In this document: in pieces, positions 1 to 64,000 of the stretch
How positions within the stretch are numbered: the first letter of the stretch is position 1
Layout: the number at the start of each line of letters is the position of its first letter
From: Planktothrix rubescens CCAP 1459/22
GTDB lineage: Bacteria; Cyanobacteriota; Cyanobacteriia; Cyanobacteriales; Microcoleaceae
Length of the DNA: 64,000 bases
Direction: 5' to 3'
NCBI GenBank assembly: GCA_904830895.1
Contig: LR882958.1
Span: 2,412,001 to 2,476,000 of the forward strand
Made by a program: the position numbers and the translations under genes
Notes under the pieces: generated by a model
What the model was told of the DNA's origin: nothing
Databases searched by the model: none
Seen by the model: only the letters and a program-made list of their open reading frames with translations

Positions 1-31
1 ATAGCTGTCGTAGGTTTTCTTGAGTCTTCAT
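1..31 (-). CDS. Possible 5' end of a gene cut by the window edge
   Basis: An ATG on the minus strand (complement of 29-31) opens a frame reading MKTQENLRQL up to the window edge. It lies 22 bases downstream of the M28 peptidase stop and could be the next gene of that operon. Only ten codons are visible, so no function can be given and the call rests on position and an open frame alone. Confidence 0.3.
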   Translation of the reverse strand, partial: MKTQENLRQL

Positions 32-52
32 ATTAGATCATAAATAATTGAT

Positions 53-1129
53 TTAATTAAGGGAATGGGGAATATTAAAGGGGGTCTGACTATTTAGAAG
101 TTCAGCAACTACATTATAAATGATTGTGGCTGATCCTTCAAAAAAGTTGGGATCTAAATTAGCCATTGTATCACTAGGTTGATGATAATGGGGCGATCGC
201 AAATTCGCCGTATCGGTGATTAAAACCGCCGGAATACCTTGATACCAAAAGGGAGCATGATCACTGCGTAAAACATCCGGTGTGAGCAAACCTTTTAAGG
301 GAATAGGTACAGCTACAAGGGGCGGAAATTGAACGGAATTAGAGGTTGATATTTTAATGGATTGACCGACCCTTTGAAACACTTTTAATAGGGATAAATT
401 TTGAATTTCTCCCACTACGGTTAAAAATTCTCCTCGGTCTGGAAATTCAACTCCAGCAGCTTCTAAAAGGGGAGTTATAGCAATTCCTGAAGGATAGGTT
501 TGACAGCCGGGTAAATGACAGGCATAACCTACCATATCTAATATAATTGCCGCTTGTAAATTTGTCAAATTTTGGGTTTTTTCCGTAAAGGCAAAACTTC
601 CTAAAAGCCCGACTTCTTCTTGATCAAAAAAGACAATCTTTAAGCCCCGAAGTGTGTTTTTTTGAGCCAATAAACGGGCGATTTCTAAAATTACCGCTAC
701 CCCACTGGCGTTATCATTAGCACCCGGAGAATTGGGAACAGTATCATAATGGGCAGCGAGTAAGATTACTCCGGCTTTTGGATCGGTTCCTGGGTGTTCC
801 GCTACAATATTAACACCTTGATCAAAGGATTGTAAACTGGGAGCAAAGTTGAATAATTCCAATTGTTTGATCAAATAATTTCGCACCCTTTCTCGATCAG
901 AATCTTGAAATCTTTCTCCTACTAACACTTTAATATGACTCCATAGTTGAGGCGGATCAATTGTATCTAGTTGAGGAGATATCAAGGCAGGAGAAGGTGT
1001 AATTTGAGTTTGAGAATGGGAGGAAATTGACTCTATTTTATCATCGGGCAATCCAGCATAACATCCGACAATAATTCCGATGGCAATTCCCATCCACAAA
1101 AAAATCTTAATCCACGGTTTTACCTTCAT
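53..1129 (-). CDS. M28-family zinc aminopeptidase, membrane-anchored or exported
   Basis: A 358-residue protein with an N-terminal hydrophobic segment (about residues 8-26), suggesting a signal anchor or export. The M28 zinc-peptidase pattern is visible: AAHYDTVPNSPGANDN (first His and bridging Asp), the DQEEVGLLGS block (catalytic and metal Glu), and SDHAPFW followed by PHYHQPSDT near the C-terminus (last His). The family removes N-terminal amino acids from peptides with two zinc ions. The start overlaps the stop of the upstream coiled-coil gene by four bases (ATGA), implying translational coupling. A shorter paralogue without the membrane segment lies at 25783-26628 and shares the same blocks. 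The exact substrate is unknown. Confidence 0.9.
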   Translation of the reverse strand: MKVKPWIKIFLWMGIAIGIIVGCYAGLPDDKIESISSHSQTQITPSPALISPQLDTIDPPQLWSHIKVLVGERFQDSDRERVRNYLIKQLELFNFAPSLQSFDQGVNIVAEHPGTDPKAGVILLAAHYDTVPNSPGANDNASGVAVILEIARLLAQKNTLRGLKIVFFDQEEVGLLGSFAFTEKTQNLTNLQAAIILDMVGYACHLPGCQTYPSGIAITPLLEAAGVEFPDRGEFLTVVGEIQNLSLLKVFQRVGQSIKISTSNSVQFPPLVAVPIPLKGLLTPDVLRSDHAPFWYQGIPAVLITDTANLRSPHYHQPSDTMANLDPNFFEGSATIIYNVVAELLNSQTPFNIPHSLN

Positions 1130-1671
1130 TCCAAATTGAAATTAATCGGTTTACTGGTTAGCTTAAATTGCTTCTCCTCTATTTTAACATAGGGAATATT
1201 TATGGTTTCTAATTCCAATAATTGAGGATGTTTAGGCAGCCAGTTTTCAGAAATAGGTTGAAAATTTTCTGCGTTTTTACATAATAAAAAAATTTCTTCT
1301 TCTAAACTATTAGCCAATTGATTAATACGATCACAATTTTTTTTAAGTTCAATCCAATTTTTTTGAGCCTGAAAGCGATTAATTTGAGCCTGTTTAACGG
1401 CGAGTTTAGCCCTAACTTGTCTTAATTTAATCCGAGTGGCTTGAATTTCTTGATCGAGTTGTTGTAAATTCAATGACCAACGCTGGGCTTCGTCTTGGGT
1501 TTGTTGTTGTAAGGTGGCTAAGGATTCAGGGGAAGAATCCGAGGAAAATAAAACAGTAACATGAAAGTTAGAACGCTTACTTCTTAACCTATTATATTCA
1601 GCTTTGACCGCATTAATTTGATCTTTAATCGCGTCCCATTCTGTTTGTAAATTTTCTAAAGTTTGGCTCAT
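1126..1671 (-). CDS. Coiled-coil protein of unknown function
   Basis: A 181-residue protein, rich in Gln, Glu, Lys and Leu, with long heptad-like stretches across about residues 1-125 (for example IKDQINAVKAEYNRLRSK). This indicates an extended coiled coil. The C-terminal 50 residues are less helical. No signal peptide or catalytic motif was seen. It is the first gene of a two-gene unit, its stop overlapping the start of the M28 peptidase by four bases, so the two are probably co-translated. I do not recognise the family. Confidence 0.7.
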   Translation of the reverse strand: MSQTLENLQTEWDAIKDQINAVKAEYNRLRSKRSNFHVTVLFSSDSSPESLATLQQQTQDEAQRWSLNLQQLDQEIQATRIKLRQVRAKLAVKQAQINRFQAQKNWIELKKNCDRINQLANSLEEEIFLLCKNAENFQPISENWLPKHPQLLELETINIPYVKIEEKQFKLTSKPINFNLE

Positions 1672-1692
1672 TTGATCATTTCCTTTGAGTAT

Positions 1693-2112
1693 TTAAGCAA
1701 AAATAACGGTTCGATTTCCATAGACTAACACGCGATTTTGGATGTGTAAACGAACCGCCCTAGCTAAAACTAATCGTTCTAAATCCTTGCCTTTTCTGAT
1801 TAAATCTGCTACGGTGTCCCGATGACTAACCCGCACGACATCCTGTTCAATAATTGGCCCTTAGTCTAAATCTGCGGTTACATAATGGGCGGTTGCACCG
1901 ATAATTTTAACCCCGCGTTCGTGCGCTCTTTGATAGGGATTGGCCCCGGCAAAAGCGGGGAGAAATGAATGATGAATATTGATGATTTGGGAGAAGTTTT
2001 CGACAATTTTGGGAGTTAAAATCTGCATATATTTAGGGAGAACTACTAAATCAATACCTTTTTGGTCGGGACAAGAAACTAATAAGGTTGCTGTAGGTAG
2101 GTTCATTATCAA
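1693..2112 (-). pseudogene. purU: purU (formyltetrahydrofolate deformylase) pseudogene with internal deletion and nonsense codon
   Basis: The frame starts with a PurU ACT-domain beginning ([10 protein letters not shown]) but jumps directly to the catalytic half ([14 protein letters not shown], then [11 protein letters not shown] and GATAHYV). About 130-150 residues of the usual ~285 are missing. After TADLD a TAA (complement 1861-1863) replaces the expected Gln codon. The same frame then continues as [17 protein letters not shown] and runs through [13 protein letters not shown] to a normal stop at 1693-1695. Intact PurU hydrolyses 10-formyl-tetrahydrofolate to formate and THF. With both lesions this copy cannot encode a working enzyme. 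Confidence 0.9.
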
Positions 2113-2149
2113 CTCTTATTGATTATATTTAATCAATATTATACCAAAC

Positions 2150-2212
2150 GTTGTTGCGCTTAAGCGCATCTTGATTGAAATAAAATAATAAGATGCGCTT
2201 AAGCGCAACAAC
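2150..2212. repeat. Long perfect inverted repeat with nested palindromes
   Basis: Two 23-base arms (2150-2172 and 2190-2212) are exact reverse complements around a 17-base AT-rich loop, and each arm contains the palindrome GCGCTTAAGCGC. The right arm abuts the dacB stop. It could terminate dacB transcription, but related units with the core gctgaagcgcaacaac recur at 7439-7458 and 45761-45877, so it belongs to an interspersed palindromic family. Confidence 0.85.
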
Positions 2213-3643
2213 TTAGGGACATGATTTTAATTGTGTTAATAGTAATACTATTTCATCAACTGCTTGTCTGAGTTCTTGAGGAGATAAGTTGCTTTGATTA
2301 ATGGTAATACTAAAAACTAATGGTTGATAATTTGGGGATGAAATATACCCCGCTAAGGATGTAACTCCGGTTAAAGTTCCAGTTTTAGCTTGTATAATTC
2401 CTGTAGCAGAATTGTCTTTAAACCGTGCTTTTAAAGTTCCACTAACTCCCCCTATCGGGAGAGAATTTCTATATAATTCTGCATTAGAAGAAGCCGCCAT
2501 AATTCTCAAGGTTTGTACTAATGTTAAGGGCGTAACTAAATTATTTCGAGATAGTCCTGAACCATCAAATAATTGATAATTATTAGGATTAATTCCTAAT
2601 TTACTTAAAATTAATTTGATTTCTTTTAATCCTGATTCTACGCTATCGGAACGAGAATTTTGCGCCCCCAATGTTCTTAATAGAGATTCAGCAAAAACAT
2701 TATTACTTTCCAAATTCAGGGTTTTAATTAATTCAGATAAAGGTGGAGATTCTACAAATGCTAATTCTGATTCTGGATAGGAAAAATTAGAAGAAATTGA
2801 GGTTTCTAATACTTTGATTCCAGAATTAATTAAAATTTTCTGGAATTGTTGGATAAAGTTATTGGTTGGTTCGATAACAGCCGCATAAACTGGTTCTGGT
2901 TCTCCATTAACTCTTAATTGTCCTGAAACCCTAATAATAGGTTGGCTTAAATCTCGTCCAATATTAACAAATTCCGGTTGATTTTCTCTAACAGTTTGTG
3001 TTTGATTATCTATTGTCCATCCCGTTGCTTGTTCGGGACGTACCCAGGTAACTTTTAATGGTTGTCCTACGGTTTGTGGAGAAAGAGTTAAATCTAGGGA
3101 ATTTTGATTTAAGATTAAACTATTAATTGGTGCGCCATAACCCGCTTGTATGTCTTCCCATTGCCAAGTTGAATGTATGGGCGAACCCGTAAAATAACTA
3201 TCTACAGCTATTAATTGATTAATCTGATTTATGCCTCGATTTTTTAACTGTTGGGCTAAATCTTGCAGTTGAATTTCTGTTAAGCTGGGGTCGCCTCTCC
3301 CGACAATATAAATATTACCTTGACTATCTCCATAAATAGAAGTTCTAATCCTAAAATTTGCTCCTAATTTTTGTAAGGCGGCGGCAGTGGTTAATAGTTT
3401 AACGGTGGAAGCGGGAATAAAATAATATTGACTATCTCGCTCATAAAGGGTTATATTTGTAGTTAGGGTTTCTATTAAAATTCCCCACCTAGAGTGTTGA
3501 AATTGAGGACGATTTGCGATCGCATTAATTGTAGGTTCTAGTTCCCCAGGACAAAGGTTTTTAGCCAGGGAATTTGTTTGACCCCAAACGGGCTGGGATA
3601 AACTTAATAGGGATATTAAACTACTGAATAAAAAATTTTTCAT
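2213..3643 (-). CDS. dacB: D-alanyl-D-alanine carboxypeptidase/endopeptidase (PBP4, S13)
   Basis: A 476-residue exported penicillin-binding protein that trims or cross-cleaves peptidoglycan stem peptides in the periplasm. A signal peptide is visible (residues 1-21, ending near VWG-Q). The three active-site motifs appear in order: SxxK as STVK (about residue 79), SxN as SNN in LNLESNNVFAE (about 313), and KTG in AKTGTLTGV (about 420). Length fits the PBP4/DacB family. Its start overlaps the stop of the upstream LpxB-like gene by four bases, so the two form an envelope-related operon. The 3' end is bounded by a strong inverted repeat. Confidence 0.93.
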   Translation of the reverse strand: MKNFLFSSLISLLSLSQPVWGQTNSLAKNLCPGELEPTINAIANRPQFQHSRWGILIETLTTNITLYERDSQYYFIPASTVKLLTTAAALQKLGANFRIRTSIYGDSQGNIYIVGRGDPSLTEIQLQDLAQQLKNRGINQINQLIAVDSYFTGSPIHSTWQWEDIQAGYGAPINSLILNQNSLDLTLSPQTVGQPLKVTWVRPEQATGWTIDNQTQTVRENQPEFVNIGRDLSQPIIRVSGQLRVNGEPEPVYAAVIEPTNNFIQQFQKILINSGIKVLETSISSNFSYPESELAFVESPPLSELIKTLNLESNNVFAESLLRTLGAQNSRSDSVESGLKEIKLILSKLGINPNNYQLFDGSGLSRNNLVTPLTLVQTLRIMAASSNAELYRNSLPIGGVSGTLKARFKDNSATGIIQAKTGTLTGVTSLAGYISSPNYQPLVFSITINQSNLSPQELRQAVDEIVLLLTQLKSCP

Positions 3644-4830
3644 GATAATTTTCCAGAAACCGAGTTTATAATAAACTGAGCAATTTTCAAACTTCCTCCA
3701 GGTTTTCCCATGCGCTGTTCTCCATTATTTAAACATAATTTTAAATACTCGGTATTTTCTAAGGTTTGCTTGACTTTTTGGGCAGTTTGATTTAAGATAG
3801 AATCATCCGCAGGTTTAGTTCCGATTAGTTGAATTGATAATCCTAATAATCTTAACTGTGCCTCGGCAAACCGATAGGTAAATGCGGGGCCATTCCCAGG
3901 AATTGTAATCACAGGTTTGCCCAAACCGACCGCTTGTTCGTTCGCAGTTCCCGCCATTCCTAGAACTAAATTAGCCGCGTTTAGAATATCGGCAAAACTA
4001 TCAGAATAACAAATAACCTCTAAACCATTTTTATTAGTTAATCTGCCGTTTTGATGTTGCCAATTTAAACATATTGCAATTTGATCTAATTCTGCCATTA
4101 AACTCCCCACCGCAGCTACCCGAAATTGAATTTTTTGGGAACTAATTTGATCAATCATTTCCACTAATTTTAACAGCAAGATTAAATTATTTCTAGCTTC
4201 AGGAATACGAGAACCAGGAAGCAACGCAATCATTAGGGATGCAGAATCAAGGTTTAAATTAACTCCCCTGGGAGTCAGATTATCCATCATGGGAGTCCCG
4301 ACAAATTGAGCTTTTCTAATTCCTTGTTTTTGTAAATCCTCTGCGGTAAAATTATCACGGGTAAATATAGCTAAACAGCGAGGAGAATTAAGAAAAAACG
4401 GCAGAATTAACCCTAAATTTAGTTTACCTTCATAATAACTAGAATAGGCAGATAGAAAAATTATATAGGGTTTTTTTGTGAAATAAGCGATCGCAGCCAC
4501 CACAATATCTCCCGTCACCATTAAAATATCATAATCCTTAGCCTGTTTCCAAATAATTTTTAATTGTTTCCCCAATAAACCAATTAAACCCGATGCAATA
4601 TCCTGTAAAAAAACCAAAGGATTCATATATAAAAATCCTCCCGATGGCAAAGTTCGAGTCGGGGTCAAAATTGTAACTCCCAACTCTTTATAAATATTAC
4701 CCTCTCCCACAATAGGAACGGCGGCCATTTCAACATTTATATCTAAAGATAATAACGGCTTAATAATCTCCCCATTACAAGTATCCTCACCGTGACCATT
4801 ACTTAAAAATAAAATTCGTTGATTATTCAT
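3640..4830 (-). CDS. Lipid-A-disaccharide synthase-related glycosyltransferase
   Basis: A 396-residue protein of the cyanobacterial LpxB-related family. It opens with the characteristic FLSNGHGEDTCNGEI and has glycosyltransferase-B features: an ALLPGSRIPEARNN block around residue 203 and a sugar-nucleotide binding region with MAGTANEQAVGLGKPVI (about 292-308). True LpxB makes lipid A disaccharide, but this family is distinct and its acceptor is unknown. No signal peptide was seen; a membrane-associated cytoplasmic enzyme is likely. It is the promoter-proximal gene of the operon with dacB, divergent from comB across a 124-base intergenic region. Confidence 0.85.
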   Translation of the reverse strand: MNNQRILFLSNGHGEDTCNGEIIKPLLSLDINVEMAAVPIVGEGNIYKELGVTILTPTRTLPSGGFLYMNPLVFLQDIASGLIGLLGKQLKIIWKQAKDYDILMVTGDIVVAAIAYFTKKPYIIFLSAYSSYYEGKLNLGLILPFFLNSPRCLAIFTRDNFTAEDLQKQGIRKAQFVGTPMMDNLTPRGVNLNLDSASLMIALLPGSRIPEARNNLILLLKLVEMIDQISSQKIQFRVAAVGSLMAELDQIAICLNWQHQNGRLTNKNGLEVICYSDSFADILNAANLVLGMAGTANEQAVGLGKPVITIPGNGPAFTYRFAEAQLRLLGLSIQLIGTKPADDSILNQTAQKVKQTLENTEYLKLCLNNGEQRMGKPGGSLKIAQFIINSVSGKLS

Positions 4831-4954
4831 AAAACCATGCTATAATTATCTGAAAGTATTCGTCAATTTAAGATTTAATTCATCTAATGATCAATTTTTG
4901 ATCAATTTTTATGTAAAATGAAAACTGACAATTTTATCAAACATAACCCCAACC

Positions 4955-5707
4955 GTGAAATTTTTTGTCTATCATACTCCTGAACTAGCCCCTGCGAATG
5001 TTCTTCCCGACTGTGCCATCGTCGTGGACGTACTACGCGCCACCACCACCATTGCCACCGCTTTAAACGCTGGAGCCGAGGCGGTGCAGGTTTTCAGTGA
5101 CATTGACTCGTTGCTGCAAACCAGCGAAAACTGGCCAGCCGATAAACGCATCCGGGTCGGTGAAAGGGGTGGGGCCAAGGTAGAAGGATTTGATTTAGGC
5201 AATTCTCCCCTGAGTTGTACCCCAGAATTTGTCAAAAACAAACGATTGTTTATGACCACCACCAACGGAACCCGCAGTTTAGAAAGGATACAAGCCACCC
5301 CGGTCGTCTTGACCGCCGCTTTTATTAATCGACGGGCCATTGTGGAATATTTGATCGCCAAAAGTCCAGAAACCGTTTGGGTATTAGGTTCTGGTTGGGA
5401 AGGTAGTTTTTCCCTCGAAGATACCGCCTGTGCCGGAGCAGTGGCCCAAAATTTAGTTCATGAAATGGGTTATCCTTTAGATGATTTTGCGGGAAATGAT
5501 GAAGTTTTTGCCGCTATTTCCCTTTATTCCCAATGGCAAAATAACCTGTTTGAACTGTTAAATCATGCCAGTCATGGTCAACGATTATTACGTTTAGGGT
5601 GTTATGAAGACTTGCAGTATTGCGCCCAAGAGGATATTTTAGATGTGTTACCCATCCAAAAAGAACCCGGAGTTTTAGTTAAATCAGACATCAAAAAACA
5701 AAACTGA
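4955..5707 (+). CDS. comB: 2-phosphosulfolactate phosphatase family protein (ComB)
   Basis: A 250-residue protein with the full ComB signature: [21 protein letters not shown] near the N-terminus, RVGERGG at about residue 66, [17 protein letters not shown], and [19 protein letters not shown] at about 143. ComB dephosphorylates 2-phospho-3-sulfolactate in coenzyme M synthesis in archaea; cyanobacteria carry the family without making coenzyme M, so the real substrate here is uncertain. The gene is monocistronic in appearance, divergent from the LpxB-like gene. GC content is visibly higher in its first half than in its neighbours. Confidence 0.9.
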
Positions 5708-5776
5708 TAATTTTGGATAAAAGATGCTACAACTTAACTGAATGGTCTGCATTAATCGTTATCTTGATTACCGTCG

Positions 5777-6934
5777 GTGAATCAAAAATTTTACCCCCAT
5801 TCTGATTCTGTAACTTCCCCATTTTTATCAATGGGGGAAATTTTCTATCGCAGCCCCGTTGCACTTCAAAACTTTTATTTAATGTTATCTACCTATTTAC
5901 AAATCCTCAGCGATTCTCAGCCCCCTTTACCGACTTTAGATGATTTTGCCCAACGGATTAATCAAGAACACAAACAGTGTTTAGATTCTCCACAAACCTC
6001 CTTAATTCATGGGCGGAATGCGGGAGAATGGTTGCTGCACGTTCAAACTCAATTCTCCCCGGAACATTGGCAAGTTTGGTTTCAGGAACATTTCACCTTT
6101 TCCCAACAAACTGCCACCATGTATATGCAAATTGCCAGGAAAATGCCGGGGGTAAATCCAGGTATTTTTTCCTCAACAATTGATTCTATTTCTCAACCCA
6201 CAAAAACTCTAGTTATTCCAATTATACCATATTCTCAAGCTCTTAATTCAACGGATGAAGTTAAAAATATTTCTGATAAATCCTCTCAAATTCTACCTCC
6301 AAAACCCGACTTTCCGTTATTAAATCCAGAGTGCCATGTAGAGACGTACCATGTAGAGACGCGCCATGGCACGTCTCTACCGGGGATTTCAACTGAATCA
6401 ACCACTACAATTCAGGAACCATTAGAAATATTAGAATCTCCTGTAACTCGGATTCAAATTAACCCCAAAGAATCCAGTATTGATGTTGAATTTACTGCTA
6501 TTAATCCCCCGGAACCTCCACCAATTGACCCGCCCAAACCCGATAAAAAACCCGTAGAAATTATTAAATTAATGATTCCTGGCGTTGTTGTTCCGAAAGC
6601 TCGTCCTCGGGTAACCAAAAATGGAACCTATTTACCGCCCCGTTATCGCGCTTGGCGAAATCATGCAGAAGTAGAAATATATCGGCAAATTTCAGAACAA
6701 AATATTACCCATAAATTTCCTTTACGCAAAGCAGCAATTGTGATTAAATTATTAGGAAATCATCGGACAAATTCCGATATTGATAATTTAGCAGGTGCTT
6801 GTTTAGATGCCTTAACCTTAAATGGTGCGGGGGTATTAATTGATGACCGTTTAAGTTGTTTACCCCAATTAACTGTTGAATTCGATCCCGATGCTAAAAA
6901 AACTGGGGTTTCCATTGAAATTGAACCGTTATAA
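5777..6934 (+). CDS. DUF3102-like / RusA-like fusion protein
   Basis: A 385-residue protein that begins with GTG. Residues about 70-125 (HGRNAGEWLLHVQTQFS and FSQQTATMYMQIA) resemble DUF3102-type helical DNA-binding regions. A proline-rich linker (about 130-255) follows, and the C-terminal 125 residues resemble the Holliday-junction resolvase RusA: VVPKARPRVTKNGTYLP, SDIDNLAGACLDAL and LIDDRLS. The catalytic aspartates of RusA are matched, but the lysine that follows (DxDNxxK in E. coli RusA) is a glycine here. The linker contains an in-frame copy of a GTAGAGACG palindrome. Such fusions are known in phage- or plasmid-derived DNA; activity is uncertain. Confidence 0.65.
   Translation: MNQKFYPHSDSVTSPFLSMGEIFYRSPVALQNFYLMLSTYLQILSDSQPPLPTLDDFAQRINQEHKQCLDSPQTSLIHGRNAGEWLLHVQTQFSPEHWQVWFQEHFTFSQQTATMYMQIARKMPGVNPGIFSSTIDSISQPTKTLVIPIIPYSQALNSTDEVKNISDKSSQILPPKPDFPLLNPECHVETYHVETRHGTSLPGISTESTTTIQEPLEILESPVTRIQINPKESSIDVEFTAINPPEPPPIDPPKPDKKPVEIIKLMIPGVVVPKARPRVTKNGTYLPPRYRAWRNHAEVEIYRQISEQNITHKFPLRKAAIVIKLLGNHRTNSDIDNLAGACLDALTLNGAGVLIDDRLSCLPQLTVEFDPDAKKTGVSIEIEPL
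6338..6380. repeat. GTAGAGACG palindromic repeat inside a coding region
   Basis: One direct GTAGAGACG unit is followed by a near-perfect 28-base palindrome (6353-6380) with arms GTAGAGACG and CGTCTCTAC. It sits in frame in the linker of the RusA-like fusion and is translated as CHVETYHVETRHGTSL. This resembles interspersed palindromes found across cyanobacterial genomes. Confidence 0.8.
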
Positions 6935-6955
6935 TTTTTTGATTCAAGTCTGAAT

Positions 6956-7431
6956 ATGAAAAGGGTTTTAGTTACGGGGGGAACTGGATTTTTAGGGCAG
7001 AAATTGGCGTTGAAATTACATTCTTTAGGTCAGGATGTTACTGTTTTAGGTCGTAACTTAATTATCGGCGATCGCTTATAGCAGGGAACAGCCCCCCAAA
7101 CCCCCCGTGCACGGGGGGCTAGGGGGGGAGGGATCTGGGGGGAAAATACTTCACCGTCTGGGTTCCAATATCCGTCTGGTGTCCTAACTGCCTTGGCGAT
7201 CGCTTACAACAATTAGGACTGAAATTTTTACCCGTTGATATTACAAATATGGAATGGATATATAAATACTTATTACCCGATCAAGAACCGCCTTTAACTC
7301 GTTATACTCTGGGTTTATTAGCCTTTAGTCAAACCTTGGATATGACATCGGCTAAAATTAAGTTAGGCTATGAACCTCGAATTTCGATGGAACAGGGGTT
7401 GGATGAGTTTGTGAGATGTTGGAAATTTTGA
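6956..7431 (+). pseudogene. NAD(P)-dependent epimerase/dehydratase pseudogene
   Basis: The frame begins MKRVLVTGGTGFLGQKLALK, a classic SDR nucleotide-binding Rossmann motif (TGGTGFLG), and reaches GDRL before a stop. A 116-base insert (7079-7194) interrupts it. After the duplicated GGCGATCGCTTA the homologous frame resumes as LQQLGLKFLPVDIT. Most of the middle of the protein is then missing, and a C-terminal piece (RYTLGLLAFSQTLD, AKIKLGYEPRISMEQGLDEF) follows to 7431. Intact relatives are about 320 residues and act on sugar nucleotides or sterol-like substrates. This copy is broken by insertion and deletion. Confidence 0.85.
7079..7194. repeat. GC-rich repeat inserted in the epimerase pseudogene
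   Basis: This 116-base segment is flanked by 12-base direct repeats GGCGATCGCTTA (7067-7078 and 7195-7206). Its core (ggaacagccccccaaacc, ccccgtgcacgggg, ggctagggggggaggg) matches the cores at 11979-12020, 16191-16245 and 39927-39977, and its tail (ggatctgggg, aatacttc) resembles the family-2 element at 16117-16319. The direct repeats contain the HIP1 site, so slippage or insertion at HIP1 are both possible. Confidence 0.8.
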
Positions 7432-7575
7432 TAGGATGCGCTGAAGCGCAACAACAAGCGACAACAAAATGATGTTAAAATTATTCCCTCCCATAGTTCT
7501 ATGGATGAGTAAAATATCAAAGTATTGCCAGCCTCATCCCTGGTTGGTGATATACAAATTAACAATTACTAAAGT

Positions 7576-9696
7576 CTAATTCCCTAAAGGAATTTCAATT
7601 AAAAAGTTAGTTCCGGTTCCTAATACTGAAAAACAAGTAAGTTCTCCGTGGTGTTTATCCGTGACTAAATGATAGGCAATTGATAATCCTAAACTGGTGC
7701 CTTTTCCCTGTAATTGTGGGGGAATAAACGGATCAAAAATACTTTTCCGTTCTATTTCCGACATCCCAATTCCATTATCCGCAATCGAAATAGCCACGGT
7801 ATTTTCATTTTCTAAATAGGTGCGAATAATAATCTTAGGTTGATCCACTAAATCATCCTTAAAACTGGTAGCTTCTAAACGATCAATGGTGTAGGTAAGT
7901 AAATTCATAAACACTTGATTTAGTTGTCCCGCATAGCAACCCACTTTGGGTAAAGCACTATATTCTTTAACTAAAGTAATACCCGATCTTCCGGCTTTTG
8001 CTTGCAAACGATTTTGTAAGATTAAGATTGTACTATCTAACCCTTCATGAATATCAACAAACTTCATTTGGGATTCATCTAAACGGGTGAAATGACGTAG
8101 CGATCGCACGACATCTCTAATTCGTTCAGCCCCAACTTTCATCGACTCTAACATCCGGGGTAAATCCTGCTTTAAAAAGCTCAAATTAACTTCTTCTATC
8201 TCATCGGCAATTTCAGGAACAATTTCAGGATAATACTGTTGATATAAGCTAACTAAATTCATTAAATCTTCAATATAATTTTTAGCATGAACAATATTTC
8301 CCGAAATAAAACTAACTGGATTATTAATTTCATGGGCAATTCCAGCCACCAACTGCCCCAAAGATGACATTTTTTCGGTTTGAATTAGTTGGGTTTGGGT
8401 GCGTTGAAGTTGAGTTAAAATAGTTTCTAATTCGGCTCGTCGTTTCGCTTCTTGTTCTTCACTTTGGCGTAATGCCTGTTCCATTTGTTGACGTTCCGTA
8501 ATATCTAAACCCACAAAAACCGCCGCCGAACCTCGGTGATATTTTTGGGCGACAATTAAATAGGTGCAAGGAAGTCCTCGGACATTTGCTGTTAATTCCC
8601 GTGAACTTTTCCAATGATCTTGAGCAAAAAATTCATAGACAAATTGATTAAATTCTGGGCTAGTTTGGAGAAATCCCACCTCTTTCCCGATAAAGGTTTC
8701 CGCCGGAACATTGTAAGAATTAGCTAAATGGCGATTCACCCCTAAATATTTCAAATCGGAACTAATCCAAGAAACTAATCCGGGGACGGCATTTAATACC
8801 GCTTCTAATTGATCCTTGGAGGCTAAAATGGCAGAGGAAGTGGCTTTTTGTTCAGAAATATCATGGGCAAAACCACAAATTAAGGGCAAACCTGGAACTG
8901 AAACTGAACCTAATTCGGTTTCAACGGTTAAAGTGGGATCGGAGGACTCTAATTCTAAATAATTAATTTTAAAATTAACCGGAAAAATGGAACCGGATTT
9001 TCTTTGATAACTGGACTCAAAGGTTAATGATCCTTTTTGTTTCAATTCTTGGCAATATTCCTGCCAAACCACGGCGGTTAAATCGGGATCAATATTATGA
9101 ATATTCAGTTGCAGTAATTCACTTTCTGTATAGCCCAACATCCGACAAGCGGATTGATTCACATAGCAAAAATTACCTTCTAAAGTCATCCAAAAAATAG
9201 CCGTTGCCGCCTGATCAAATGCCTTTTGAGTCAGTTTTAATTTTTCTTGTAATTGTTTTTGAGGCGTAATCACTTCCAAGTATAAAATTAACCCCCCAAT
9301 CTCTCCCGATGCAGTTTGCCAAGGTTGCACTACCCATTTATTCCACTGAGTCGAACCCTGGGCTTGAGGGTGGTGGGTTTCCAGTTCCCAACGGGGCAAT
9401 TTCCCCTCCAAAGATTGTTGGGCATTCTGATACCAAATTTCGGGTAAATGGGGAAACCATTGTTGATGAGCAGAACCGATTAAATTAATATTTCCTTCGC
9501 CATAGTCCTGTTGCCATTGGCGGGATACGGCTAAATATCGCAGTTGCGGGTCAACCATGGCCATCGCCGTCGGCAGATATTCCACGAAGCGACGGAAATA
9601 ATCTGGATCAGAGTGGTCAGAATCTGGGGCACCGAACCCAGTCCCCGGTGGGTCAGAAGGGTTGGAAATAGTAGTGGGTTGAACTTGTTTATCCAC
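7576..9696 (-). CDS. Multi-PAS sensor histidine kinase
   Basis: A 706-residue soluble kinase without evident membrane helices. Three PAS-like domains lie at about 35-150, 155-285 (with NFCYVNQSACRMLGYTESEL) and 290-405. A short coiled coil leads to the HisKA phosphoacceptor motif GIAHEINNPVSFISGN (His at about 456). The C-terminal HATPase has DNGIGM (G1) and GTSLGLSIA (G2). The N-box reads FMNLLTYTIDRLE, where the second asparagine usual in NLLxNA is replaced by tyrosine; this residue normally helps bind Mg-ATP, so catalytic efficiency may be altered. No response regulator is adjacent, so it is an orphan kinase of unknown signal. Confidence 0.9.
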   Translation of the reverse strand: MDKQVQPTTISNPSDPPGTGFGAPDSDHSDPDYFRRFVEYLPTAMAMVDPQLRYLAVSRQWQQDYGEGNINLIGSAHQQWFPHLPEIWYQNAQQSLEGKLPRWELETHHPQAQGSTQWNKWVVQPWQTASGEIGGLILYLEVITPQKQLQEKLKLTQKAFDQAATAIFWMTLEGNFCYVNQSACRMLGYTESELLQLNIHNIDPDLTAVVWQEYCQELKQKGSLTFESSYQRKSGSIFPVNFKINYLELESSDPTLTVETELGSVSVPGLPLICGFAHDISEQKATSSAILASKDQLEAVLNAVPGLVSWISSDLKYLGVNRHLANSYNVPAETFIGKEVGFLQTSPEFNQFVYEFFAQDHWKSSRELTANVRGLPCTYLIVAQKYHRGSAAVFVGLDITERQQMEQALRQSEEQEAKRRAELETILTQLQRTQTQLIQTEKMSSLGQLVAGIAHEINNPVSFISGNIVHAKNYIEDLMNLVSLYQQYYPEIVPEIADEIEEVNLSFLKQDLPRMLESMKVGAERIRDVVRSLRHFTRLDESQMKFVDIHEGLDSTILILQNRLQAKAGRSGITLVKEYSALPKVGCYAGQLNQVFMNLLTYTIDRLEATSFKDDLVDQPKIIIRTYLENENTVAISIADNGIGMSEIERKSIFDPFIPPQLQGKGTSLGLSIAYHLVTDKHHGELTCFSVLGTGTNFLIEIPLGN

Positions 9697-9980
9697 GATT
9701 TGACACTCCCTCCGTCAAAATTGGGTTAGGAAAACTCCATTTGTTTATACAAGATGGAAGATATTGATTCATTGAAATTTAATATTACCCTGATGATGGG
9801 TCTTACCCTCCATTGTATAATTAATTGCCGGAGTTTGTCTATAAATTGAGCCTTTTTCCTGATAATTCCTACCGCATCAAGGTAATCTCAACCGGAAGTT
9901 ATGCTTTTTTACTTCAATTAATTCTCATCTATTATACTGAAATTTAATCAAACAATTAATTCGACTTGACAAAGTTTGGG
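9697..9980. other. Intergenic region, no gene recognised
   Basis: This AT-rich stretch holds the upstream region of the histidine kinase. I see no convincing ORF, RNA gene or strong promoter; translation in the six frames gives only short fragments. Confidence 0.5.
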
Positions 9981-10043
9981 GTGAGAAAGCCCTAAAGGGC
10001 TGACTACGGGGGGGTGAGAAAGCCCTAAAGGGCTTACTACGGG
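9981..10043. repeat. Two-copy 30-base repeat with hairpin, likely terminator region of tpsB
   Basis: The unit gtgagaaagccctaaagggc occurs at 9981 and again at 10014, each extending about 30 bases and differing at one position. Each contains the hairpin agccctaaagggct. It ends one base before the TpsB stop codon, so it may act as terminator, but the direct duplication marks it as an interspersed repeat. Confidence 0.75.
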
Positions 10044-10044
10044 G

Positions 10045-11886
10045 TTAGAAGGGTTTCCAGTTGAAAAGGAAATAAATCCCTTGTTCCTGTAAACTGCGAT
10101 CGCTAGACTCTAATTTAATTAAGGGAATGCCCCAGTCAATCTGTGCAGTTATCTGATCGCTATATTGCCATCTTAATCCTAACCCAATTGATAATAATGT
10201 GCGATCAGGTAATGCTGATTCTCCGGGCGCATTCCAAGATTGACCAAAATCCATAAAAGGTGTGAGTTGTAGGACACCTTCACCATTTTTAGTTCTCAAA
10301 ATTGGATAACGCAATTCTGCGGAGGCAAATATCACATTATCGCGTAACAAAACGTCTTGACGATACCCTCGCACACTCTCTAAACCCCCCAGTCCCATCT
10401 GTTCTAAAGCCAGTAATTCTTGGTTGGTGAGTTGAACATCAGAACGGAGTAAAAAAATCGTATCGGGCGCTAATAAACGTACCCATTGAGCTTGACCGCG
10501 CCAGGAAAAATATTTACTATCGGGTTGATTAGAACTGAGGGTGGCATCGAATAATCCTACCCCGAAACTGAGTTGCGATCGCACCGCTAAGACCTGTTTT
10601 GGCCCCTGATTGGTATATTCTTGAAACAACCGCAAAACAGAAAGTCGGGTTTTTCCATCCTCCTCGGCCCCCCTAGACAGGGGAAAACCCACTCCTAAAA
10701 TACTTGTATCACTTTCCTGACGGCCAAAGGTTAATCCTAATGCTAATTCCTCCGTTGGAGTGCGGATAATTGGTTGGCGAAATCGCAATTCATACGTCCG
10801 ACTATTCGCCCTAATATCTAAATCGTTAAACGGCGGTTCAATAATTTGGCTATTAGTCGAGTTAAAATAAAATCCTAATGTGGCATTGCGAGATGTCAGG
10901 GGAAAGGTATATAAAACATCCCCAATACTACTTCCTTGGGTATTACTAAAGGATAATTCTAAGCGATCGCCCTGTCCCAATAAATTCCCTTCTTTGACTT
11001 CAATTCCCCGTTGCCAAGATCCCACCGCCGGAGACCGATTATTATTGGTAAATAAATTCAGATCAAAGGTTTTTGCCGTTTGAAATTCAATATTTAGAAT
11101 ACTTTCCCCAGGTTGAGTTCCAGTTGCCAATTCCGCCGAAATCGTTTTTACCACCGGATCAAGTTGTAGCAATTGTAAAGCCTGTAACAGATGGTTTTGA
11201 TTAAAGGGTTTCTGAGTCACTAATTCTAACCGACTTTTAATATAGTTGGGATTTAAACGTCCTTTTCCTTTAATATTAATCTCGGTCACTTTCCCTTCTA
11301 AAATTGCTATAGTAACAATTCCATTTGTCAAAGGTTGAGCCGGAATAAACGCACCGGAGGTAATATAACCCTGTTTAATATATAAATCCGTTACCGCAGA
11401 ACGGGCTTGCAATAGTTCTGTAAAAGTAATCGGACGACCGACAAAATCTTTTGTAATTTCAGCTAATTTTTGATCAGAAAAAACCGTATTTCCTTGAAAA
11501 TTAAACCGTTCAATATTAATAGTATTGGGACTATCTGGAATATTTTCTGGAGTTTCTTGTATAGGAACCGATGGAGAAAATAATGGTTCTGTTGGGGGTA
11601 AAGTTTCAGGAAGTTGGGGTTCTGGGAGTCCAGGTTGAGGAGGAATCGGGATAATAGAACGATCGGAGGGCAAAGAATCTGGAATTTCAGCCAAAACCGG
11701 ACGAACTACCGCAGTTAAGACGCAATTAATTTGTACCGCCAGAATCAAACTAGCAAAGAGTCGAGAATAGACTTGAATATACCGAAGGCGAGAAAATTGC
11801 CATAGCAGGATCAATAATTTCAGATTCGGTTTAAACTGTTCTACGGGTAAACAATTAATCGAATTGAGAAGATTCAAATGGCGCAT
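10045..11886 (-). CDS. TpsB-type outer-membrane transporter (ShlB/FhaC/HecB family)
   Basis: A 613-residue protein with a hydrophobic segment near residue 45-65 consistent with an unusually long export signal ending around VLAEIP. Then comes a proline-rich stretch (70-115), a POTRA-like region (about 120-200: NIERFNFQGNTVFSDQKLAEI and AILEGKVTEINIKGKG) and a C-terminal beta-barrel (about 280-613) with alternating strands and a terminal aromatic residue (LFNWKPF). FhaC-like proteins export large adhesins or haemolysins in two-partner secretion. No TpsA partner is in the window, so it is an orphan here or serves a distant substrate. The true start may be further inside, since the signal begins late. 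Confidence 0.85.
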   Translation of the reverse strand: MRHLNLLNSINCLPVEQFKPNLKLLILLWQFSRLRYIQVYSRLFASLILAVQINCVLTAVVRPVLAEIPDSLPSDRSIIPIPPQPGLPEPQLPETLPPTEPLFSPSVPIQETPENIPDSPNTINIERFNFQGNTVFSDQKLAEITKDFVGRPITFTELLQARSAVTDLYIKQGYITSGAFIPAQPLTNGIVTIAILEGKVTEINIKGKGRLNPNYIKSRLELVTQKPFNQNHLLQALQLLQLDPVVKTISAELATGTQPGESILNIEFQTAKTFDLNLFTNNNRSPAVGSWQRGIEVKEGNLLGQGDRLELSFSNTQGSSIGDVLYTFPLTSRNATLGFYFNSTNSQIIEPPFNDLDIRANSRTYELRFRQPIIRTPTEELALGLTFGRQESDTSILGVGFPLSRGAEEDGKTRLSVLRLFQEYTNQGPKQVLAVRSQLSFGVGLFDATLSSNQPDSKYFSWRGQAQWVRLLAPDTIFLLRSDVQLTNQELLALEQMGLGGLESVRGYRQDVLLRDNVIFASAELRYPILRTKNGEGVLQLTPFMDFGQSWNAPGESALPDRTLLSIGLGLRWQYSDQITAQIDWGIPLIKLESSDRSLQEQGIYFLFNWKPF

Positions 11887-11938
11887 AAAAAAAGTTTTAA
11901 ATTATGTTTTGCTTAAAAAAATATCAAGAATATGCTAC

Positions 11939-12061
11939 TAAGTAGTTACACAAAATAAATTACCTAGTTGAGAAAGGGAACAGCCCCCCCAAACCCCCCG
12001 TGCACGGGGGGGGGGAGGGAACAGGGTGGAGGATGTGTAATTAATTTTGTTTAGGTACTTA
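11939..12061. mobile_element. MITE-like element, family 1, copy A
   Basis: A 123-base element beginning taagtagttacacaaaataa and ending ttaattttgtttaggtactta, giving imperfect terminal inverted repeats (TAAGTA at the outer ends, AATTAC inside). Its GC-rich core is nearly the same as in copy B at 39893-40018. It ends ten bases before the ferredoxin start, so it may supply or displace that gene's promoter. No coding capacity. Confidence 0.75.
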
Positions 12062-12071
12062 TCATCTTTTT

Positions 12072-12413
12072 ATGACCATGGTTTATCAAGTCCGTCTGAT
12101 TAACGAAGCTGAAGGTTTAGATTACACAATTGCAGTTCCTGATGACCAATATATTCTCGATATTGCAGAAGACAACGGGATTCGTCTACCATCAGGATGT
12201 AAACAAGGAGATTGTTCAGCTTGTGTGGCTAAACTCCTCCAGGGTCAAGTAGATCAAAGTGAACAGAAATTTCTTCGTCTTGGGGAAATTGCCCTGGGCT
12301 ATACTGTAACCTGTGTCGCCTATCCCCGTTCAGATTGTACCCTCATTACCCATCAAGAAAAGGTTTTATATCAGTCTTCTCTATATCATCGGTCTAGTTC
12401 TGATCCCGGTTAA
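12072..12413 (+). CDS. [2Fe-2S] plant-type ferredoxin
   Basis: A 113-residue ferredoxin with the binding pattern SGCKQGDCSACVAK (C-x4-C-x2-C, about residues 43-51) and the fourth cysteine in GYTVTCVAYP (about 81). It accepts and passes single electrons in the cytoplasm, but the donor and acceptor are unknown; several divergent paralogues exist in cyanobacteria beside photosynthetic PetF. A second in-frame ATG two codons downstream (12078, MVYQVRL) is an equally good start. The C-terminal extension after TLITHQE is slightly longer than in PetF. A MITE-like element lies directly upstream, replacing the usual promoter region. Confidence 0.9.
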   Translation: MTMVYQVRLINEAEGLDYTIAVPDDQYILDIAEDNGIRLPSGCKQGDCSACVAKLLQGQVDQSEQKFLRLGEIALGYTVTCVAYPRSDCTLITHQEKVLYQSSLYHRSSSDPG

Positions 12414-12458
12414 TTCTTCGATTTGTTTAGATAATATTTTCCCCAAAAACAAGTAATT

Positions 12459-15275
12459 TTATCTCGACTGAAATACAGTTTTTTCCAAGATTGGTCTAAC
12501 GTCAGATGGATTTCTTGAGACTTCACGTTGCCAATAACCAAAGCCACCATGCTGATTAACAGCTTGAATCCACTGATCTAAAAATCCCCATTTAGCCTCA
12601 TCTTGGCGAGTTGGTTGTCCTTTAGTTTCCAGAATCAATAAATTGCCATTTTTCAGACGCACTATAAAGTCAGGGCGATATTTGCGAACAACTCCATTAA
12701 AAATATAGAGAATTTCAAATCCCAGGTGATCGTTTTTTACCCAAGCATCAACATAGTCATTCCGATCCAATTCAAAGGCTTCGCTGGCTTCCCATGTACT
12801 ATCAAAAATGCAACAACTAATATGGGATTTTTGGGTATATTCACAAGGTTTACCCGTATACCAAGGGCGCATATCAGATGTAGAACGGATGGGATGTTCT
12901 GGATCAAATACTGGTTCAATTACTTCTGTATTTTCTAAATAAATAGCCTGCCAAATATGTTGCACAATTTTACTCATATTGAGAGTAATCAGAATCCGCC
13001 GTCTAATTGCGTCCACACTAAATAAGGGTGGATTAATTTCGATGAAATCTGATTGGATAAATTCTTCTAATAATCGAATCAGCTTGGCTAGTAAGTATTC
13101 TCGATTACCTTGCCAACCGGGTTTCATCTGTTCAAATATATCCCTAGAAACTTCAAAAGCAATTTTTTGCATCCGTTGTTTTCGACCTAAATCTTCTAGG
13201 TCAATTGCCTTGATTTTTGTTACATCCGGTTTGCCATCGACACTCGGAGCGAGTTCTGCTAGGGTAATATTTTCAAAGGCATCTAACTTTAAAGGTTCAA
13301 CCAGACTCAGATCGAGTTTTAGTTCTGGTTTATAAATATAATCAATGCGGACAATATTGGGAAAGCTTATTTCAAACTGCTGTTTTTCAGGATCGGGTTT
13401 AATTTCAGTCTTAGGATTAGGTGGTGGTGGTGGAGTTCCTTCATCAGATTCGTGGGGAAGAAAGGTAAAAGGAACACCAAAAATATTAACATATTCGGCT
13501 TCGAGTAAGTTTGTTTCTGGGTTAATATCATAAGCAGTTCTCCTTAAACCTCTACCTACAACTTGTTCGCAAAGAAGTTGACTAGAAAATGCGCGAATCC
13601 CCATAATATGAGTCACAGTTTTAGCATCCCAACCTTCAGATAACATCCCAACAGAAATAACATTTTGAATTTGTTCCCCAGGCTTCCCAAGTTGACCGAC
13701 TGTATCAACTGTTTTTCGTAAAAGTTCTGCTTGTTCCTTCTTTGAAAGTTTGCGAATAGGTTCATCATCAGAGTTATCATCTTCGCTATTTTCTGCGGTG
13801 GTATTTTGTATTTCGCTACTTTCTTCTTGGGATTCTGCCATTTTTAAAACATTAGAATCAATATGTAAAGTGCGTTCTGAGTTACAGAGTTCTTCGATAT
13901 GAATTTTGTGATGATCAAAAGCATATTTAATTCTAGCCGCAGTTTCGGTACGGTTAGCAATAGAAATCATGGCTGGTGGAACTTTATGCCCCGATTCTTG
14001 CCATGCTTTCGCAGTTTCTAGCCAATCTTTTCCGAGTAAAAGATAGCCATTAGCCAGCAAATCAGGGAGGGATTCATTAGGTTTGGCTTTACGATTGACA
14101 TCATCATAAACTTCTGGATCTCGATAAAGATGGTAAAGACGGGATTTAAAGTCTTTTACATTCAGTCTGGAATCGTCACGAATCACCACGCGAGGGGTTT
14201 TAACTAAACCGGATTCAATGGCATCATTTAAGCCAAAATCGCTGACAATCCAGCCAAATAAAGCTTCTTCTGAACTCTTTTTTCCAGAGGGTGCAAAGGG
14301 TGTGGCAGAAAAGTCAAAACAGGTGATAATTTTTCTGGCTTGGTGAATGCGATCGAGTCCACCAACCCATTTTGTGGCCTCATCTAATTCTTCTTTACTG
14401 ACACCTTTAATTTTGGATTCAGCAGGTATGCGCCATGCGTGGTGTGCTTCGTCGTTAATAACAACAATGTTGCTAGAATTGGCGATTTCTCCTAATACTT
14501 CTCTGGCGTAGGCTTCGTTACTTTTTGCACCCCGTTTATCAACTCCTTTTTTCTTCTTAATTTGTGCTTCTGTTTCCCAATTCAATGCGTGCCAGTTGCG
14601 GATTAATACTTTCCCTTGACGGAGTTTATCGAATAATCCCAGAGGAACAATATTGAATATTTCATAATAGTTATTTTCCGCAGATGGAAGCAGAACTTGT
14701 AGACGATTTCTAACAGTTAGTCCGGGGGCGACAATAAAAATAGCTTTAGAAAAACGGGTATCTTGGGGATAGGTAATTTTATTGATAATTTGCCATGCAA
14801 TTAACATTGCCATGACGATAGTTTTGCCCGAACCTGTTGCCATTTTGGAACAGAGACGTTTGAAGTTTCCGCCATCGTCAGGAATATCAATGCCAACTTT
14901 TGTAGATGGTGGTGATTCTGTTAGCCAGATTAGGGTTTTTATGGCTTCTAACTGACAGAAAAAGAAGGGAAAATCCCGTTCTTCTGAATTGTCCCAGTGT
15001 TCTAGTAGACGCTTGGTAACGCCTGTAACACCTGGGTATCCATCATCACACCAAGCTTTAACGCGGGGACGAATTTGGTTAACTAAAGGAATCTCGACAA
15101 ATTTACCAGGATCGTCGAAGGTTTTAGAGCTTTCGGAAGCGATAATATAGCCTGCGGGTCGTCTTCCTGCTGCTAGGTTAAATAGGCGAGAATTGCGATC
15201 GTAGTGCCAATATTGTTTGGGTTCTTCGTAGGGAGAATTGATAATGAGTTGATTAATTGTAGTTTGTGATGACAT
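12459..15275 (-). CDS. Type III-like restriction endonuclease subunit (Res), helicase-nuclease
   Basis: A 938-residue protein with a superfamily-2 helicase core: Walker A as GSGKT (148-152), DEAH in VINDEAHHAW (about 275), a FDFSATPFAPSG motif III-like block (about 322), and motif VI with CEQVVGRGLRR (about 565). The C-terminal region carries a PD-(D/E)xK nuclease pattern: YRPDFIVRLKNGNLLILETKGQ (D and ExK, about 870-890). It would translocate on and cut DNA lacking the partner methylation. Its methyltransferase is at 16558-20181 on the same strand, separated by a Uma2 gene and repeat debris. The acidic stretch around 485-505 is probably a flexible linker. Confidence 0.9.
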   Translation of the reverse strand: MSSQTTINQLIINSPYEEPKQYWHYDRNSRLFNLAAGRRPAGYIIASESSKTFDDPGKFVEIPLVNQIRPRVKAWCDDGYPGVTGVTKRLLEHWDNSEERDFPFFFCQLEAIKTLIWLTESPPSTKVGIDIPDDGGNFKRLCSKMATGSGKTIVMAMLIAWQIINKITYPQDTRFSKAIFIVAPGLTVRNRLQVLLPSAENNYYEIFNIVPLGLFDKLRQGKVLIRNWHALNWETEAQIKKKKGVDKRGAKSNEAYAREVLGEIANSSNIVVINDEAHHAWRIPAESKIKGVSKEELDEATKWVGGLDRIHQARKIITCFDFSATPFAPSGKKSSEEALFGWIVSDFGLNDAIESGLVKTPRVVIRDDSRLNVKDFKSRLYHLYRDPEVYDDVNRKAKPNESLPDLLANGYLLLGKDWLETAKAWQESGHKVPPAMISIANRTETAARIKYAFDHHKIHIEELCNSERTLHIDSNVLKMAESQEESSEIQNTTAENSEDDNSDDEPIRKLSKKEQAELLRKTVDTVGQLGKPGEQIQNVISVGMLSEGWDAKTVTHIMGIRAFSSQLLCEQVVGRGLRRTAYDINPETNLLEAEYVNIFGVPFTFLPHESDEGTPPPPPNPKTEIKPDPEKQQFEISFPNIVRIDYIYKPELKLDLSLVEPLKLDAFENITLAELAPSVDGKPDVTKIKAIDLEDLGRKQRMQKIAFEVSRDIFEQMKPGWQGNREYLLAKLIRLLEEFIQSDFIEINPPLFSVDAIRRRILITLNMSKIVQHIWQAIYLENTEVIEPVFDPEHPIRSTSDMRPWYTGKPCEYTQKSHISCCIFDSTWEASEAFELDRNDYVDAWVKNDHLGFEILYIFNGVVRKYRPDFIVRLKNGNLLILETKGQPTRQDEAKWGFLDQWIQAVNQHGGFGYWQREVSRNPSDVRPILEKTVFQSR

Positions 15276-15394
15276 AATGCTTCAATTTGTTGGACGTATC
15301 GTATCAATCAGATCGCATAGTTGGGTGACGGAGGGACAAAGGTTGAGGTCTTGTCAACTTATGTTATTTCAGTGAAATAAGACGGCTGGATCGA

Positions 15395-15434
15395 AATCTT
15401 ATTATAGTAAAACGCTTTTTATTATAATAAGATT
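15395..15434. repeat. AT-rich inverted repeat
   Basis: Arms AATCTTATTATA and TATAATAAGATT face each other around about 16 bases, between the Uma2 stop and the res start. It may act as a terminator for uma2. No longer homology was seen elsewhere in the window. Confidence 0.6.
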
Positions 15435-15448
15435 GATCGTCTGAATAC

Positions 15449-16057
15449 TTACTCACCATTAAAAATCTGTACGGCGGTCAAATTCAATTCTGGAAAAACT
15501 ACTGATTCAACTCTTTCATCTCCTCGAAACAGCTTAATTTGATACTCACCATCTACTAGCTGATAAACCGATAAAGTAGGTTGTTTTGGAGAACCAATAT
15601 AACGGCTACCACCTAAACCCAAATAATCTACAATCCAATATTCGGGAATTCCTAATGCTTCATAATCAATCATTTTGTGTGCATAATCATCGCGCCAATT
15701 TGTGCTAACAACTTCAACCACTAATTTGATAGAATCTCCCTGAGTAATAACTGATTCTCTTTCCCATCGAGATTCATTGGCTGCTACGGCTTGTTTATCT
15801 AATATAATGACATCTGGATCGTAGCCAGAGTTATCGCTAAATTTAATTGTACATTCCTTGGGAATAAAGTAAGGAAGTTGTAGTCGCCTGATTTCTAAAC
15901 CAAACTCGAACGCCTGAAAACCTGCGCTGGCTGAATGTTTACCAGTTGGATTTGGCATTTCAACAATAACTCCGTTATGTAGTTCATAGTGTCCGTTTTC
16001 TGGTTTCCATTCCAGAAAGTCATCGAAAGTTATTAACTTGGATATTGTTTGAGTCAT
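15449..16057 (-). CDS. Uma2-family (DUF820) PD-(D/E)xK endonuclease
   Basis: A 202-residue protein of the Uma2 family, extremely expanded in cyanobacteria and predicted to have a restriction-endonuclease-like fold. Visible elements: the opening ITFDDFLEW, ENGHYELHNGVIVEMPNPTGKHS, SGYDPDVIILD (catalytic-Asp region) and VVEVVSTNWRDDYAHKMIDYEALGIPEYWIVD (ExV core and Lys). I chose ATG 16057 because a GGAGG lies eight bases upstream; a TTG at 16072 would overlap that site. Most Uma2 proteins lack a known function. It sits between res and mod of the restriction locus but is probably not part of it. Confidence 0.85.
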   Translation of the reverse strand: MTQTISKLITFDDFLEWKPENGHYELHNGVIVEMPNPTGKHSASAGFQAFEFGLEIRRLQLPYFIPKECTIKFSDNSGYDPDVIILDKQAVAANESRWERESVITQGDSIKLVVEVVSTNWRDDYAHKMIDYEALGIPEYWIVDYLGLGGSRYIGSPKQPTLSVYQLVDGEYQIKLFRGDERVESVVFPELNLTAVQIFNGE

Positions 16058-16116
16058 TGGGAAAACCTCCAACTTTTTTTTCGGGTAATTAGTCTTTTAG
16101 TCTTCAATTTTAGTGA

Positions 16117-16319
16117 TATAGCAATCCTATTTGAGTTGTGTTCAAAAGTCCTGGGCAAAAGGGAACACCGGAACACCGGAACACCGGAACACCGGAACAG
16201 CCCCCCCAAACCCCCCGTGCACGGGGGGCTAGGGGGGGAGGGAACGCCGGATCTGGGGTAATACTTCTGGCTGTTTCATGTCAGTATTAAAATGTTACAA
16301 CCTATTTAGGATTGCTATA
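16117..16319. mobile_element. MITE-like element, family 2, with terminal inverted repeats
   Basis: A 203-base element whose ends are inverted copies of TATAGCAATCCTA (left at 16117; right ends at 16319). Inside are four to five tandem ggaacacc units (about 16161-16195) and the GC-rich core ending in ggatctgggg. Its right half (taatacttctggctgtttca to TATA) is also found inverted at 42296-42362. It has no coding capacity and truncates the DUF433 remnant beside it. Confidence 0.75.
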
Positions 16320-16471
16320 GGTAGATGAATAATTTGATCTTGATATTCATTATATTTATTTGTGGCTTCTTTATTGGTTAAATAATAAAGGATGCTTTCT
16401 ATTCCTACTCTTGTCCCTTTTACTCGAATGTCATCATCGGCTAAAAATTCAAAATATTCTTCTATTAGCAT
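16320..16471 (-). pseudogene. DUF433-family antitoxin-like remnant
   Basis: Minus-strand ATG at 16471 (preceded by a plausible ribosome site) opens MLIEEYFEFLADDDIRVKGTRVGIES, the conserved beginning of DUF433 proteins. The frame then jumps from ILY to YYLTNKEATNKY, so the middle third (the helix-turn-helix region) is missing, and it runs directly into the inverted-repeat end of the adjacent MITE. DUF433 proteins are small DNA-binding antitoxins often paired with DUF5615/PIN-like toxins; none is adjacent here. Confidence 0.75.
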
Positions 16472-16557
16472 GGTTTATTACTCCATTTTTGGTTTAGGTT
16501 TGATTGATATTCAGAGTCATAGTTTAGATTATAGCACTTACCCAGAAACCGGGTTTC

Positions 16558-19500
16558 TTAGGTTAACCGAATAATTTTCAAACTTTCAATTCCCCGATCA
16601 TCCACAATTTTAACAGCAACGCGCTGATATTTTCCCATCTCAAAAGGTAACGAAACAGTACCCTGATAAGACTCAATTAAATCCTCATCAATTTCAGCTT
16701 TTAAATTACGCGCTAGGCGTGACCAAGCATCTTTTTCTCCTGCCATTGGGAAGAAAACCTGACGGGGAAAGATACTTCTCCCATCATAATCAATATCTAA
16801 CATCCAAACAGCTATTTTTTCCACACTGCCAGACTCAATATTTCCAGTCTTGGTATTATAATAATCGAAGCCGTGAACTTCTACTTCCCACTTGCCTGCA
16901 TCCTCTCCTCTATTAATGCGACGCAGCGCAACATCTGGTTGACCAATTAACCAAAAACTCTCGTTACTAGCACGTTTTTTCTTCAAATCTTCTGTTAGTA
17001 AATCCGCGTTCATTTGCGCTTTTAATAATGTCACACCAGGCCAATTAGTTTCCTCAATATCTTTAGCAGCTTCCGGGTCAAATTGAAAGGCGGCAAAGAC
17101 AATTAATTTCGGTTTTGGCACTAAAGTTTGTGCTTCTTCAATGGCTTGGGTAACTTGTCTTTGTTCTAAAGGTGCGTGTTCTGGCCCGAAGGAAATCACT
17201 ACTCGCATTGGTTGACCATAACTACCACCAGTTTCTTTTACTGTATTCGCGAGATTTTCTTCCCCTCGTGAACGGGGGGACTCAGGGGGGGTTGGTTTAG
17301 TTTCAGCATCGGCATGAAGCCAACGAGTGCCGGGTAAAGATTCGACTCTGGAGAATAAAATATATTGTCCGTTTTTACCGCGAATCCCCGTTTTTAGCAG
17401 TTCATCTCGCCATTCAGATTGTCGCAATGTTTCGCCAGAACGGGCGATTGAATTATCAGGAATGGCTGGATTGATAATATCATCAATTGGTTTAACTGTA
17501 GGCGCGGGTACGGCTTCGACGGTGAAGGGGCCGGTAACTCTGGCTTTGGATTTGTCTAATAAAGGTTGATCGTAAAGTGTTTCTTGGTCGGCGTATTTAT
17601 TAATCGCTTGTTCGATTTCTATGCGATTCATTCCTTCCCGAATTTCGGGATTATTGGCAATAGATTTAAGGGTGATATGAGGGACGGTTTTGTATTTGAA
17701 ACCACCGCCTACGCCTTCTTGGGAATTTGCTAATTGATAATAGTCAAAGGTGGCGGTCATTAACCTTTGTTTGGCTAGGGTTATTGCTACTCTTGAAGTA
17801 TCGCAGGTTATCCATCTGCGTCCCCATTGTTCGGCAACGTAGGCAGTTGTACCGCTACCGCAATTGTGAACTGTACAAACTTCAGTAATAAAAGAATGAC
17901 TACCTTCAATCTCTAAATCATAAACAGTTTCAGTTGACCAACAATTTTCTACTTTTGCAATCTCCACACATTCAAGACTAATCTTTTCTCCCCCTATTTC
18001 TCCCCCTATTACTCCCCCTATTACTCCCCCTATTACTCCCCCTATTACTCCCCCTCTTACTCCCCCCGTACAGGGGGGGTTGGGGGGGGACACAAGTGCA
18101 CTAAAAACAATATCTCCTGGTTTTAGATTACCTGCTTGAACCCAAGTTGCACCCTCAATTGATTCCATGCGGATGCGACATTGAGATTCAATTGCTAAAC
18201 AAACTCCTTCTAAATTTTCGTAAATTTCTTTTGTCGTAAAGCGCAGCACATCAAGACCAAGACTACGCATAAAACTATCCCGTTGTCGATCATATTCTAT
18301 TGCTTCTGGTTCAAAGTGGGTTGCGCCATCTATTTCTACAACTAAATGAGCATCTCGACTATAAAAGTCAGCAATATATCGACCTATAGGATGTTGACGA
18401 CGAAACTTAAATTCTAGTTTTTTCCCTCGTAAAATATCCCATAATTTCTGCTCAGGCGGTGTCATTTCTTTACGAAGTTTTCGGCGAATTTCTAGGTGAC
18501 TATAGGGGGTTGCTGACCAGTCTTGATTACCTCCTAAATTGCGCGGTCTAAGTTTTGCTAGTACGCGATGATCGGCTGTTAACCACATAGTTGTATTGTT
18601 GTTTTTACAGGTTAACCCGATCATTTCTCCTTGGTATTCTTTTTGGATGGTGCGTAGGACTCGGTGGGGTTTGTTGTCGTGACTGTAGACTAAAGTACCG
18701 GGTTGTATTTCTTCGATGGGAATGAGTTTTTCTTCCCCTAAATCTCCCGTGAATCCCCCCCTAAATCCCCCCGTGTACGGGGGGACTTTGAATTTTCCGG
18801 CTCCCTCCCCATTCATGGGGAGGGTTGGGGAGGGGGTCAATATTTTTGTTCCTTTTCGCAAGCAGGTGATATCTAGGACTAAATCGCCTGGGTCGGTGGT
18901 CATTAGGAGGCAGCGTTCGATAGTTTTTGTTGTTGTTTGAACTACATAAATATTTGACTCACGAAATCCACTTGAGCCTGTATCTGTCCAAATATTAGTA
19001 ATTGGTAATACAGGAAAATCTTCGACAAATCGAACATAACGTAATTTTGAAGTTGCTTCAAATAATCGGTTTGCATTTGCTAAATTTTCAAGTCCATTGA
19101 GATTTGTTTTCCAACGTTGAATATATTTTTTCCCTTTATATTCAAACGAGAAGCTAGGATTAGCTGATTCTAAAGAAGTTGTTTGAAATACTTTTGCTTC
19201 TAGGGGAATTTGGGAGAAATCTTTTTTTTCTTCAGATATCATTCTCCGTCGTTCACCATTAGATAATTGTAACCATTGATAATCAGTTCCTTCCCCATAT
19301 TCTTTAGTGTTAAAAAGTTGTTTTGCTTTAATATAATTTTTATCTTTAACATACCAGAGTAAATAATCAGAAGTGACTGGAATAAAAGACTGAGATAATC
19401 CTCCAGTTTTTTGAAAACAGATTATACAAATAAAATTATTAACTCCAAAAACCTCATCCATCAATTCCCTAACATGATGCACATTCTCATCAGAAATCTG

Positions 19501-20181
19501 CACAAAAACACTACCACTTTCCGACAACAACTCCCTCGCCAACAACAATCTATCTCTTAAATAAGTCAAATAAGAATGAATCCCCAATTCCCAAGTATCC
19601 CGAAATGCTTTAATCATTTCCGGTTCTTGAGTCAAATCCTCATCTTTGCCATCTTTCACATCCCGCTTATTCACAAACGGCTGAAAATTGGAACCATATT
19701 TAATCCCATAAGGCGGATCGAAATAAATCATCTGTACTTGTCCCGCCATGCCCTCTTTTTCTAATAGGGAATTCATCACTAAAAGCGAATCTCCAGCAAC
19801 TAAACGGTTACTCCAATTATGCTGATGTTTATAAAATTCAATCGCTTGTCGAATAGGCGGATTTTCTTCAGGTATTTCAAATAAAGATAACTGTAAACCC
19901 GGAGTTTGATTTTGCTTCCGTACTGCTTCAATAATGCTGCGAGGATCGATGCGTTCGTGAACGTGCAATGATACAGTTGGCACTTCAAAATTAGTATGTT
20001 CCGCCTTACCAGCCCAAACTAATTGCGGGTCAAGGTGCGGATCGTAGCTATAATTTTTATTATCACCATCAGGATCACTTTCTGGCGTAACCAGTCCCAC
20101 AGGTGGATTATTCACTCGTTGCTGATTTTCGTGATTATATTGATCTATATTTCTTTGATCGGGTTTCTTTTGCCTTGCCAT
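16558..20181 (-). CDS. Intein-containing type III-like DNA methyltransferase (Mod)
   Basis: The precursor is 1207 residues; removing the intein leaves about 873. Extein motifs: DPPY in MIYFDPPYGIKYGS (about residue 155) and, later, the SAM-binding block VLDIT-CGSGTTAYVAEQWG, the beta-class order, typical of N6-adenine or N4-cytosine methylation. The intein lies exactly between VLDIT and CGSGTT. I chose ATG 20181 (MARQKK) because AGAGGAG precedes it by about six bases; the frame is open to 20223 but without such a site. The C-terminal 250 residues resemble the target-recognition region of Mod proteins. Its partner Res is at 12459-15275. The stop codon overlaps a dispersed palindrome (agaaaccgggtttct). 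Confidence 0.9.
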   Translation of the reverse strand: MARQKKPDQRNIDQYNHENQQRVNNPPVGLVTPESDPDGDNKNYSYDPHLDPQLVWAGKAEHTNFEVPTVSLHVHERIDPRSIIEAVRKQNQTPGLQLSLFEIPEENPPIRQAIEFYKHQHNWSNRLVAGDSLLVMNSLLEKEGMAGQVQMIYFDPPYGIKYGSNFQPFVNKRDVKDGKDEDLTQEPEMIKAFRDTWELGIHSYLTYLRDRLLLARELLSESGSVFVQISDENVHHVRELMDEVFGVNNFICIICFQKTGGLSQSFIPVTSDYLLWYVKDKNYIKAKQLFNTKEYGEGTDYQWLQLSNGERRRMISEEKKDFSQIPLEAKVFQTTSLESANPSFSFEYKGKKYIQRWKTNLNGLENLANANRLFEATSKLRYVRFVEDFPVLPITNIWTDTGSSGFRESNIYVVQTTTKTIERCLLMTTDPGDLVLDITCLRKGTKILTPSPTLPMNGEGAGKFKVPPYTGGFRGGFTGDLGEEKLIPIEEIQPGTLVYSHDNKPHRVLRTIQKEYQGEMIGLTCKNNNTTMWLTADHRVLAKLRPRNLGGNQDWSATPYSHLEIRRKLRKEMTPPEQKLWDILRGKKLEFKFRRQHPIGRYIADFYSRDAHLVVEIDGATHFEPEAIEYDRQRDSFMRSLGLDVLRFTTKEIYENLEGVCLAIESQCRIRMESIEGATWVQAGNLKPGDIVFSALVSPPNPPCTGGVRGGVIGGVIGGVIGGVIGGEIGGEKISLECVEIAKVENCWSTETVYDLEIEGSHSFITEVCTVHNCGSGTTAYVAEQWGRRWITCDTSRVAITLAKQRLMTATFDYYQLANSQEGVGGGFKYKTVPHITLKSIANNPEIREGMNRIEIEQAINKYADQETLYDQPLLDKSKARVTGPFTVEAVPAPTVKPIDDIINPAIPDNSIARSGETLRQSEWRDELLKTGIRGKNGQYILFSRVESLPGTRWLHADAETKPTPPESPRSRGEENLANTVKETGGSYGQPMRVVISFGPEHAPLEQRQVTQAIEEAQTLVPKPKLIVFAAFQFDPEAAKDIEETNWPGVTLLKAQMNADLLTEDLKKKRASNESFWLIGQPDVALRRINRGEDAGKWEVEVHGFDYYNTKTGNIESGSVEKIAVWMLDIDYDGRSIFPRQVFFPMAGEKDAWSRLARNLKAEIDEDLIESYQGTVSLPFEMGKYQRVAVKIVDDRGIESLKIIRLT
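17988..18090. repeat. 12-base tandem repeat and GC-rich hairpin inside the intein
   Basis: About seven copies of a 12-base unit (ccccctattact with variants) encode GGVI repeats in the intein, followed by the hairpin-forming ccccccgtacaggggggg and ttgggggggg. The frame stays open, so the expansion is translated as a Gly/Val/Ile linker between the nuclease and block F. Confidence 0.85.
18733..18840. repeat. GC-rich palindromic repeat inside the intein N-terminal half
   Basis: Contains ccccccgtgtacgggggg and ctccctccccattcatgggg, followed by gagggttggggaggg. It is translated in frame as a Pro/Gly-rich loop between intein blocks A and B. Similar cores occur in the MITE-like elements and in the TPR-CHAT gene at 59602-59729. 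Confidence 0.8.
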
Positions 20182-20373
20182 GGGATCTCCTCTAGTCAAA
20201 GACTTTACTTTACAATTGATCAAATTATTTCTGTATTTGAGGAACGCTCATCAACAGCTACTATTTAAAAGTTCGTAAAAAAAGGACTCCTATTACAGAA
20301 TCCTTTTGGCTAACTAAATATGGATAAACAATTTGTTAATGCACAACTATTTAATATAGTTACCGATTTAGAA

Positions 20374-20447
<74 letters not shown>

Positions 20448-20496
20448 ACACAATTAACTAATGTAGCATAGCAAACAAAAACTTGTCAAGACTATT

Positions 20497-20862
20497 TCAA
20501 AAGATTTTCAAGGTTTTTGTCGCTTGTACCAATTCCGCCACCACTTCCACGGGCCAACTACCTTCCGCCCGCCGTCCGGTATTCAAAATCAACAGCACCG
20601 TATAAGCGTTAGCATAGCCCTCTACCTGCATCCACAACCGCTCGCTTTCCGCTTCACAGGCTATTTTTTCTTCATCCATCAACTCAAGGCTCATTTGGCT
20701 CATGGTATCAGCTAGTTCACCCAACAACCGACAAAAATCATCAAACTCCGCCTGGGTCAATTCCATCGCCCAGGTATCGCCCCCGACTAACCCCTGAAAT
20801 TCCGGGGCTTGGAGGTTCCAACCTAAACGCCATCCGGTTCCGGTTTTTAGAATTTTCTCCAT
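20497..20862 (-). CDS. DUF1818-family protein
   Basis: A 121-residue protein matching the small cyanobacterial family DUF1818: GTGWRLGWNLQAPEFQGLVG at the start, WAMELTQAEFDDFCRLL, and a C-terminal GRRAEGSWPVEVVAELVQA. It is predicted cytoplasmic with no catalytic motif; members are conserved across cyanobacteria and function is unknown. It lies ten bases downstream of an uncharacterised membrane-anchored gene and in the same direction as rpoZ and an M23 peptidase, so these may be co-transcribed. Confidence 0.85.
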   Translation of the reverse strand: MEKILKTGTGWRLGWNLQAPEFQGLVGGDTWAMELTQAEFDDFCRLLGELADTMSQMSLELMDEEKIACEAESERLWMQVEGYANAYTVLLILNTGRRAEGSWPVEVVAELVQATKTLKIF

Positions 20863-20872
20863 ATTCCCCGGG

Positions 20873-21574
20873 TTATTTTAACCGTTGAGCATCTCCCGAC
20901 TCCGGTAGGGGAATTAAGGAGGGGGTTGGCGGTTTAGCGGTGGGTGAAGCAGGGCTCGGTTTTGGAATTGTTCCATTGTCACTATTGACTGGATTGGGAT
21001 TAAATAAACTCGCCAGTGTATTAACTAACGCATCCCGTTCAACTCTATTTAACTGTTGAATGGCTTTTTGATCCCCGACTAAAGGATTTTCTTTTAATCC
21101 CTCCTGACCCGGATAACTTAACACTAACATCGGTTCATTCACCCCGAGATAATCGGCTAAGGTGAGTTTCCAATCAAAACGATATTGAGTGGGTCGATCT
21201 TTCACATAAATATGATAACGAATTAACCGACCAATCAAGGTATTATCTTCGGCGACTTTCCCCGTTTCCTGGGAAAGATATTGATTTTCCTGGGGTAAAT
21301 TTGGTAATTGTTCATAGACTTTCTTCCACACCTCTGAAACCCTGACTCGTCCCGATGGGGAGGATATTTCTGGCGGCGGAGTTTGGGCGAGTCCTTGAAT
21401 TTCCAGGCCATCTATAAACCCACCCAAAACAATGAATAGGGTAATTATAACGGCGATTAATAGAAAACTTAAACTAACTGGTTTTTTGGGTTTTCGAGAT
21501 TTCAACATAAACATAAGATTAAGATATTTTGGAGTCTTTATCACCTCAATAAATAAGGTGTTAAAGACACCCAA
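20873..21574 (-). CDS. Uncharacterised single-pass membrane protein
   Basis: A 233-residue protein with one N-terminal hydrophobic helix (about residues 33-54), so probably anchored with its bulk in the periplasm or lumen. The first 20 residues may not be translated: an in-frame ATG at about 21508 (MFMLKSRKP) lies closer to the helix. The soluble part contains VSEVWKKVYEQLPNLPQENQYL and DRPTQYRFDWKLTLADYLGVN, patterns I associate with cyanobacterial conserved hypotheticals but cannot name. The C-terminus is a Pro/Ser-rich tail. It lies between rpoZ and DUF1818, same strand. Confidence 0.7.
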   Translation of the reverse strand: MGVFNTLFIEVIKTPKYLNLMFMLKSRKPKKPVSLSFLLIAVIITLFIVLGGFIDGLEIQGLAQTPPPEISSPSGRVRVSEVWKKVYEQLPNLPQENQYLSQETGKVAEDNTLIGRLIRYHIYVKDRPTQYRFDWKLTLADYLGVNEPMLVLSYPGQEGLKENPLVGDQKAIQQLNRVERDALVNTLASLFNPNPVNSDNGTIPKPSPASPTAKPPTPSLIPLPESGDAQRLK

Positions 21575-21591
21575 TACCGCAATTGATCAAT

Positions 21592-21825
21592 CTAACGATC
21601 CGCGATAATTTGCGGTTGATTTAGTTCATCGGACATTTCAATAATTGCGCGTAAAACAGGTTTGATGGTGTTCTCATCTCCATTATCAAAGTATTCATAA
21701 CGACACCGTTTAGCCCGATTTGCGACTTGTACTGTAATCCGATAGCGATTGGTCGCAGCACTGACGAGATCGGCAGCCCGGCGAGTAATTTCTGTTGAGT
21801 CTATTGGATGGGTACGCTTTTGCAT
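21592..21825 (-). CDS. rpoZ: RNA polymerase omega subunit
   Basis: A 77-residue protein matching cyanobacterial omega: [38 protein letters not shown] and [15 protein letters not shown]. Omega binds the beta-prime subunit and aids assembly of RNA polymerase; in cyanobacteria it also affects sigma factor recruitment. It lies 40 bases downstream of the M23 peptidase and 18 bases upstream of the membrane protein gene, in the same direction, consistent with a small operon. Confidence 0.92.
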
Positions 21826-21865
21826 GAAGTTTATAATTTCCTAACCCTAGAGTTGTGTTTATATC

Positions 21866-22765
21866 TTATCGTTTAACTTGAATATAAGGATTAGGATCTT
21901 CTGCAATCCATCCTAAATCGGAGTTATAACGAATTTCAAAATGGAGATGGGGTTGATTCGTATCCGGTTGTCCCGTCGTCCCGACTGTTCCCAATACATC
22001 CCCTAACTTTACCGATTGACCCAGTTTTACCCCAATATTGTCTAAATGGGCATAACGGGTTTGTTTCCCTGACCCATGATTAACCACAACTAATTTTCCA
22101 TACCCCTCCCGTTCTCCCGCAAAGGCTATTTTTCCCATCCCAACGGATAAAACTGGGGTTCCCACCGTCGCCGTCAAGTCTAAACCACTATGAAATATTA
22201 CCCGACCTGAAACCGGATTGAGTTGCCAACCATAACCCATTTGTAGGGTTGTCCGTTGCGGTAAGGGATAACCGGGTAACACCAATATCGCCACAGTTGG
22301 TGGCCCTTTGGGTGACCAATTCACACCGGGTAAAAATAAGGCTGTTGGTTGAGTTTGACAACCATTCATTTCAAAAACCACGTCAGGACGGGCATTATAA
22401 GCTCTGGCTACTTCCTGCCAACTCCGACCCGGGGGAATATCTACCCTAATCCCATTATGGGGTGGAATCAAAATCTCCTGTCCAATCGGAATTGGCCCCC
22501 GTTGTAAAATTGGATTGATCCCCAGTAGGGTTGCCGGAATTAGGTTATATTGGCGGGCAATACTTTCGAGGGTGTCTCCAGGGGCAATCCGATGGGGTTT
22601 TAAACGGGATAATACCGGGGTTGGGCAAACATCTTGAGCTTCTGAGTTAAAGGGTTCATTTGCCTCTACAGACCTTATCCATGGCGTAATACTAACTAAT
22701 ATTCCGATTAGAGCCATCAACCGCAATAATAATATTTCTAAACGTTGAACCCGCATAATCAACAA
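21866..22765 (-). CDS. LysM-containing M23 peptidase
   Basis: A 299-residue exported protein. A hydrophobic segment (about 10-30) acts as signal peptide. Two LysM-like segments follow: HRIAPGDTLESIARQYNLIP (about 57-76) and VDIPPGRSWQEVARAYNAR (about 108-126), which bind glycan strands. The C-terminal lysostaphin-type domain holds FHSGLDLTATVGTPV (HxxxD zinc ligands), YAHLDNIGVKLGQSV and PHLHFEIR (HxH). All zinc ligands are present, so it should be an active endopeptidase cleaving peptide bridges in the periplasm. Confidence 0.92.
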   Translation of the reverse strand: MLIMRVQRLEILLLRLMALIGILVSITPWIRSVEANEPFNSEAQDVCPTPVLSRLKPHRIAPGDTLESIARQYNLIPATLLGINPILQRGPIPIGQEILIPPHNGIRVDIPPGRSWQEVARAYNARPDVVFEMNGCQTQPTALFLPGVNWSPKGPPTVAILVLPGYPLPQRTTLQMGYGWQLNPVSGRVIFHSGLDLTATVGTPVLSVGMGKIAFAGEREGYGKLVVVNHGSGKQTRYAHLDNIGVKLGQSVKLGDVLGTVGTTGQPDTNQPHLHFEIRYNSDLGWIAEDPNPYIQVKR

Positions 22766-22931
22766 TTAATCCAATTTAACTTAAAAAAAAACCGATTCCC
22801 CAGTCAGTGATTGTTCAATAATAATCAGTAATCACCTCAACAGGTAGTTTACAGTTATAATGGGATAGTGAAGTCTTTCTTTTATTTCTTTCACTGATAA
22901 CTGATTACTGATTTCCACCCCCACAACAAAG

Positions 22932-24152
22932 ATGGATTTATCATTCAAACAGTTTACGATATACCTAGCCTTAGTCTCTTTAGGTGGCGGTGGTGGATGG
23001 CTGGCAAGTCGCTATGTCCAAACCAATAACTCAGACCCGTTATCGGCGACGGTAGCCATCGTTAAACATATCCCTGCGGTTTCCCCCCCTAGGGTGACAG
23101 AAGACCCGGTGGTTGACCGTAGTAGTTCTAATTTTATTGCTGATGCCGCCGAAATTGTTGGCCCGACGGTGGTGAGAATTGATGCAACCCGCAAATCGGC
23201 ACAAGATGTGCCCGATGCCTTTAAAAATCCCCTATTTAAACGCTTTTTTGGCAATCAAATCCCCACAAATGAAGACCGAGTTCGTAGGGGAACAGGTTCA
23301 GGATTTATTCTACATTCCGACGGTCGGATCATTACTAATGCCCATGTTGTGGATGGGGCGGATACGGTGCAAGTCACCCTTAAAGATGGTCGGGTATTGG
23401 AAGGGAAAGTAAAAGGAGTTGACCCAATAACCGATGTGGCGGCGGTGAAAATTGACGGGAAAGAGTTACCGACGGCCCCGATTGGTTTTTCCGATCATTT
23501 GGTTCCGGGTCAGTGGGCGATCGCCATTGGCAATCCCCTAGGATTAGATAATACCGTAACTATTGGGATTATTAGCGCCACAGATCGTTCCAGTACCCAA
23601 GTCGGAATTCCCGATAAACGAGTCCGCTTTATTCAAACCGATGCCGCGATTAATCCGGGCAACTCTGGCGGGCCATTATTAAACGATCAAGGTCATGTGA
23701 TTGGGATTAATACGGCAATTCGGGCTAATGCCCAGGGTCTAGGATTTGCCATTCCCATTGAAACGGCGATCCGCATCGCTAGTCAACTTTTTGCCAAAGG
23801 GAAAGCCGATCATCCCTATCTGGGTGTACAGATGGTGGAACTCAGTCCGGTGGTGAAGGCAGAAATAAATCAGCAACTAGAAGTTAAGTTAACCCAAGAC
23901 ACCGGAGTGATTGTGGTGCGGGTGGTGGAGGATTCCCCCGCCGCCCAAATGGGAATTCTCAAGGGAGATATCCTCACGAAAATTGACGGTGTTGCGGTGA
24001 ATACTCCAGCCCAAGTCCAAGAACAAATTGAAACTAAGACGGTTGGGGAAGAACTTCCCGTCGAAATTAACCGCCAGGGCCAACAACAAACCCTGATCAT
24101 TAAAACCGCCGTGTTCCCAGAATCTGCCTTGGCTGGAGAATTCAATAATTAA
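22932..24152 (+). CDS. HtrA/Deg-family serine protease (HhoA/HhoB-like)
   Basis: A 406-residue exported protease. An N-terminal hydrophobic segment (about 5-27) is a signal or anchor. The trypsin-like domain carries the triad: His in TNAHVVDGAD, Asp in DPITDVAAVKI, Ser in NPGNSGGPLL. A single PDZ domain (about 290-385, HPYLGVQMVEL and VRVVEDSPAAQMGILKGDIL) follows, as in cyanobacterial HhoA, HhoB and HtrA; which of the three cannot be told. They degrade misfolded periplasmic proteins under light or heat stress. The 3' end overlaps the convergent DUF760 gene by four bases. Confidence 0.92.
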   Translation: MDLSFKQFTIYLALVSLGGGGGWLASRYVQTNNSDPLSATVAIVKHIPAVSPPRVTEDPVVDRSSSNFIADAAEIVGPTVVRIDATRKSAQDVPDAFKNPLFKRFFGNQIPTNEDRVRRGTGSGFILHSDGRIITNAHVVDGADTVQVTLKDGRVLEGKVKGVDPITDVAAVKIDGKELPTAPIGFSDHLVPGQWAIAIGNPLGLDNTVTIGIISATDRSSTQVGIPDKRVRFIQTDAAINPGNSGGPLLNDQGHVIGINTAIRANAQGLGFAIPIETAIRIASQLFAKGKADHPYLGVQMVELSPVVKAEINQQLEVKLTQDTGVIVVRVVEDSPAAQMGILKGDILTKIDGVAVNTPAQVQEQIETKTVGEELPVEINRQGQQQTLIIKTAVFPESALAGEFNN

Positions 24153-24490
24153 TCCGGTGTTTTGGGATCAATTGAAGTGGTGCGGGACAAGTTTTCTTCC
24201 AGGTGCATCCGTTGTTCCATTTGACGTAAAAAGTACCCGGTCATCATTGCCGATGCTAACAGACCCGCCAAGTTTTCGCGGTTGGTTGTAATCTGGACAT
24301 CAAAGTGATCGGAGGGGAGTACCCCGACTAATCCTTGGACGTTTTTGCTAATGATTTCTTTAATTTCCAAACTCGCAGACTGAGCAACTGTCGCCAGAAT
24401 ATCGGGATGTTGACTTTGCAGGTAGGTCAACAAGGGATTTTCGGCGGTTTCTTGAACATCAGATTTAAGGAAGTCAGAGTTAAAAACCAT
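24149..24490 (-). CDS. DUF760-family protein
   Basis: A 113-residue protein matching DUF760, a family of cyanobacteria and plastids: ENPLLTYLQSQHPDILATVAQSAS, NVQGLVGVLPSDHFDVQITTN and LAGLLASAMMTGYFLRQMEQRM. It is predicted to be helical and soluble. Function in bacteria is unknown. It is convergent with hhoA, overlapping its stop by four bases, and lies downstream of scpB on the same strand with 43 bases between. Confidence 0.85.
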   Translation of the reverse strand: MVFNSDFLKSDVQETAENPLLTYLQSQHPDILATVAQSASLEIKEIISKNVQGLVGVLPSDHFDVQITTNRENLAGLLASAMMTGYFLRQMEQRMHLEENLSRTTSIDPKTPD

Positions 24491-24533
24491 GATCTGCGTC
24501 TCTATATCATGCTTATGCTATCTATAGTTTATC

Positions 24534-25049
24534 TTATTGTATGGGGGCGTCGATGGGTAAATCGTCGCTAAAATTTAATGAGAGTTGTTGGGGAAGCTGA
24601 TCAACTTGGAAATATTGATGGAATTTTTTAGTCACTTGTAACCAATGGGAGCGGGAGTTAGCTTGTTTGCGTTTCTGAACAAATCCCAGTTCTACGAGTT
24701 CGGTGACTTGTTGATAGGCTCCTGACCCTCTTAATTCTACTAAATCGGTTTGGGTAATGCCACCCTTGAGGGCGATCGCGGCTAAAGTTCTTAATGCCCC
24801 AACTCCTAACTCCGGTGCTACTAAGCTTTGCATTAATGACCGATAGGCTTCTCGCAGTTGTAAGCTATATCCAGAATCGGTTTCTACGACTTCTAAGGCA
24901 CTATCCCGATGGGCATAGTCGGACATCAGTTGAATGAGTGCTTCTTCGACTTCGGTGCGATCGCACCCGGCTAATTCTGCTAGTCCAGCAATGGAAAGCG
25001 ATTGACCTTTTAAATACAAAATTGCTTCAATTTTCGCCAATAAACTCAT
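24534..25049 (-). CDS. scpB: Segregation and condensation protein B
   Basis: A 171-residue winged-helix protein of the SMC-ScpAB condensin. Conserved blocks: LLAKIEAILYLKGQSLS, LQLREAYRSLMQSLV, LGVGALRTLAAIALKGGITQTDLVELRGSGAY and LVELGFVQKRKQ. ScpB forms dimers that hold the kleisin ScpA on SMC. The frame is open to 25073, but ATG 25049 (MSLLAKIE) matches the family start. No scpA is adjacent, which is normal for cyanobacteria. Confidence 0.92.
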   Translation of the reverse strand: MSLLAKIEAILYLKGQSLSIAGLAELAGCDRTEVEEALIQLMSDYAHRDSALEVVETDSGYSLQLREAYRSLMQSLVAPELGVGALRTLAAIALKGGITQTDLVELRGSGAYQQVTELVELGFVQKRKQANSRSHWLQVTKKFHQYFQVDQLPQQLSLNFSDDLPIDAPIQ

Positions 25050-25385
25050 TTTTAACAACAGATGAAAGATCACGGTTTGGAGTTCTTAACTGTTGACTGT
25101 ACACACTTGTCTGTCAAGCGTCAACTTTTAGCCGGGGATTGGTGTTGTCACCCCGATCTGTACTTACAGTTAACAAAATTTTTGTATATTTTTTCAGCAA
25201 ATATTATTTAATTCCTTCTCTATCTAAAACTATATTTTTTTCAACTCTCTGAAGAAATATTTTACTTGGAGTCAAGAGCTTCATTAAACTTAACAAAAAT
25301 ATAGGTGAACTGTAAGTTAGATAACAAAGTTAAGGAAATCCATCATCCATAATTGAGTTTATATAATTATTTGGGATCAATCAAC
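25050..25385. other. Intergenic region, divergent promoters expected
   Basis: About 335 bases between divergent scpB and a small Cys-rich gene. It contains widely separated inverted motifs cttacagtt (about 25163) and aactgtaag (about 25308). No ORF or RNA gene was recognised. Confidence 0.5.
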
Positions 25386-25601
25386 ATGAACAGGGAAAAT
25401 GCCGTTCCCTCGAATTGCCGCAATTGCCTCCACTACAAACCAGAAGGCAGACGGGGGGGGATTTGTCAGATGTTTCACGCGCCTGTCCAAAGTCATTGGA
25501 AATCCTGTTCCTTAGCCGCCTTACCCTTTATTTACTTATTAGATCGGTCAGAGGCGGAATTTTATGGCATACCCGATGAAAAAGAGCAGAAAGTTTCATA
25601 A
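25386..25601 (+). CDS. Small cysteine-containing conserved protein
   Basis: A 71-residue protein from ATG 25386 (MNRENAVPSNC). The four N-terminal cysteines (SNCRNCLHY, GGICQMF and WKSCSLA) suggest a metal or iron-sulfur site, and the C-terminus holds FIYLLDRSEAEFYG. A longer frame starts with TTG at 25353 but has no ribosome site. I recall similar short proteins in cyanobacteria but know no function. Not in an operon with the M28 gene (180-base gap). Confidence 0.6.
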   Translation: MNRENAVPSNCRNCLHYKPEGRRGGICQMFHAPVQSHWKSCSLAALPFIYLLDRSEAEFYGIPDEKEQKVS

Positions 25602-25644
25602 ACCAACTCTCCAATCAATTTTATGATGAATTAGGACAAAAATC

Positions 25645-25719
25645 ATGACTAACATCGCAAAAAAATCTATAAAAGAAAACAAAAATTGTTGCTGCTTTAA
25701 AGGATTAAATTTTGACTAA
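25645..25719 (+). CDS. Possible 24-residue Cys-rich micro-ORF
   Basis: ATG 25645, preceded by AGGA at about nine bases, encodes a 24-residue peptide with a triple cysteine (KNCCCFKGLNFD at its end) and a Lys-rich start. Short frames like this arise by chance; the ribosome site is the only support. Confidence 0.15.
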   Translation: MTNIAKKSIKENKNCCCFKGLNFD

Positions 25720-25782
25720 ATTTCCACAGACTTGTTTGGAAAATTTATGTTAGAATAGAATTTCAGATTTTTTTTAAGATCA

Positions 25783-26628
25783 ATGACAATAAGTTTAAAA
25801 TCTCAATTAACCGAGCATTTACAACAAATCATTAGAGAACGTGACCCCTATCTGGCTTCAGAGGGTCATTTTTATGTGCGTGAATATATTCGTCAGCAAC
25901 TCCAACAATGGGGAACTGTGATCACCGATGAGTTTGAACTTAGGGGAAAAACCCATCAAAATCTGATCCTAAATTTACCTGGTATTTCCAAATCAAAAAA
26001 TTCTATTATTTTAATTGGTGCCCATTATGATGCTGTACCTGGGTGTCCTGGGGCCGATGATAATGGTACGGGAGTTGCGGCTTTATTGGAATTAGCAAAG
26101 GCGATCGCAGAACACCCCCTAAAATATCCGGTTCAATGTGTAGCTTTTGATTTAGAGGAATTTGGTTTTCTGGGGAGTCAACATTATGCTGAATCCTTAA
26201 AACAGCAAAACCAGTCTATTCGTCTGATGCTCTCCCTAGAAATGTTAGGCTATTGCAATCCTAATCCTAATTCCCAAAAATATCCCCCTGGATTAAAATA
26301 TTTTTATCCGAATTATGGGGATTATATCGCCTTAATTGGGAACTTAAAAACTATTCCCGATTTAATTAGAATCAGTCGAGGAATTCGCCAAACCAAAACC
26401 CCTTGTGAATGGCTACCTGTTCCCAACCGAGGGATGATGGTTCCCGATACCAGACGCAGTGATCAGGTTCCTTTTTGGGATTTAGGATATTCAGCAATTA
26501 TGGTGACAGATACGGCAAATTTAAGAAACCCTCACTATCATCAACCGACGGATACTTTAGAAACCCTAGATTTGGATTTTCTTGCCGGAGTTTGTCAAGG
26601 TTTATTAGCAGGTTTACGAAGGCTGTAA
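25783..26628 (+). CDS. M28-family zinc aminopeptidase, cytoplasmic form
   Basis: A 281-residue paralogue of the protein at 53-1129, without an N-terminal membrane segment. Key blocks: LIGAHYDAVPGCPGADDNGTG (His, Asp), FDLEEFGFLGS (Glu pair), SDQVPFWDLGY and NPHYHQPTDTLETLD (last His). Full zinc-ligand set present. The shared PHYHQP(S/T)DT and SDxxPFW blocks show both genes belong to one cyanobacterial subfamily. No adjacent partner gene; substrate unknown. Confidence 0.88.
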   Translation: MTISLKSQLTEHLQQIIRERDPYLASEGHFYVREYIRQQLQQWGTVITDEFELRGKTHQNLILNLPGISKSKNSIILIGAHYDAVPGCPGADDNGTGVAALLELAKAIAEHPLKYPVQCVAFDLEEFGFLGSQHYAESLKQQNQSIRLMLSLEMLGYCNPNPNSQKYPPGLKYFYPNYGDYIALIGNLKTIPDLIRISRGIRQTKTPCEWLPVPNRGMMVPDTRRSDQVPFWDLGYSAIMVTDTANLRNPHYHQPTDTLETLDLDFLAGVCQGLLAGLRRL

Positions 26629-26800
26629 TCCCGGGGGATTTACAGTAAGATGACCCAACTGAACCTGTGGCATTAGAAGACTGGGAATGCTTAAAATGAT
26701 TATCCTTGATACTCATTATGAAGATTCTCTGGAGTAATCGCTTCAACCAACTCCTCTAGGGAATATCGCCGACGAGTTATCGGCTCGATCGTCAGCTTAC

Positions 26801-28171
26801 AAAGCCAGGGTGGGAGCGTGAAAGCCCACTGGCTTCAGCCGTGGGATGAAACGCGACGCAGGCACTTTTAAGTGCCGTCATCTACCAATTAATTTGTACC
26901 CAGTTATTAGATATTTATGTTATCATATTTTCCATGATCAAAGTAACTCGGACGATTAAATTAAAATTCGCAAAACTCAACCTTTGTAAAGCTCAAATGT
27001 TTGAGCAAATGACGGAAGAAAACACGCAGATTGCTAATAAGCTGTTGTCATTGCCAATTAAAGAACGGCGAAAAATGACAACAGCTAAAATCATGTCCGA
27101 GTTAAAATCTGCTCTGGTCAATCAAGTTATTCGACATACCACATCCCCAACGGGTCGTAAAACCAAGCAATATAAAGTTCTTCCTGTAGAAGTTAACAAT
27201 CAAAATTGGAAATTAACTCAAAAAGGGAGTACCTATTCAATTAGCTTCCCGACCCTCAAAGGTGAAAAAAGAATCCCCATTGAAGTAGCATCTCCTCATT
27301 GGCAACCCGTTTTAGATGGATTGTTAGAGGAAACAATTCAAGGGGGTTCTTTTAAATTGATTAAACACAGAAATAAGTGGTATGCCTATCTGTCGATAAC
27401 AGAGGATGTTCCAGAAGTTGAGACAGAGAAAACATTAGGATGTGACCGAGGGCAGAATAATTTAGCGGTAGTTGCACCAAAAGAAGGTTTCGGCAAGTTC
27501 TTTAATGGTCAAAGTGTTAAGCATCGAAGACGTTATTTTCAACAAAGAAGGCAACAACTTCAAGAAGCTAAAAAGTTTCGAGCTTTAAAGAAATGGAACA
27601 AAAAAGAGCAACGATGGATGGAAGCTATTAACCATACAGTCAGTCGCCGAATTGTTCGTTTTGCCCAATACCATAACGCCGATATTGTTATAGAGGATTT
27701 GGAAGGATGTCGTAAAACCATGAAACAGAGCCAGAAATCTCGTTCTGATTCTGGTCAATCTCGACACACTTGGTCTTATTATTCTTTGGAGCAAAAACTT
27801 AATTATAAGTTAGCTCTTAAAGGATTGAAGTTAATCAAAAGACCTGCACCATACACCTCTAAATCTTGCTCAACTTGCGGTGTTATTGGCAAAAGAAATC
27901 GGCACGATTTTAATTGCCCTAATGGTCACTACCACAATTCTGATTTGAATGCTGCACGAAATCTGTCTCAATGGGATGGTTTCGCTTGTGATTTAAACCT
28001 AAAGAGAGATGCTTCTGTAATGGATTCATCCGGTTTAAATTATGGGGTGTTTGGCGCACCCCCGAACTCGGTGAAAAACAATCAAAAAGAGTATATTCAA
28101 CTGTCTTTATTTGATTGGGCTAGATACGAGAATCCCACCCCTTTAGCGTAGCGTAGGGGTGGGAGTGTCAA
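26801..28171 (+). mobile_element. IS200/IS605-type element carrying only tnpB
   Basis: A 1371-base element whose insertion site is defined by the mazE restoration: the left flank ends TTAC (26797-26800, a cleavage-site motif known for IS608-type elements) and the right end is GTCAA. There is no target duplication, as expected for the family. Near the left end lies the hairpin ggcacttttaagtgcc. No tnpA is present, so mobility would need a Y1 transposase in trans. Confidence 0.85.
26934..28151 (+). CDS. tnpB: TnpB, RNA-guided nuclease-like transposon protein
   Basis: A 405-residue OrfB/TnpB protein. RuvC-like acidic residues: Asp in TLGCDRGQNN (about 165), Glu in IVIEDLEG (about 255) and Asp in HNSDLNAARNL (about 345). 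A zinc-ribbon has CSTCG and the variant FNCPNGHYH in which the fourth Cys is lost. TnpB proteins act as RNA-guided nucleases using an omega-RNA from the element's right end. All three acidic residues are present, so it may be active. The stop is 20 bases before the right end, so any omega-RNA would overlap the 3' coding region. Confidence 0.92.
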   Translation: MIKVTRTIKLKFAKLNLCKAQMFEQMTEENTQIANKLLSLPIKERRKMTTAKIMSELKSALVNQVIRHTTSPTGRKTKQYKVLPVEVNNQNWKLTQKGSTYSISFPTLKGEKRIPIEVASPHWQPVLDGLLEETIQGGSFKLIKHRNKWYAYLSITEDVPEVETEKTLGCDRGQNNLAVVAPKEGFGKFFNGQSVKHRRRYFQQRRQQLQEAKKFRALKKWNKKEQRWMEAINHTVSRRIVRFAQYHNADIVIEDLEGCRKTMKQSQKSRSDSGQSRHTWSYYSLEQKLNYKLALKGLKLIKRPAPYTSKSCSTCGVIGKRNRHDFNCPNGHYHNSDLNAARNLSQWDGFACDLNLKRDASVMDSSGLNYGVFGAPPNSVKNNQKEYIQLSLFDWARYENPTPLA

Positions 28172-28344
28172 CATCTATCAATACAAACTGCACTTGGGAA
28201 CCTTCAGCTAAGTTAATCTCTTTAGCTAAATGCTGTGGAATCCGAACAGCAAGACTGTTTCCCCACTTTGCGATCGTCCCAACCATAGCCTAATCCTCCA
28301 GCTAATGATATTACTCTGAGAAATTCACCATTTTTTATGATGTA

Positions 28345-28463
28345 TATACAGAGTGTCTACAGTATAGCAACTAAGTAAAAGGTTGACAAGGAGCAATATT
28401 TTGTTATCTCTTAGTCCACGCAGGCGGACTTTGTTTATGTAGCTGCGGTTTCAACCGCCGAAG
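28345..28463. repeat. Dispersed repeat, REP-like, copy upstream of the VapBC-like pair
   Basis: Contains tacagtatagcaactaag, ttttgttatctcttagtcc and a REP-like palindrome with gtccacgcaggcggac, then a sequence ending ggtttcaaccgccgaagc. Shorter copies occur at 29345-29406 and 29760-29852, and the palindrome part is related to the units around the Y1 transposase at 57600-58401. Confidence 0.75.
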
Positions 28464-28555
28464 CTTTGTTGGTATTTTCCTAAAATCTTAGCATTGTAAG
28501 TACGAAAGAGCCGAAAATGTAATGTATAATTTAGGGGAGTTAATCGGAGGTTGTC

Positions 28556-28825
28556 ATGCTGAATATAGAATTAGACAAGGAAACGGAAGCTTATTTAGTA
28601 GAAATTTTGGGAAGGGAGAAAACTACCAGCGATGAATTGATTAAACGCTTAGTTAAAGATCGCTGGCTGAGTTTACAACCGCGTCAAACAATTGTAGAAA
28701 GACTGGGGGGACATCCTGAACATCTGTTAGAAGATGCGCCACCTGATTTATCAGAACGCGCAACTCGGAAAAAAGCGATCCAAGCTTATTTGGAGAAAAG
28801 ACATCCTCAATATCATCCGCAATGA
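28556..28825 (+). CDS. Antitoxin of a VapBC-like pair
   Basis: An 89-residue protein preceded by GGAGG seven bases before ATG. The N-terminus (MLNIELDKETEAYLVEIL) resembles ribbon-helix-helix antitoxins, and the C-terminal part (PPDLSERATRKKAIQAYLEKR) is a typical toxin-wrapping tail. Its stop overlaps the start of the PIN gene by four bases (ATGA). It would autoregulate the pair and inhibit the toxin. Family assignment is by organisation as much as by sequence. Confidence 0.8.
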   Translation: MLNIELDKETEAYLVEILGREKTTSDELIKRLVKDRWLSLQPRQTIVERLGGHPEHLLEDAPPDLSERATRKKAIQAYLEKRHPQYHPQ

Positions 28826-29250
28826 CTTATCATCCCGTAATTATTGTAGATAGTGGAGTTCTTGTAGCTTACTACAGTGTAAAAGATAGCTATCATCAAC
28901 AGGCGCGAGTTTTTTTTGAGAGATGTACAAGTAACCTAGTAACTACCACTGCTTGTGTTACCGAAGTGATGTGGCTTTTAAGTCCTAATTGGCGAATACA
29001 GAATAAGTTTTTACAGGGAGTTGCCAGGGGAGTTTTTGAATCTATCCCATTGCTTCCTGAAGATTTTTCGCGGATTACTGAACTAAATGAACAGTATGCA
29101 GATTTACCGGGAGATTTTGCTGATTTGTCTCTGGTTGCTATTTCCGAACGGCTGAATATTCCGGCTATTGCTACTTTGGATAGTGATTTTGGTGTTTATC
29201 GACGTTATCGAAAACAGGCTTTTGAGCGGGTGTTTAGACCTGAAGACTAA
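28822..29250 (+). CDS. PIN-domain ribonuclease toxin (VapC-like)
   Basis: A 142-residue PIN-domain protein. Conserved acidic residues: Asp in IIVDSGVLVAYYS (about 10), Glu in CVTEVMWLL (about 48), Asp in PGDFADLSLVAISERL (about 97) and Asp in IATLDSDFGVYR (about 118). The set needed for Mg-dependent RNA cleavage is complete. It is translationally coupled to the upstream antitoxin. VapC toxins cut specific tRNAs or rRNA; the target here is unknown. Confidence 0.88.
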   Translation: MTYHPVIIVDSGVLVAYYSVKDSYHQQARVFFERCTSNLVTTTACVTEVMWLLSPNWRIQNKFLQGVARGVFESIPLLPEDFSRITELNEQYADLPGDFADLSLVAISERLNIPAIATLDSDFGVYRRYRKQAFERVFRPED

Positions 29251-29344
29251 AGCTATTTGTATCTATGGTAAAATTCTGCGTTAAACCTTGATTTATGGCA
29301 TCACTTGAATAGTCGCATTTTACAATATTCTTAATATTCCCTTC

Positions 29345-29406
29345 ATCTCTTAGTCCCTCTCTGCTAAGACTTCCTTTGTGTAGCTGCGGTTTCAACCCCC
29401 GAAGCA
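29345..29406. repeat. Dispersed REP-like repeat, second copy
   Basis: Shares catctcttagtccctctctg, gacttcctttgtgtagctgc and ggtttcaacccccgaagc with the copy at 28345-28463. No coding potential; it sits between the PIN toxin and a CHAT-like gene remnant. Confidence 0.7.
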
Positions 29407-29523
29407 TCAAGGAGATAAATCACAGCCTCTTTTGTGAGTCAGATTAAATGATTTTGAAATTCAGGGAAAGTGATCTGTAGTGAGGATATAATCAAGCATT
29501 ATGAATTTGAAGGTGATTCCCAA

Positions 29524-29760
29524 TGGATGATAGTCGCACTCAAACTTACCGAAATCTGATTCGTATGCTGTTGGCTTATCCCACCCAGGTAAATGAAATT
29601 TTAAACGCCAAGATGATTTGCTGTTAGCAACACGGCACGCCAGCCTAAGTCTTTTCGGGTGGAGAATATTTTGTTCTCTTCTTCGGACAATTATGGTACA
29701 AGCAGGCGTTAGTGAAACAGAAATGCGATCGAAAGCCTAACAGCCTAATAGAGTATTTAC
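29524..29760 (+). pseudogene. Remnant of a TPR-CHAT gene N-terminus
   Basis: ATG 29524 opens MDDSRTQTYRNLIRMLLAYP, which resembles the N-terminus of the second TPR-CHAT protein (AYLNLINQLLTC at 58472). The frame ends after about 34 residues at CC-stop, and the following bases include only a short recognisable piece (VQAGVSETE, about 29698). I read this as the decayed start of a third TPR-CHAT gene just upstream of an intact one. Confidence 0.45.
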
Positions 29761-29852
29761 AGTATAGAAACTAAGAAAAATATTGACACTTTGCAAGATT
29801 TTGTTATCTCTTAGTCCCTCTCTGCTAGGACTTTATTTGTGTAGTTTGAACT
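29760..29852. repeat. Dispersed REP-like repeat, third copy
   Basis: Shares tacagtatagaaactaag and gattttgttatctcttagtc with 28345-28463, then diverges. It ends about 60 bases upstream of the TPR-CHAT start and may contain its promoter. Confidence 0.7.
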
Positions 29853-29915
29853 CAAAAAAAGAGACTGAGTGGAAGTTTGCAGAAATCAGGGCTGATACTT
29901 TGAAGGTTACACATA

Positions 29916-32771
29916 ATGGAAATAGCTATGAACAAGGATGCAGTAAATAAAACTTCACAAACCTATTTAGCTTTTTGGTTAGAAATTTTACAAGCAATTT
30001 TAGAAGGTAATGATACTTCCCAAGGATTTTACCCAATATTAACAGCAAATCAAGACAAACTAAATGAGGAGTTTAGGATCTTATGGCGAGACTGGACAAC
30101 AGCAATTATAGACACAGAAGATTATCCAGCACCTTTAATAATTACTGATATTATTAGCAATTTTAGTAGCTTAATCAAAGAGTTCCCTTTAGGCAACCTA
30201 GCCCAGAACATAGAAATTTCTATTACAGGTCTTGAGATGACGCTAAAAGTTTATAGCCGTGAGGTATTTCCTTTAAACTGGGCAAGCACTCAGAATAATT
30301 TGGGCAATGCTTATAGGGATAGAATTTTGGGCGATGAAACAGAAAATATCAAACAAGCATTAGCATTTTATCAAAATGCCTTAGAAGTTTTCACCCGTGA
30401 AGAGTTTCCTGAAGATTGGGCAAGAACTAAAAATAATCTGGCAATGGCTTACGCTAAAAGAATTAGAGGGAAAAAAGCATATAATCAAGAGTTGGCGCTT
30501 GCCAATTATCAAGATGCCTTAGAAGTTTATAGCCGTGAGGCATTTCCCCGACAATGGGCAATGATTCAAAATAACTTAGTAGATATCTCCCTAAAAATAT
30601 CAGAAAATAATGCGTATAATGAGGAAATAGCAATTAAATATTGTCAATCTGCCTTACAGGTTTTTACCCGTGAAGAGTTTCCCCTAGATTGGGCAAAGAG
30701 CCAACATAACCTAGCAGCCACTTATCTCTTTATAAGTAAGGGTGAAAGACTAGATTACTTAGAACTAGCACTCACTCATAGCCAAGAGGCTTTACAAGTT
30801 CACATCCGTGAAAAAAATCCTTATGAATGGGCATTTACTCAACGTATTTTAGGACTCATTTACAAAGAAAAGGGTGAAATTAAATCGGCTACTGAATGTT
30901 GGCAATTGTCTCTGGAAATTTTCATTCCTGCATTGTTACCAGTAGAATGTTTTGGATCGGGTCTTTTGTTAGGTGACACTGCTTTTATTACTGAAAACTG
31001 GACAGTAGCCATACAAGGTTATGAAAAAGCAATAGCAGCAGTCGAACAAAGTCGGGAATGGGCAACCAACGAAGCAGCCCGTCAAGAAATCCAATTGAAC
31101 GCCATAGATGTCTATATCAATATGGTGCAAGCCTGCATCAATGACGGACAAATTGAAAAAGCCCTCGAAACCGTCGAACGCAGCAAATCCCGCAACTTAG
31201 TCGAACTACTAGCAAATTCCGAACTTGAACCCAAAGGCGCTGATGATTCACTCAAACAGAAATTACGCACCCTAAGAAGCACCATTTCATCAATACGGCA
31301 ATTACTAGCCCAAGCCGATAATAACAGCACATTTAATCGCGACAGTTTCCAGGGATTTCGTAGCAGCGAAACATCCAGCCTCACCCGCGAGTATATCGCC
31401 CAACAGCGCGAACTCCTGCAAGAATATCAGCGCCAACTCGATGCAGTTTTCGCCCAGTGTCAGGAACTAGATCCCGCCTTCACCCTCACTCAAGAAGTCA
31501 AATCTATTACCGTTGCCGAAATCCGCGATTTGATTGACTCCCACACCGCTATTTTAGAGTGGTATATTGGCACAGATAGTTTCCAAATATTCATCGTCAC
31601 CCAGTCAAATTTGGAAGTTGTGCAGTTTGAAAAAGCCGAATTAGAAAAGCTGGAAGCGTGGAATCAACAGTATCTCGAAGCCTTATTTAACGACACCGAA
31701 ACCTGGCAAGATAATCTTTCCGAGTCGCTGAATAGTCTTTCCCAGATATTGCGCTTTGATGAAATTCTCCATCATCCCGCCCTAGCCAATTGTGACTCCC
31801 TGATTCTAGTTCCCCACCGCTATTTGCATCTATTCCCCCTTCATGCCTTATCTGTTAGCCAACAAACTTGGAAGCGATTTAACCCAGAAACTCCCCATCT
31901 GGAACCCCCCGCTAACCCTTGTCTGCTAGATTGCTTCAAAAAAGGCGTGCGATACGCCCCCAGTTGTCAACTCCTGCAACGGGTACAACAGCGAGAACGC
32001 CCACCCGCCGCTACCCGCACCCTGTTCGCCATCCAAAATCCTACCGAAGACCTTGACTACACAGATATAGAAGTAGAAACCATCAAACGTGACTTTTCAC
32101 CCGCCGACATTTTAAGCAAACAACAAGCCACCAAAACCGCCCTCCTTGATAACCTAGAAACCATCGCCCAAGCGCACTACGTCCACTTTTCCTGTCACGG
32201 TTCCTTTGATTTCCAGACACCCCTAATTTCATCCCTAATCTTAGCAGGAGCGATAGAATCAACGGACTCACCCACCCCCACCGGGCAAAAATCTCTCCGA
32301 TTGCGTTCCGGGGGACAAGCCAACCCCGCCAAATGCCTAACTCTGCAAGACATTTTTGCTACACTAAACTTACCTAAATGTCGCCTCGTCACCCTCTCCG
32401 CTTGCGAAACCGGGTTGACAGACACAACCAAGCAGAGTGATGACTGTATTGGCTTGGCTACAGGCTTTTTGTATGCTGGTAGTCAGGGGGTACTCTCCAG
32501 TTTGTGGTCAGTCAATGACTTAGCGACGGCGTTTTTAATGATTAAATTCTATGAAAATCTGGCAACCGATGATATGGCAGTAGCCCTCAATACTGCCCAA
32601 ATTTGGCTGCGGGATGCTACCCAATCTAAATTGCTAGAATGGATTGGTAAATTAAAATTAGATTTAGAGTCAACTCAACATATCAAGGGTTTCCTTGAAA
32701 GTTACGATTCTGACGAAACACCATTTGAAAGCCCGGTTTTCTGGGCTGCATTTTGCGCTATAGGAAAGTAA
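29916..32771 (+). CDS. TPR-CHAT protease (locus 1)
   Basis: A 951-residue protein. Residues about 85-400 hold at least five long TPR-like units of about 45 residues (for example ALEVFTREEFPEDWARTKNNLAMAY). A helical linker (about 400-520) leads to a C-terminal CHAT domain, a caspase-clan fold. The catalytic dyad is visible: His761 in VHFSCHGSF and Cys830 in TLSACETGL. CHAT proteases in TPR fusions cleave partner proteins in defence or death systems (as Csx29 does in type III-E CRISPR). It starts an operon with the genes at 32777 and 33094 (gaps of 5 bases each). The translated segment SLRLRSGGQANPAK near the CHAT core is probably a repeat-derived loop. Confidence 0.9.
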   Translation: MEIAMNKDAVNKTSQTYLAFWLEILQAILEGNDTSQGFYPILTANQDKLNEEFRILWRDWTTAIIDTEDYPAPLIITDIISNFSSLIKEFPLGNLAQNIEISITGLEMTLKVYSREVFPLNWASTQNNLGNAYRDRILGDETENIKQALAFYQNALEVFTREEFPEDWARTKNNLAMAYAKRIRGKKAYNQELALANYQDALEVYSREAFPRQWAMIQNNLVDISLKISENNAYNEEIAIKYCQSALQVFTREEFPLDWAKSQHNLAATYLFISKGERLDYLELALTHSQEALQVHIREKNPYEWAFTQRILGLIYKEKGEIKSATECWQLSLEIFIPALLPVECFGSGLLLGDTAFITENWTVAIQGYEKAIAAVEQSREWATNEAARQEIQLNAIDVYINMVQACINDGQIEKALETVERSKSRNLVELLANSELEPKGADDSLKQKLRTLRSTISSIRQLLAQADNNSTFNRDSFQGFRSSETSSLTREYIAQQRELLQEYQRQLDAVFAQCQELDPAFTLTQEVKSITVAEIRDLIDSHTAILEWYIGTDSFQIFIVTQSNLEVVQFEKAELEKLEAWNQQYLEALFNDTETWQDNLSESLNSLSQILRFDEILHHPALANCDSLILVPHRYLHLFPLHALSVSQQTWKRFNPETPHLEPPANPCLLDCFKKGVRYAPSCQLLQRVQQRERPPAATRTLFAIQNPTEDLDYTDIEVETIKRDFSPADILSKQQATKTALLDNLETIAQAHYVHFSCHGSFDFQTPLISSLILAGAIESTDSPTPTGQKSLRLRSGGQANPAKCLTLQDIFATLNLPKCRLVTLSACETGLTDTTKQSDDCIGLATGFLYAGSQGVLSSLWSVNDLATAFLMIKFYENLATDDMAVALNTAQIWLRDATQSKLLEWIGKLKLDLESTQHIKGFLESYDSDETPFESPVFWAAFCAIGK

Positions 32772-32776
32772 AAATT

Positions 32777-33088
32777 ATGACTACAAATCCTCTCTTATTA
32801 GCTTTCCCAAACTTTGTAAAAATGGAAAACATTGAAACAGACTGTTTAAGAGAATTGGATCGAGCCTTAGAATCCGTCAGCAGCGAACCTTCACAAAATA
32901 TAGAGGAAACTCTGAATGAATGGTTACGCAACCACAAAGATATCAGAGAACAGCTTAGAAAGTTTGCACCAAGTAACAAAGAAGTTACTAAAGTTAAAGC
33001 TCAACCCAAAACAGGTGTCGGTAACGTATTTCAAGAATTAAGCGAAGCAGTGAAACAAAAACTCAAAAAGATCGAAAAGGGGAAATAA
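32777..33088 (+). CDS. Small helical protein linked to the TPR-CHAT protease
   Basis: A 103-residue protein from ATG 32777 (MTTNPLLLAF; AGGAAAG lies about ten bases upstream). A longer frame begins with TTG inside the CHAT gene and is unlikely. It is acidic-to-basic and helical, with ENIETDCLRELDRALESV and NIEETLNEWLRNHKDIREQL. The second block resembles the C-terminal tail of the locus 2 protease (NIIAEKIKNWCETRPKIEQ). It could be an adaptor or the small CATRA-system-associated component; this is inference. Five-base gaps on both sides show tight operon packing. Confidence 0.75.
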   Translation: MTTNPLLLAFPNFVKMENIETDCLRELDRALESVSSEPSQNIEETLNEWLRNHKDIREQLRKFAPSNKEVTKVKAQPKTGVGNVFQELSEAVKQKLKKIEKGK

Positions 33089-33093
33089 CTTTT

Positions 33094-34665
33094 ATGTCTC
33101 CTCCTAAAATCTATGCGCCGAATGTTCATTTGTTTGCCTATCAGTTGCGAAAAGAATCTGACCCTCAAAAAGATAATCTCAAAGAACTATTTAAGAAAGG
33201 CGAAAACATCTTAAAAGAATTCGGGATTAATCAAAAAATTCATATCCAAGACAAACCCGGATATCGAGTTGAACTTTCTGCTCAACAAACCGAAGACGAT
33301 GCCTCCATTTTATTTGAAAAATGGTCAGATTCTCCAATCACAGGCATTGCTTATCCTGTCCGAGTTCACGACACTTTTGCCTTAGCATTAAATGTCCGCC
33401 GTCCCGAAAAAAACGAACAGGGAATTAAAACTGCTGACGTAGATATCGACTTTTTTAAACGCTTGCATCCTAGCGAATGCTGGATGCCAAGCAAAGTTAA
33501 CGCTTCTCTAGGTCAAACATTATTGTTAACTCTTTGGTACACTCCAGAGAAAACTTGGCAATTTTGGAACTCAAGAGAAGACCAAAAAAAGCTGCAATCT
33601 TTGGCGGATAAATGCTTGCGAGCTTTTATTCCTGACAAGTTAGAGACTCCTCCATTTTACCGATCGGGTGAACTATTTGGTAGTCCCATTTTTGAGTATG
33701 GAATTCCCGATGAATTAGAAAATTATTGTCACGTTTTAGTTTGGGTATTCGTCACTCCTGAAACCGACACAAAATTACAAGAAGAATATCCTAATTTAGT
33801 TGATATTTTTTGCTATCGTGCTAAAATTATCCAGGCATATAAATTAAGTCGATCTGTCTATAAAGTCCTCTCGCATAGCTATAAAGAAATAAAAGCAGAA
33901 ATAGCTATTGTTGAAAGTTTACCCGATGATAAAACCTTAGATGCGACTAATTTAGAGGAATTAAAAAAGGCACTTAAGCGCATTCCTAGCCTTAATTTTA
34001 GTTACGTTGAGTTCATCAGAGACTTGGATAACTACCGCCTTCCTCTTAAAATCAATCTTCAAAATTATAAAAGAGAGATAAAGCTGTTACAAAAAAAATA
34101 CCCACAAGAAGATTTAAGATTTCTGGAGAATTTCTCAGACGAAAATGCTCATATTTTTGAAGAGCAAATTCAAGCAGATTTGGACTATTTTGCAAAGGGA
34201 TCGGATTTACTAGAAAAAGCCTTAGATGCTATCCGAGGAAGAGTGGAAATAGAGCAAGCAGAGAGCGATCGCAACCTCCAAAAAACCATCCAATCCGTAG
34301 GCTTTGGCATAGGTGCAGCAGGCGTAGTCGCAACTAGCGCCCCCTATTGGATCGACCAGAATCCAGAGAAAATAAACATTGACAAACCTTTTACCTCTAC
34401 TTCTCTAAATACTTTCACAGCTGTTATCCTTTTTAGCTTCATAGCGGGGTTAGGTGCATGGGGTATCGCTTCTGGGTGGATGTACCGCAAAAGCTTCATA
34501 GCGGGAGTGAAAGGTAGGTTGTCAGGAGGAATTGGTAATAATAAAACTCAGGTTAGCTTACCCAGTTCTCCAGGTCAACCAATTAATACCATTTCCCAGG
34601 AACCGGAAGCGGCGACAAATACGACTGAAACGAAGCGCGAAGATTCTGCACGTCCGCATCAATGA
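33094..34665 (+). CDS. Two-TM partner of the TPR-CHAT protease (locus 1), CATRA-like
   Basis: A 523-residue protein. The N-terminal half (about 1-260) is an alpha/beta domain with blocks YPVRVHDTFAL, ASLGQTLLL, LADKCLRAF, GELFGSPIFEY, CHVLVWVF and FCYRAKII. A coiled-coil region (about 265-395) follows, then two membrane helices (about 402-421 and 445-468) and a polar tail. The same blocks occur in the protein at 61541-62995, also downstream of a TPR-CHAT gene, so the pair is functional. Topology recalls CorA (soluble domain, long helix, two C-terminal helices) but no GMN motif is seen. I suspect a membrane-permeabilising effector controlled by the protease. Confidence 0.8.
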   Translation: MSPPKIYAPNVHLFAYQLRKESDPQKDNLKELFKKGENILKEFGINQKIHIQDKPGYRVELSAQQTEDDASILFEKWSDSPITGIAYPVRVHDTFALALNVRRPEKNEQGIKTADVDIDFFKRLHPSECWMPSKVNASLGQTLLLTLWYTPEKTWQFWNSREDQKKLQSLADKCLRAFIPDKLETPPFYRSGELFGSPIFEYGIPDELENYCHVLVWVFVTPETDTKLQEEYPNLVDIFCYRAKIIQAYKLSRSVYKVLSHSYKEIKAEIAIVESLPDDKTLDATNLEELKKALKRIPSLNFSYVEFIRDLDNYRLPLKINLQNYKREIKLLQKKYPQEDLRFLENFSDENAHIFEEQIQADLDYFAKGSDLLEKALDAIRGRVEIEQAESDRNLQKTIQSVGFGIGAAGVVATSAPYWIDQNPEKINIDKPFTSTSLNTFTAVILFSFIAGLGAWGIASGWMYRKSFIAGVKGRLSGGIGNNKTQVSLPSSPGQPINTISQEPEAATNTTETKREDSARPHQ

Positions 34666-34803
34666 AACTCTAATTTTGCCGTATTCTGTATAAATCTGAA
34701 TCAAGACATTTGTTGATCCAACTTAAGTAAGGCTTGAATTCGAGCTTCCGTTGGTGGATGAGTTGAAAATAAACTAGCCATGGTTTGTCCTGAAAAACTA
34801 TTC

Positions 34804-36144
34804 TTGACATCCGCCCCGGCGTGAACGCACGGGGATTCCATCTATTTAAGCAGATCAAAAATTGATAGCTGCTCAAATACTGGATGGGTTGACGCTTCGC
34901 GGGCTACAGCTACCGCCAAGGGTAGTCTTACGTCTGCCTCCACGTCCGTTTGAAGTCTCCGAAAGCCCTCCGGCGACTAAAATATTTACTGCGGCATTAA
35001 CATCACGATCGTGAGATGTACCGCAATTTAAACAAGTCCACTCTCTAATATTTAACTCTTTTTTACCACCACGAAAACCACAGCAAGAGCAAGTTTGAGA
35101 AGTAGGAATCCATCTATCGATGACACGAAAATCCCGCCCGTACATAACTGACTTAGCTTCTAACATAGTTCTAAAACTACGCCAACCTAAATCGGAAATT
35201 GCACGGGATAGTTTTCGGTTTTTAATCATCCCTGACACATTTAAATCTTCCAAGACTATTGTTTGATTTTCACGAATAATCTGAGTTGAAAGTTTGTGTA
35301 AAAAATCGTTTCGGGTATCAGAAACTTTAGCGTGAAGTTTAGCTAATTTCTTTCTAGCAACTTCTCTTCTTTTACTCCCTTTCTGTTTCCTTGACAAATT
35401 ACGCTGTAATTTCCTTAAACGCTTTAATTGTTTCTTCAAAGGTTTAGGTGATTTAACTTTTTCACCGTTGCTTAATGTAGCAAAATCAGTGATACCTAAA
35501 TCAATTCCTACTGAATTTTGGTTTTCAGGTAATTGTTGAGGATTAAATTCAACGACAAAGCTGACAAAATACCTATCAGCACTATCTTTGATTAAGGTAG
35601 CACTAGAAGGAACTGCGGGTAATTCCCTACTCCAGATTACTTGAATATCACCTATTTTAGCCAGGTGAATGTAATTAGAGTTAGGATAGAGTTTAAACCC
35701 ATTGTCGGTAAATCTAGCTGATTGCTTAGATTTACGTTTTTTAAACTTAGGGGGTTTAACTTTCTTGCCTTTTCTCTGTCCTTTACAGGATTTAAAAAAG
35801 TTAGAATAAGCCTGCTCCAAATCTCTCAAAGACTGTTGCAAGGGAACCGAGGAAACTTCTGTTAACCATTCTTTTTCCTCGGTTTTCTTGAGTTCTGTAA
35901 GTCTTTTAGAGAGTTCACCACTAGAAGGTTTTTTGTTACCCGCACGGTATTGTTCTTGGCAGTAAGCTAAGGCATCGTTAAAAACCACACGACAACAACC
36001 GAACAATTGAGACATTAGCCTCTTTTGTTGGTCTGTTGGGTAGATTCTATATTGATACCTTAACTTCATTGTTTTTGTTGTTTACGATCACTTCTTTAGT
36101 ATACTCTAAAATAGAATAAAAAGCCGTCGTGGAACGACGGGGTT
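34804..36144 (-). mobile_element. IS200/IS605-type element carrying only tnpB, inside htpX
   Basis: The right end reads GTCAA on the minus strand (complement 34804-34808), the same as in the element at 26801-28171. The left end is placed after TTTAA (complement 36145-36149) because that gives frame restoration of htpX; it could be shifted by three bases. A left-end hairpin ccgtcgttccacgacgg lies at 36124-36140. No tnpA, no target duplication. Confidence 0.8.
34873..36069 (-). CDS. tnpB: TnpB, RNA-guided nuclease-like transposon protein
   Basis: A 398-residue TnpB. RuvC-like acidic residues in VGIDLGITDF (about 190), IVLEDLNVSGM (about 275) and HDRDVNAAVNIL (about 360). The zinc ribbon is complete (CSCCGFRGG and CLNCGTSHD). 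It starts MKLRYQYRIYPTDQQ, typical of the family. It differs clearly from the TnpB at 26934 and has its own element ends, so the two insertions were independent events. Likely intact as a nuclease. Confidence 0.93.
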   Translation of the reverse strand: MKLRYQYRIYPTDQQKRLMSQLFGCCRVVFNDALAYCQEQYRAGNKKPSSGELSKRLTELKKTEEKEWLTEVSSVPLQQSLRDLEQAYSNFFKSCKGQRKGKKVKPPKFKKRKSKQSARFTDNGFKLYPNSNYIHLAKIGDIQVIWSRELPAVPSSATLIKDSADRYFVSFVVEFNPQQLPENQNSVGIDLGITDFATLSNGEKVKSPKPLKKQLKRLRKLQRNLSRKQKGSKRREVARKKLAKLHAKVSDTRNDFLHKLSTQIIRENQTIVLEDLNVSGMIKNRKLSRAISDLGWRSFRTMLEAKSVMYGRDFRVIDRWIPTSQTCSCCGFRGGKKELNIREWTCLNCGTSHDRDVNAAVNILVAGGLSETSNGRGGRRKTTLGGSCSPRSVNPSSI

Positions 36145-37074
36145 TTAAACCCAAAATTTCTGATAATTAATAGAGCTTCAAAAGCGGGATTTCCTTCAAT
36201 GGGAATTTGTCTGGCCGTAGCATCTAACCGTTGTAACGCTCTGGCTAAAGCTTTAGGATTTCCGGTTAATTTAGCCGCCCGCGCATCGGCGGAAAATTCG
36301 CGAGTTCGAGAAATAGCTAATTGAATCACAGTAGCAGCCATAGGAGCTAGAATTATTGTTAATAATAATCCTATGGGATTTCCCCCTTGATTCCGATTCC
36401 GTGAACCTCCAAACCACATCGAATAACTGGCAAATTGAGCGAGTCCAGAAATAGCTCCCGCGATGGTTGCAGCTATCGCTTGGGTGAGGGTATCTCGATT
36501 TTGAACATGGCTTAATTCATGGGCAATGACGCCTTCTAATTCATCTTCGGGTAACAGATTCATAATTCCTTCGGTGACAGCAACAGCAGCGTTTTTGGGA
36601 TTTCGACCTGTGGCGAAGGCATTGGCCGCCGGAGTCGGGACGATATAAACTCCGGGTACGGGTAAATTGGCGCGATCGCATAATCGTTGTACCATCGCAT
36701 ATAATCCTGGGGCCTGTTCGGGGGTAACGGGTTGGGCATTATAGGCTTTGAGGGCAATTTGATCGGAAAAATACCAGCTTCCTAAATTGGTTATCGCGGC
36801 TAATACGATACCCACCAATAGACCGCCAGTTCCGCCAATCACCCAATAGCTAATCATAACTAAAAGGGCACTTAATAATCCTAGTAAAGCAACGGTTTTA
36901 AATAGATTCATGGCAATTTTTCTCCGGTGTAACTGTTGGTTTTGAGTTCTATTATAGTCCTAAATGTGTTAAGGATAGGGGGAATATCACCCAAAATAAT
37001 AGGTTTTACGGAATTCTTGAGAATCGAGTTGTTATACTAAACAAGAATAATTTCATCAGAAACCTGAAAACATC

Positions 37075-37734
37075 ATGCGAGAAATGTTAGCAAATACACT
37101 GGAGATATTTGACCGACACAGTGGTTGGATTATTTGGAATCTGTTCCTGGCATTTATTCCTTGGGCTTTGAGTTTTTGGTTATTTCGCAGAAAAGTGATG
37201 ACTCGAAATTGGGGTTGGTGGATGATCTATATTATTTTTATTGCTTTCTTACCCAATGCTCCCTATCTACTCACAGATATTATTCATTTAATTCGGATTA
37301 TTCAGGCTGGGTATTCGGTTTGGGTAATTACCTTAATTTTTATTCCACTCCATGTTTTTGCAATTATGGCGGGTTTACAATTCTATGTTTTATCGTTAAT
37401 TAATCAAGGGCATTATTTAAAAAGGCAAGGGGTGAAACAATATATTTTTGCTGCGGAAATCATGACTCATCTTTTATGTGCGATTGGGGTTTATTTGGGA
37501 AGATTTAGACGGTTTAATAGTTGGGATTTGGTGACTCAACCCGATGTGGTTTTCTTGCAAACTTTAGATGATTTAACCGATAAAAAACCTTTGTTTGTGG
37601 TAATTATTACCTTTTTATTCATTACAATATCCTATACATTAATGAAGCAAGTTACCCTGGGATTAATTCTTCAGTTAAAACGAATTTATTCAGGATTAGA
37701 TGAATTAGACTCGGATGAATTTCCCCAAAGGTAA
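37075..37734 (+). CDS. DUF1361-family integral membrane protein
   Basis: A 219-residue protein with five or six membrane helices and the DUF1361 blocks IIWNLFLAFIPWALSFWLF, FLPNAPYLLTDIIHL and GVYLGRFRRFNSWDL. Members are widespread in cyanobacteria and Firmicutes with unknown function. The gene is monocistronic between htpX and a convergent leucine-rich repeat gene. The start at 37075 lies directly after an AT-rich region; GCGAGAAATG gives no strong ribosome site. Confidence 0.85.
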   Translation: MREMLANTLEIFDRHSGWIIWNLFLAFIPWALSFWLFRRKVMTRNWGWWMIYIIFIAFLPNAPYLLTDIIHLIRIIQAGYSVWVITLIFIPLHVFAIMAGLQFYVLSLINQGHYLKRQGVKQYIFAAEIMTHLLCAIGVYLGRFRRFNSWDLVTQPDVVFLQTLDDLTDKKPLFVVIITFLFITISYTLMKQVTLGLILQLKRIYSGLDELDSDEFPQR

Positions 37735-37741
37735 ATCGGAA

Positions 37742-38407
37742 TTAAGTATCAAATCGACAAATATATTTAGGATTAATCGGACATTCAGTTGATGTTAGAG
37801 GATTATTTTGAACAAACAAAAAACGAATTTTATTCAAGGATTTTAATGGTGTAATATCAACCACTTGATTATTATTGAGATTGATTTCACTGACAACCTT
37901 TAAATTTTGAAGTGGTGAAACATCAGAAATTTGATTATAGCTGAGATTAATTCGGATTAATTTAGTTAAGGATTTTAAGGGACTAATATCCGTAATTTTG
38001 TTATAACTTAAATCCAATTCTTCTAAATTAGTCAAACTTTGTAAGGGAGTCAGATCAGAAATATGATTATTTCTTAATTTCAAGACAGTGATCTGGGTTA
38101 ATCCTTGTAATGGACTTAAATCCGAGAGGAGAAATGTACTTAAATCTAGCATTTTTTGTTCCGCCATCATTTGATTGGCGCGATCGCAATTTGAAGTTCC
38201 CACTTTCTGCAATAAAACATCAAGGGTTCTTTTTGCCTCTGGTGACAATTGCTGACGATTCAAACACCAATCTTGAAAGGTTTTAAAGGTCTGGGAATTC
38301 GCCTCTGATTGGGCTAAACTTGCCTGGGGTAAACCCAAAACCATTAACATTAATAAAAATTTCCCGACTTTCTGTGGAATTGTCCTTTTTGTCAAGGGTT
38401 TGTTCAT
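37742..38407 (-). CDS. Secreted leucine-rich repeat protein (internalin-like)
   Basis: A 221-residue protein from ATG 38407 (MNKPLTKRT, GAGG 13 bases upstream). It has a signal peptide (about 14-33, ending near SLAQ). An N-terminal helical cap (EANSQTFKTFQDWCLNRQQLSPEA) precedes about five 22-residue LRRs of the internalin kind (LEELDLSYNKITDISPLKSLT). It ends in a short cysteine-bearing cap. The protein probably binds a partner outside the inner membrane. A longer frame opens at 38479. Convergent with the DUF1361 gene, seven bases apart. Confidence 0.85.
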   Translation of the reverse strand: MNKPLTKRTIPQKVGKFLLMLMVLGLPQASLAQSEANSQTFKTFQDWCLNRQQLSPEAKRTLDVLLQKVGTSNCDRANQMMAEQKMLDLSTFLLSDLSPLQGLTQITVLKLRNNHISDLTPLQSLTNLEELDLSYNKITDISPLKSLTKLIRINLSYNQISDVSPLQNLKVVSEINLNNNQVVDITPLKSLNKIRFLFVQNNPLTSTECPINPKYICRFDT

Positions 38408-38510
38408 CCTGATAAATCCTCGGTGAATAATTGTGGTAGAATAGTACAAGTTACTTTTTAACTCTAGTATTGACGACACGATAGCTCTTTGTTCCTCAAC
38501 TTCTAAACTA

Positions 38511-39869
38511 ATGAGTATTCGGGGTATTGACGTTTCAGATTACCAGCCTATAGTAGATTGGCAAGCCGTTGCCCGTTCTGGGATTTCCTTTGCTGTGATT
38601 AAATCAACAGAAGGAGAAAGCTTTGTTTGTAAAGTTTTCCCCAGCTATTGGGAACAAACAAAAGCCAACGGTTTAATTCGGGGTGCTTATCATTTTTTTA
38701 AGCCTGATAGTGATCCGATTAAACAAGCCTATCATTTTCTGAAAATTGTTAAACTTCAAGATGGAGATCTGCCTCCGGTCTTGGATATTGAAACCATGGG
38801 AACCGTAGATGCCAAAACCCTCTGTGATCGAGCCGCACAGTGGATTGATGTGATTGAAAAGGAAACGGGTTTTCGTCCGATTATTTATACTTATCCTGGG
38901 TTTTGGCAAAAACTTAATACTACTCGTTTTTCCGATTATCCTCTGTGGATTGCCCATTATACCACGGCCGAACAACCAATTATTCCTGGCGGTTGGAAAA
39001 CCTGGGTATTTTGGCAATTTACAGATCAGGGCCAAGTTGATGGAATTAGTGGGGGTGTGGATGTTAATTTATTTGAAAGTATTCGCAGAGGGGATAAGGG
39101 AACAAAAGTTGAAAAGATTCAAAACCTGCTAAAAAATCAAGGTCATGATCCAGGAATTATTGATGGGAGTTTTGGCAATGGTACGGAAACTGCTTTAATC
39201 AAATTTCAACAAAAAAAACAGTTACAAGCGGATGGAGTCGCGGGGTTAAAAACCTGGACGGCGTTGATGGGGCCCTCCGATTCTTTTGTTCTACCTGTGG
39301 GAAGTGTCGAACCTACGCCTGTACCTACACCTGTACCTACGTCTGTACCAACGCCTGTACCAACGCCTGTACCTACACCTGTACCTACGCCTGTACCTAC
39401 ACCTGTACCTACACCTGTACCCACACCAGAACCCGCGCCTATTCCCAGTATTGAACTGATTGATATTTGTAAAGTTTATAAAGGAACTCCCAATCAGGAT
39501 CAAGTGCTAACATGGTTCGAGCCACAAATTCCCCAGACTATATTATTAGAATTTTCTAAACTCTGGAGAAACCAAACAAAGGTTCCAACTGTTTCTGTAA
39601 AGTTCATTAATGTTTGCAAATATTATCGAGGTTTGCCTAATCAAGATCAAGCCTTGCGTTGGTTACAAGAGAAAATTTCACCTACCCTCTTAAGTGAATT
39701 AGCTCAAAAATGGAATCAACAAACTTTACCACCACCTAGTATTAAATTAGAGGATGTCTGTAAATACTATAAGGGTTTACCCGGCCAGGTAAAGGCATTA
39801 GAATGGTTACAAAGTCAAATTCCTCCGGCTACCTTAGATGAATTTGTCAGACAGTGGAGAAAACCCTAA
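38511..39869 (+). CDS. GH25 lysozyme with peptidoglycan-binding domain and triple C-terminal repeat
   Basis: A 452-residue protein. Residues 1-195 are a GH25 muramidase (GIDVSDYQPIVDW at the start, catalytic region VLDIETMG at about 100, WVFWQFTDQG). A PG_binding_1 domain follows (200-258, KIQNLLKNQGHDPGIIDG). A Pro-Thr-Val repeat linker is next, then three 42-46-residue repeats (ICKVYKGTPNQDQVLTWF, VCKYYRGLPNQDQALRWL, VCKYYKGLPGQVKALEWL). No signal peptide, so secretion may be by lysis, holin or a non-classical route. The repeats occur in cyanobacterial proteins; their ligand is unknown. Confidence 0.9.
   Translation: MSIRGIDVSDYQPIVDWQAVARSGISFAVIKSTEGESFVCKVFPSYWEQTKANGLIRGAYHFFKPDSDPIKQAYHFLKIVKLQDGDLPPVLDIETMGTVDAKTLCDRAAQWIDVIEKETGFRPIIYTYPGFWQKLNTTRFSDYPLWIAHYTTAEQPIIPGGWKTWVFWQFTDQGQVDGISGGVDVNLFESIRRGDKGTKVEKIQNLLKNQGHDPGIIDGSFGNGTETALIKFQQKKQLQADGVAGLKTWTALMGPSDSFVLPVGSVEPTPVPTPVPTSVPTPVPTPVPTPVPTPVPTPVPTPVPTPEPAPIPSIELIDICKVYKGTPNQDQVLTWFEPQIPQTILLEFSKLWRNQTKVPTVSVKFINVCKYYRGLPNQDQALRWLQEKISPTLLSELAQKWNQQTLPPPSIKLEDVCKYYKGLPGQVKALEWLQSQIPPATLDEFVRQWRKP
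39303..39432. repeat. Tandem ccTacacctgta repeat encoding a Pro-Thr-Val linker
   Basis: About ten copies of a 12-base unit (cctgtacctaca and variants) encode PVPT repeats in the lysozyme linker. The regular period makes long open frames in antisense, which are not genes. Confidence 0.9.
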
Positions 39870-39892
39870 ATCAGTCATCAGTTAAGTAGTTG

Positions 39893-40018
39893 CACAAAAT
39901 AAATTACCTAGTTGAGAGAGGGAACACCGGAACAGCCCCCCCAAACCCCCCGTGCACGGGGGGCTAGGGGGGGAGGGCCAGGGTAGAGGATGTGTAATTA
40001 ATTTTGTTTAGGTACTTA
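39893..40018. mobile_element. MITE-like element, family 1, copy B
   Basis: A 126-base element with ends taagtagttgcacaaaataa and ttaattttgtttaggtactta, nearly the same as copy A at 11939-12061. It is flanked by a TCAGT direct repeat (39888-39892 and 40019-40023), a likely target duplication. The core carries an extra accgg and the full ggggggctagggggggaggg segment. It lies between the lysozyme gene and the Vat-like gene. Confidence 0.8.
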
Positions 40019-40176
40019 TCAGTTATCAGTTATTAAAAACCATTGCCCACCTTAAAAACTCCCTAGATTCCCAAGAGCGATCGCACTTCAATCTCCCCTT
40101 AAACTTAATATAATTAAGCAAGCTATCTTATTACAAAAACTGGGTTGTTGTATAGCAACCGCCAAGGCCCCATTCT

Positions 40177-40851
40177 TTACTCAGAGTCAAAAGCCCGACG
40201 TAACGCCTCAATATCCGCCCCACAAATAGCGTGAAGATGGCGAGTAATTTTCTGAATATCCCAATCCCACCATCGGATATTTAATAGGTCTTCAATCATA
40301 GAATCTTCAAACCGTTTACGAATTTCTTGGGCGGGATTTCCCCCCACAATCCTATAGGAAGGAACATCACGGGTAACAACCGATTGAGCCCCAATAATCG
40401 CCCCATCTCTAATATTAATACCGGGCATAATTGTAGCCCCATATCCGATCCAAACATCATTACCAATCACCGTATTTCTTTTAAACGGCCAAGAATCAGG
40501 CATGGCAGATTCCCAACCATTTCCAAATACAGGAAAAGGATAATTTGTCAACCAATCTGTGCGATGATTGCCGCCATTCATGATAAATTTAACATCGGAA
40601 GCAATGGAACAAAATTTACCAATAATTAATTGATCTCCGATAAAGTCAAAATGGTATAAAACATTCTTTTCAAAGTTTTCTGGGTTCTCGAAATCATCAT
40701 AATAAGTATAATCCCCGACAATAATATTCGGATTTTTAATGATTGTTTTCAGATAGACTAATCGAGTTTGTTCGGGGATGGGATAACGGGTTTGAGGAGA
40801 GGGGCCGTAATTCATGATCTTTTGAGGAAATAGTGTTAGCATTTTGATCAT
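40177..40851 (-). CDS. Vat-like xenobiotic O-acetyltransferase
   Basis: A 224-residue left-handed beta-helix acetyltransferase with close similarity to the streptogramin A acetyltransferases VatA-VatE: VGDYTYYDDFENPENFEKNV, FIMNGGNHRTDWL (catalytic His), VIGNDVWIGYGATIMPG and YRIVGGNPAQEIRKRF. The family acetylates hydroxyls of antibiotics or small molecules using acetyl-CoA. In cyanobacteria these are chromosomal and their natural substrate is unknown. The start could be the internal MNYGPSPQTRYP (40815). It is divergent from the P450 gene, 46 bases apart. Confidence 0.88.
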   Translation of the reverse strand: MIKMLTLFPQKIMNYGPSPQTRYPIPEQTRLVYLKTIIKNPNIIVGDYTYYDDFENPENFEKNVLYHFDFIGDQLIIGKFCSIASDVKFIMNGGNHRTDWLTNYPFPVFGNGWESAMPDSWPFKRNTVIGNDVWIGYGATIMPGINIRDGAIIGAQSVVTRDVPSYRIVGGNPAQEIRKRFEDSMIEDLLNIRWWDWDIQKITRHLHAICGADIEALRRAFDSE

Positions 40852-40897
40852 TACTCAATCCTATCATTTCAATTCCAGTTAAGCAATTACCCTGACA

Positions 40898-42232
40898 ATG
40901 ACATCAACTCAATCTATAACTTCTCTCCCTTTGCCCCCTGGTAAGTTGGGTTTTGCGATCATTGGTGAAACCATTAGTTTTTTGCGAGATCCTGATTTTG
41001 CTGACAAGCGACAAAAACAATATGGATCAATTTTTAAAACCCATCTTTTTGGTCGTCCCACTGTGATTATGATGGGTGCAGAAGCCAATCGGTTTTTATT
41101 TGCAAATGAGAATAAATATTTTATTGTGGCTTGGCCCCTAAGTACCCGAATATTATTAGGACAGGGATCATTATCAATGCAATTGGGAGATATTCATAAG
41201 TCTCGCCGTAAAATTTTATCCCAAGCATTTCAGCCTAGAGCTTTAGCCGGATATGCTACGACTATGGAAGATTTCACCCATCGTTATTTGCATAAATGGG
41301 AACAAAAATCAACCTTAATTTGGTATCCTGAATTACGGAAATATACCTTTGATATTGCCTGTAAATTATTAATTGGAAAACAGCAAGCTACCGATACCAA
41401 TTTAGAAGTATTATTTGAAGATTGGTGTAATGGACTATTTACTATTCCCCTGCGTTTACCCGGAACAAAATTTAATCGGGGTTGGCAATGTCGTCAGTTA
41501 TTATTAACAGAAATAGAAACCCTAATTCGTCAACGTCAGCAACAACCCCAGTCTGGGGAAGATGCCCTGGGATTATTATTACAAGCCCAGGATGAAGACG
41601 GAAATCAACTCGGTATTGAAGAACTCAAAGATCAGATTTTAACCCTATTATTTGCCGGACATGAAACCTTAACTTCTGCGATCGCATCCTTCTGTTTAGA
41701 AGTCGGTCAGCGTCCTGATATTATAGCAAAAATTAGAGCCGAACAACAACAATTTGATCCCACTCAACCGATTACCTTTGAAGATTTAAAATCCATGACC
41801 TATTTAGAACAGGTGATGAAAGAAGTATTGCGGTTTGTGCCTCCGGTTGGGGGTGGGTTTCGAGAAGTAATTCAAGATTGTGAATATAACGGTTATTTTA
41901 TCCCCAAAGACTGGTCTATTTTATATCAAATTGCCAAAACCCATCAGGATGAAACGGTTTATTTTCAACCGCAAGAATTCGATCCTGAGCGGTTTAGTGA
42001 AACCCGCAATGAAGATAAACCTAAACCCTTTAGTTGGGTTCCCTTTGGTGGCGGAATGCGCGAATGTATTGGCAAAGAATTTGCTAAATTAGAGATCAAA
42101 TTATTTGCGGCATTATTAGTCAGAAATTATGATTGGCAACTGTTACCAAATCAATCTTTAGACTTAATTACAATTCCCACTCCCCGTCCCCGGGATGGTT
42201 TAAAAGTGCAGTTGAGACGTTTAAACGATTAA
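40898..42232 (+). CDS. Cytochrome P450, CYP120-like
   Basis: A 444-residue P450. The helix-I motif is LLFAGHETLTSA (about 252), the ExxR motif EVLR (about 310), and the heme-binding motif FGGGMRECIGKEFAKLE (about 385; Cys ligand at 391). The sequence follows CYP120A1 of Synechocystis throughout (LPPGKLGF, FKTHLFGRPT, WPLSTRILLG, PPVGGGFREVIQDC), which hydroxylates retinoic acid. No redox partner gene is adjacent. Divergent from the Vat-like gene. Confidence 0.9.
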   Translation: MTSTQSITSLPLPPGKLGFAIIGETISFLRDPDFADKRQKQYGSIFKTHLFGRPTVIMMGAEANRFLFANENKYFIVAWPLSTRILLGQGSLSMQLGDIHKSRRKILSQAFQPRALAGYATTMEDFTHRYLHKWEQKSTLIWYPELRKYTFDIACKLLIGKQQATDTNLEVLFEDWCNGLFTIPLRLPGTKFNRGWQCRQLLLTEIETLIRQRQQQPQSGEDALGLLLQAQDEDGNQLGIEELKDQILTLLFAGHETLTSAIASFCLEVGQRPDIIAKIRAEQQQFDPTQPITFEDLKSMTYLEQVMKEVLRFVPPVGGGFREVIQDCEYNGYFIPKDWSILYQIAKTHQDETVYFQPQEFDPERFSETRNEDKPKPFSWVPFGGGMRECIGKEFAKLEIKLFAALLVRNYDWQLLPNQSLDLITIPTPRPRDGLKVQLRRLND

Positions 42233-42257
42233 TCGGCTATCCATGATCCCCCCTAAC

Positions 42258-42299
42258 TATATATGTAGGGCTAATTCATGAATTACCCCTACATATATA
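42258..42299. repeat. 42-base near-perfect palindrome after the P450 gene
   Basis: The arms tatatatgtaggg and ccctacatatata enclose the palindrome taattcatgaatta, with a single C/C mismatch. It could terminate the P450 transcript, but its AT ends and core resemble interspersed palindromes of cyanobacteria. Confidence 0.8.
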
Positions 42300-42362
42300 G
42301 CAATCCGCACCGAGGTTGTAATAATTTACAACTGATATGAAACAGCCAGAAGTATTATTTCT
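42296..42362. repeat. Half copy of MITE-like family 2
   Basis: tatagcaatcc, ggttgta, gatatgaaacagccagaag and tatt match the reverse complement of 16258-16319. Only one terminal repeat is present. It is followed by three tandem attccct units. Confidence 0.75.
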
Positions 42363-42529
42363 ATTCCCTATTCCCTATTCCCTATGGTATATCTTTCGTA
42401 TTAATTCATAAAAACCTTATGGATTTATAAAAACGCTACTACAATGAAAATATGAAATTTATTAGTAGAGTTGTTAAGTCTGCTCAGATTAATAAATATC
42501 AGATTCAGCAAATTCAACAAGGAGCCGAT

Positions 42530-42712
42530 ATGAGTTTAAAAAATAGAGAAAAAGCCACCGCCAAAAATGTCGCAGGCAAGGTTCAAGAAGCCGTAGGCAA
42601 CGTGACTGGAGACCCCAAAGATCAGGCTGAAGGCAAGGAAAAACAGGCAGAAGCAAAGGTTATGCACACCGTTGAAGATGTGAAAGATGAAGTCAAAGCC
42701 AAACTGGACTAA
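42530..42712 (+). CDS. CsbD-family stress protein
   Basis: A 60-residue protein (MSLKNREKATAKN) from ATG 42530, chosen because AAGGAG lies six bases upstream. The CsbD pattern is visible: NVAGKVQEAVGNVTGDPKDQAEGKEKQAEAK. Members are small hydrophilic, partly disordered proteins induced by stress through general stress regulators in other bacteria; function is unclear. An open frame extends to 42452 with no ribosome site. It is followed by a small exported protein gene. Confidence 0.88.
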   Translation: MSLKNREKATAKNVAGKVQEAVGNVTGDPKDQAEGKEKQAEAKVMHTVEDVKDEVKAKLD

Positions 42713-42945
42713 AAGCCTTTTTGAGCCTTAAATTTTACCATTTTTGACCCGTAAAATCGGTTTCAAATAATGGTAAAAATGATAAAATCTGAATACCTAA
42801 AATAGTGTGAAATTTCTGTTTATCGACTTTTACCAGAGAGTCTTGATAATTTGCCCCAGTTTAGAATCAATATTTTTTGGTATATCTGCCAATGAATAAA
42901 AAACTCAGTTAGTTTAAAGCAATCAAAATTTTTAGGGATATTAAC

Positions 42946-43254
42946 ATGATTTTGTTTAGCAAAGTTCGTAAATTTTTGCTGTCTATTGGCATGGTTGTTT
43001 TCATCTCCAGTGCTATCATCTTTAGTTTGGCATCGGGAGAAAGTTGGGCTGCAACTTTGTCAACCCAAGGCATCAACCCAGCACAGACTCAAATTGCTAT
43101 CATGAATCAAACGAAAGAGATGATCAATAATGTTAAGGATCAAGCCCAAGAAGCGATTGCTAACATCACAGATGATCTGAAAACCGATGTTGTTCAAAAC
43201 GATCAGCAATTTGATGCTAATACCCAACAGGGGATTAGAACTCTTGCAAAATAA
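42946..43254 (+). CDS. Small exported protein, C-terminus altered by an IS end
   Basis: A 102-residue frame. The N-terminus has a clear signal or anchor helix (residues about 9-33, FLLSIGMVVFISSAIIFSLA, ending near SWA-ATL). The mature part has amphipathic helices with NQTKEMINNVKDQAQEAIANI. The last six codons (IRTLAK and stop) lie in the left inverted repeat of the IS5-type element, so the original C-terminus is lost. It is near the CsbD gene, and both have water-soluble helical repeats, but no function can be assigned. Confidence 0.7.
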   Translation: MILFSKVRKFLLSIGMVVFISSAIIFSLASGESWAATLSTQGINPAQTQIAIMNQTKEMINNVKDQAQEAIANITDDLKTDVVQNDQQFDANTQQGIRTLAK

Positions 43255-44162
43255 TTTTATGGTATTATGGTGAGTTTTGCTCAATTTCATAAAATCCCAG
43301 AGACTAACCATTCTTCACAAACTTTTGCTAAAAACTCCATAAAATGGTAAAAATTGAAAGTGAATTAAGACAATAACTCTGCGATGAACACTCAATTTTA
43401 TCTAAATTTGAAACCTCCTGAATTTAAACGGAGATTTGGTGTCAAGATTCAAACCTTTCAAGCAATGGTTAATGCCATAGAGCAGTTCAGGTTAGAACAT
43501 CCTAAAGATAGGAGAGGACGTCACACCTGCCTGACTCTCCAAGAGCAAGTTTTAGTAGCCTTGGAGTATTGGCGAGAATACAGAACATATTTTCATATTG
43601 GGACAAATTGGGGAGTATCAGAATCAACTATTTGCCGAATTGTTGCTAATATTGAATCAACTTTAATGAAAAACAGAAAAAATGTTACTCAGGAAAGAAA
43701 AAACATCACACGCTCAAAATTCAGTTAGTAATTGATCAAGAAACTAAACAGATTATTTGTACAGATTTTGGACAAGGACATTGCCACGATTTCAGCTTAT
43801 TCAAAAAAAGCAAAATTCATTTTCACCCCCAAACTGATAGTTTACAAGATAGTGGCTATCAAGGGATTAAGGATTATCACTTGAATAGCTATGTACCCAA
43901 AAAGAAACCCAAAAATGGCAATCTTTCGGTCTTAGAAAAAGACTATAATCAAGCTTTGGCTCATCAACGAATTGTGATTGAACACGTTAATCGGAGCCTC
44001 AAAATTTTCAGGATCTTATCGAGTCGTTATCGAAATCGTCGTCGCCGTTATGGTCTTCGTTGTAATTTGTTGTCAGCCATTTATAATTATGAGTTGACAC
44101 TCTTAGTCTGAAAGTGAAAATTTTTTATTATAGCATAGATTTTTTTTGCAAGAGGTCTAATA
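43234..44162 (+). mobile_element. IS5-type insertion element remnant
   Basis: About 930 bases with inverted ends: left ATTAGAACTCTTGCAAAA, right, read inverted, ATTAGACCTCTTGCAAAA. It holds a broken transposase. Its insertion lies between the small exported protein gene and a truncated cadD-like gene; no flanking duplication can be recognised because both flanks have lost sequence. Confidence 0.8.
43384..44111 (+). pseudogene. IS5-family transposase pseudogene
   Basis: The first frame (43384-43728) encodes the N-terminal helix-turn-helix half (FGVKIQTFQAMVNAIEQF, RNKYRTYFHIG-type WREYRTYFHIGTNWGVSEST). After about ER, the frame shifts and a central segment is missing. The second frame (43701-44111) resumes with KKHHTLKIQLVIDQETKQI and continues to GQGHCHDFSLFKKS, LQDSGYQG (second Asp of DDE) and VIEHVNRSLKIFRI (Glu). 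The segment with the first catalytic Asp (usual motif VLIDATETP) is deleted, so no active transposase can be made even by frameshifting. Confidence 0.88.
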
Positions 44163-44305
44163 AGCTCACCTACTACAATATGTTTAGGACGAAAAGTCCG
44201 ATTAACTTCACTAAAGAAGCCAGTCAGATAAATATTATCATCAAAGGTTGTTGCTATGGCAACAGCTATCGCAACCTTAATTGTTTCAATTAACCAATCC
44301 ATCAC
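44163..44305 (-). pseudogene. Cadmium-resistance transporter (CadD family) remnant
   Basis: From ATG 44305 the frame reads MMDWLIETIKVAIAVAIATT, FDDNIYLTGFF and SEVNRTFRPKHIVVGELI, the N-terminus of cyanobacterial CadD-family cation transporters (the DDN motif in the first helix is characteristic). It then enters the end of the IS5-type element (RPLAKK...). The other five or so helices are absent on both sides of the element, so it is a truncated pseudogene of about 48 codons. Confidence 0.8.
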
Positions 44306-44467
44306 TATCCCTCACTCAAAATCTGTCTGATCACCGAAACTATAGAATAATTGCACAAGTCCTAATAATATATAAAGAGCGTTAAAAAGTCTAACACCCT
44401 GGCTACATTCTCGTATTTCCAATTCATCTAACAATGTCCATTATTTATATTTATCAAAGGAGTTATT

Positions 44468-45754
44468 ATGATTAGCTATTTACGCGATATTTTGCCCAAA
44501 TACAAAGACCAAAATCTTCTAAAACCATTCCGATCAATTCCTCGTAGATTGGTTATATCCAAGTTTGTAGTCCAGTTTGGCATCGGTCTTGCCTCAAGTT
44601 TGGTCTTGAGTCTAGCCTTTAATAGTAATGTTGTTGCTACTCCTGAATCTGGCCATGTACTCTCCCCTCTAATCAGTCAGGTCAATCAGGCTAACCCACC
44701 CAAAAACTCAAGCATTCGGTTATTAGAAACGGTGGGATTGTTTGTCGGGGGGATCGTATTTTGTATCGCTTTGGATCGTTGGTTTTCTGACCGCTCGGCG
44801 CAATTGGGTAACACACCCTTAGCCCAACAAGCGCGACGACTCAAACAACTCAAAATCGGGTATCCAGAGGGAATGACCAATTTTGAAGTTCTTCGCAGTC
44901 AAGCCTTACTGGAAGAACGTTTGCGACCCTTTGGGCTAATTGTGACTTGGACAAGCTTTTTATCGGCATCGGCTCTGATTGAGGCTCTGAGTAACGGGAC
45001 AATTGATTTTTGCGGGGGGGGTGGTACGGCCAGTATTTTCTCCCAGGCGGCGGATCATGTCTTTGTGCGGGTGGCTAAGGAAAAATATACCGCCCCCAAA
45101 GGTCAAGCGATTCTAGTCCCAGAGGATTCGCCAATTCAGACTATTGCTGACCTCAAGGGTAAGAAGATTGCCTTTGATAAAGGCTCTAGCGCCCACTATA
45201 TATTGATCAAAGCATTGCGGAAAGTCGGACTCGATTTTAGCGATATTGACCCGATTTATCTGACCCAGCCCCAGGCATTATCCCTATTCCGACAGGGTGA
45301 AGTGGATGCTTGGGTGGTTTGGGTTCCCTACACACTCACTCAAGCCCGAAGTTCCTATCCAGGGCGTTCCATTGCCGACCTAGGAAGTATTTTTGGGGAT
45401 AGGGCTTCTTTGGAGGTTCCCACCTATTACTATGCGATTCCAGAGTTAGTCCGAGACTATCCTGACCTATTAAAAGTGATTTTAGAGGAGGTCAATGAGG
45501 CGGGAGCCTGGGCTAAAAAACAGGAATTAGAAGCGACTCAACGTTTGCTAGATCAACACGAAATCGATCCATTTATCCTAGAAACTTTACAGAAACGGAG
45601 TGCTGAACGGGCGATTATCCCGATTGATGAACAATCCCTTGATGCCCTACAGCATCAGGCTAATTTGTTTCGGGATCTTGATCTGATTCCTGAGCGGGTG
45701 AATGTGAAGGATGGAACCTATAGTTTGCAGACTAAGCAAAACTGGACTTATTAA
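44468..45754 (+). CDS. ABC transporter substrate-binding protein, SsuA/TauA/NrtA-like
   Basis: A 428-residue protein. There are two N-terminal hydrophobic segments (about 35-60 and 86-104) with an intervening polar stretch, so it is probably membrane-anchored rather than freely secreted. From about 125 it is an NMT1-like periplasmic binding domain: KIGYPEGMTNFEVLRSQALLE, NGTIDFCGGGGTASIFSQA, LKGKKIAFDKGSSAHYIL and FRQGEVDAWVVWVPYT. The family binds sulfonates, taurine or nitrate. No permease or ATPase gene is next to it, so it is an orphan binding protein. AAGGAG lies nine bases upstream. Confidence 0.88.
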   Translation: MISYLRDILPKYKDQNLLKPFRSIPRRLVISKFVVQFGIGLASSLVLSLAFNSNVVATPESGHVLSPLISQVNQANPPKNSSIRLLETVGLFVGGIVFCIALDRWFSDRSAQLGNTPLAQQARRLKQLKIGYPEGMTNFEVLRSQALLEERLRPFGLIVTWTSFLSASALIEALSNGTIDFCGGGGTASIFSQAADHVFVRVAKEKYTAPKGQAILVPEDSPIQTIADLKGKKIAFDKGSSAHYILIKALRKVGLDFSDIDPIYLTQPQALSLFRQGEVDAWVVWVPYTLTQARSSYPGRSIADLGSIFGDRASLEVPTYYYAIPELVRDYPDLLKVILEEVNEAGAWAKKQELEATQRLLDQHEIDPFILETLQKRSAERAIIPIDEQSLDALQHQANLFRDLDLIPERVNVKDGTYSLQTKQNWTY

Positions 45755-45760
45755 TCCGAC

Positions 45761-45877
45761 GTTGTTGGGCTTTAGCCCCTCCTCTCCTAAGAGTGCTGAA
45801 GCACAACAACGGGGAATCAAGCCGACCTTTTCGTTGTTGGGCTTTAGCCCCTCCTAAGAGCGCTGAAGCGCAACAAC
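45761..45877. repeat. Two copies of an interspersed palindromic repeat
   Basis: Each unit starts gttgttgggctttagcccct and ends gctgaagcgcaacaac (first copy with gtgctgaagcacaacaac, a compensatory change). Copies are at 45761-45810 and 45833-45877. The compensatory base changes suggest a conserved hairpin. Related units are at 2150-2212 and 7439-7458. The unit may terminate the substrate-binding protein gene. Confidence 0.85.
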
Positions 45878-45893
45878 GGGGGCAAGAATAAAC

Positions 45894-46790
45894 TTAAATT
45901 GGGGTAGCCGATAAATTTAAAAGATAATGGGTGCTTCCGTCCCTGGGGGAGACTCGCAAAAAGTAGGTTCCGCCGGGTAATTTATCTAACTTAATGGATT
46001 CTGGGGTGAGGCCTAAATTAGCGGAACTAGCAACAATTTCATTACTTTGAACCGCTCGATTGTTATTCAGATCATAAATCAAGTCTAAGTCTAAATTGGC
46101 TTTCATTTGATTCATGATTATACTAACTTTACTATTAAAATTAGGAATAATAAACTCATAAATATCAACGGGGTTAGCCGCGTCAATTAAGCCTACAATG
46201 GTTTTTTGTCCTAATAATATATCTATATTAATAGCTTGGGTCAGGTCATCTTTAAAAGCCGGAGCAATCCCTAATCTTGATTCTTTTAATCCTTGTCGCC
46301 AAAAATGTTCAAAAAATGTATTATACTGCCCGGATTTAATCTCAGATAAGACATCGGGATATCGAGTTTGATAAAAGTTAGTATCAAAACCAATACTGGG
46401 ATTGCGTCCTTCATATTGTCCATGGAGAAAAAAATGTTCAAACGGGTTAATTTCTGCTTTAAGAAAACCCGCTTTTACATCGGGATATCGTTCTAAATAA
46501 TAAATTGGATCAAATAAGGGATTAGGAGAACGCGGTTGAAATTGACCAAAATCAATAAAATGTTCCGCAGGTGTAATAAATCCTTCCTTTATTTGAGTTA
46601 AAAGTTCAGGATCTCCTTGCTGATAATATTGACTATCAAATAAAGGATTAGGTTCATAACCCAAAAATTGACCCTCCTGAACAAAATGATCAAAAGCGTT
46701 CCGAAATTCTCGCCTTTCAATCGCCGGAGCCACATCAGGATATTGAGCCAAATAGAATTTTTCATCAAATAGCGTTTCTAAAGTTAACAT
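45894..46790 (-). CDS. FYLxxYPDV-repeat protein with C-terminal PPC domain
   Basis: A 298-residue protein without a signal peptide. Residues 1-165 contain four degenerate repeats of about 45 residues (FDEKFYLAQYPDV, FDSQYYQQGDPEL, FDPIYYLERYPDV and FDTNFYQTRYPDV, each followed by FxHFxxxGQxxGR-like ends). This repeat is common in cyanobacterial and other secreted proteins. The C-terminal about 100 residues (VDIYEFIIPNFNSKV and KLPGGTYFLRVSPRDG) look like a bacterial pre-peptidase C-terminal (PPC) domain. Role probably extracellular adhesion or carbohydrate binding; unknown. Confidence 0.8.
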   Translation of the reverse strand: MLTLETLFDEKFYLAQYPDVAPAIERREFRNAFDHFVQEGQFLGYEPNPLFDSQYYQQGDPELLTQIKEGFITPAEHFIDFGQFQPRSPNPLFDPIYYLERYPDVKAGFLKAEINPFEHFFLHGQYEGRNPSIGFDTNFYQTRYPDVLSEIKSGQYNTFFEHFWRQGLKESRLGIAPAFKDDLTQAINIDILLGQKTIVGLIDAANPVDIYEFIIPNFNSKVSIIMNQMKANLDLDLIYDLNNNRAVQSNEIVASSANLGLTPESIKLDKLPGGTYFLRVSPRDGSTHYLLNLSATPI

Positions 46791-46860
46791 CAGCTTAAAA
46801 TCTCCCTATATATTGACTTAATTATACAAAATCCACCATTACCCATTACCTATCATGAAT

Positions 46861-46921
46861 TTAAGAGGATTAAGCAGATTAACACAGATTAAAATCTGTG
46901 AAATCCGTGAAATCCTCTTAA
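46861..46921. repeat. Imperfect palindrome of ~60 bases
   Basis: The arms aagaggatt and aatcctctt flank acagattaaaatctgt and aaatccgtgaaatcc segments. Similar sequences recur in cyanobacterial genomes. It lies after the stop of the hybrid kinase gene and may terminate it. Confidence 0.6.
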
Positions 46922-46943
46922 ATCAGTGATCCCCATTCCCTAA

Positions 46944-49900
46944 TTATCCAATAATTCCGATTAAATTAGCAATAGTAAACAGTAATTCATGGGGTTCTAC
47001 GGGTTTAGCTAAATGGGCGTGAAACCCGGCGGAGAATGCGGCTTGACGGTCTTCATCTTGGGCATAAGCTGTAAGTGCTAAAGCGGGTATTTGCCCTCCT
47101 GCTTCTGGGGGTAATAAACGAATTTGACGGATTAGTGAATAACCGTCTCCCCCCGACAGTCCAATATCACTGACTAAAATATGAAATGGAGATATAGCAC
47201 TATTGGCTTTGAAGATATTAATGGCTTCTTCTGCACTCCCAACGGTCACCACTTCTGACCCACAATTTTCTAAAATATGAGCAACTAAATCCCGAGCATC
47301 CACTTCATCATCAACCACTAAAATTTTAACTCCTTTGATTTTTAAACAACTTTCAAACATCAAATCATCATCACCGAAACCCTCTTGAAGATACTGATAA
47401 TCTTTTAACATATCCGATGTCATCATGGGTAATTTTACGGTAAATACTGTCCCCTTTCCTAACCCTGGACTATCTACAGTAACACTTCCTCCATGAATTT
47501 CAACTAAATGGTGGACAATGGTTAATCCTAATCCTAATCCGCCCTGTTTCCGAGTCATTGAACCATCGGATTGACGAGATCTTTCAAACACAAAGGGTAA
47601 AAAGTCTTTACTAATTCCTTGTCCGGTATCACTAACTTGAATTTCTGCATAATCTCTGACTTCATAATTGCTATTATTTCCCAAGGAATTTTGATTCTGA
47701 GACTTATGTAGTCTCACCTGAATTTCTCCTCCTTCTGAGCTAAATTTTATTGCATTGGTTAATAGATTCCACATCACCTGTTGTAAACGGTTACTATCCC
47801 CTAAAACCATCCCAATATTAGGCTCAAAGGAAATATTAATTTTAATATCTTTCGCCTCAGTTATTGAGTGTACCGTTTCAATTGCTGCTTCAATTACCGG
47901 AATTAAAGCAGTCGGATTCGGGCTAAAATTCAGTTTTCCACTAATAATTCGAGAAACATCTAATAAATCCTCAATCAGTTGCGCTAAAGCCCGTGTATTA
48001 CGATTAATTGTTTCCGTCGCCCGATTAAATGTTTCCTTATCTAAATCTCGTGATATCAACATTTGTGTCCATCCCAAAATAGCATTCAGAGGAGTCCGTA
48101 ATTCATGGGAAAGGGTAGCTAAAAATTCATCTTTGAGGCGGTTGGCTTCTGTTAATTCATCAGCCCGGGTACGCAGTTCAGCTTCTAATTGTTTACGATT
48201 AGTAATATCCCGCATGGCTGTCACCTGAACTTGACGTCCTTTATAAATTTGAGACTTACCAATGATTTCTACATCAAAAATTGTGCCATCTTTTCTTAAT
48301 CCAAAGACTTCTAATGGGGCTTCTAAGTTGTTTTTAATATTTTGTAAAATTAAATCCCGACTTTCGGGGGTGACAAAATCCAGAAAAGAAGTTCCCATCA
48401 TTTCTCCTAAAGGGTAATCCAACATAATAGATGCCCCTTGGTTAGCATCAAGAATGATGCCATTTTCATGAATAATAATACCATCAAATGTAGTTTCAAT
48501 TAGGGTTCTAAACCGAGCTTCACTTTCTTGTAATTCTTCTTCTGCGTGTTTACGTTCGGTGATATCTTCATAGATAAATACGACTTCTCGAATTTTACCC
48601 ACCTCATCCCGCACTGGATAAATATAAGCCTCAACCCAGCGTTGAGCATATCCATAATTCGATAATCCTGGGAAGCTTTGATGAGGATCATATAAAATTG
48701 GAGGAATCGCCACGGTTTCCCCGGCTAAACCCTTTTGAATATAGGGAATTATCCGTTTTTGAATTAGTTGTTGATCTTCTAACAAATTGTAGTCTTTAAT
48801 CATTTCTCCTTTGATTCCCCATAGCTCCTCCCAGGCTCGATTTACACGCCTAACCGAACCATCTAATGATAGGATTAAAATACTCAGGGGAGATTGTTCA
48901 ACCATTGTCCGATATTGAACTTCTGAGCGACGTAATAAGGTTTCGGCTCGATGACTTTCTGTGCGGTCAATGGCTACACCCCCAACCAATGGATCTTCCT
49001 GATCAACCCAAATTGGAAATTGATAGATTAAAAATTCTCCAATTTTGCCGTCTCGTCGAGGTAGAGATTCAATAACTTCTAAAACTAGGTTTTGCGAAGC
49101 CACAATCGAAATATAATTCAGGAATTTGGAGGCTAAATCTGGGGTAAATATATCAAATATAGTGGTTTCTAAAGATTCTGGAGAAACATTAAAGGTTCGG
49201 GTATAACTTTTACTTAAATATAACATTTTACCTTGATGATCACAAATCCAAGCTACGGTAGGGTTGTAATCCATAAACGCCTGAAATCGGGCTTCACTAT
49301 CTCGCAGGGCTTTTTCTGATTTCGTCAGTTCCGTTGCAATTTTTTCCGCAATATATCGAGCTTTAATTTGCGATCGCATTAATCCAAATAAGATAATACC
49401 AACAAAACTTCCCGCCAAAGCAATATAGGGAGCAATCAAACGTTGGGAATTAAAATCAAGTTTAGGACGGGAAGTATAGATAATCGTCCAAGTTTGTCCA
49501 GCAATTGAGAGCATTTTTCGCCCCTCAAATTGAGGCTTAAACCCTAATAAACGACTAGAGTTAGAATCGTATATGAGAGAGGAGGGAGTAATTGCTAAAC
49601 CATCATAAATTTTAAAATCTATAAAAACATTTGGATAATTCCCAAATAGCCCTTGCATCAAGTCATCCATCCGAAAGGGACTATAGATAAATCCTAGTAA
49701 TTTCTCCCGTTTTTCTGTTACCGTTGGCGGAGTATAATTACCTCGATAAATGGGGAAATAAATTAAAAATCCCGCTTGTTTTTTGGCATCAATTTCTTGT
49801 CGGAGTTTGACTCGACCCGACGCCACCGGAATTCCCCCATCCCGGGCGTGTTCCATGGCGCGACGGCGCACGGGTTCGGTAAACATATCAAACCCAATGG

Positions 49901-50378
49901 CGGCTTTATTACGTTCATCTAGGGGTTCTAGGTAGATAATGGCATGATATTCGGATCGAGGGTAATCGGGATTGATAGCGAAGTTAGGGATACCCTCAGC
50001 TTTCATCCGAGCTATTAATTGATCTTTTTCGGAGGGTTGAACCCGAATTGTAAACCCAATCCCTTGAATCCCTGGATATTCCCTCCGCAGTTTTAATTGT
50101 TCCATGTAGGTGCGGAATTCCTCTCGATCCACGGTATCATGGCTGGCAAATAACCCACTTCCGGCACGGAGTAAGGCAATATAGGTTTTAACCCGATCTC
50201 GAATTAGGTTTTCCGTCTGTTGGGCGGAGGCATTAAACTGTAACCGATCCTGGTTACGGGCTGTTGATTCTACATAATAAGTGGCGATCGCCGTCAGGAT
50301 TAAAGTCCCCAACAGCACTAAGTAGGGAACAATCTGCCGATTCGGAGAGAGAAACTTATACAGCCATTTGCGCTTCAT
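46944..50378 (-). CDS. CHASE-PAS hybrid histidine kinase with receiver domain
   Basis: A 1144-residue membrane kinase. Two membrane helices (about 18-37 and 315-335) enclose a periplasmic CHASE domain (about 80-260: RSEYHAIIYLEPLDERN, GFDMFTEPVRRRAMEHA). Three PAS domains follow (about 360-480, 490-620, 625-745). HisKA has ATLSHELRTPLNAILGW (His about 763) and HATPase has QVMWNLLTNAIKFS, DTGQGIS and GGLGLGLTIV. A C-terminal receiver (KILVVDDEVDARDLVA, phosphoacceptor Asp in VSDIGLSGGDG) ends the protein. CHASE senses small molecules such as cytokinin-like ligands; signal and partner unknown. Confidence 0.93.
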   Translation of the reverse strand: MKRKWLYKFLSPNRQIVPYLVLLGTLILTAIATYYVESTARNQDRLQFNASAQQTENLIRDRVKTYIALLRAGSGLFASHDTVDREEFRTYMEQLKLRREYPGIQGIGFTIRVQPSEKDQLIARMKAEGIPNFAINPDYPRSEYHAIIYLEPLDERNKAAIGFDMFTEPVRRRAMEHARDGGIPVASGRVKLRQEIDAKKQAGFLIYFPIYRGNYTPPTVTEKREKLLGFIYSPFRMDDLMQGLFGNYPNVFIDFKIYDGLAITPSSLIYDSNSSRLLGFKPQFEGRKMLSIAGQTWTIIYTSRPKLDFNSQRLIAPYIALAGSFVGIILFGLMRSQIKARYIAEKIATELTKSEKALRDSEARFQAFMDYNPTVAWICDHQGKMLYLSKSYTRTFNVSPESLETTIFDIFTPDLASKFLNYISIVASQNLVLEVIESLPRRDGKIGEFLIYQFPIWVDQEDPLVGGVAIDRTESHRAETLLRRSEVQYRTMVEQSPLSILILSLDGSVRRVNRAWEELWGIKGEMIKDYNLLEDQQLIQKRIIPYIQKGLAGETVAIPPILYDPHQSFPGLSNYGYAQRWVEAYIYPVRDEVGKIREVVFIYEDITERKHAEEELQESEARFRTLIETTFDGIIIHENGIILDANQGASIMLDYPLGEMMGTSFLDFVTPESRDLILQNIKNNLEAPLEVFGLRKDGTIFDVEIIGKSQIYKGRQVQVTAMRDITNRKQLEAELRTRADELTEANRLKDEFLATLSHELRTPLNAILGWTQMLISRDLDKETFNRATETINRNTRALAQLIEDLLDVSRIISGKLNFSPNPTALIPVIEAAIETVHSITEAKDIKINISFEPNIGMVLGDSNRLQQVMWNLLTNAIKFSSEGGEIQVRLHKSQNQNSLGNNSNYEVRDYAEIQVSDTGQGISKDFLPFVFERSRQSDGSMTRKQGGLGLGLTIVHHLVEIHGGSVTVDSPGLGKGTVFTVKLPMMTSDMLKDYQYLQEGFGDDDLMFESCLKIKGVKILVVDDEVDARDLVAHILENCGSEVVTVGSAEEAINIFKANSAISPFHILVSDIGLSGGDGYSLIRQIRLLPPEAGGQIPALALTAYAQDEDRQAAFSAGFHAHLAKPVEPHELLFTIANLIGIIG

Positions 50379-50627
50379 AGAGCTATCAGGGAAAGTCTGG
50401 GGATTAGAACTGCGGGTTAACCCTTAATTTTTGTGTTGTTTGGGGTAAGTTTTAATTAAGATTTTCTGCATATTATATCACGAAAAATTGAATTGAATCT
50501 TCACCAGAAAGGGATTATCTTAAAATTATCGATTTCACTTTTGACCAAAAATTTTCAATTGGGGAAAAATCAGGTCTTCAGCCATTACATCTATAATGAA
50601 ATATCTTGCTGACCCCCCCTACGAAAC

Positions 50628-52208
50628 TTAATGGGCTGCGGACGCTTTTGCACCTTTACCTCCCTTACCTAAAAAGAATAATAACGGTAACGAAAATAAA
50701 AATGTTACTCCCACCACCCTAAAAATATCGGCAAAAGAGAGAACCGCCGCCTGGGTATCGACAATTTGACTTAATGACGCTAAGGCTTGTTTTTGGGCTG
50801 TTACCCCATCCATACCCTGACTTTGGAACATCGCCGTCAGCGCTTGTAACCTTTGATTTGTGACAAAATCGTAGGGAGTCAAATGGGTGAGAAGTACCGC
50901 TCGATGGAAGGCTTCTCGCTGACTTAACAAACTGGTGAGGGCGGCAATTCCTACACTCCCGCCCAATTGTCGGGTTAGGTTATAAAACCCCGACCCGGCC
51001 GATATCGCCTGTTGGGGCAATCCTCCCAAAGTGGCTAAACTCAAAGGCAAAAACATCAACACCGTCACCCCACCCCTGGCTACTAACGGCCAAAATAGCT
51101 GATCCGTACCCGTTTGGGCACTAATAGTGGAGAGGTCAAACATCACCAAAGCCGAACCAATGGCCCCTAAAGCAATTAATAACCGGGCATCGACTTTCGT
51201 TGATATTTTTCCTAATAGTATCATCATTACCGCCGAAAATAACGCCCCTGGAGCTAATAAAAATCCCGTTTGTGTTGCTGAAAAATGAAGAATACTTTGG
51301 GCAAAAATTGGGACGACAAATAACGTCCCATACAGTCCTATCCCCAAAATCCCAGAATAAATACTCCCGGCGGCTAAAGACCGATACCGCAAAACCCGCA
51401 GGTCAACAGCCGGATTTCGGGTGGTCAATTCCCGCCAAATAAATAACGCCATCCCCACCGTCGCTGTAATCGCTAGAGTCCGAATAAAACTGGATGAAAA
51501 CCAGTCTTCCTGTTCTCCTTCTTCTAACAACGCTTGGAAACTGCCAACTGCCACCGTCAGCAAAATAATCCCCCACCAATCAACTTTGGTACTTTGGGAA
51601 TTGTTTTCTTCATTCTTGGGCAAAAATAGCCAAGCCATCAAGGTTGCTAAAATACCAACGGGCAGATTAATAAAGAAAATCCACCGCCAACCCAGGGTAT
51701 CTGTCAGGTATCCCCCTAAAGTTGGGCCAATGGCGGGGCCAGCAATTACGCCAACGCCAAACACCGCTTGGGCGATACCTTGTTCATGGGGGGCAAAGGT
51801 TTGGAATAAAATGGCTTGACCCTTTGCCAGTAACCCACCCCCACACAACCCTTGCAGAATCCGAGAAATAACCAACATAGGTAAATTAACAGAGAATCCA
51901 CAAAGAATAGATGCCAGAGTAAAACCGACTAAGGAGAAAATAAAATAAGATTTACGCCCAAAAAAATCTCCGAGCCAAGCGCTTAAGGGAATTAAAATCA
52001 CGTTAGCGATCGCATAACCCGTCACCACCCAAGCAATTTCCGTCACCGTCGCCCCCAAACTGGCTTGCATATCCGTCAGGGCAACATTAACAATACTGGT
52101 ATCAATAACTTCTAACATGGCTCCCAAAGCGGCCGTTAATGCGATCGCCCACTTCAAATAACCCTGAATATAATGGGGTTGATTCATATAAGTGTTGATG
52201 TTTGACAC
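50628..52208 (-). CDS. emrB: MFS multidrug transporter, EmrB/QacA (DHA2) family
   Basis: A 526-residue protein with about 14 membrane helices. The DHA2 motifs are visible: LEVIDTSIVNVAL in helix 1, SAWLGDFFGRKS (motif A), GVIAGPAIGPTLGGYLTD (motif C) and FFINLPVGI. It would export hydrophobic or cationic compounds through proton antiport, working with the adjacent EmrA-like adaptor and an outer-membrane factor found elsewhere. It is the last gene of the tetR-emrA-emrB operon, 25 bases after emrA. Confidence 0.92.
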   Translation of the reverse strand: MSNINTYMNQPHYIQGYLKWAIALTAALGAMLEVIDTSIVNVALTDMQASLGATVTEIAWVVTGYAIANVILIPLSAWLGDFFGRKSYFIFSLVGFTLASILCGFSVNLPMLVISRILQGLCGGGLLAKGQAILFQTFAPHEQGIAQAVFGVGVIAGPAIGPTLGGYLTDTLGWRWIFFINLPVGILATLMAWLFLPKNEENNSQSTKVDWWGIILLTVAVGSFQALLEEGEQEDWFSSSFIRTLAITATVGMALFIWRELTTRNPAVDLRVLRYRSLAAGSIYSGILGIGLYGTLFVVPIFAQSILHFSATQTGFLLAPGALFSAVMMILLGKISTKVDARLLIALGAIGSALVMFDLSTISAQTGTDQLFWPLVARGGVTVLMFLPLSLATLGGLPQQAISAGSGFYNLTRQLGGSVGIAALTSLLSQREAFHRAVLLTHLTPYDFVTNQRLQALTAMFQSQGMDGVTAQKQALASLSQIVDTQAAVLSFADIFRVVGVTFLFSLPLLFFLGKGGKGAKASAAH

Positions 52209-52233
52209 CGATGGGGGTTACCCACCTCTACAA

Positions 52234-53859
52234 CTAATTACTAATTGCGGTTTCCACACTTACGGTAATGCTCAAACCCGCCCGCAGTTTGTGTTCGGGG
52301 TCAGCATTGGCGACAAACGCTAGTCGCACGGGAACCCACTGCACAACTTTGTTAAAATTGCCTGTGGCATTGTCGGGAGGTAATAAGGCAAATTCAGCCC
52401 CCGTTGCGGGACTAATTCCCGTTACCGTTGCCCGAAATATTTCCCCCGGATAGGCGTCTACCCGCACTAACGCCATTTCCCCGACTCGTAAATTCTTTAA
52501 CTCCGTTTCCTTAAAATTCGCTTCAATATAAATATCATCGGTCTTCAGGGGAACTAACGCTAATAACGGTTGTCCGGGTTGGATTTTTTTCCCGACTTCC
52601 GCCGTCAGTTGACCGACATATCCACTCACCGGGGCGGTAATAGTAGTATAAGCAAGCTGTTGACGGGCTAAGGCGAGGGAGGCTTGCGCCTGTTTAATCT
52701 GGGCTTGAGCCAGTTGGGTTTGATCTTGTTTTATAACCACTTCCTGACCTGAAGCTTGGGTTTCTGCAACCTGAGCTTGAGACGCCCCCGCTTGGGCTTG
52801 GGATTTTTCTACCTCGGCTTGGGCCTGACCGACTTTAGCTTGAGCTTGTTGGAGTCGAGCTTGGGCAGTTTTTACCGCCGATTTTGCTTGGGCAAGTTGA
52901 GCTTGGCTATTAACAACCTGGGCTTGAGCTTGTTGGAGTTGGGACTGGGCATTATTCACCGTTGCTTGAGCCTGTCCTACCCCCTGTTGGACAACGGTTA
53001 AACTAGCTTGAGCTTCTGCAAAGGCAGCTTGGGCTGTATCCCGTTGTTGAGCCGAAACTACATTTTGCTGATAAAGGGATTGATAGCGTTGAAAATCCTG
53101 TTGAGTTTTGGTAACTTCAGCCTCTGCTTGGACAACTTTAGCCCGGGCTGCATTTACGCCTAATTCCGCTTCCTGAATTTGAGCTTGTTGGGCGGCAATA
53201 TTGGCTTGGTCTTGTTGGAGTTGAGCTTGAGCTACGTTAACACCGAGTTGAGCCTGTTGCAGTAGGGCTTGGACGGCAATTGCTTCTGATTCGGCTTGCT
53301 GAACATTAGTTTGTTCGGCGGTAACGGCTGCTTGTTGCGCTTTTAAATTGGATTGCGCTTGTTCAACTTGACTAATATTAGTATTGGCGGTTAAAGAAAC
53401 ATTATCCTTAGCAGTTTGTAATTGTGCTTCGGCTGCATTTAAGTTGGCTTCTTCCTGTTTGATTTTTAATAATAAATCTTGATCTTCTAAAATTACCAAA
53501 GGTTGACCAGCTTGCACATAATCCCCATTTTTAATTAATACTTTTTGAACGGTAGCCGCAATTTTTGGGGCAATCGGAGAAATATGGCCTTCAATTTGGG
53601 CGTTATCCGTTGTGGCGTGGGTGCTTTGAAATTGCCACCAACGGCTTCCGAAAACGGCTCCTGTAATTAATGCGATCGCTCCTACTAACAATAACCCCCA
53701 AGGCCGTTTTTTTCCAGAGGGTTTGGCTTCCTCAACCACGGGAATTTCAGCGATGGGCGGTTGATGTCCATTGGTTTGAATCTGTTCAGAAGATAAAGGC
53801 TTCTGAACTTCAACGGGTTTGGCTTTTAAGTGAGAATCAATAACAGTGTTGGATTTCAT
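52234..53859 (-). CDS. emrA: HlyD/EmrA-like membrane fusion protein with long coiled coil
   Basis: A 541-residue adaptor. A proline-rich N-terminus precedes one membrane helix (about 53-71), a lipoyl half-motif (TTDNAQIEGHISPIAPKI, about 83-100), a very long Ala/Gln-rich helical hairpin (about 130-400, with QAQLQQAQ-like heptads) and a second half-motif plus beta barrel (TTITAPVSGYVGQLTAEVG; about 405-535). The hairpin is nearly twice as long as that of E. coli EmrA, which may span a thicker envelope. It bridges EmrB to an outer-membrane channel. It overlaps tetR by 23 bases. Confidence 0.92.
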   Translation of the reverse strand: MKSNTVIDSHLKAKPVEVQKPLSSEQIQTNGHQPPIAEIPVVEEAKPSGKKRPWGLLLVGAIALITGAVFGSRWWQFQSTHATTDNAQIEGHISPIAPKIAATVQKVLIKNGDYVQAGQPLVILEDQDLLLKIKQEEANLNAAEAQLQTAKDNVSLTANTNISQVEQAQSNLKAQQAAVTAEQTNVQQAESEAIAVQALLQQAQLGVNVAQAQLQQDQANIAAQQAQIQEAELGVNAARAKVVQAEAEVTKTQQDFQRYQSLYQQNVVSAQQRDTAQAAFAEAQASLTVVQQGVGQAQATVNNAQSQLQQAQAQVVNSQAQLAQAKSAVKTAQARLQQAQAKVGQAQAEVEKSQAQAGASQAQVAETQASGQEVVIKQDQTQLAQAQIKQAQASLALARQQLAYTTITAPVSGYVGQLTAEVGKKIQPGQPLLALVPLKTDDIYIEANFKETELKNLRVGEMALVRVDAYPGEIFRATVTGISPATGAEFALLPPDNATGNFNKVVQWVPVRLAFVANADPEHKLRAGLSITVSVETAISN

Positions 53860-54496
53860 CTTGCTGTTCTCTATTAATCAAGGTGTTATTAGTAGGCAAG
53901 GGACTGATACCCTGCACGAAAAGATCGACACAGGTTTCGATATAATCTTCGCGGTTATAATGGATGAAATTGGGGATGGCATTACGTCGCAGCATTCCTG
54001 CCAATAGCATTCCGGTAAATAAATCTATAGCGGGTTCTAATCTTAAATCTGAGCGCACTTTACCCCGTTTTTGGCTGTTTTTGAGGTAATTAATTAGCTT
54101 TTCTCGTAGGGGTTGGGTAGCTTCAGCAATAATCTGAGATGCGACTTGGGGATGGCGTTTAGCTTCTCCGATAAAAGTGCGAATCAGGGCTTCATGTTCT
54201 TCGAGCATGGTGTTATAAAGCCAGCTATAATGGGTTAAATCCTTTTTTAAATCCTGCGTCCACTCTTTTTGATGAGTCAATGCTTCCGTTTGCAAGGCGG
54301 TTGCTTGTTGGACAACGGCGGCAAGTAACTGTTTTTTGCTATGGAAATGACGAAATAACGTGACTTCATTAACTCCCGCCATCCGAGCAATTGCTTTTGT
54401 GGTGGCTCCCGCAATTCCAGCTTCAGCAAACACTTCTAAAGCCGCTTTCAATAAGCGACTGCGAGTGAGTGCGGTTTTCTGCTCCTGAGAATTCAT
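53837..54496 (-). CDS. TetR/AcrR-family repressor of the efflux operon
   Basis: A 219-residue regulator with the TetR helix-turn-helix: SRLLKAALEVFAEAGIAGATTKAIARMAGVNEVTLFRHFHSKKQLLA (read here as key blocks EVFAEAGIAGATTKAIA and VTLFRHFHSK). The C-terminal domain is a ligand-binding helical bundle. It overlaps emrA by 23 bases, so it likely controls the transcription unit it heads. A palindromic operator candidate lies 10 bases upstream of its start. The inducing ligand is unknown. Confidence 0.92.
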   Translation of the reverse strand: MNSQEQKTALTRSRLLKAALEVFAEAGIAGATTKAIARMAGVNEVTLFRHFHSKKQLLAAVVQQATALQTEALTHQKEWTQDLKKDLTHYSWLYNTMLEEHEALIRTFIGEAKRHPQVASQIIAEATQPLREKLINYLKNSQKRGKVRSDLRLEPAIDLFTGMLLAGMLRRNAIPNFIHYNREDYIETCVDLFVQGISPLPTNNTLINREQQDEIQHCY

Positions 54497-54506
54497 AGAT
54501 TATAAC

Positions 54507-54518
54507 GTAAGTGCTTAC
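54507..54518. promoter_or_regulatory. Candidate TetR-family operator
   Basis: The palindrome GTAAGTGCTTAC lies 10 bases upstream of the tetR start, with a partial extension CTTG/TTATAA around it. Position and symmetry suit autoregulation of the efflux operon. No binding evidence is available from sequence alone. Confidence 0.55.
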
Positions 54519-54540
54519 TTGCATTATAACAAATAAATAT

Positions 54541-54555
54541 AGAAACCGGGTTTCT
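54541..54555. repeat. Dispersed palindrome agaaaccgggtttct
   Basis: This 15-base palindrome also occurs at 16544-16558, where its last base overlaps the mod stop codon. A partial copy (ccagtttct) follows at about 54600. Likely an interspersed repeat, possibly a terminator between hflX and tetR. Confidence 0.65.
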
Positions 54556-54618
54556 AATTTGATCTCTGGGCAAAAATCAGAGATTTTATTCAGAATATCC
54601 AGTTTCTATCCCCAGATT

Positions 54619-56352
54619 TTAACGGTTAGAAATCGCATAATGGACTAAAGCAGCCATGCGTTTTCTGAGGGTTTCTAACCCCAAGGCTTTAGAAGCGGAA
54701 ATATAAACCGCTTGAGGATATTTTTCCTGCGCTAATCGTAAATTTTCCCCATCAGTTTGATCGATTTTATTAAACACTAATAATCCCGGGCCAGGAGTCA
54801 CAGGCATTTCTCTTAAAATCTGCATTACCGACTCAATTTGACTTTCCCAGGCGGAATGGGATAAATCCACTAAATGAATTAAGGCATCCGCGTCCGTCAC
54901 CTCTTCTAAAGTAGCTCTAAACGCATTAACCAAAGGAGGCGGAAGTTCATGTATAAATCCGACTGTATCCGTGATAACAATTGTTAAAGGCTCCTCCGTT
55001 ATCATATCAGGAATCTCTAAACGGCGAGTCGTGGGATCAAGGGTAGCAAAGAGTTGGTCAGCCGTATAGACTTCCGACTGGGTTAAAACGTTCAATAAAG
55101 TTGACTTTCCAGCATTGGTATAGCCCACTAAGGCCAAGGTCGGAACCTCTTGAGCTTGACGATTTTGGCGCAGACGAGAACGATGGGCTTGTAGTTGATT
55201 CACTTCCTGTTGTAGCCGGGAGATTCGACGCTGGATGGCCCGCCGTTCCGTTTCCAGTTTGGTTTCTCCTGGCCCTCTGGTTCCAATTCCGCCCCCTAAG
55301 CGAGACATAGCCAGACCTCGACCAGTTAACCGGGGTAAACTATATTCCAGTTGGGCCAGTTCTACCTGTAATTTTCCCGCCCCCGACTGGGCGCGTTGAG
55401 CAAAAATATCAAGGATGACTTCGGTTCGGTCTACAACCCTGACCCCGATTTGGGTTTCCAGGTTCCGAACTTGGGCGGGAGATAAGTCCCGATCAAATAC
55501 AATTAAATTAGCTCCGATGGTTTGGGCAACCAAGGCAATTTCTTGGACTTTCCCCTCTCCGACAACGGTTTGGGGGTGAGGATGCGATCGCTTTTGGCGT
55601 AAAGTTTGTAACACCTGACCCCCGGCGGTATCGACTAAACGCACCAATTCCGTTAACCCATCTTCAAACCGTTGGGGGGATATTTTATCCGTTTTCACCC
55701 CCACTAACAGCACTTTATCCTGACTAGAATCGACTTCCCTGGCGACAAATTCCCGTTCAAACTCCGTTTCTAGTTCGTTGACTAAATCGAGAAAATCCTG
55801 TTGCGATAGGGCATCCAGACTCATCGGCAACGACAAATAATAGGGAATGGCAGAAAAACCGTTATCAATTTGTTGATTCTTAGTCGTGTCCATTTCCGGG
55901 ACAAGGTGAGCCATATAAGTGTCTTTAATATAGCCCGTTTCACCCCCTCCTCGTCGCTGAAAACCACCTCCGGTCAGGGTGAGAACTACCAGAATGTCCA
56001 AACGTTGAATCGCCATGGCAGTCAAAGCTGCTTCTTTAGGGGGTTCCGGGCTAGTTTGGGTGGTAATACAACGAATTCCACTCAGGCGTCCATTCCCATA
56101 CCGGGGGAGTTCTAAGGGGGGAATTTGAGTTTGGCGAGGAGTTCCGACTCCCACCCGCATCACCTGTCCCCGACGGTTAATATAGGCGCACAGAGGCTGA
56201 TCAATTTCTGTACTAATTGCCGCCAGTCGCTGGGCAAATTCTACGGTTGTAATTAAATCGCCTGGTAATCGTTGATGATACAGGCTTTGCAACCGTTTAA
56301 GCTGACTGGCTTTTAGACCTTGTAGTTGACCATAAATCGTTTCGATAGGCAC
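54619..56352 (-). CDS. hflX: GTPase HflX
   Basis: A 577-residue HflX with a cyanobacterial N-terminal extension of about 190 residues. The HflX core contains VGVKTDKISPQRFEDGL, RQKRSHPHPQTVVGEGKV, GIGTRGPGETKLETERR, and the GTPase motifs G1 in LVGYTNAGKSTLLN, G3 in DTVGFIHELPPPL and G4 NKID. HflX binds ribosomes and splits or rescues stalled 70S complexes under stress. The N-terminal extension (MPIETIYGQLQGLKASQLKRL) is conserved in cyanobacteria; role unknown. Single gene, no operon partner. Confidence 0.93.
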   Translation of the reverse strand: MPIETIYGQLQGLKASQLKRLQSLYHQRLPGDLITTVEFAQRLAAISTEIDQPLCAYINRRGQVMRVGVGTPRQTQIPPLELPRYGNGRLSGIRCITTQTSPEPPKEAALTAMAIQRLDILVVLTLTGGGFQRRGGGETGYIKDTYMAHLVPEMDTTKNQQIDNGFSAIPYYLSLPMSLDALSQQDFLDLVNELETEFEREFVAREVDSSQDKVLLVGVKTDKISPQRFEDGLTELVRLVDTAGGQVLQTLRQKRSHPHPQTVVGEGKVQEIALVAQTIGANLIVFDRDLSPAQVRNLETQIGVRVVDRTEVILDIFAQRAQSGAGKLQVELAQLEYSLPRLTGRGLAMSRLGGGIGTRGPGETKLETERRAIQRRISRLQQEVNQLQAHRSRLRQNRQAQEVPTLALVGYTNAGKSTLLNVLTQSEVYTADQLFATLDPTTRRLEIPDMITEEPLTIVITDTVGFIHELPPPLVNAFRATLEEVTDADALIHLVDLSHSAWESQIESVMQILREMPVTPGPGLLVFNKIDQTDGENLRLAQEKYPQAVYISASKALGLETLRKRMAALVHYAISNR

Positions 56353-56543
56353 GTTTTACCAGTTTCCTGGCCCTCCATAAACAATAGGGGTTAATTTGAA
56401 ATATGATAGCTTGAATTTTGATCGGAGTGTGGGCTGTGGGCTGTCCAAACCGGACTCATAACTTAATATTTTCTTGAGGACTATTAGATGTCGAATCTGA
56501 TAGAATCCTTTTATATTTAGGGCTAAATTGATTAAATTTGTGA

Positions 56544-57563
56544 TTAATCTTTAATCAAATGACAGGCTACAGAATGGTTTAAACCCATATCTTTTAATGG
56601 CGGTTCCTCCAGCCAACATTGTTCCATAACAGAGGGACAACGACTAGAAAATCGACATCCCATGGGCGGGTTTAGGAGACTAGGAATTTCTCCAGTTAAT
56701 AAAATTCGTTGTCGTTTGGCTTCTAATTCTGGGTCAGGAATGGGGACGGCGGATAATAGGGCTTGGGTATAGGGATGGAGAGGATTTTCATACAAAGAAA
56801 TCCTATCTGCAAGTTCAACAATTTTGCCCAAATACATAACTGCAACTCGGTCAGAAATATGGCGAACTATACTTAAATCATGGGCAATAAAAAGATAGGT
56901 TAAACCTAAATTTTGCTGTAGGTTTTGGATTAAATTAATCACTTGGGCTTGAATGGAAACATCCAAGGAGGCAATCGGTTCATCGCAAATAATGACATCA
57001 GGATTCATTGCCAATGCTCTTGCAATCCCTATTCTTTGTTGTTGTCCTCCTGAAAATTCATGGGGATAACGATTAATTGCATTATTATTTAATCCGACTA
57101 ATTCCAATAATTCTTTGACGCGATTTTGAGCTATTTTAGTAGTAGCTAATTGATGAATAATTAAAGGTTCACTAATAATTTTTTCTACAGTCATTCGAGG
57201 GTTTAAGGAAGAATAAGGGTCTTGAAAAATCATTTGCATCCGGCGACGAAAGGGTTGCAATTCCTTGGGATTTAAAACGGTTAAATCGGTATTTTCAAAG
57301 TAAATTTTTCCCACCGTAGGAGGAGAAAGCTGTAAAATCATCCGTCCAGTTGTGCTTTTTCCACAACCTGATTCTCCGACTAAACTTAAGGTTTCTCCCC
57401 TATTAATATTAAAGGTAATTCCATCAACGGCTTTAATGGCTGCAACTTGACGTTGTAGCAAAATTCCTTCCATGACTGGAAAGTGTTTTTGTAAGTTTTC
57501 TACCCGAATTAGGGGAGTATTTTTTTGATTGGATTTAAGTTTTATTTCTAAAGTATTAACCAT
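56544..57563 (-). CDS. Oligopeptide ABC transporter ATP-binding protein (OppF/DppF-like)
   Basis: A 339-residue ATPase. Walker [14 protein letters not shown] (about 63), Q-loop [13 protein letters not shown] (about 112), signature [16 protein letters not shown] (about 164), Walker [15 protein letters not shown] and the C-terminal oligopeptide-transporter tail with cysteines ([16 protein letters not shown]), which may bind an iron-sulfur cluster or stabilise the fold. It is the second ATPase of a nickel/peptide importer. No permease or OppD gene is adjacent, so it works with components elsewhere. REP-like repeats follow upstream. Confidence 0.9.
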
Positions 57564-57600
57564 ATTTTTATTATAATAAATATTTATATTATAAGCAATT

Positions 57601-57832
57601 CGGCGATTGGGAATCCGGCGATTGGGAAATCACGTCTACACAAACGAAGTCCGCCTACGCGGACTAGGAAGGGAGTAGAGAATTTGCAATCGAAGATTCT
57701 TATAACCCGCGCAGGCGGGTTTTGTCTGTGTAGGCGCGATTTCAATCGCCGAGATTAGAGCCGAGATTAGAGGAAATCTGGCGATTGGGAAATCGCGTCT
57801 ACACAAACGAAGTCCGCCTACGCGGACTAGGG
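57601..57832. repeat. REP-like palindrome cluster upstream of oppF and overlapping a Y1 transposase gene
   Basis: Contains three REP-like units: gaagtccgcctacgcggact (57639-57666), an inverted partner aacccgcgcaggcgggtt (57704-57721) leading into gcgatttcaatcgccg, and a further copy (57780-57830). Each consists of a GC-rich hairpin joined to cggcgattgggaaatcgcg-type sequence. Inverted pairing resembles bacterial BIMEs. The last copy encodes the C-terminus of the adjacent transposase. Confidence 0.85.
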
Positions 57833-58248
57833 GTAGTTTTAGAAATTAATTCCCACTCAGAAATCATTGATTGCTGACGGTGGTGAACAGCTTGATTTCT
57901 GATATAATTAGCTACACTGTCGATGGCATCGTGGCTAACGGTAAAAGCCCCGTAGCTGCCTTGCCACTTAAAAAAATCACCCGGTTTAAGTTGGTGAGTT
58001 ACGAAATGAGAGGAACTTCCCTTAATTTGCTTAATTATTTCAGCTACCGCCAAAGTTGTTGGAAAACCTATTAGCAAGTGAACATGGTCTTCTATACCTC
58101 CAACTGCGATTACAGTACATTCTAATTTTTTACATTCTCCAATAATAACGGCATAGATTTCTTGCTGAATATCAGGAGTAATCAAAGGTAATCTATCCCA
58201 GGTTGCCCAGACATAATGGAGATATATTTGCGTAAAATTTTCTCTCAT
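57799..58248 (-). CDS. Single-domain Y1 transposase (RAYT/IS200-like TnpA)
   Basis: A 149-residue HUH nuclease. The metal-binding motif HVHLLI lies at 55-60 and the nucleophilic tyrosine in NYIRNQ at about 115. The sequence (HYVWATWDRLPLI, GGIEDHVHLL, WQGSYGAFTVS) is typical of REP-associated tyrosine transposases and IS200-like TnpA. The last ten residues (TPSPRRRTSFV) are encoded by the REP-like palindrome itself, and the stop is within it. REP-like units flank the gene on both sides, the hallmark of RAYT loci. It could mobilise these repeats and perhaps the tnpB-only elements in trans. Confidence 0.88.
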   Translation of the reverse strand: MRENFTQIYLHYVWATWDRLPLITPDIQQEIYAVIIGECKKLECTVIAVGGIEDHVHLLIGFPTTLAVAEIIKQIKGSSSHFVTHQLKPGDFFKWQGSYGAFTVSHDAIDSVANYIRNQAVHHRQQSMISEWELISKTTPSPRRRTSFV

Positions 58249-58276
58249 TTTAATTACAATATCCTAAATTTATCCC

Positions 58277-58401
58277 CAACCCGCGCAGGCGGGTTTTGTC
58301 TGTTTAGACGCGATTTCAATCGCCGAAATTAAAGCGATTAGATTAGAAATCCGGCGATTAGGAAATCGCGTCTACAGAAACGAAGTCCGCCTGCGCGGAC
58401 T
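58277..58401. repeat. REP-like inverted pair between the Y1 transposase and TPR-CHAT gene
   Basis: Begins with cccgcgcaggcgggt (58279) and ends with gtccgcctgcgcggac (58385-58400). The inner parts (cgcgatttcaatcgccg and cggcgattaggaaatcgcg) are inverted to each other, forming a BIME-like pair of about 125 bases. Lies between a minus-strand transposase and a plus-strand CHAT gene, so it may also hold divergent promoters. Confidence 0.85.
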
Positions 58402-58471
58402 GGGAAGGCGTCAACAATAATCCTTAATAAATAGTATAATTGATTGCACCATCCCAAATCCCATTTCTCCG

Positions 58472-61255
58472 ATGAAGTCTGAACCCCAACCAGCCTATCT
58501 CAACCTGATAAATCAACTGCTAACCTGTGCCAGCGGCGAAGAACAAGAGATATTGAACACTCACCCCGAATTGCTCGATGATGGCTTGGTGGCGGCTATG
58601 CTAGAAAAGGCAGATAATCTTAGAGAACAAGGCGAACTAAATAATGCTAATCGGTTGAAAGATTTTGCCGGGATACTGGGTAAGGTAGATGGCGACTTCC
58701 TAGCGGGAATTGCGCTGAAAGCGGAAGCAGACAGAGTGTTAGAACAAGGCAATCAGCAATATGCAATCAGTCAATTTAGAGAAGCTTTGCAGTCTTGGGA
58801 ACAGGCATTAACTATCTATCGGGAAATCGAAGATCGCCAAGGAGAAGCTAATTCCCTCGGCAACTTGGGCAATGCTTACCTTTGCCTAGGGCAATTCCAG
58901 AAAGCGATCGCATTTCACCAACAGTCTTTAGAGATTGCACGGGAAATCGGATATCGCCAAGGAGAAGCTGCTTCCCTCGGCAGTTTGGGCAATGCTTACT
59001 ATTCCCTAGGGCAATTCCAGAAAGCGCTCGGATTTTACGAACAGTCTTTAGAGATTGCACGGGAAATCGGATATCGCCAAGGAGAAGCTGCTTGCCTCTG
59101 CGGTTTGGGCGCTGCTTACTATTCCCTAGGGCAATACGAGAGGGCGATCGCATTTCACGAACAGTTATTAGAGATGGCACGGGAAATCGGATATCGCCTA
59201 GGAGAAGCTGCTTCCCTCGGCAATTTGGGCGAGGCCTACTATTCCCTAGGGCAATACCAGCAGGCGACCGAGTGTCACCAACAGTATTTAGAGATTTCAC
59301 GGGAAATTGGATTTCGCCAAGGAGAGTCAATTGCTCTAAATAATTTGGGAAATACTTTACTAAAAACTCACCAACTTGCAGAAGCTGAAACAGCACTTCG
59401 TGACTCAATCAAAATTCATGAAACTCTGCGTTCTGAATTAGTCAATAATGACCATAAAGCCTCAATCTTTGAAATCCAGGTAGAATCTTATCGCCTGCTG
59501 CAACAAGTTCTAGTTGCCCAAACTAGATTTGATCAAGCCTTAGAAATATCTGAAATGTCGCGTACCCGTGCCTTCGTCGAGTTATTGCAGCAAACCTTAT
59601 TAACAACCCCCCCTCAGTCCCCCCCTTATCAATGGGAGGAAGTAGATAAGTCCCCCCTTACCAAGTGGGGGTTATCTGAATCCCTCCCTCTTAAGCCCCC
59701 CATTGCTAAGGGGGGGTTGGGGGGGTTATCAATTCCCAAAATCCAACAAATCGCCCGCGACAGAAACTCCACAATAGTTGAATATTCGATTATCTTTGAT
59801 GAAGACATTTACATCTGGGTAATCCAACCAAACGGCAACATCACCTATCGCGCCGCCAACCTCGAACCCCTCAACCAACAAAATCAAACCCTCAAACAAA
59901 TCATCCTCAAAACCCGCGTCTCCATCGGCAGTAAGGAAACCGACGACGAAGGCAACAAAATTCAACTAGAAAGAGAGTACCAACCAAACCAAACAGGCGG
60001 CTATCCCCTATTGCAACTCCTCCATCAAATTCTAATCGAACCGATCATCGACTTGCTACCCACCGATGCCAATAACCAGATCATCTTTATCCCCCACTAC
60101 GACTTATTTTTAGTTCCTTTTGTCGCTTTGCAAGATAGCAAAAATCGCTACTTAATCGAAGATTATACTATCCTCACCGCCCCATCCATCCAAGTATTAG
60201 AAATCACCCGCGAACATCAAAACCGAGTCGGAGGATTGAGACAAGCCGCCCTAATTGTCGGCGATCCAACCATCGATCCAAAATTCAAAGAAAATCCCTA
60301 CAAACTCAACCAAATGTCTAGGGCAAAAGAAGCCGCCGAAGCGATCGCCGCCATTTTAGGAACCCAAGCAATTAGCGGAGACAATGCCACCAAAGTTGCC
60401 ATTTTAGACAGAATGCTAAACACCCGTATCGTCCATTTATCGGCCCACGGACTCCTCGACGATTTCCAAGGTTTCGGCATTCCCGGCGCGATTATTTTAG
60501 CACCATCAGAAAACACCGATGATGGCTCACTTAACGCAGCAGAAATCCTGCGATTAAAACTCGACTCCGAACTCGTAGTTTTAAGCGCGTGCAGCACCGG
60601 GCATGGTAGAATTACCGGAGATGGAGTTGTCGGATTATCGCGTTGCTTCATTCTCGCGGGAGTCCCCAGTATTATCGTTTCCCTGTGGAATATGGGAGTG
60701 ATATCAGCCAAATTGCTAATGACTCAATTCTACCAAAATTTAGCCCGGGGCGACAATCGAGCAGAGGCTTTGCGGTGTGCTATGCTAACCACAAAAGCTC
60801 GATTTCCGAGTCCCATAGCTTGGGCAGCATTCACCTTAATTGGGGAAACTGAAACTTTACCATTATCAACGGAAAAAATAGATTTAAGGGGGCTAAAAAT
60901 GTCACTTCCTGACAATACCAAACCTGAAGAAATTGTGGCTGGTTTAAATAAATTATTAAAAACTTGTCCACCCTATTTATTTGCTGAACATTTACCAGCG
61001 CTTAATGTTTCTGCGACGGATAATGTCAATATTATAGCTGAAAAAATCAAGAATTGGTGCGAAACCAGACCTAAAATTGAACAGAATTTAGAGAATGAAA
61101 TCGATCAAATGGGTGCGGGTGGTACTGATAGCGATGCACCGGAAGAAATCGTCAGGGAATTTTATGAAACGTTGATTGAAAATCAGATTAGATTAGGTTT
61201 ATCTGTGTCGTCTGTGGCGGAGGTTGAAACGGATACAGACGACACAACCGATTAG
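58472..61255 (+). CDS. TPR-CHAT protease (locus 2), with C-terminal extension
   Basis: A 927-residue protein. The N-terminal 90 residues are helical (AYLNLINQLLTC). Residues about 105-290 hold five 40-residue TPRs whose DNA is nearly identical from unit to unit (YSLGQFQKALGFYEQSLEIA). A linker follows, expanded by an in-frame GC-rich repeat. The CHAT domain (about 520-790) has the dyad His659 in VHLSAHGLL and Cys707 in VLSACSTGH. The 120-residue C-terminal tail (NIIAEKIKNWCETRPKIEQ) resembles the separate small protein of locus 1. It is followed, after a REP-rich gap, by the two-TM partner gene. Probably a conflict-system protease. Confidence 0.9.
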   Translation: MKSEPQPAYLNLINQLLTCASGEEQEILNTHPELLDDGLVAAMLEKADNLREQGELNNANRLKDFAGILGKVDGDFLAGIALKAEADRVLEQGNQQYAISQFREALQSWEQALTIYREIEDRQGEANSLGNLGNAYLCLGQFQKAIAFHQQSLEIAREIGYRQGEAASLGSLGNAYYSLGQFQKALGFYEQSLEIAREIGYRQGEAACLCGLGAAYYSLGQYERAIAFHEQLLEMAREIGYRLGEAASLGNLGEAYYSLGQYQQATECHQQYLEISREIGFRQGESIALNNLGNTLLKTHQLAEAETALRDSIKIHETLRSELVNNDHKASIFEIQVESYRLLQQVLVAQTRFDQALEISEMSRTRAFVELLQQTLLTTPPQSPPYQWEEVDKSPLTKWGLSESLPLKPPIAKGGLGGLSIPKIQQIARDRNSTIVEYSIIFDEDIYIWVIQPNGNITYRAANLEPLNQQNQTLKQIILKTRVSIGSKETDDEGNKIQLEREYQPNQTGGYPLLQLLHQILIEPIIDLLPTDANNQIIFIPHYDLFLVPFVALQDSKNRYLIEDYTILTAPSIQVLEITREHQNRVGGLRQAALIVGDPTIDPKFKENPYKLNQMSRAKEAAEAIAAILGTQAISGDNATKVAILDRMLNTRIVHLSAHGLLDDFQGFGIPGAIILAPSENTDDGSLNAAEILRLKLDSELVVLSACSTGHGRITGDGVVGLSRCFILAGVPSIIVSLWNMGVISAKLLMTQFYQNLARGDNRAEALRCAMLTTKARFPSPIAWAAFTLIGETETLPLSTEKIDLRGLKMSLPDNTKPEEIVAGLNKLLKTCPPYLFAEHLPALNVSATDNVNIIAEKIKNWCETRPKIEQNLENEIDQMGAGGTDSDAPEEIVREFYETLIENQIRLGLSVSSVAEVETDTDDTTD
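58850..59330. repeat. Near-identical 120-base coding repeats (TPR units)
   Basis: Four to five units of 120 bases each, with period-exact blocks such as gggaaatcggatatcgcca and tattccctagggcaat, encode the TPRs of the CHAT protein. High DNA identity indicates recent expansion or gene conversion. The regular period creates long antisense frames, which are not genes. Confidence 0.9.
59602..59729. repeat. GC-rich repeat translated within the TPR-CHAT linker
   Basis: Contains ccccccctcagtcccccc, taagccccccattgctaag and ggggggttgggggggtt. It is translated as a Pro/Gly/Lys-rich linker between the TPR and CHAT domains, so the host tolerates it. Related cores appear in the intein and MITE-like elements. 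Confidence 0.8.
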
Positions 61256-61271
61256 GAAATCCGCCGATTTC

Positions 61272-61500
61272 AACCCGCGTAGGCGGGTTTTGTCTGTGTA
61301 GATGCGATTTCAATCGCCGAGATTAGAGCGATTAGATTAGGAAATCCGGCGATTGGAAATCCGGCGATTAGAAATCCGGCGATTAGAAATCCGGCGATTA
61401 GAAATCCGGCGATTAGAAATCCGGCGATTGGAAATCCGGCGATTGGAAATCCGGCGATTAGGAAATCGCGTCTACAGAAACGAAGTCCGCCTGCGCGGAC
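61272..61500. repeat. REP-like pair with an internal 15-base tandem array
   Basis: REP-like ends (aacccgcgtaggcgggtt at 61272; gtccgcctgcgcggac ending 61500) enclose eight tandem copies of the 15-base unit gaaatccggcgatta or gaaatccggcgattg (61341-61460). The unit is derived from the cggcgatt part of the REP, so the array grew from within it. It separates the locus 2 protease from its partner gene and may carry its promoter. Confidence 0.9.
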
Positions 61501-61540
61501 TAAGATTGAATTAAGATAATGTCTTATATTTTCTTTGATT

Positions 61541-62995
61541 ATGAACGAAGCACAGCAAATTAAAAATCCCAGTATTACCCTCTATCCTTTCCACCTGCGG
61601 GATGATAGGGACGAAAGCAATAAGCAAGTAGCCAAAAATGCTCAAAATTTGTGGGAAAATCTAGCGGATAATGTTGGTAAAGAGTTTGATATTAACGAAC
61701 TAAAATCCCTCAGAGATAAGCTAAATTGCTACAAAAACGGACATTACAAACCAGACGATAAACAGGAAAATCTGAATGACGGAAAATTACTAAAGCCCGA
61801 TGGAAAAACTCTGAAATTTCAGCAAATTACTCAGTCAGATAACCAAAAACTTGATGGTTCTATCTATGCCCTACGAATTCACGACACTTACACCGCAGAC
61901 TTGACATTTAACTATAAAAATACCACAATAAAAGTATCAGAATTAACTCAATTAAATCCCCAAGGTTGCTTGTTACCCAATGCAATTAAACCATCTTTGG
62001 GACAAACCTTATTGTTATACGCCGAACCAGCAGTTTATGATACTTACCGGAAACTGGCTGACGAATGCGTTAAAGCTTTTGTACAAAATAAACCGGAAAA
62101 ATCAGTAGACTTTCGGGCCGAAGGAAAGTTATTTGGTAGTCCGATTTTTGAGTATGACAGCCGAGAAAATGATGCAACTAAGCGGTGTCATATTCTCGTA
62201 TGGCTAAAACAAAATCCCGAAACTTTGAAATCCGTAACGCCGGCTTTTAACATTTACTTGATTAATCTACTTTGTTATCGCGCTAAAATCGTGTTTGTGT
62301 ATCACGAAGCTAGAAAAAGGTATCGCAAAGCACAGCAAATAGTCAGCGAATTAGAAAAAAACCTTCCGAAATTCAGTGAAATAGAAAAGGAACAAGATAG
62401 ACAAATTAAATTGCTGAAATTAAAGGAATTGCTGGCTAAAGTCCGAACTAAAATGTTTGATTTTTCTCAACAAATGCGGTATTTGCAAGAAGATAGAAAT
62501 ACCATTGATACTAATGCTGAAAATTATGGTGAGGCTTTGACAAAAATTAAAAGTTTGTGCATCGACGGCGACAATTTGGAATTTTTGCAGAAGTTTTTAG
62601 ATTTAGCTGAGAATAAATATCAACGGCAAATTGAAATAGATTTCAACTACTTAATTGCCAGTCAAGATTTGTTCCAGCAGTCGATATCTACTGTGCGAGG
62701 CATGGTGCAAATTGAGCAGGTGGAATTAGATACGGAACAGGAACAAAATGAAAAAAACCGTGATCATCAACTTGAGAATATCATCTTTTTTGTCGGAACT
62801 GCGATCGGCGGCGGACAAATATTTTCCGCAGCCTATCCTTTAATTAAGGATACACCAATTCAATGGCAACCCGATTTTTCTCTACCTTTGCATCCCTTTT
62901 TTGCCACACTTATCTGTAGTGTACTGTTCGGTTTAGGATTTGGCTTGCTAACATTGCTGATAGTTTGGGTAGCCCGAAAAATATTTCCCAAGTAA
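61541..62995 (+). CDS. Two-TM partner of the TPR-CHAT protease (locus 2), CATRA-like
   Basis: A 484-residue protein from ATG 61541 (MNEAQQIKN); a TTG two codons earlier is less likely. N-terminal alpha/beta domain with the same blocks as the locus 1 partner: YALRIHDTYTAD, PSLGQTLLL, LADECVKAF, GKLFGSPIFEY, CHILVWLK and LCYRAKI. Coiled coil at about 240-400, then two membrane helices (about 413-432 and 450-480) near the C-terminus. The order of domains and the conserved FGSPIFEY block identify both partners as one family. It sits 285 bases downstream of the TPR-CHAT gene. Confidence 0.8.
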   Translation: MNEAQQIKNPSITLYPFHLRDDRDESNKQVAKNAQNLWENLADNVGKEFDINELKSLRDKLNCYKNGHYKPDDKQENLNDGKLLKPDGKTLKFQQITQSDNQKLDGSIYALRIHDTYTADLTFNYKNTTIKVSELTQLNPQGCLLPNAIKPSLGQTLLLYAEPAVYDTYRKLADECVKAFVQNKPEKSVDFRAEGKLFGSPIFEYDSRENDATKRCHILVWLKQNPETLKSVTPAFNIYLINLLCYRAKIVFVYHEARKRYRKAQQIVSELEKNLPKFSEIEKEQDRQIKLLKLKELLAKVRTKMFDFSQQMRYLQEDRNTIDTNAENYGEALTKIKSLCIDGDNLEFLQKFLDLAENKYQRQIEIDFNYLIASQDLFQQSISTVRGMVQIEQVELDTEQEQNEKNRDHQLENIIFFVGTAIGGGQIFSAAYPLIKDTPIQWQPDFSLPLHPFFATLICSVLFGLGFGLLTLLIVWVARKIFPK

Positions 62996-63147
62996 ACCCT
63001 AAGACCTAACCCCCCACTGTTTCATTTTCACGCCTTCCCAACGAAGTAACCCCTATTTATTAACAATCTATTTCAGGTAAGTAGGTGGTCATAAATAAAG
63101 TCAACAATAGAAGAAGATTGTTTAGGATAATTCTTAAGGGTTACTAA

Positions 63148-63750
63148 GGGAATTCATCGGGTTTACCATTTGGTATATATAAACCAGACTATTTAATTCA
63201 AGCAGTAGATCAAAGTCAAATTTTTAAATTTGAATGGAAGACAGGAATAGGAATTATTGAAAATAATGTTGATGTATATCCTAATTTTACTTATCCTAAA
63301 CTGGCTAGTTGCTTAAAATGTGATACAGATAATAATACTCTGCGCGACTGTTTAATAGAAATGAATCAAACTAAATAAGAAAAAGATTTTTTCTATAAAC
63401 ATGGAAAATTTTCTCAATGCAGAAAAATCAGAAAAAACGATGCCCCTATATTAATACCTCAAGCATGGATTCAATGGCATTCATCATCTAAAGATAAATT
63501 AAAACCCACTCATTCACTTAAAGATGATATATATCGTATAGATTTTGTTGCATTTTGGAATAATAAAAGGTTTGCTATTTTAATAGATGGTGAAAGCCAT
63601 TACTCCAAGCAAGAATCTTATTCAAAAACTTTGAAAGAAGATCGAGATTTACGCCAAAAAGGATGGGAAATCTTCAGAATAAGTAACTGGGATGTAGACA
63701 ATCGAGTTAACGATATTTTAGAAGAATTAAAAGAATTCATTGGTTTTTAG
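63148..63750 (+). pseudogene. PD-(D/E)xK/DUF559-like nuclease pseudogene
   Basis: An open frame from 63148 (after a TAA at 63145) has no ATG near its start and is broken by TAA 63376-63378, but the same frame resumes and runs to TAG 63748-63750. The 3' part reads IYRIDFVAFWNNKRF, AILIDGESHYSKQE and EDRDLRQKGWEIFRIS, resembling DUF559/Vsr-type nucleases. The ExD motif of DUF559 (EIDG) is LIDG here, so the catalytic Glu may be missing too. The 5' part (GLPFGIYKPDYLIQAV, LASCLKCDTDNNT) is not recognised. I call it a decayed gene. Confidence 0.6.
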
Positions 63751-63809
63751 TTTTTAAAATATTTGATCGCTTTTAATTTCTATAGTATAATTATGTTTTA
63801 AAATAATAA

Positions 63810-64000
63810 TTATTTCCAACCATATACCCGAATATTATTAAAATTTACGGTATCAATTCCGATTTTTTGCAAATAGTGAGCTAACCTTAAATCATCCGTT
63901 AAGACTAAATAGCGATCGCCTGCTAAACTAATAATATATAGCTCTAAAATAACAGTCATAAGCAAAAGTCTATATTGATATTTTATCACATCCATAAATT
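63810..64000 (-). CDS. C-terminal part of a PIN-domain-like protein, cut by the window edge
   Basis: The frame on the minus strand is open to the window edge; the in-frame ATG at 63995 may or may not be the real start. It ends ISLAGDRYLVLTDDLRLAHYL, QKIGIDTVNFNNIRVYGWK, a pattern (LTDD followed by a G-I-x-x-x-N-F end) common at the C-terminus of PIN-domain ribonucleases. Without the first acidic residues the assignment is tentative. Confidence 0.5.
   Translation of the reverse strand, partial: FMDVIKYQYRLLLMTVILELYIISLAGDRYLVLTDDLRLAHYLQKIGIDTVNFNNIRVYGWK

Follow-up and report, generated by a model that had tools for sequence, protein, structure and literature searches.

A TPR-CHAT protease linked to a small protein and a membrane-tailed partner in filamentous cyanobacteria: a candidate conflict system with an exchangeable sensor and tail

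In filamentous cyanobacteria we find a recurring gene set that encodes a caspase-like protease whose sensor can be exchanged, a small linker protein, and an undescribed membrane protein; it has the appearance of a circuit for self-destruction or for sounding an alarm at non-self. Two copies lie in the window that we analyzed, a stretch of 64,000 nucleotides from Planktothrix rubescens CCAP 1459/22 (contig LR882958.1, positions 2,412,001 to 2,476,000). A first-pass annotation, made from the letters of this window, had described a TPR-CHAT protease and its neighbor as a candidate conflict system; the pair is wider spread and more structured than was noted then, and gene context supports that reading. 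In the form that we somewhat favor, the set serves cell suicide or non-self recognition, with a TPR sensor that would trigger the CHAT protease and a CHAT protease that would activate a membrane effector.

Locus 1 (29916-34665) contains three genes, all on the plus strand, in the order TPR-CHAT protease, small protein, partner. The protease (29916..32771; 951 amino acids) has its CHAT domain at residues 605-950 (PF12770, 4.6e-47), preceded by a putative TPR sensor part encoded by 29916..30968. As annotated, the catalytic dyad is intact, with His761 and Cys830 in place. Gene calls confirmed that a small helical protein (32777..33088; 103 amino acids from the ATG at 32777) and a 523-amino-acid partner (33094..34665) follow the protease, with 5 bases between the protease and the small gene and 5 bases between the small gene and the partner. 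TnpB-like genes at 26934-28151 (plus strand) and 34873-36069 (minus strand) flank the locus (PF07282, 9.9e-17; PF01385, 7.4e-36), and a gene for a PIN-domain protein lies upstream at 28822-29250 (plus strand; PF01850, 9.8e-10).

Locus 2 (58472-62995) is a distant paralogue of locus 1. Its protease (58472..61255, plus strand; 927 amino acids, His659/Cys707) carries a fused small-protein domain at residues 848-904 (3e-11), and its TPR region contains 4.2 copies of a 120-bp repeat (58820..59325, plus strand; 86% matches). The partner (61535..62995, plus strand) has 486 amino acids if translation starts at a TTG and 484 if it starts at the ATG at 61541. The second protease-partner pair reported by the annotation is thus present, but the CHAT domains are identical at only 33% of aligned positions and the partners at 28%, and the two loci are therefore not a recent duplication. 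With PF12770, the two window proteases score 161.3 and 203.6 bits (cut-off 24), which places both among the CHAT proteins, and both retain the His and Cys of the dyad. Four blocks that had been picked out as conserved between the partners (HDT, SLGQTLLL, GSPIFEY, and CYRAKI) proved to be features of the partner family. A Y1 transposase gene (57799-58248, minus strand; PF01797, 9.3e-25) directly precedes locus 2, so that IS200/IS605-type genes adjoin both window loci, and a 15-bp repeat (61335-61467; 8.7 copies at 96%) separates the CHAT-small fusion from the partner.

Searching the Planktothrix genome (5.7 Mb, 5 contigs) with the partner revealed six places, comprising five full copies and one fragment. 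A TPR-CHAT gene precedes four of the five full partners. The fifth has a small gene before it and is divergent from a caspase gene (PF00656, 9.1e-13) with actin-like matches below the cut-off. PF12770 yielded 26 match rows in this genome, some within one gene; within flanks of about 1.5 kb around these loci, a partner was present only at the four partner-linked genes, and a small gene only at these four and at L015. In a scan of GTDB genome contigs we found 105 relatives; the best 80 of the 105, which we kept, comprise 78 with cyanobacterial titles, one Thiomargarita and one Thiotrichaceae (possible misbinning). In an even sample of the phylum, 46 of 386 genomes (our own counted) contained the partner, all within the window's order; as four candidates were scored per listed genome, partner copy numbers in this sample are lower bounds. 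A plasmid collection contained 13 records with a partner match, the matched gene being annotated as a hypothetical protein in all of them, and 12 of these records are typed as mobilizable or conjugative.

We scored linkage for full-length partners with at least 3 kb of upstream sequence, a partner counting as linked if a CHAT gene on its own strand lay no more than 3 kb upstream; CHAT genes were recognized with a profile that we made from the CHAT domains of the window. Among the loci of the 80 best relatives (set A; 23 partners at contig edges and 8 fragments dropped), 48 of 55 partners were linked to CHAT. Among 88 stretches from the phylum-sample rows, mostly the stronger ones and with our own genome excluded (set B; 15 edges and 3 fragments dropped), 70 of 74 were linked, and a recognized small gene was also present in 62. 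As the two sets have species in common, their counts must not be added. Simple arithmetic, assuming about 20 CHAT genes per 5.7 Mb, gives a chance expectation of about 0.5%. Co-occurrence of protease and partner in other genomes, on which the annotation had made its proposal depend, is therefore conserved in both of these overlapping samples. The partners without an upstream CHAT gene were L062, L078, L088, L092, L093, L097, and L111 in set A and the second copy of L120, L122, L180, and L225 in set B; among six plasmid records that we read, three of six partners had one. Inspection by eye revealed a secA-like 937-amino-acid gene, upstream on the opposite strand, at L092, L093, and L097 (Microcoleus-type, Oscillatoriales), where full partners have neither CHAT nor a recognized small gene nearby. 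Also by eye, seeming MNT nucleotidyltransferase and HEPN-type small genes adjoin the small gene or surround the partner at L118:5446-6588 and L180:6620-11353; no partner was found in L118.

Pairwise distances between CHAT domains correlate with those between partners (Spearman 0.53, 126 pairs; none of 300 permutations was as high), a value that shared species history can inflate. In a FastTree tree of 144 CHAT domains, 21 of them unlinked, the label linked or unlinked changes 9 times, and each of 200 shuffles gave at least 16 changes. Locus 2 and the sequences related to it are placed apart from the main linked group. The catalytic His and Cys are intact in 132 of the 133 partner-linked CHATs in which both columns are present, and also in 36 of 36 unlinked CHATs, so the dyad does not tell the two groups apart.

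The small protein had no match over the cut-off in Pfam or NCBIfam and no PADLOC match at E 1. Its family, to which the locus 1 protein belongs, has a core of 73 positions with a mean column identity of 24% over 53 rows, and occurs in two arrangements, either between CHAT and partner or fused to the CHAT C terminus. In addition to window locus 2, fusions are present in L113 (the place of L171), L125, L185, and L187, and in L221, where the fusion was detected with a second small-protein profile that we seeded from the caspase locus L035. Window locus 2, L113, L185, and L187 lack an additional, free-standing small gene recognized by the small profile between CHAT and partner. In L091, a 374-amino-acid ORF between CHAT and partner ends in the small domain. 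Since the two profiles have 28 ORFs in common, they probably describe one superfamily. Among the ORFs searched, none had the small protein fused to a partner.

Sequence comparison indicates that the TPR sensor of locus 1 is replaced in two of its three full orthologues, while the CHAT part and the partner are kept. Compared with L038 (Kamptonema sp. UHCC 0994), identity is 87.7% in residues 366-951 of the protease and 86.7% in the partner but drops to 38.6% in residues 1-365; for L039 (Argonema antarcticum) the corresponding values are 85.1%, 83.2%, and 38.9%. Identity of the small protein is 80% with L038 and 79% with L039. Collinear DNA extends over window positions 30969-34609 in L038 (91%) and 31029-34581 in L039 (89%), and DNA near the gene start is conserved again (29396-29609 at 87% in L038; 29510-29611 at 96% in L039). 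The third orthologue, L040, is similar throughout (88.5%, 91.3%, and 79.0% in the partner). No such replacement is seen in the orthologues of locus 2, L185 and L187, with identities of 75.7% and 69.4% for residues 1-325 and 82.9% and 83.5% for residues 326-830; their TPR arrays are longer.

In 46 of 48 orthologue pairs, which are not independent, the region ahead of CHAT is less conserved than CHAT, and the remaining two are tied. Identity in this region is 50% or less in nine of the 48 pairs, which come from five orthologue groups. One partner-linked CHAT protease (L100:4512-8330) has a Clp_N domain (1.3e-25) ahead of its TPRs; no Clp_N was detected at E 1e-5 in L104, although the CHATs of the two are 92% and the partners 86% identical. 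Of the four TPR-CHAT genes that are linked to a partner in the Planktothrix genome, three contain near-identical DNA repeats in their TPR region; that of locus 1 does not. The TPR or WD repeat parts of fungal incompatibility receptors are described as highly variable (PMC10907252).

The tail of the partner is also exchanged. Among the non-fragment partners of set B, 84 of 89 extend into the part of the profile that covers the membrane tail, and five end before it. Four of these five, namely the partners of L119 and L123 and both copies of L120 (three loci), have a bDLD1 domain in place of the membrane tail (25.9-33.4 bits, cut-off 25). The remaining one, L124, is a short ORF that has no recognized neighbors; the two partners that end early in set A are likewise short ORFs and lack a bDLD1-type extension. 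Trypsin_2 lies behind bDLD1 in L119 and in the first copy of L120. In L123 the partner lies between an upstream CHAT gene and a downstream bDLD1-caspase gene (PF00656, 1.3e-16). At L120 the collinear run goes on with genes for bDLD1-iSTAND, a MoxR-type AAA_5 protein, and a vWA protein (PF19995, 1.8e-16; PF07728 AAA_5, 3e-14; PF05762, 4.5e-11; the bpMoxR model itself was below its cut-off). Judged by these matches, L120, and only this variant locus, qualifies as a member of the iSTAND-MoxR-vWA ternary systems, which have been described together with Death-like adaptors (PMC7159879, PMC8195603). By eye, L119 contains look-alike genes in the same order as L120.

The type of protease varies as well. 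At four loci (L035, L129, L122, and L130), a caspase-type gene is divergent from the small gene and partner. The L035 gene matches PF00656; L129 matches PF00656 (1.8e-13), nSTAND1 and trypsin, and has downstream a TPR protein with a weak, partial CHAT match (1.1e-5). L122 and L130 both have nSTAND1 and WD40; there the caspase-type gene is identified by a profile built from L035 (1.6e-45 and 2.5e-45, respectively) and, for L130, also by the annotation of the record, as the listed Pfam rows belong to other families. The search for neighbors of the pair, which the first-pass annotation had advised, found some of conflict-system type, namely caspase, bDLD1, iSTAND, and vWA.

Except in the bDLD1 and trypsin segments of partners with an exchanged tail, no partner matched a Pfam family over the cut-off, including the further copies in the Planktothrix genome; NCBIfam likewise gave no match above the cut-off, and PADLOC none at E 1. 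No conflict-system model in these three libraries matched the 523- or the 484-amino-acid partner at these thresholds, nor did the partner turn out to be a plain transporter or a member of a housekeeping family, an outcome that the annotation had named as fatal to its proposal. The predicted structure of the locus 1 partner has an N-terminal alpha+beta domain (residues ~1-230), long helices (232-391), and tail helices at 396-419 (low confidence) and 438-473. Two C-terminal membrane helices had been proposed; the model has two, but only the second passes the hydropathy cut-off in both window partners, and the first is glycine-rich and weakly hydrophobic. By the same cut-off, 85 of 155 distinct full-length partners have two tail segments and 70 have one.

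When we used the predicted partner as a Foldseek query, the top 27 rows, with E between 1.7e-4 and 4.7e-3, all belonged to CorA, Mrs2, or CmaX, including three rows for 5jrw, titled merely as a T. maritima mutant, which we take to be CorA. The model thus predicts an N-terminal domain without a clear match, placed on a CorA/Mrs2-like helical stalk in a CorA-like arrangement and followed by a tail without GMN. The sequence tests for CorA/Mrs2 membership were negative: PF01544 (CorA) gave no row for the five Planktothrix partners, with two matches elsewhere in that genome, an hhalign comparison gave a probability of 0.6, and the GxN motif expected after TM1 is lacking, G[MVIL]N occurring in the last 30% of just 5 of 155 partners. 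CyanoTRADDas_TM (PF20712) was absent from the Planktothrix genome and its partners, and 14 PF20712 loci that we fetched contained no ORF with a partner match.

How might these proteins act? In the conflict-system reading, the N-terminal TPR array would be the sensor, and binding of a trigger would switch on the CHAT cysteine protease. The small protein may serve as an adaptor that bridges CHAT to the partner. CHAT would then act on the partner, most likely by cleavage, and the partner would change state, either through cleavage or through induced assembly. Once activated, it could open or assemble a pore via its two-helix membrane tail and damage the membrane. At the rare bDLD1-tailed loci, the Death-like domain would relay the signal instead, either to a protease or to a ternary conflict system. 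We draw the direction from CHAT to partner because variation sits at the TPR end of the protease and at the tail of the partner.

The main rival reverses this direction and makes the partner the input, a membrane-anchored sensor or scaffold of envelope damage that switches on CHAT as the effector. Operon order and linkage are compatible with either direction. The glycine-rich first tail helix fits an input role, and there is a precedent in EACC1, whose membrane component, with small residues in its helix, accompanies a caspase and has been suggested to be a sensor- or scaffold-type input (PMC7159879). We nevertheless consider this arrangement unlikely, since the part that is replaced and rich in repeats is the TPR region of the protease, and the partner tail can be swapped for bDLD1, with or without trypsin behind it, which is the position of an output module.

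The host genera are mostly filamentous, a growth form that would suit a role in housekeeping or in developmental regulation of filaments. A model for such a role is HetF, a CHAT protein that functions in cell division and is needed for heterocyst formation, which shows that the divisome of cyanobacteria can include a CHAT protein (PMC8406250). This explanation is more doubtful still, as the partner is patchily distributed (one order only, with 46 of the 386 genomes sampled across the phylum), occurs in several divergent copies per genome and on plasmids (13 records), and is accompanied by sensor replacement between orthologues. Least probable is a mobile addiction or plasmid-stabilizing module with the partner as a toxin held back by the small protein, which would suit the small gene immediately upstream of the partner, the 12 of 13 plasmid records that are mobilizable or conjugative and the IS200/IS605-type genes at both window loci, but which would have no use for a large sensor-protease and sits poorly with a small protein that is fused to CHAT and, in the ORFs searched, never to a partner.

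Returning to the conflict-system reading, we tentatively suggest a broader version, in which we place clearly less confidence, of modularity at both ends. Recombination would swap the TPR sensor on a constant core of protease, adaptor and transducer, and the output would be either a CorA-like pore or a Death-like domain able to bring in a caspase, trypsin, or a ternary complex with iSTAND. Such a system, with a protease-gated CorA-like effector, would be a prokaryotic counterpart of receptor-caspase-gasdermin and Death-domain signaling, possibly with a role in allorecognition in filaments. An effector family and an adaptor family, both absent from the libraries searched, would join the caspase-like conflict systems of multicellular bacteria, and the system would show sensor exchange between sister species. 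As one core carries a membrane tail in some loci and a Death-like domain in others, the way in which proteases set off bacterial Death-like domains and membrane effectors becomes directly testable.

Several known systems resemble these loci in part. CATRA systems (CASPASE and TPR repeat-associated), which the annotation had brought up, share the theme of a caspase-type protease with TPRs. This label was not supported, as no Pfam match bore the CATRA name. We rejected membership on the CATRA-C model (PF20270), which was absent from Pfam scans of the five Planktothrix partners, four TPR-CHATs, and four separate small proteins and from the genome as a whole; 14 control genomes were likewise blank. 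Type III-E Csx29/Csx30 also encodes a TPR-CHAT protease beside a larger partner, but the locus 1 protease matches Csx29 only weakly (NCBIfam NF041237, 4.4e-13; 49 bits, cut-off 300) and falls outside that family, and the partner here is membrane-tailed; among the scanned proteins, no match carried the name Cas7-11. Csx29 cleaves the neighboring Csx30 once, with relief of a sigma-factor inhibitor as the outcome, and the Csx30 fragments are described as lacking toxicity in E. coli (PMC10028731); toxicity of the present system must therefore not be assumed.

The published account of CRISPR-CorA presents an immune effector at the membrane whose N-terminal domain is unique (PMC10600005). It resembles the partner in combining a cytosolic domain of this kind with a CorA-like membrane part at the C terminus, but it is gated by a second messenger (SAM-AMP), whereas the partner is linked to a protease. 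The EACC1/EACC2 and MoxR-vWA ternary systems likewise place a membrane component next to a caspase-superfamily protease and have exchangeable domains, and L120 contains the iSTAND-MoxR-vWA run of the latter. They differ in that TPR-CHAT is the dominant protease here and that the partner and small protein have no Pfam family over the cut-off. The window proteins gave no EACC1-named Pfam row up to E=1, in a library whose inclusion of an EACC1 model is unconfirmed. With PADLOC, the locus 1 protease gave a poor match to BovA (0.017) and the locus 2 protease gave three rows, the best of which was a generic TPR model (2.9e-42).
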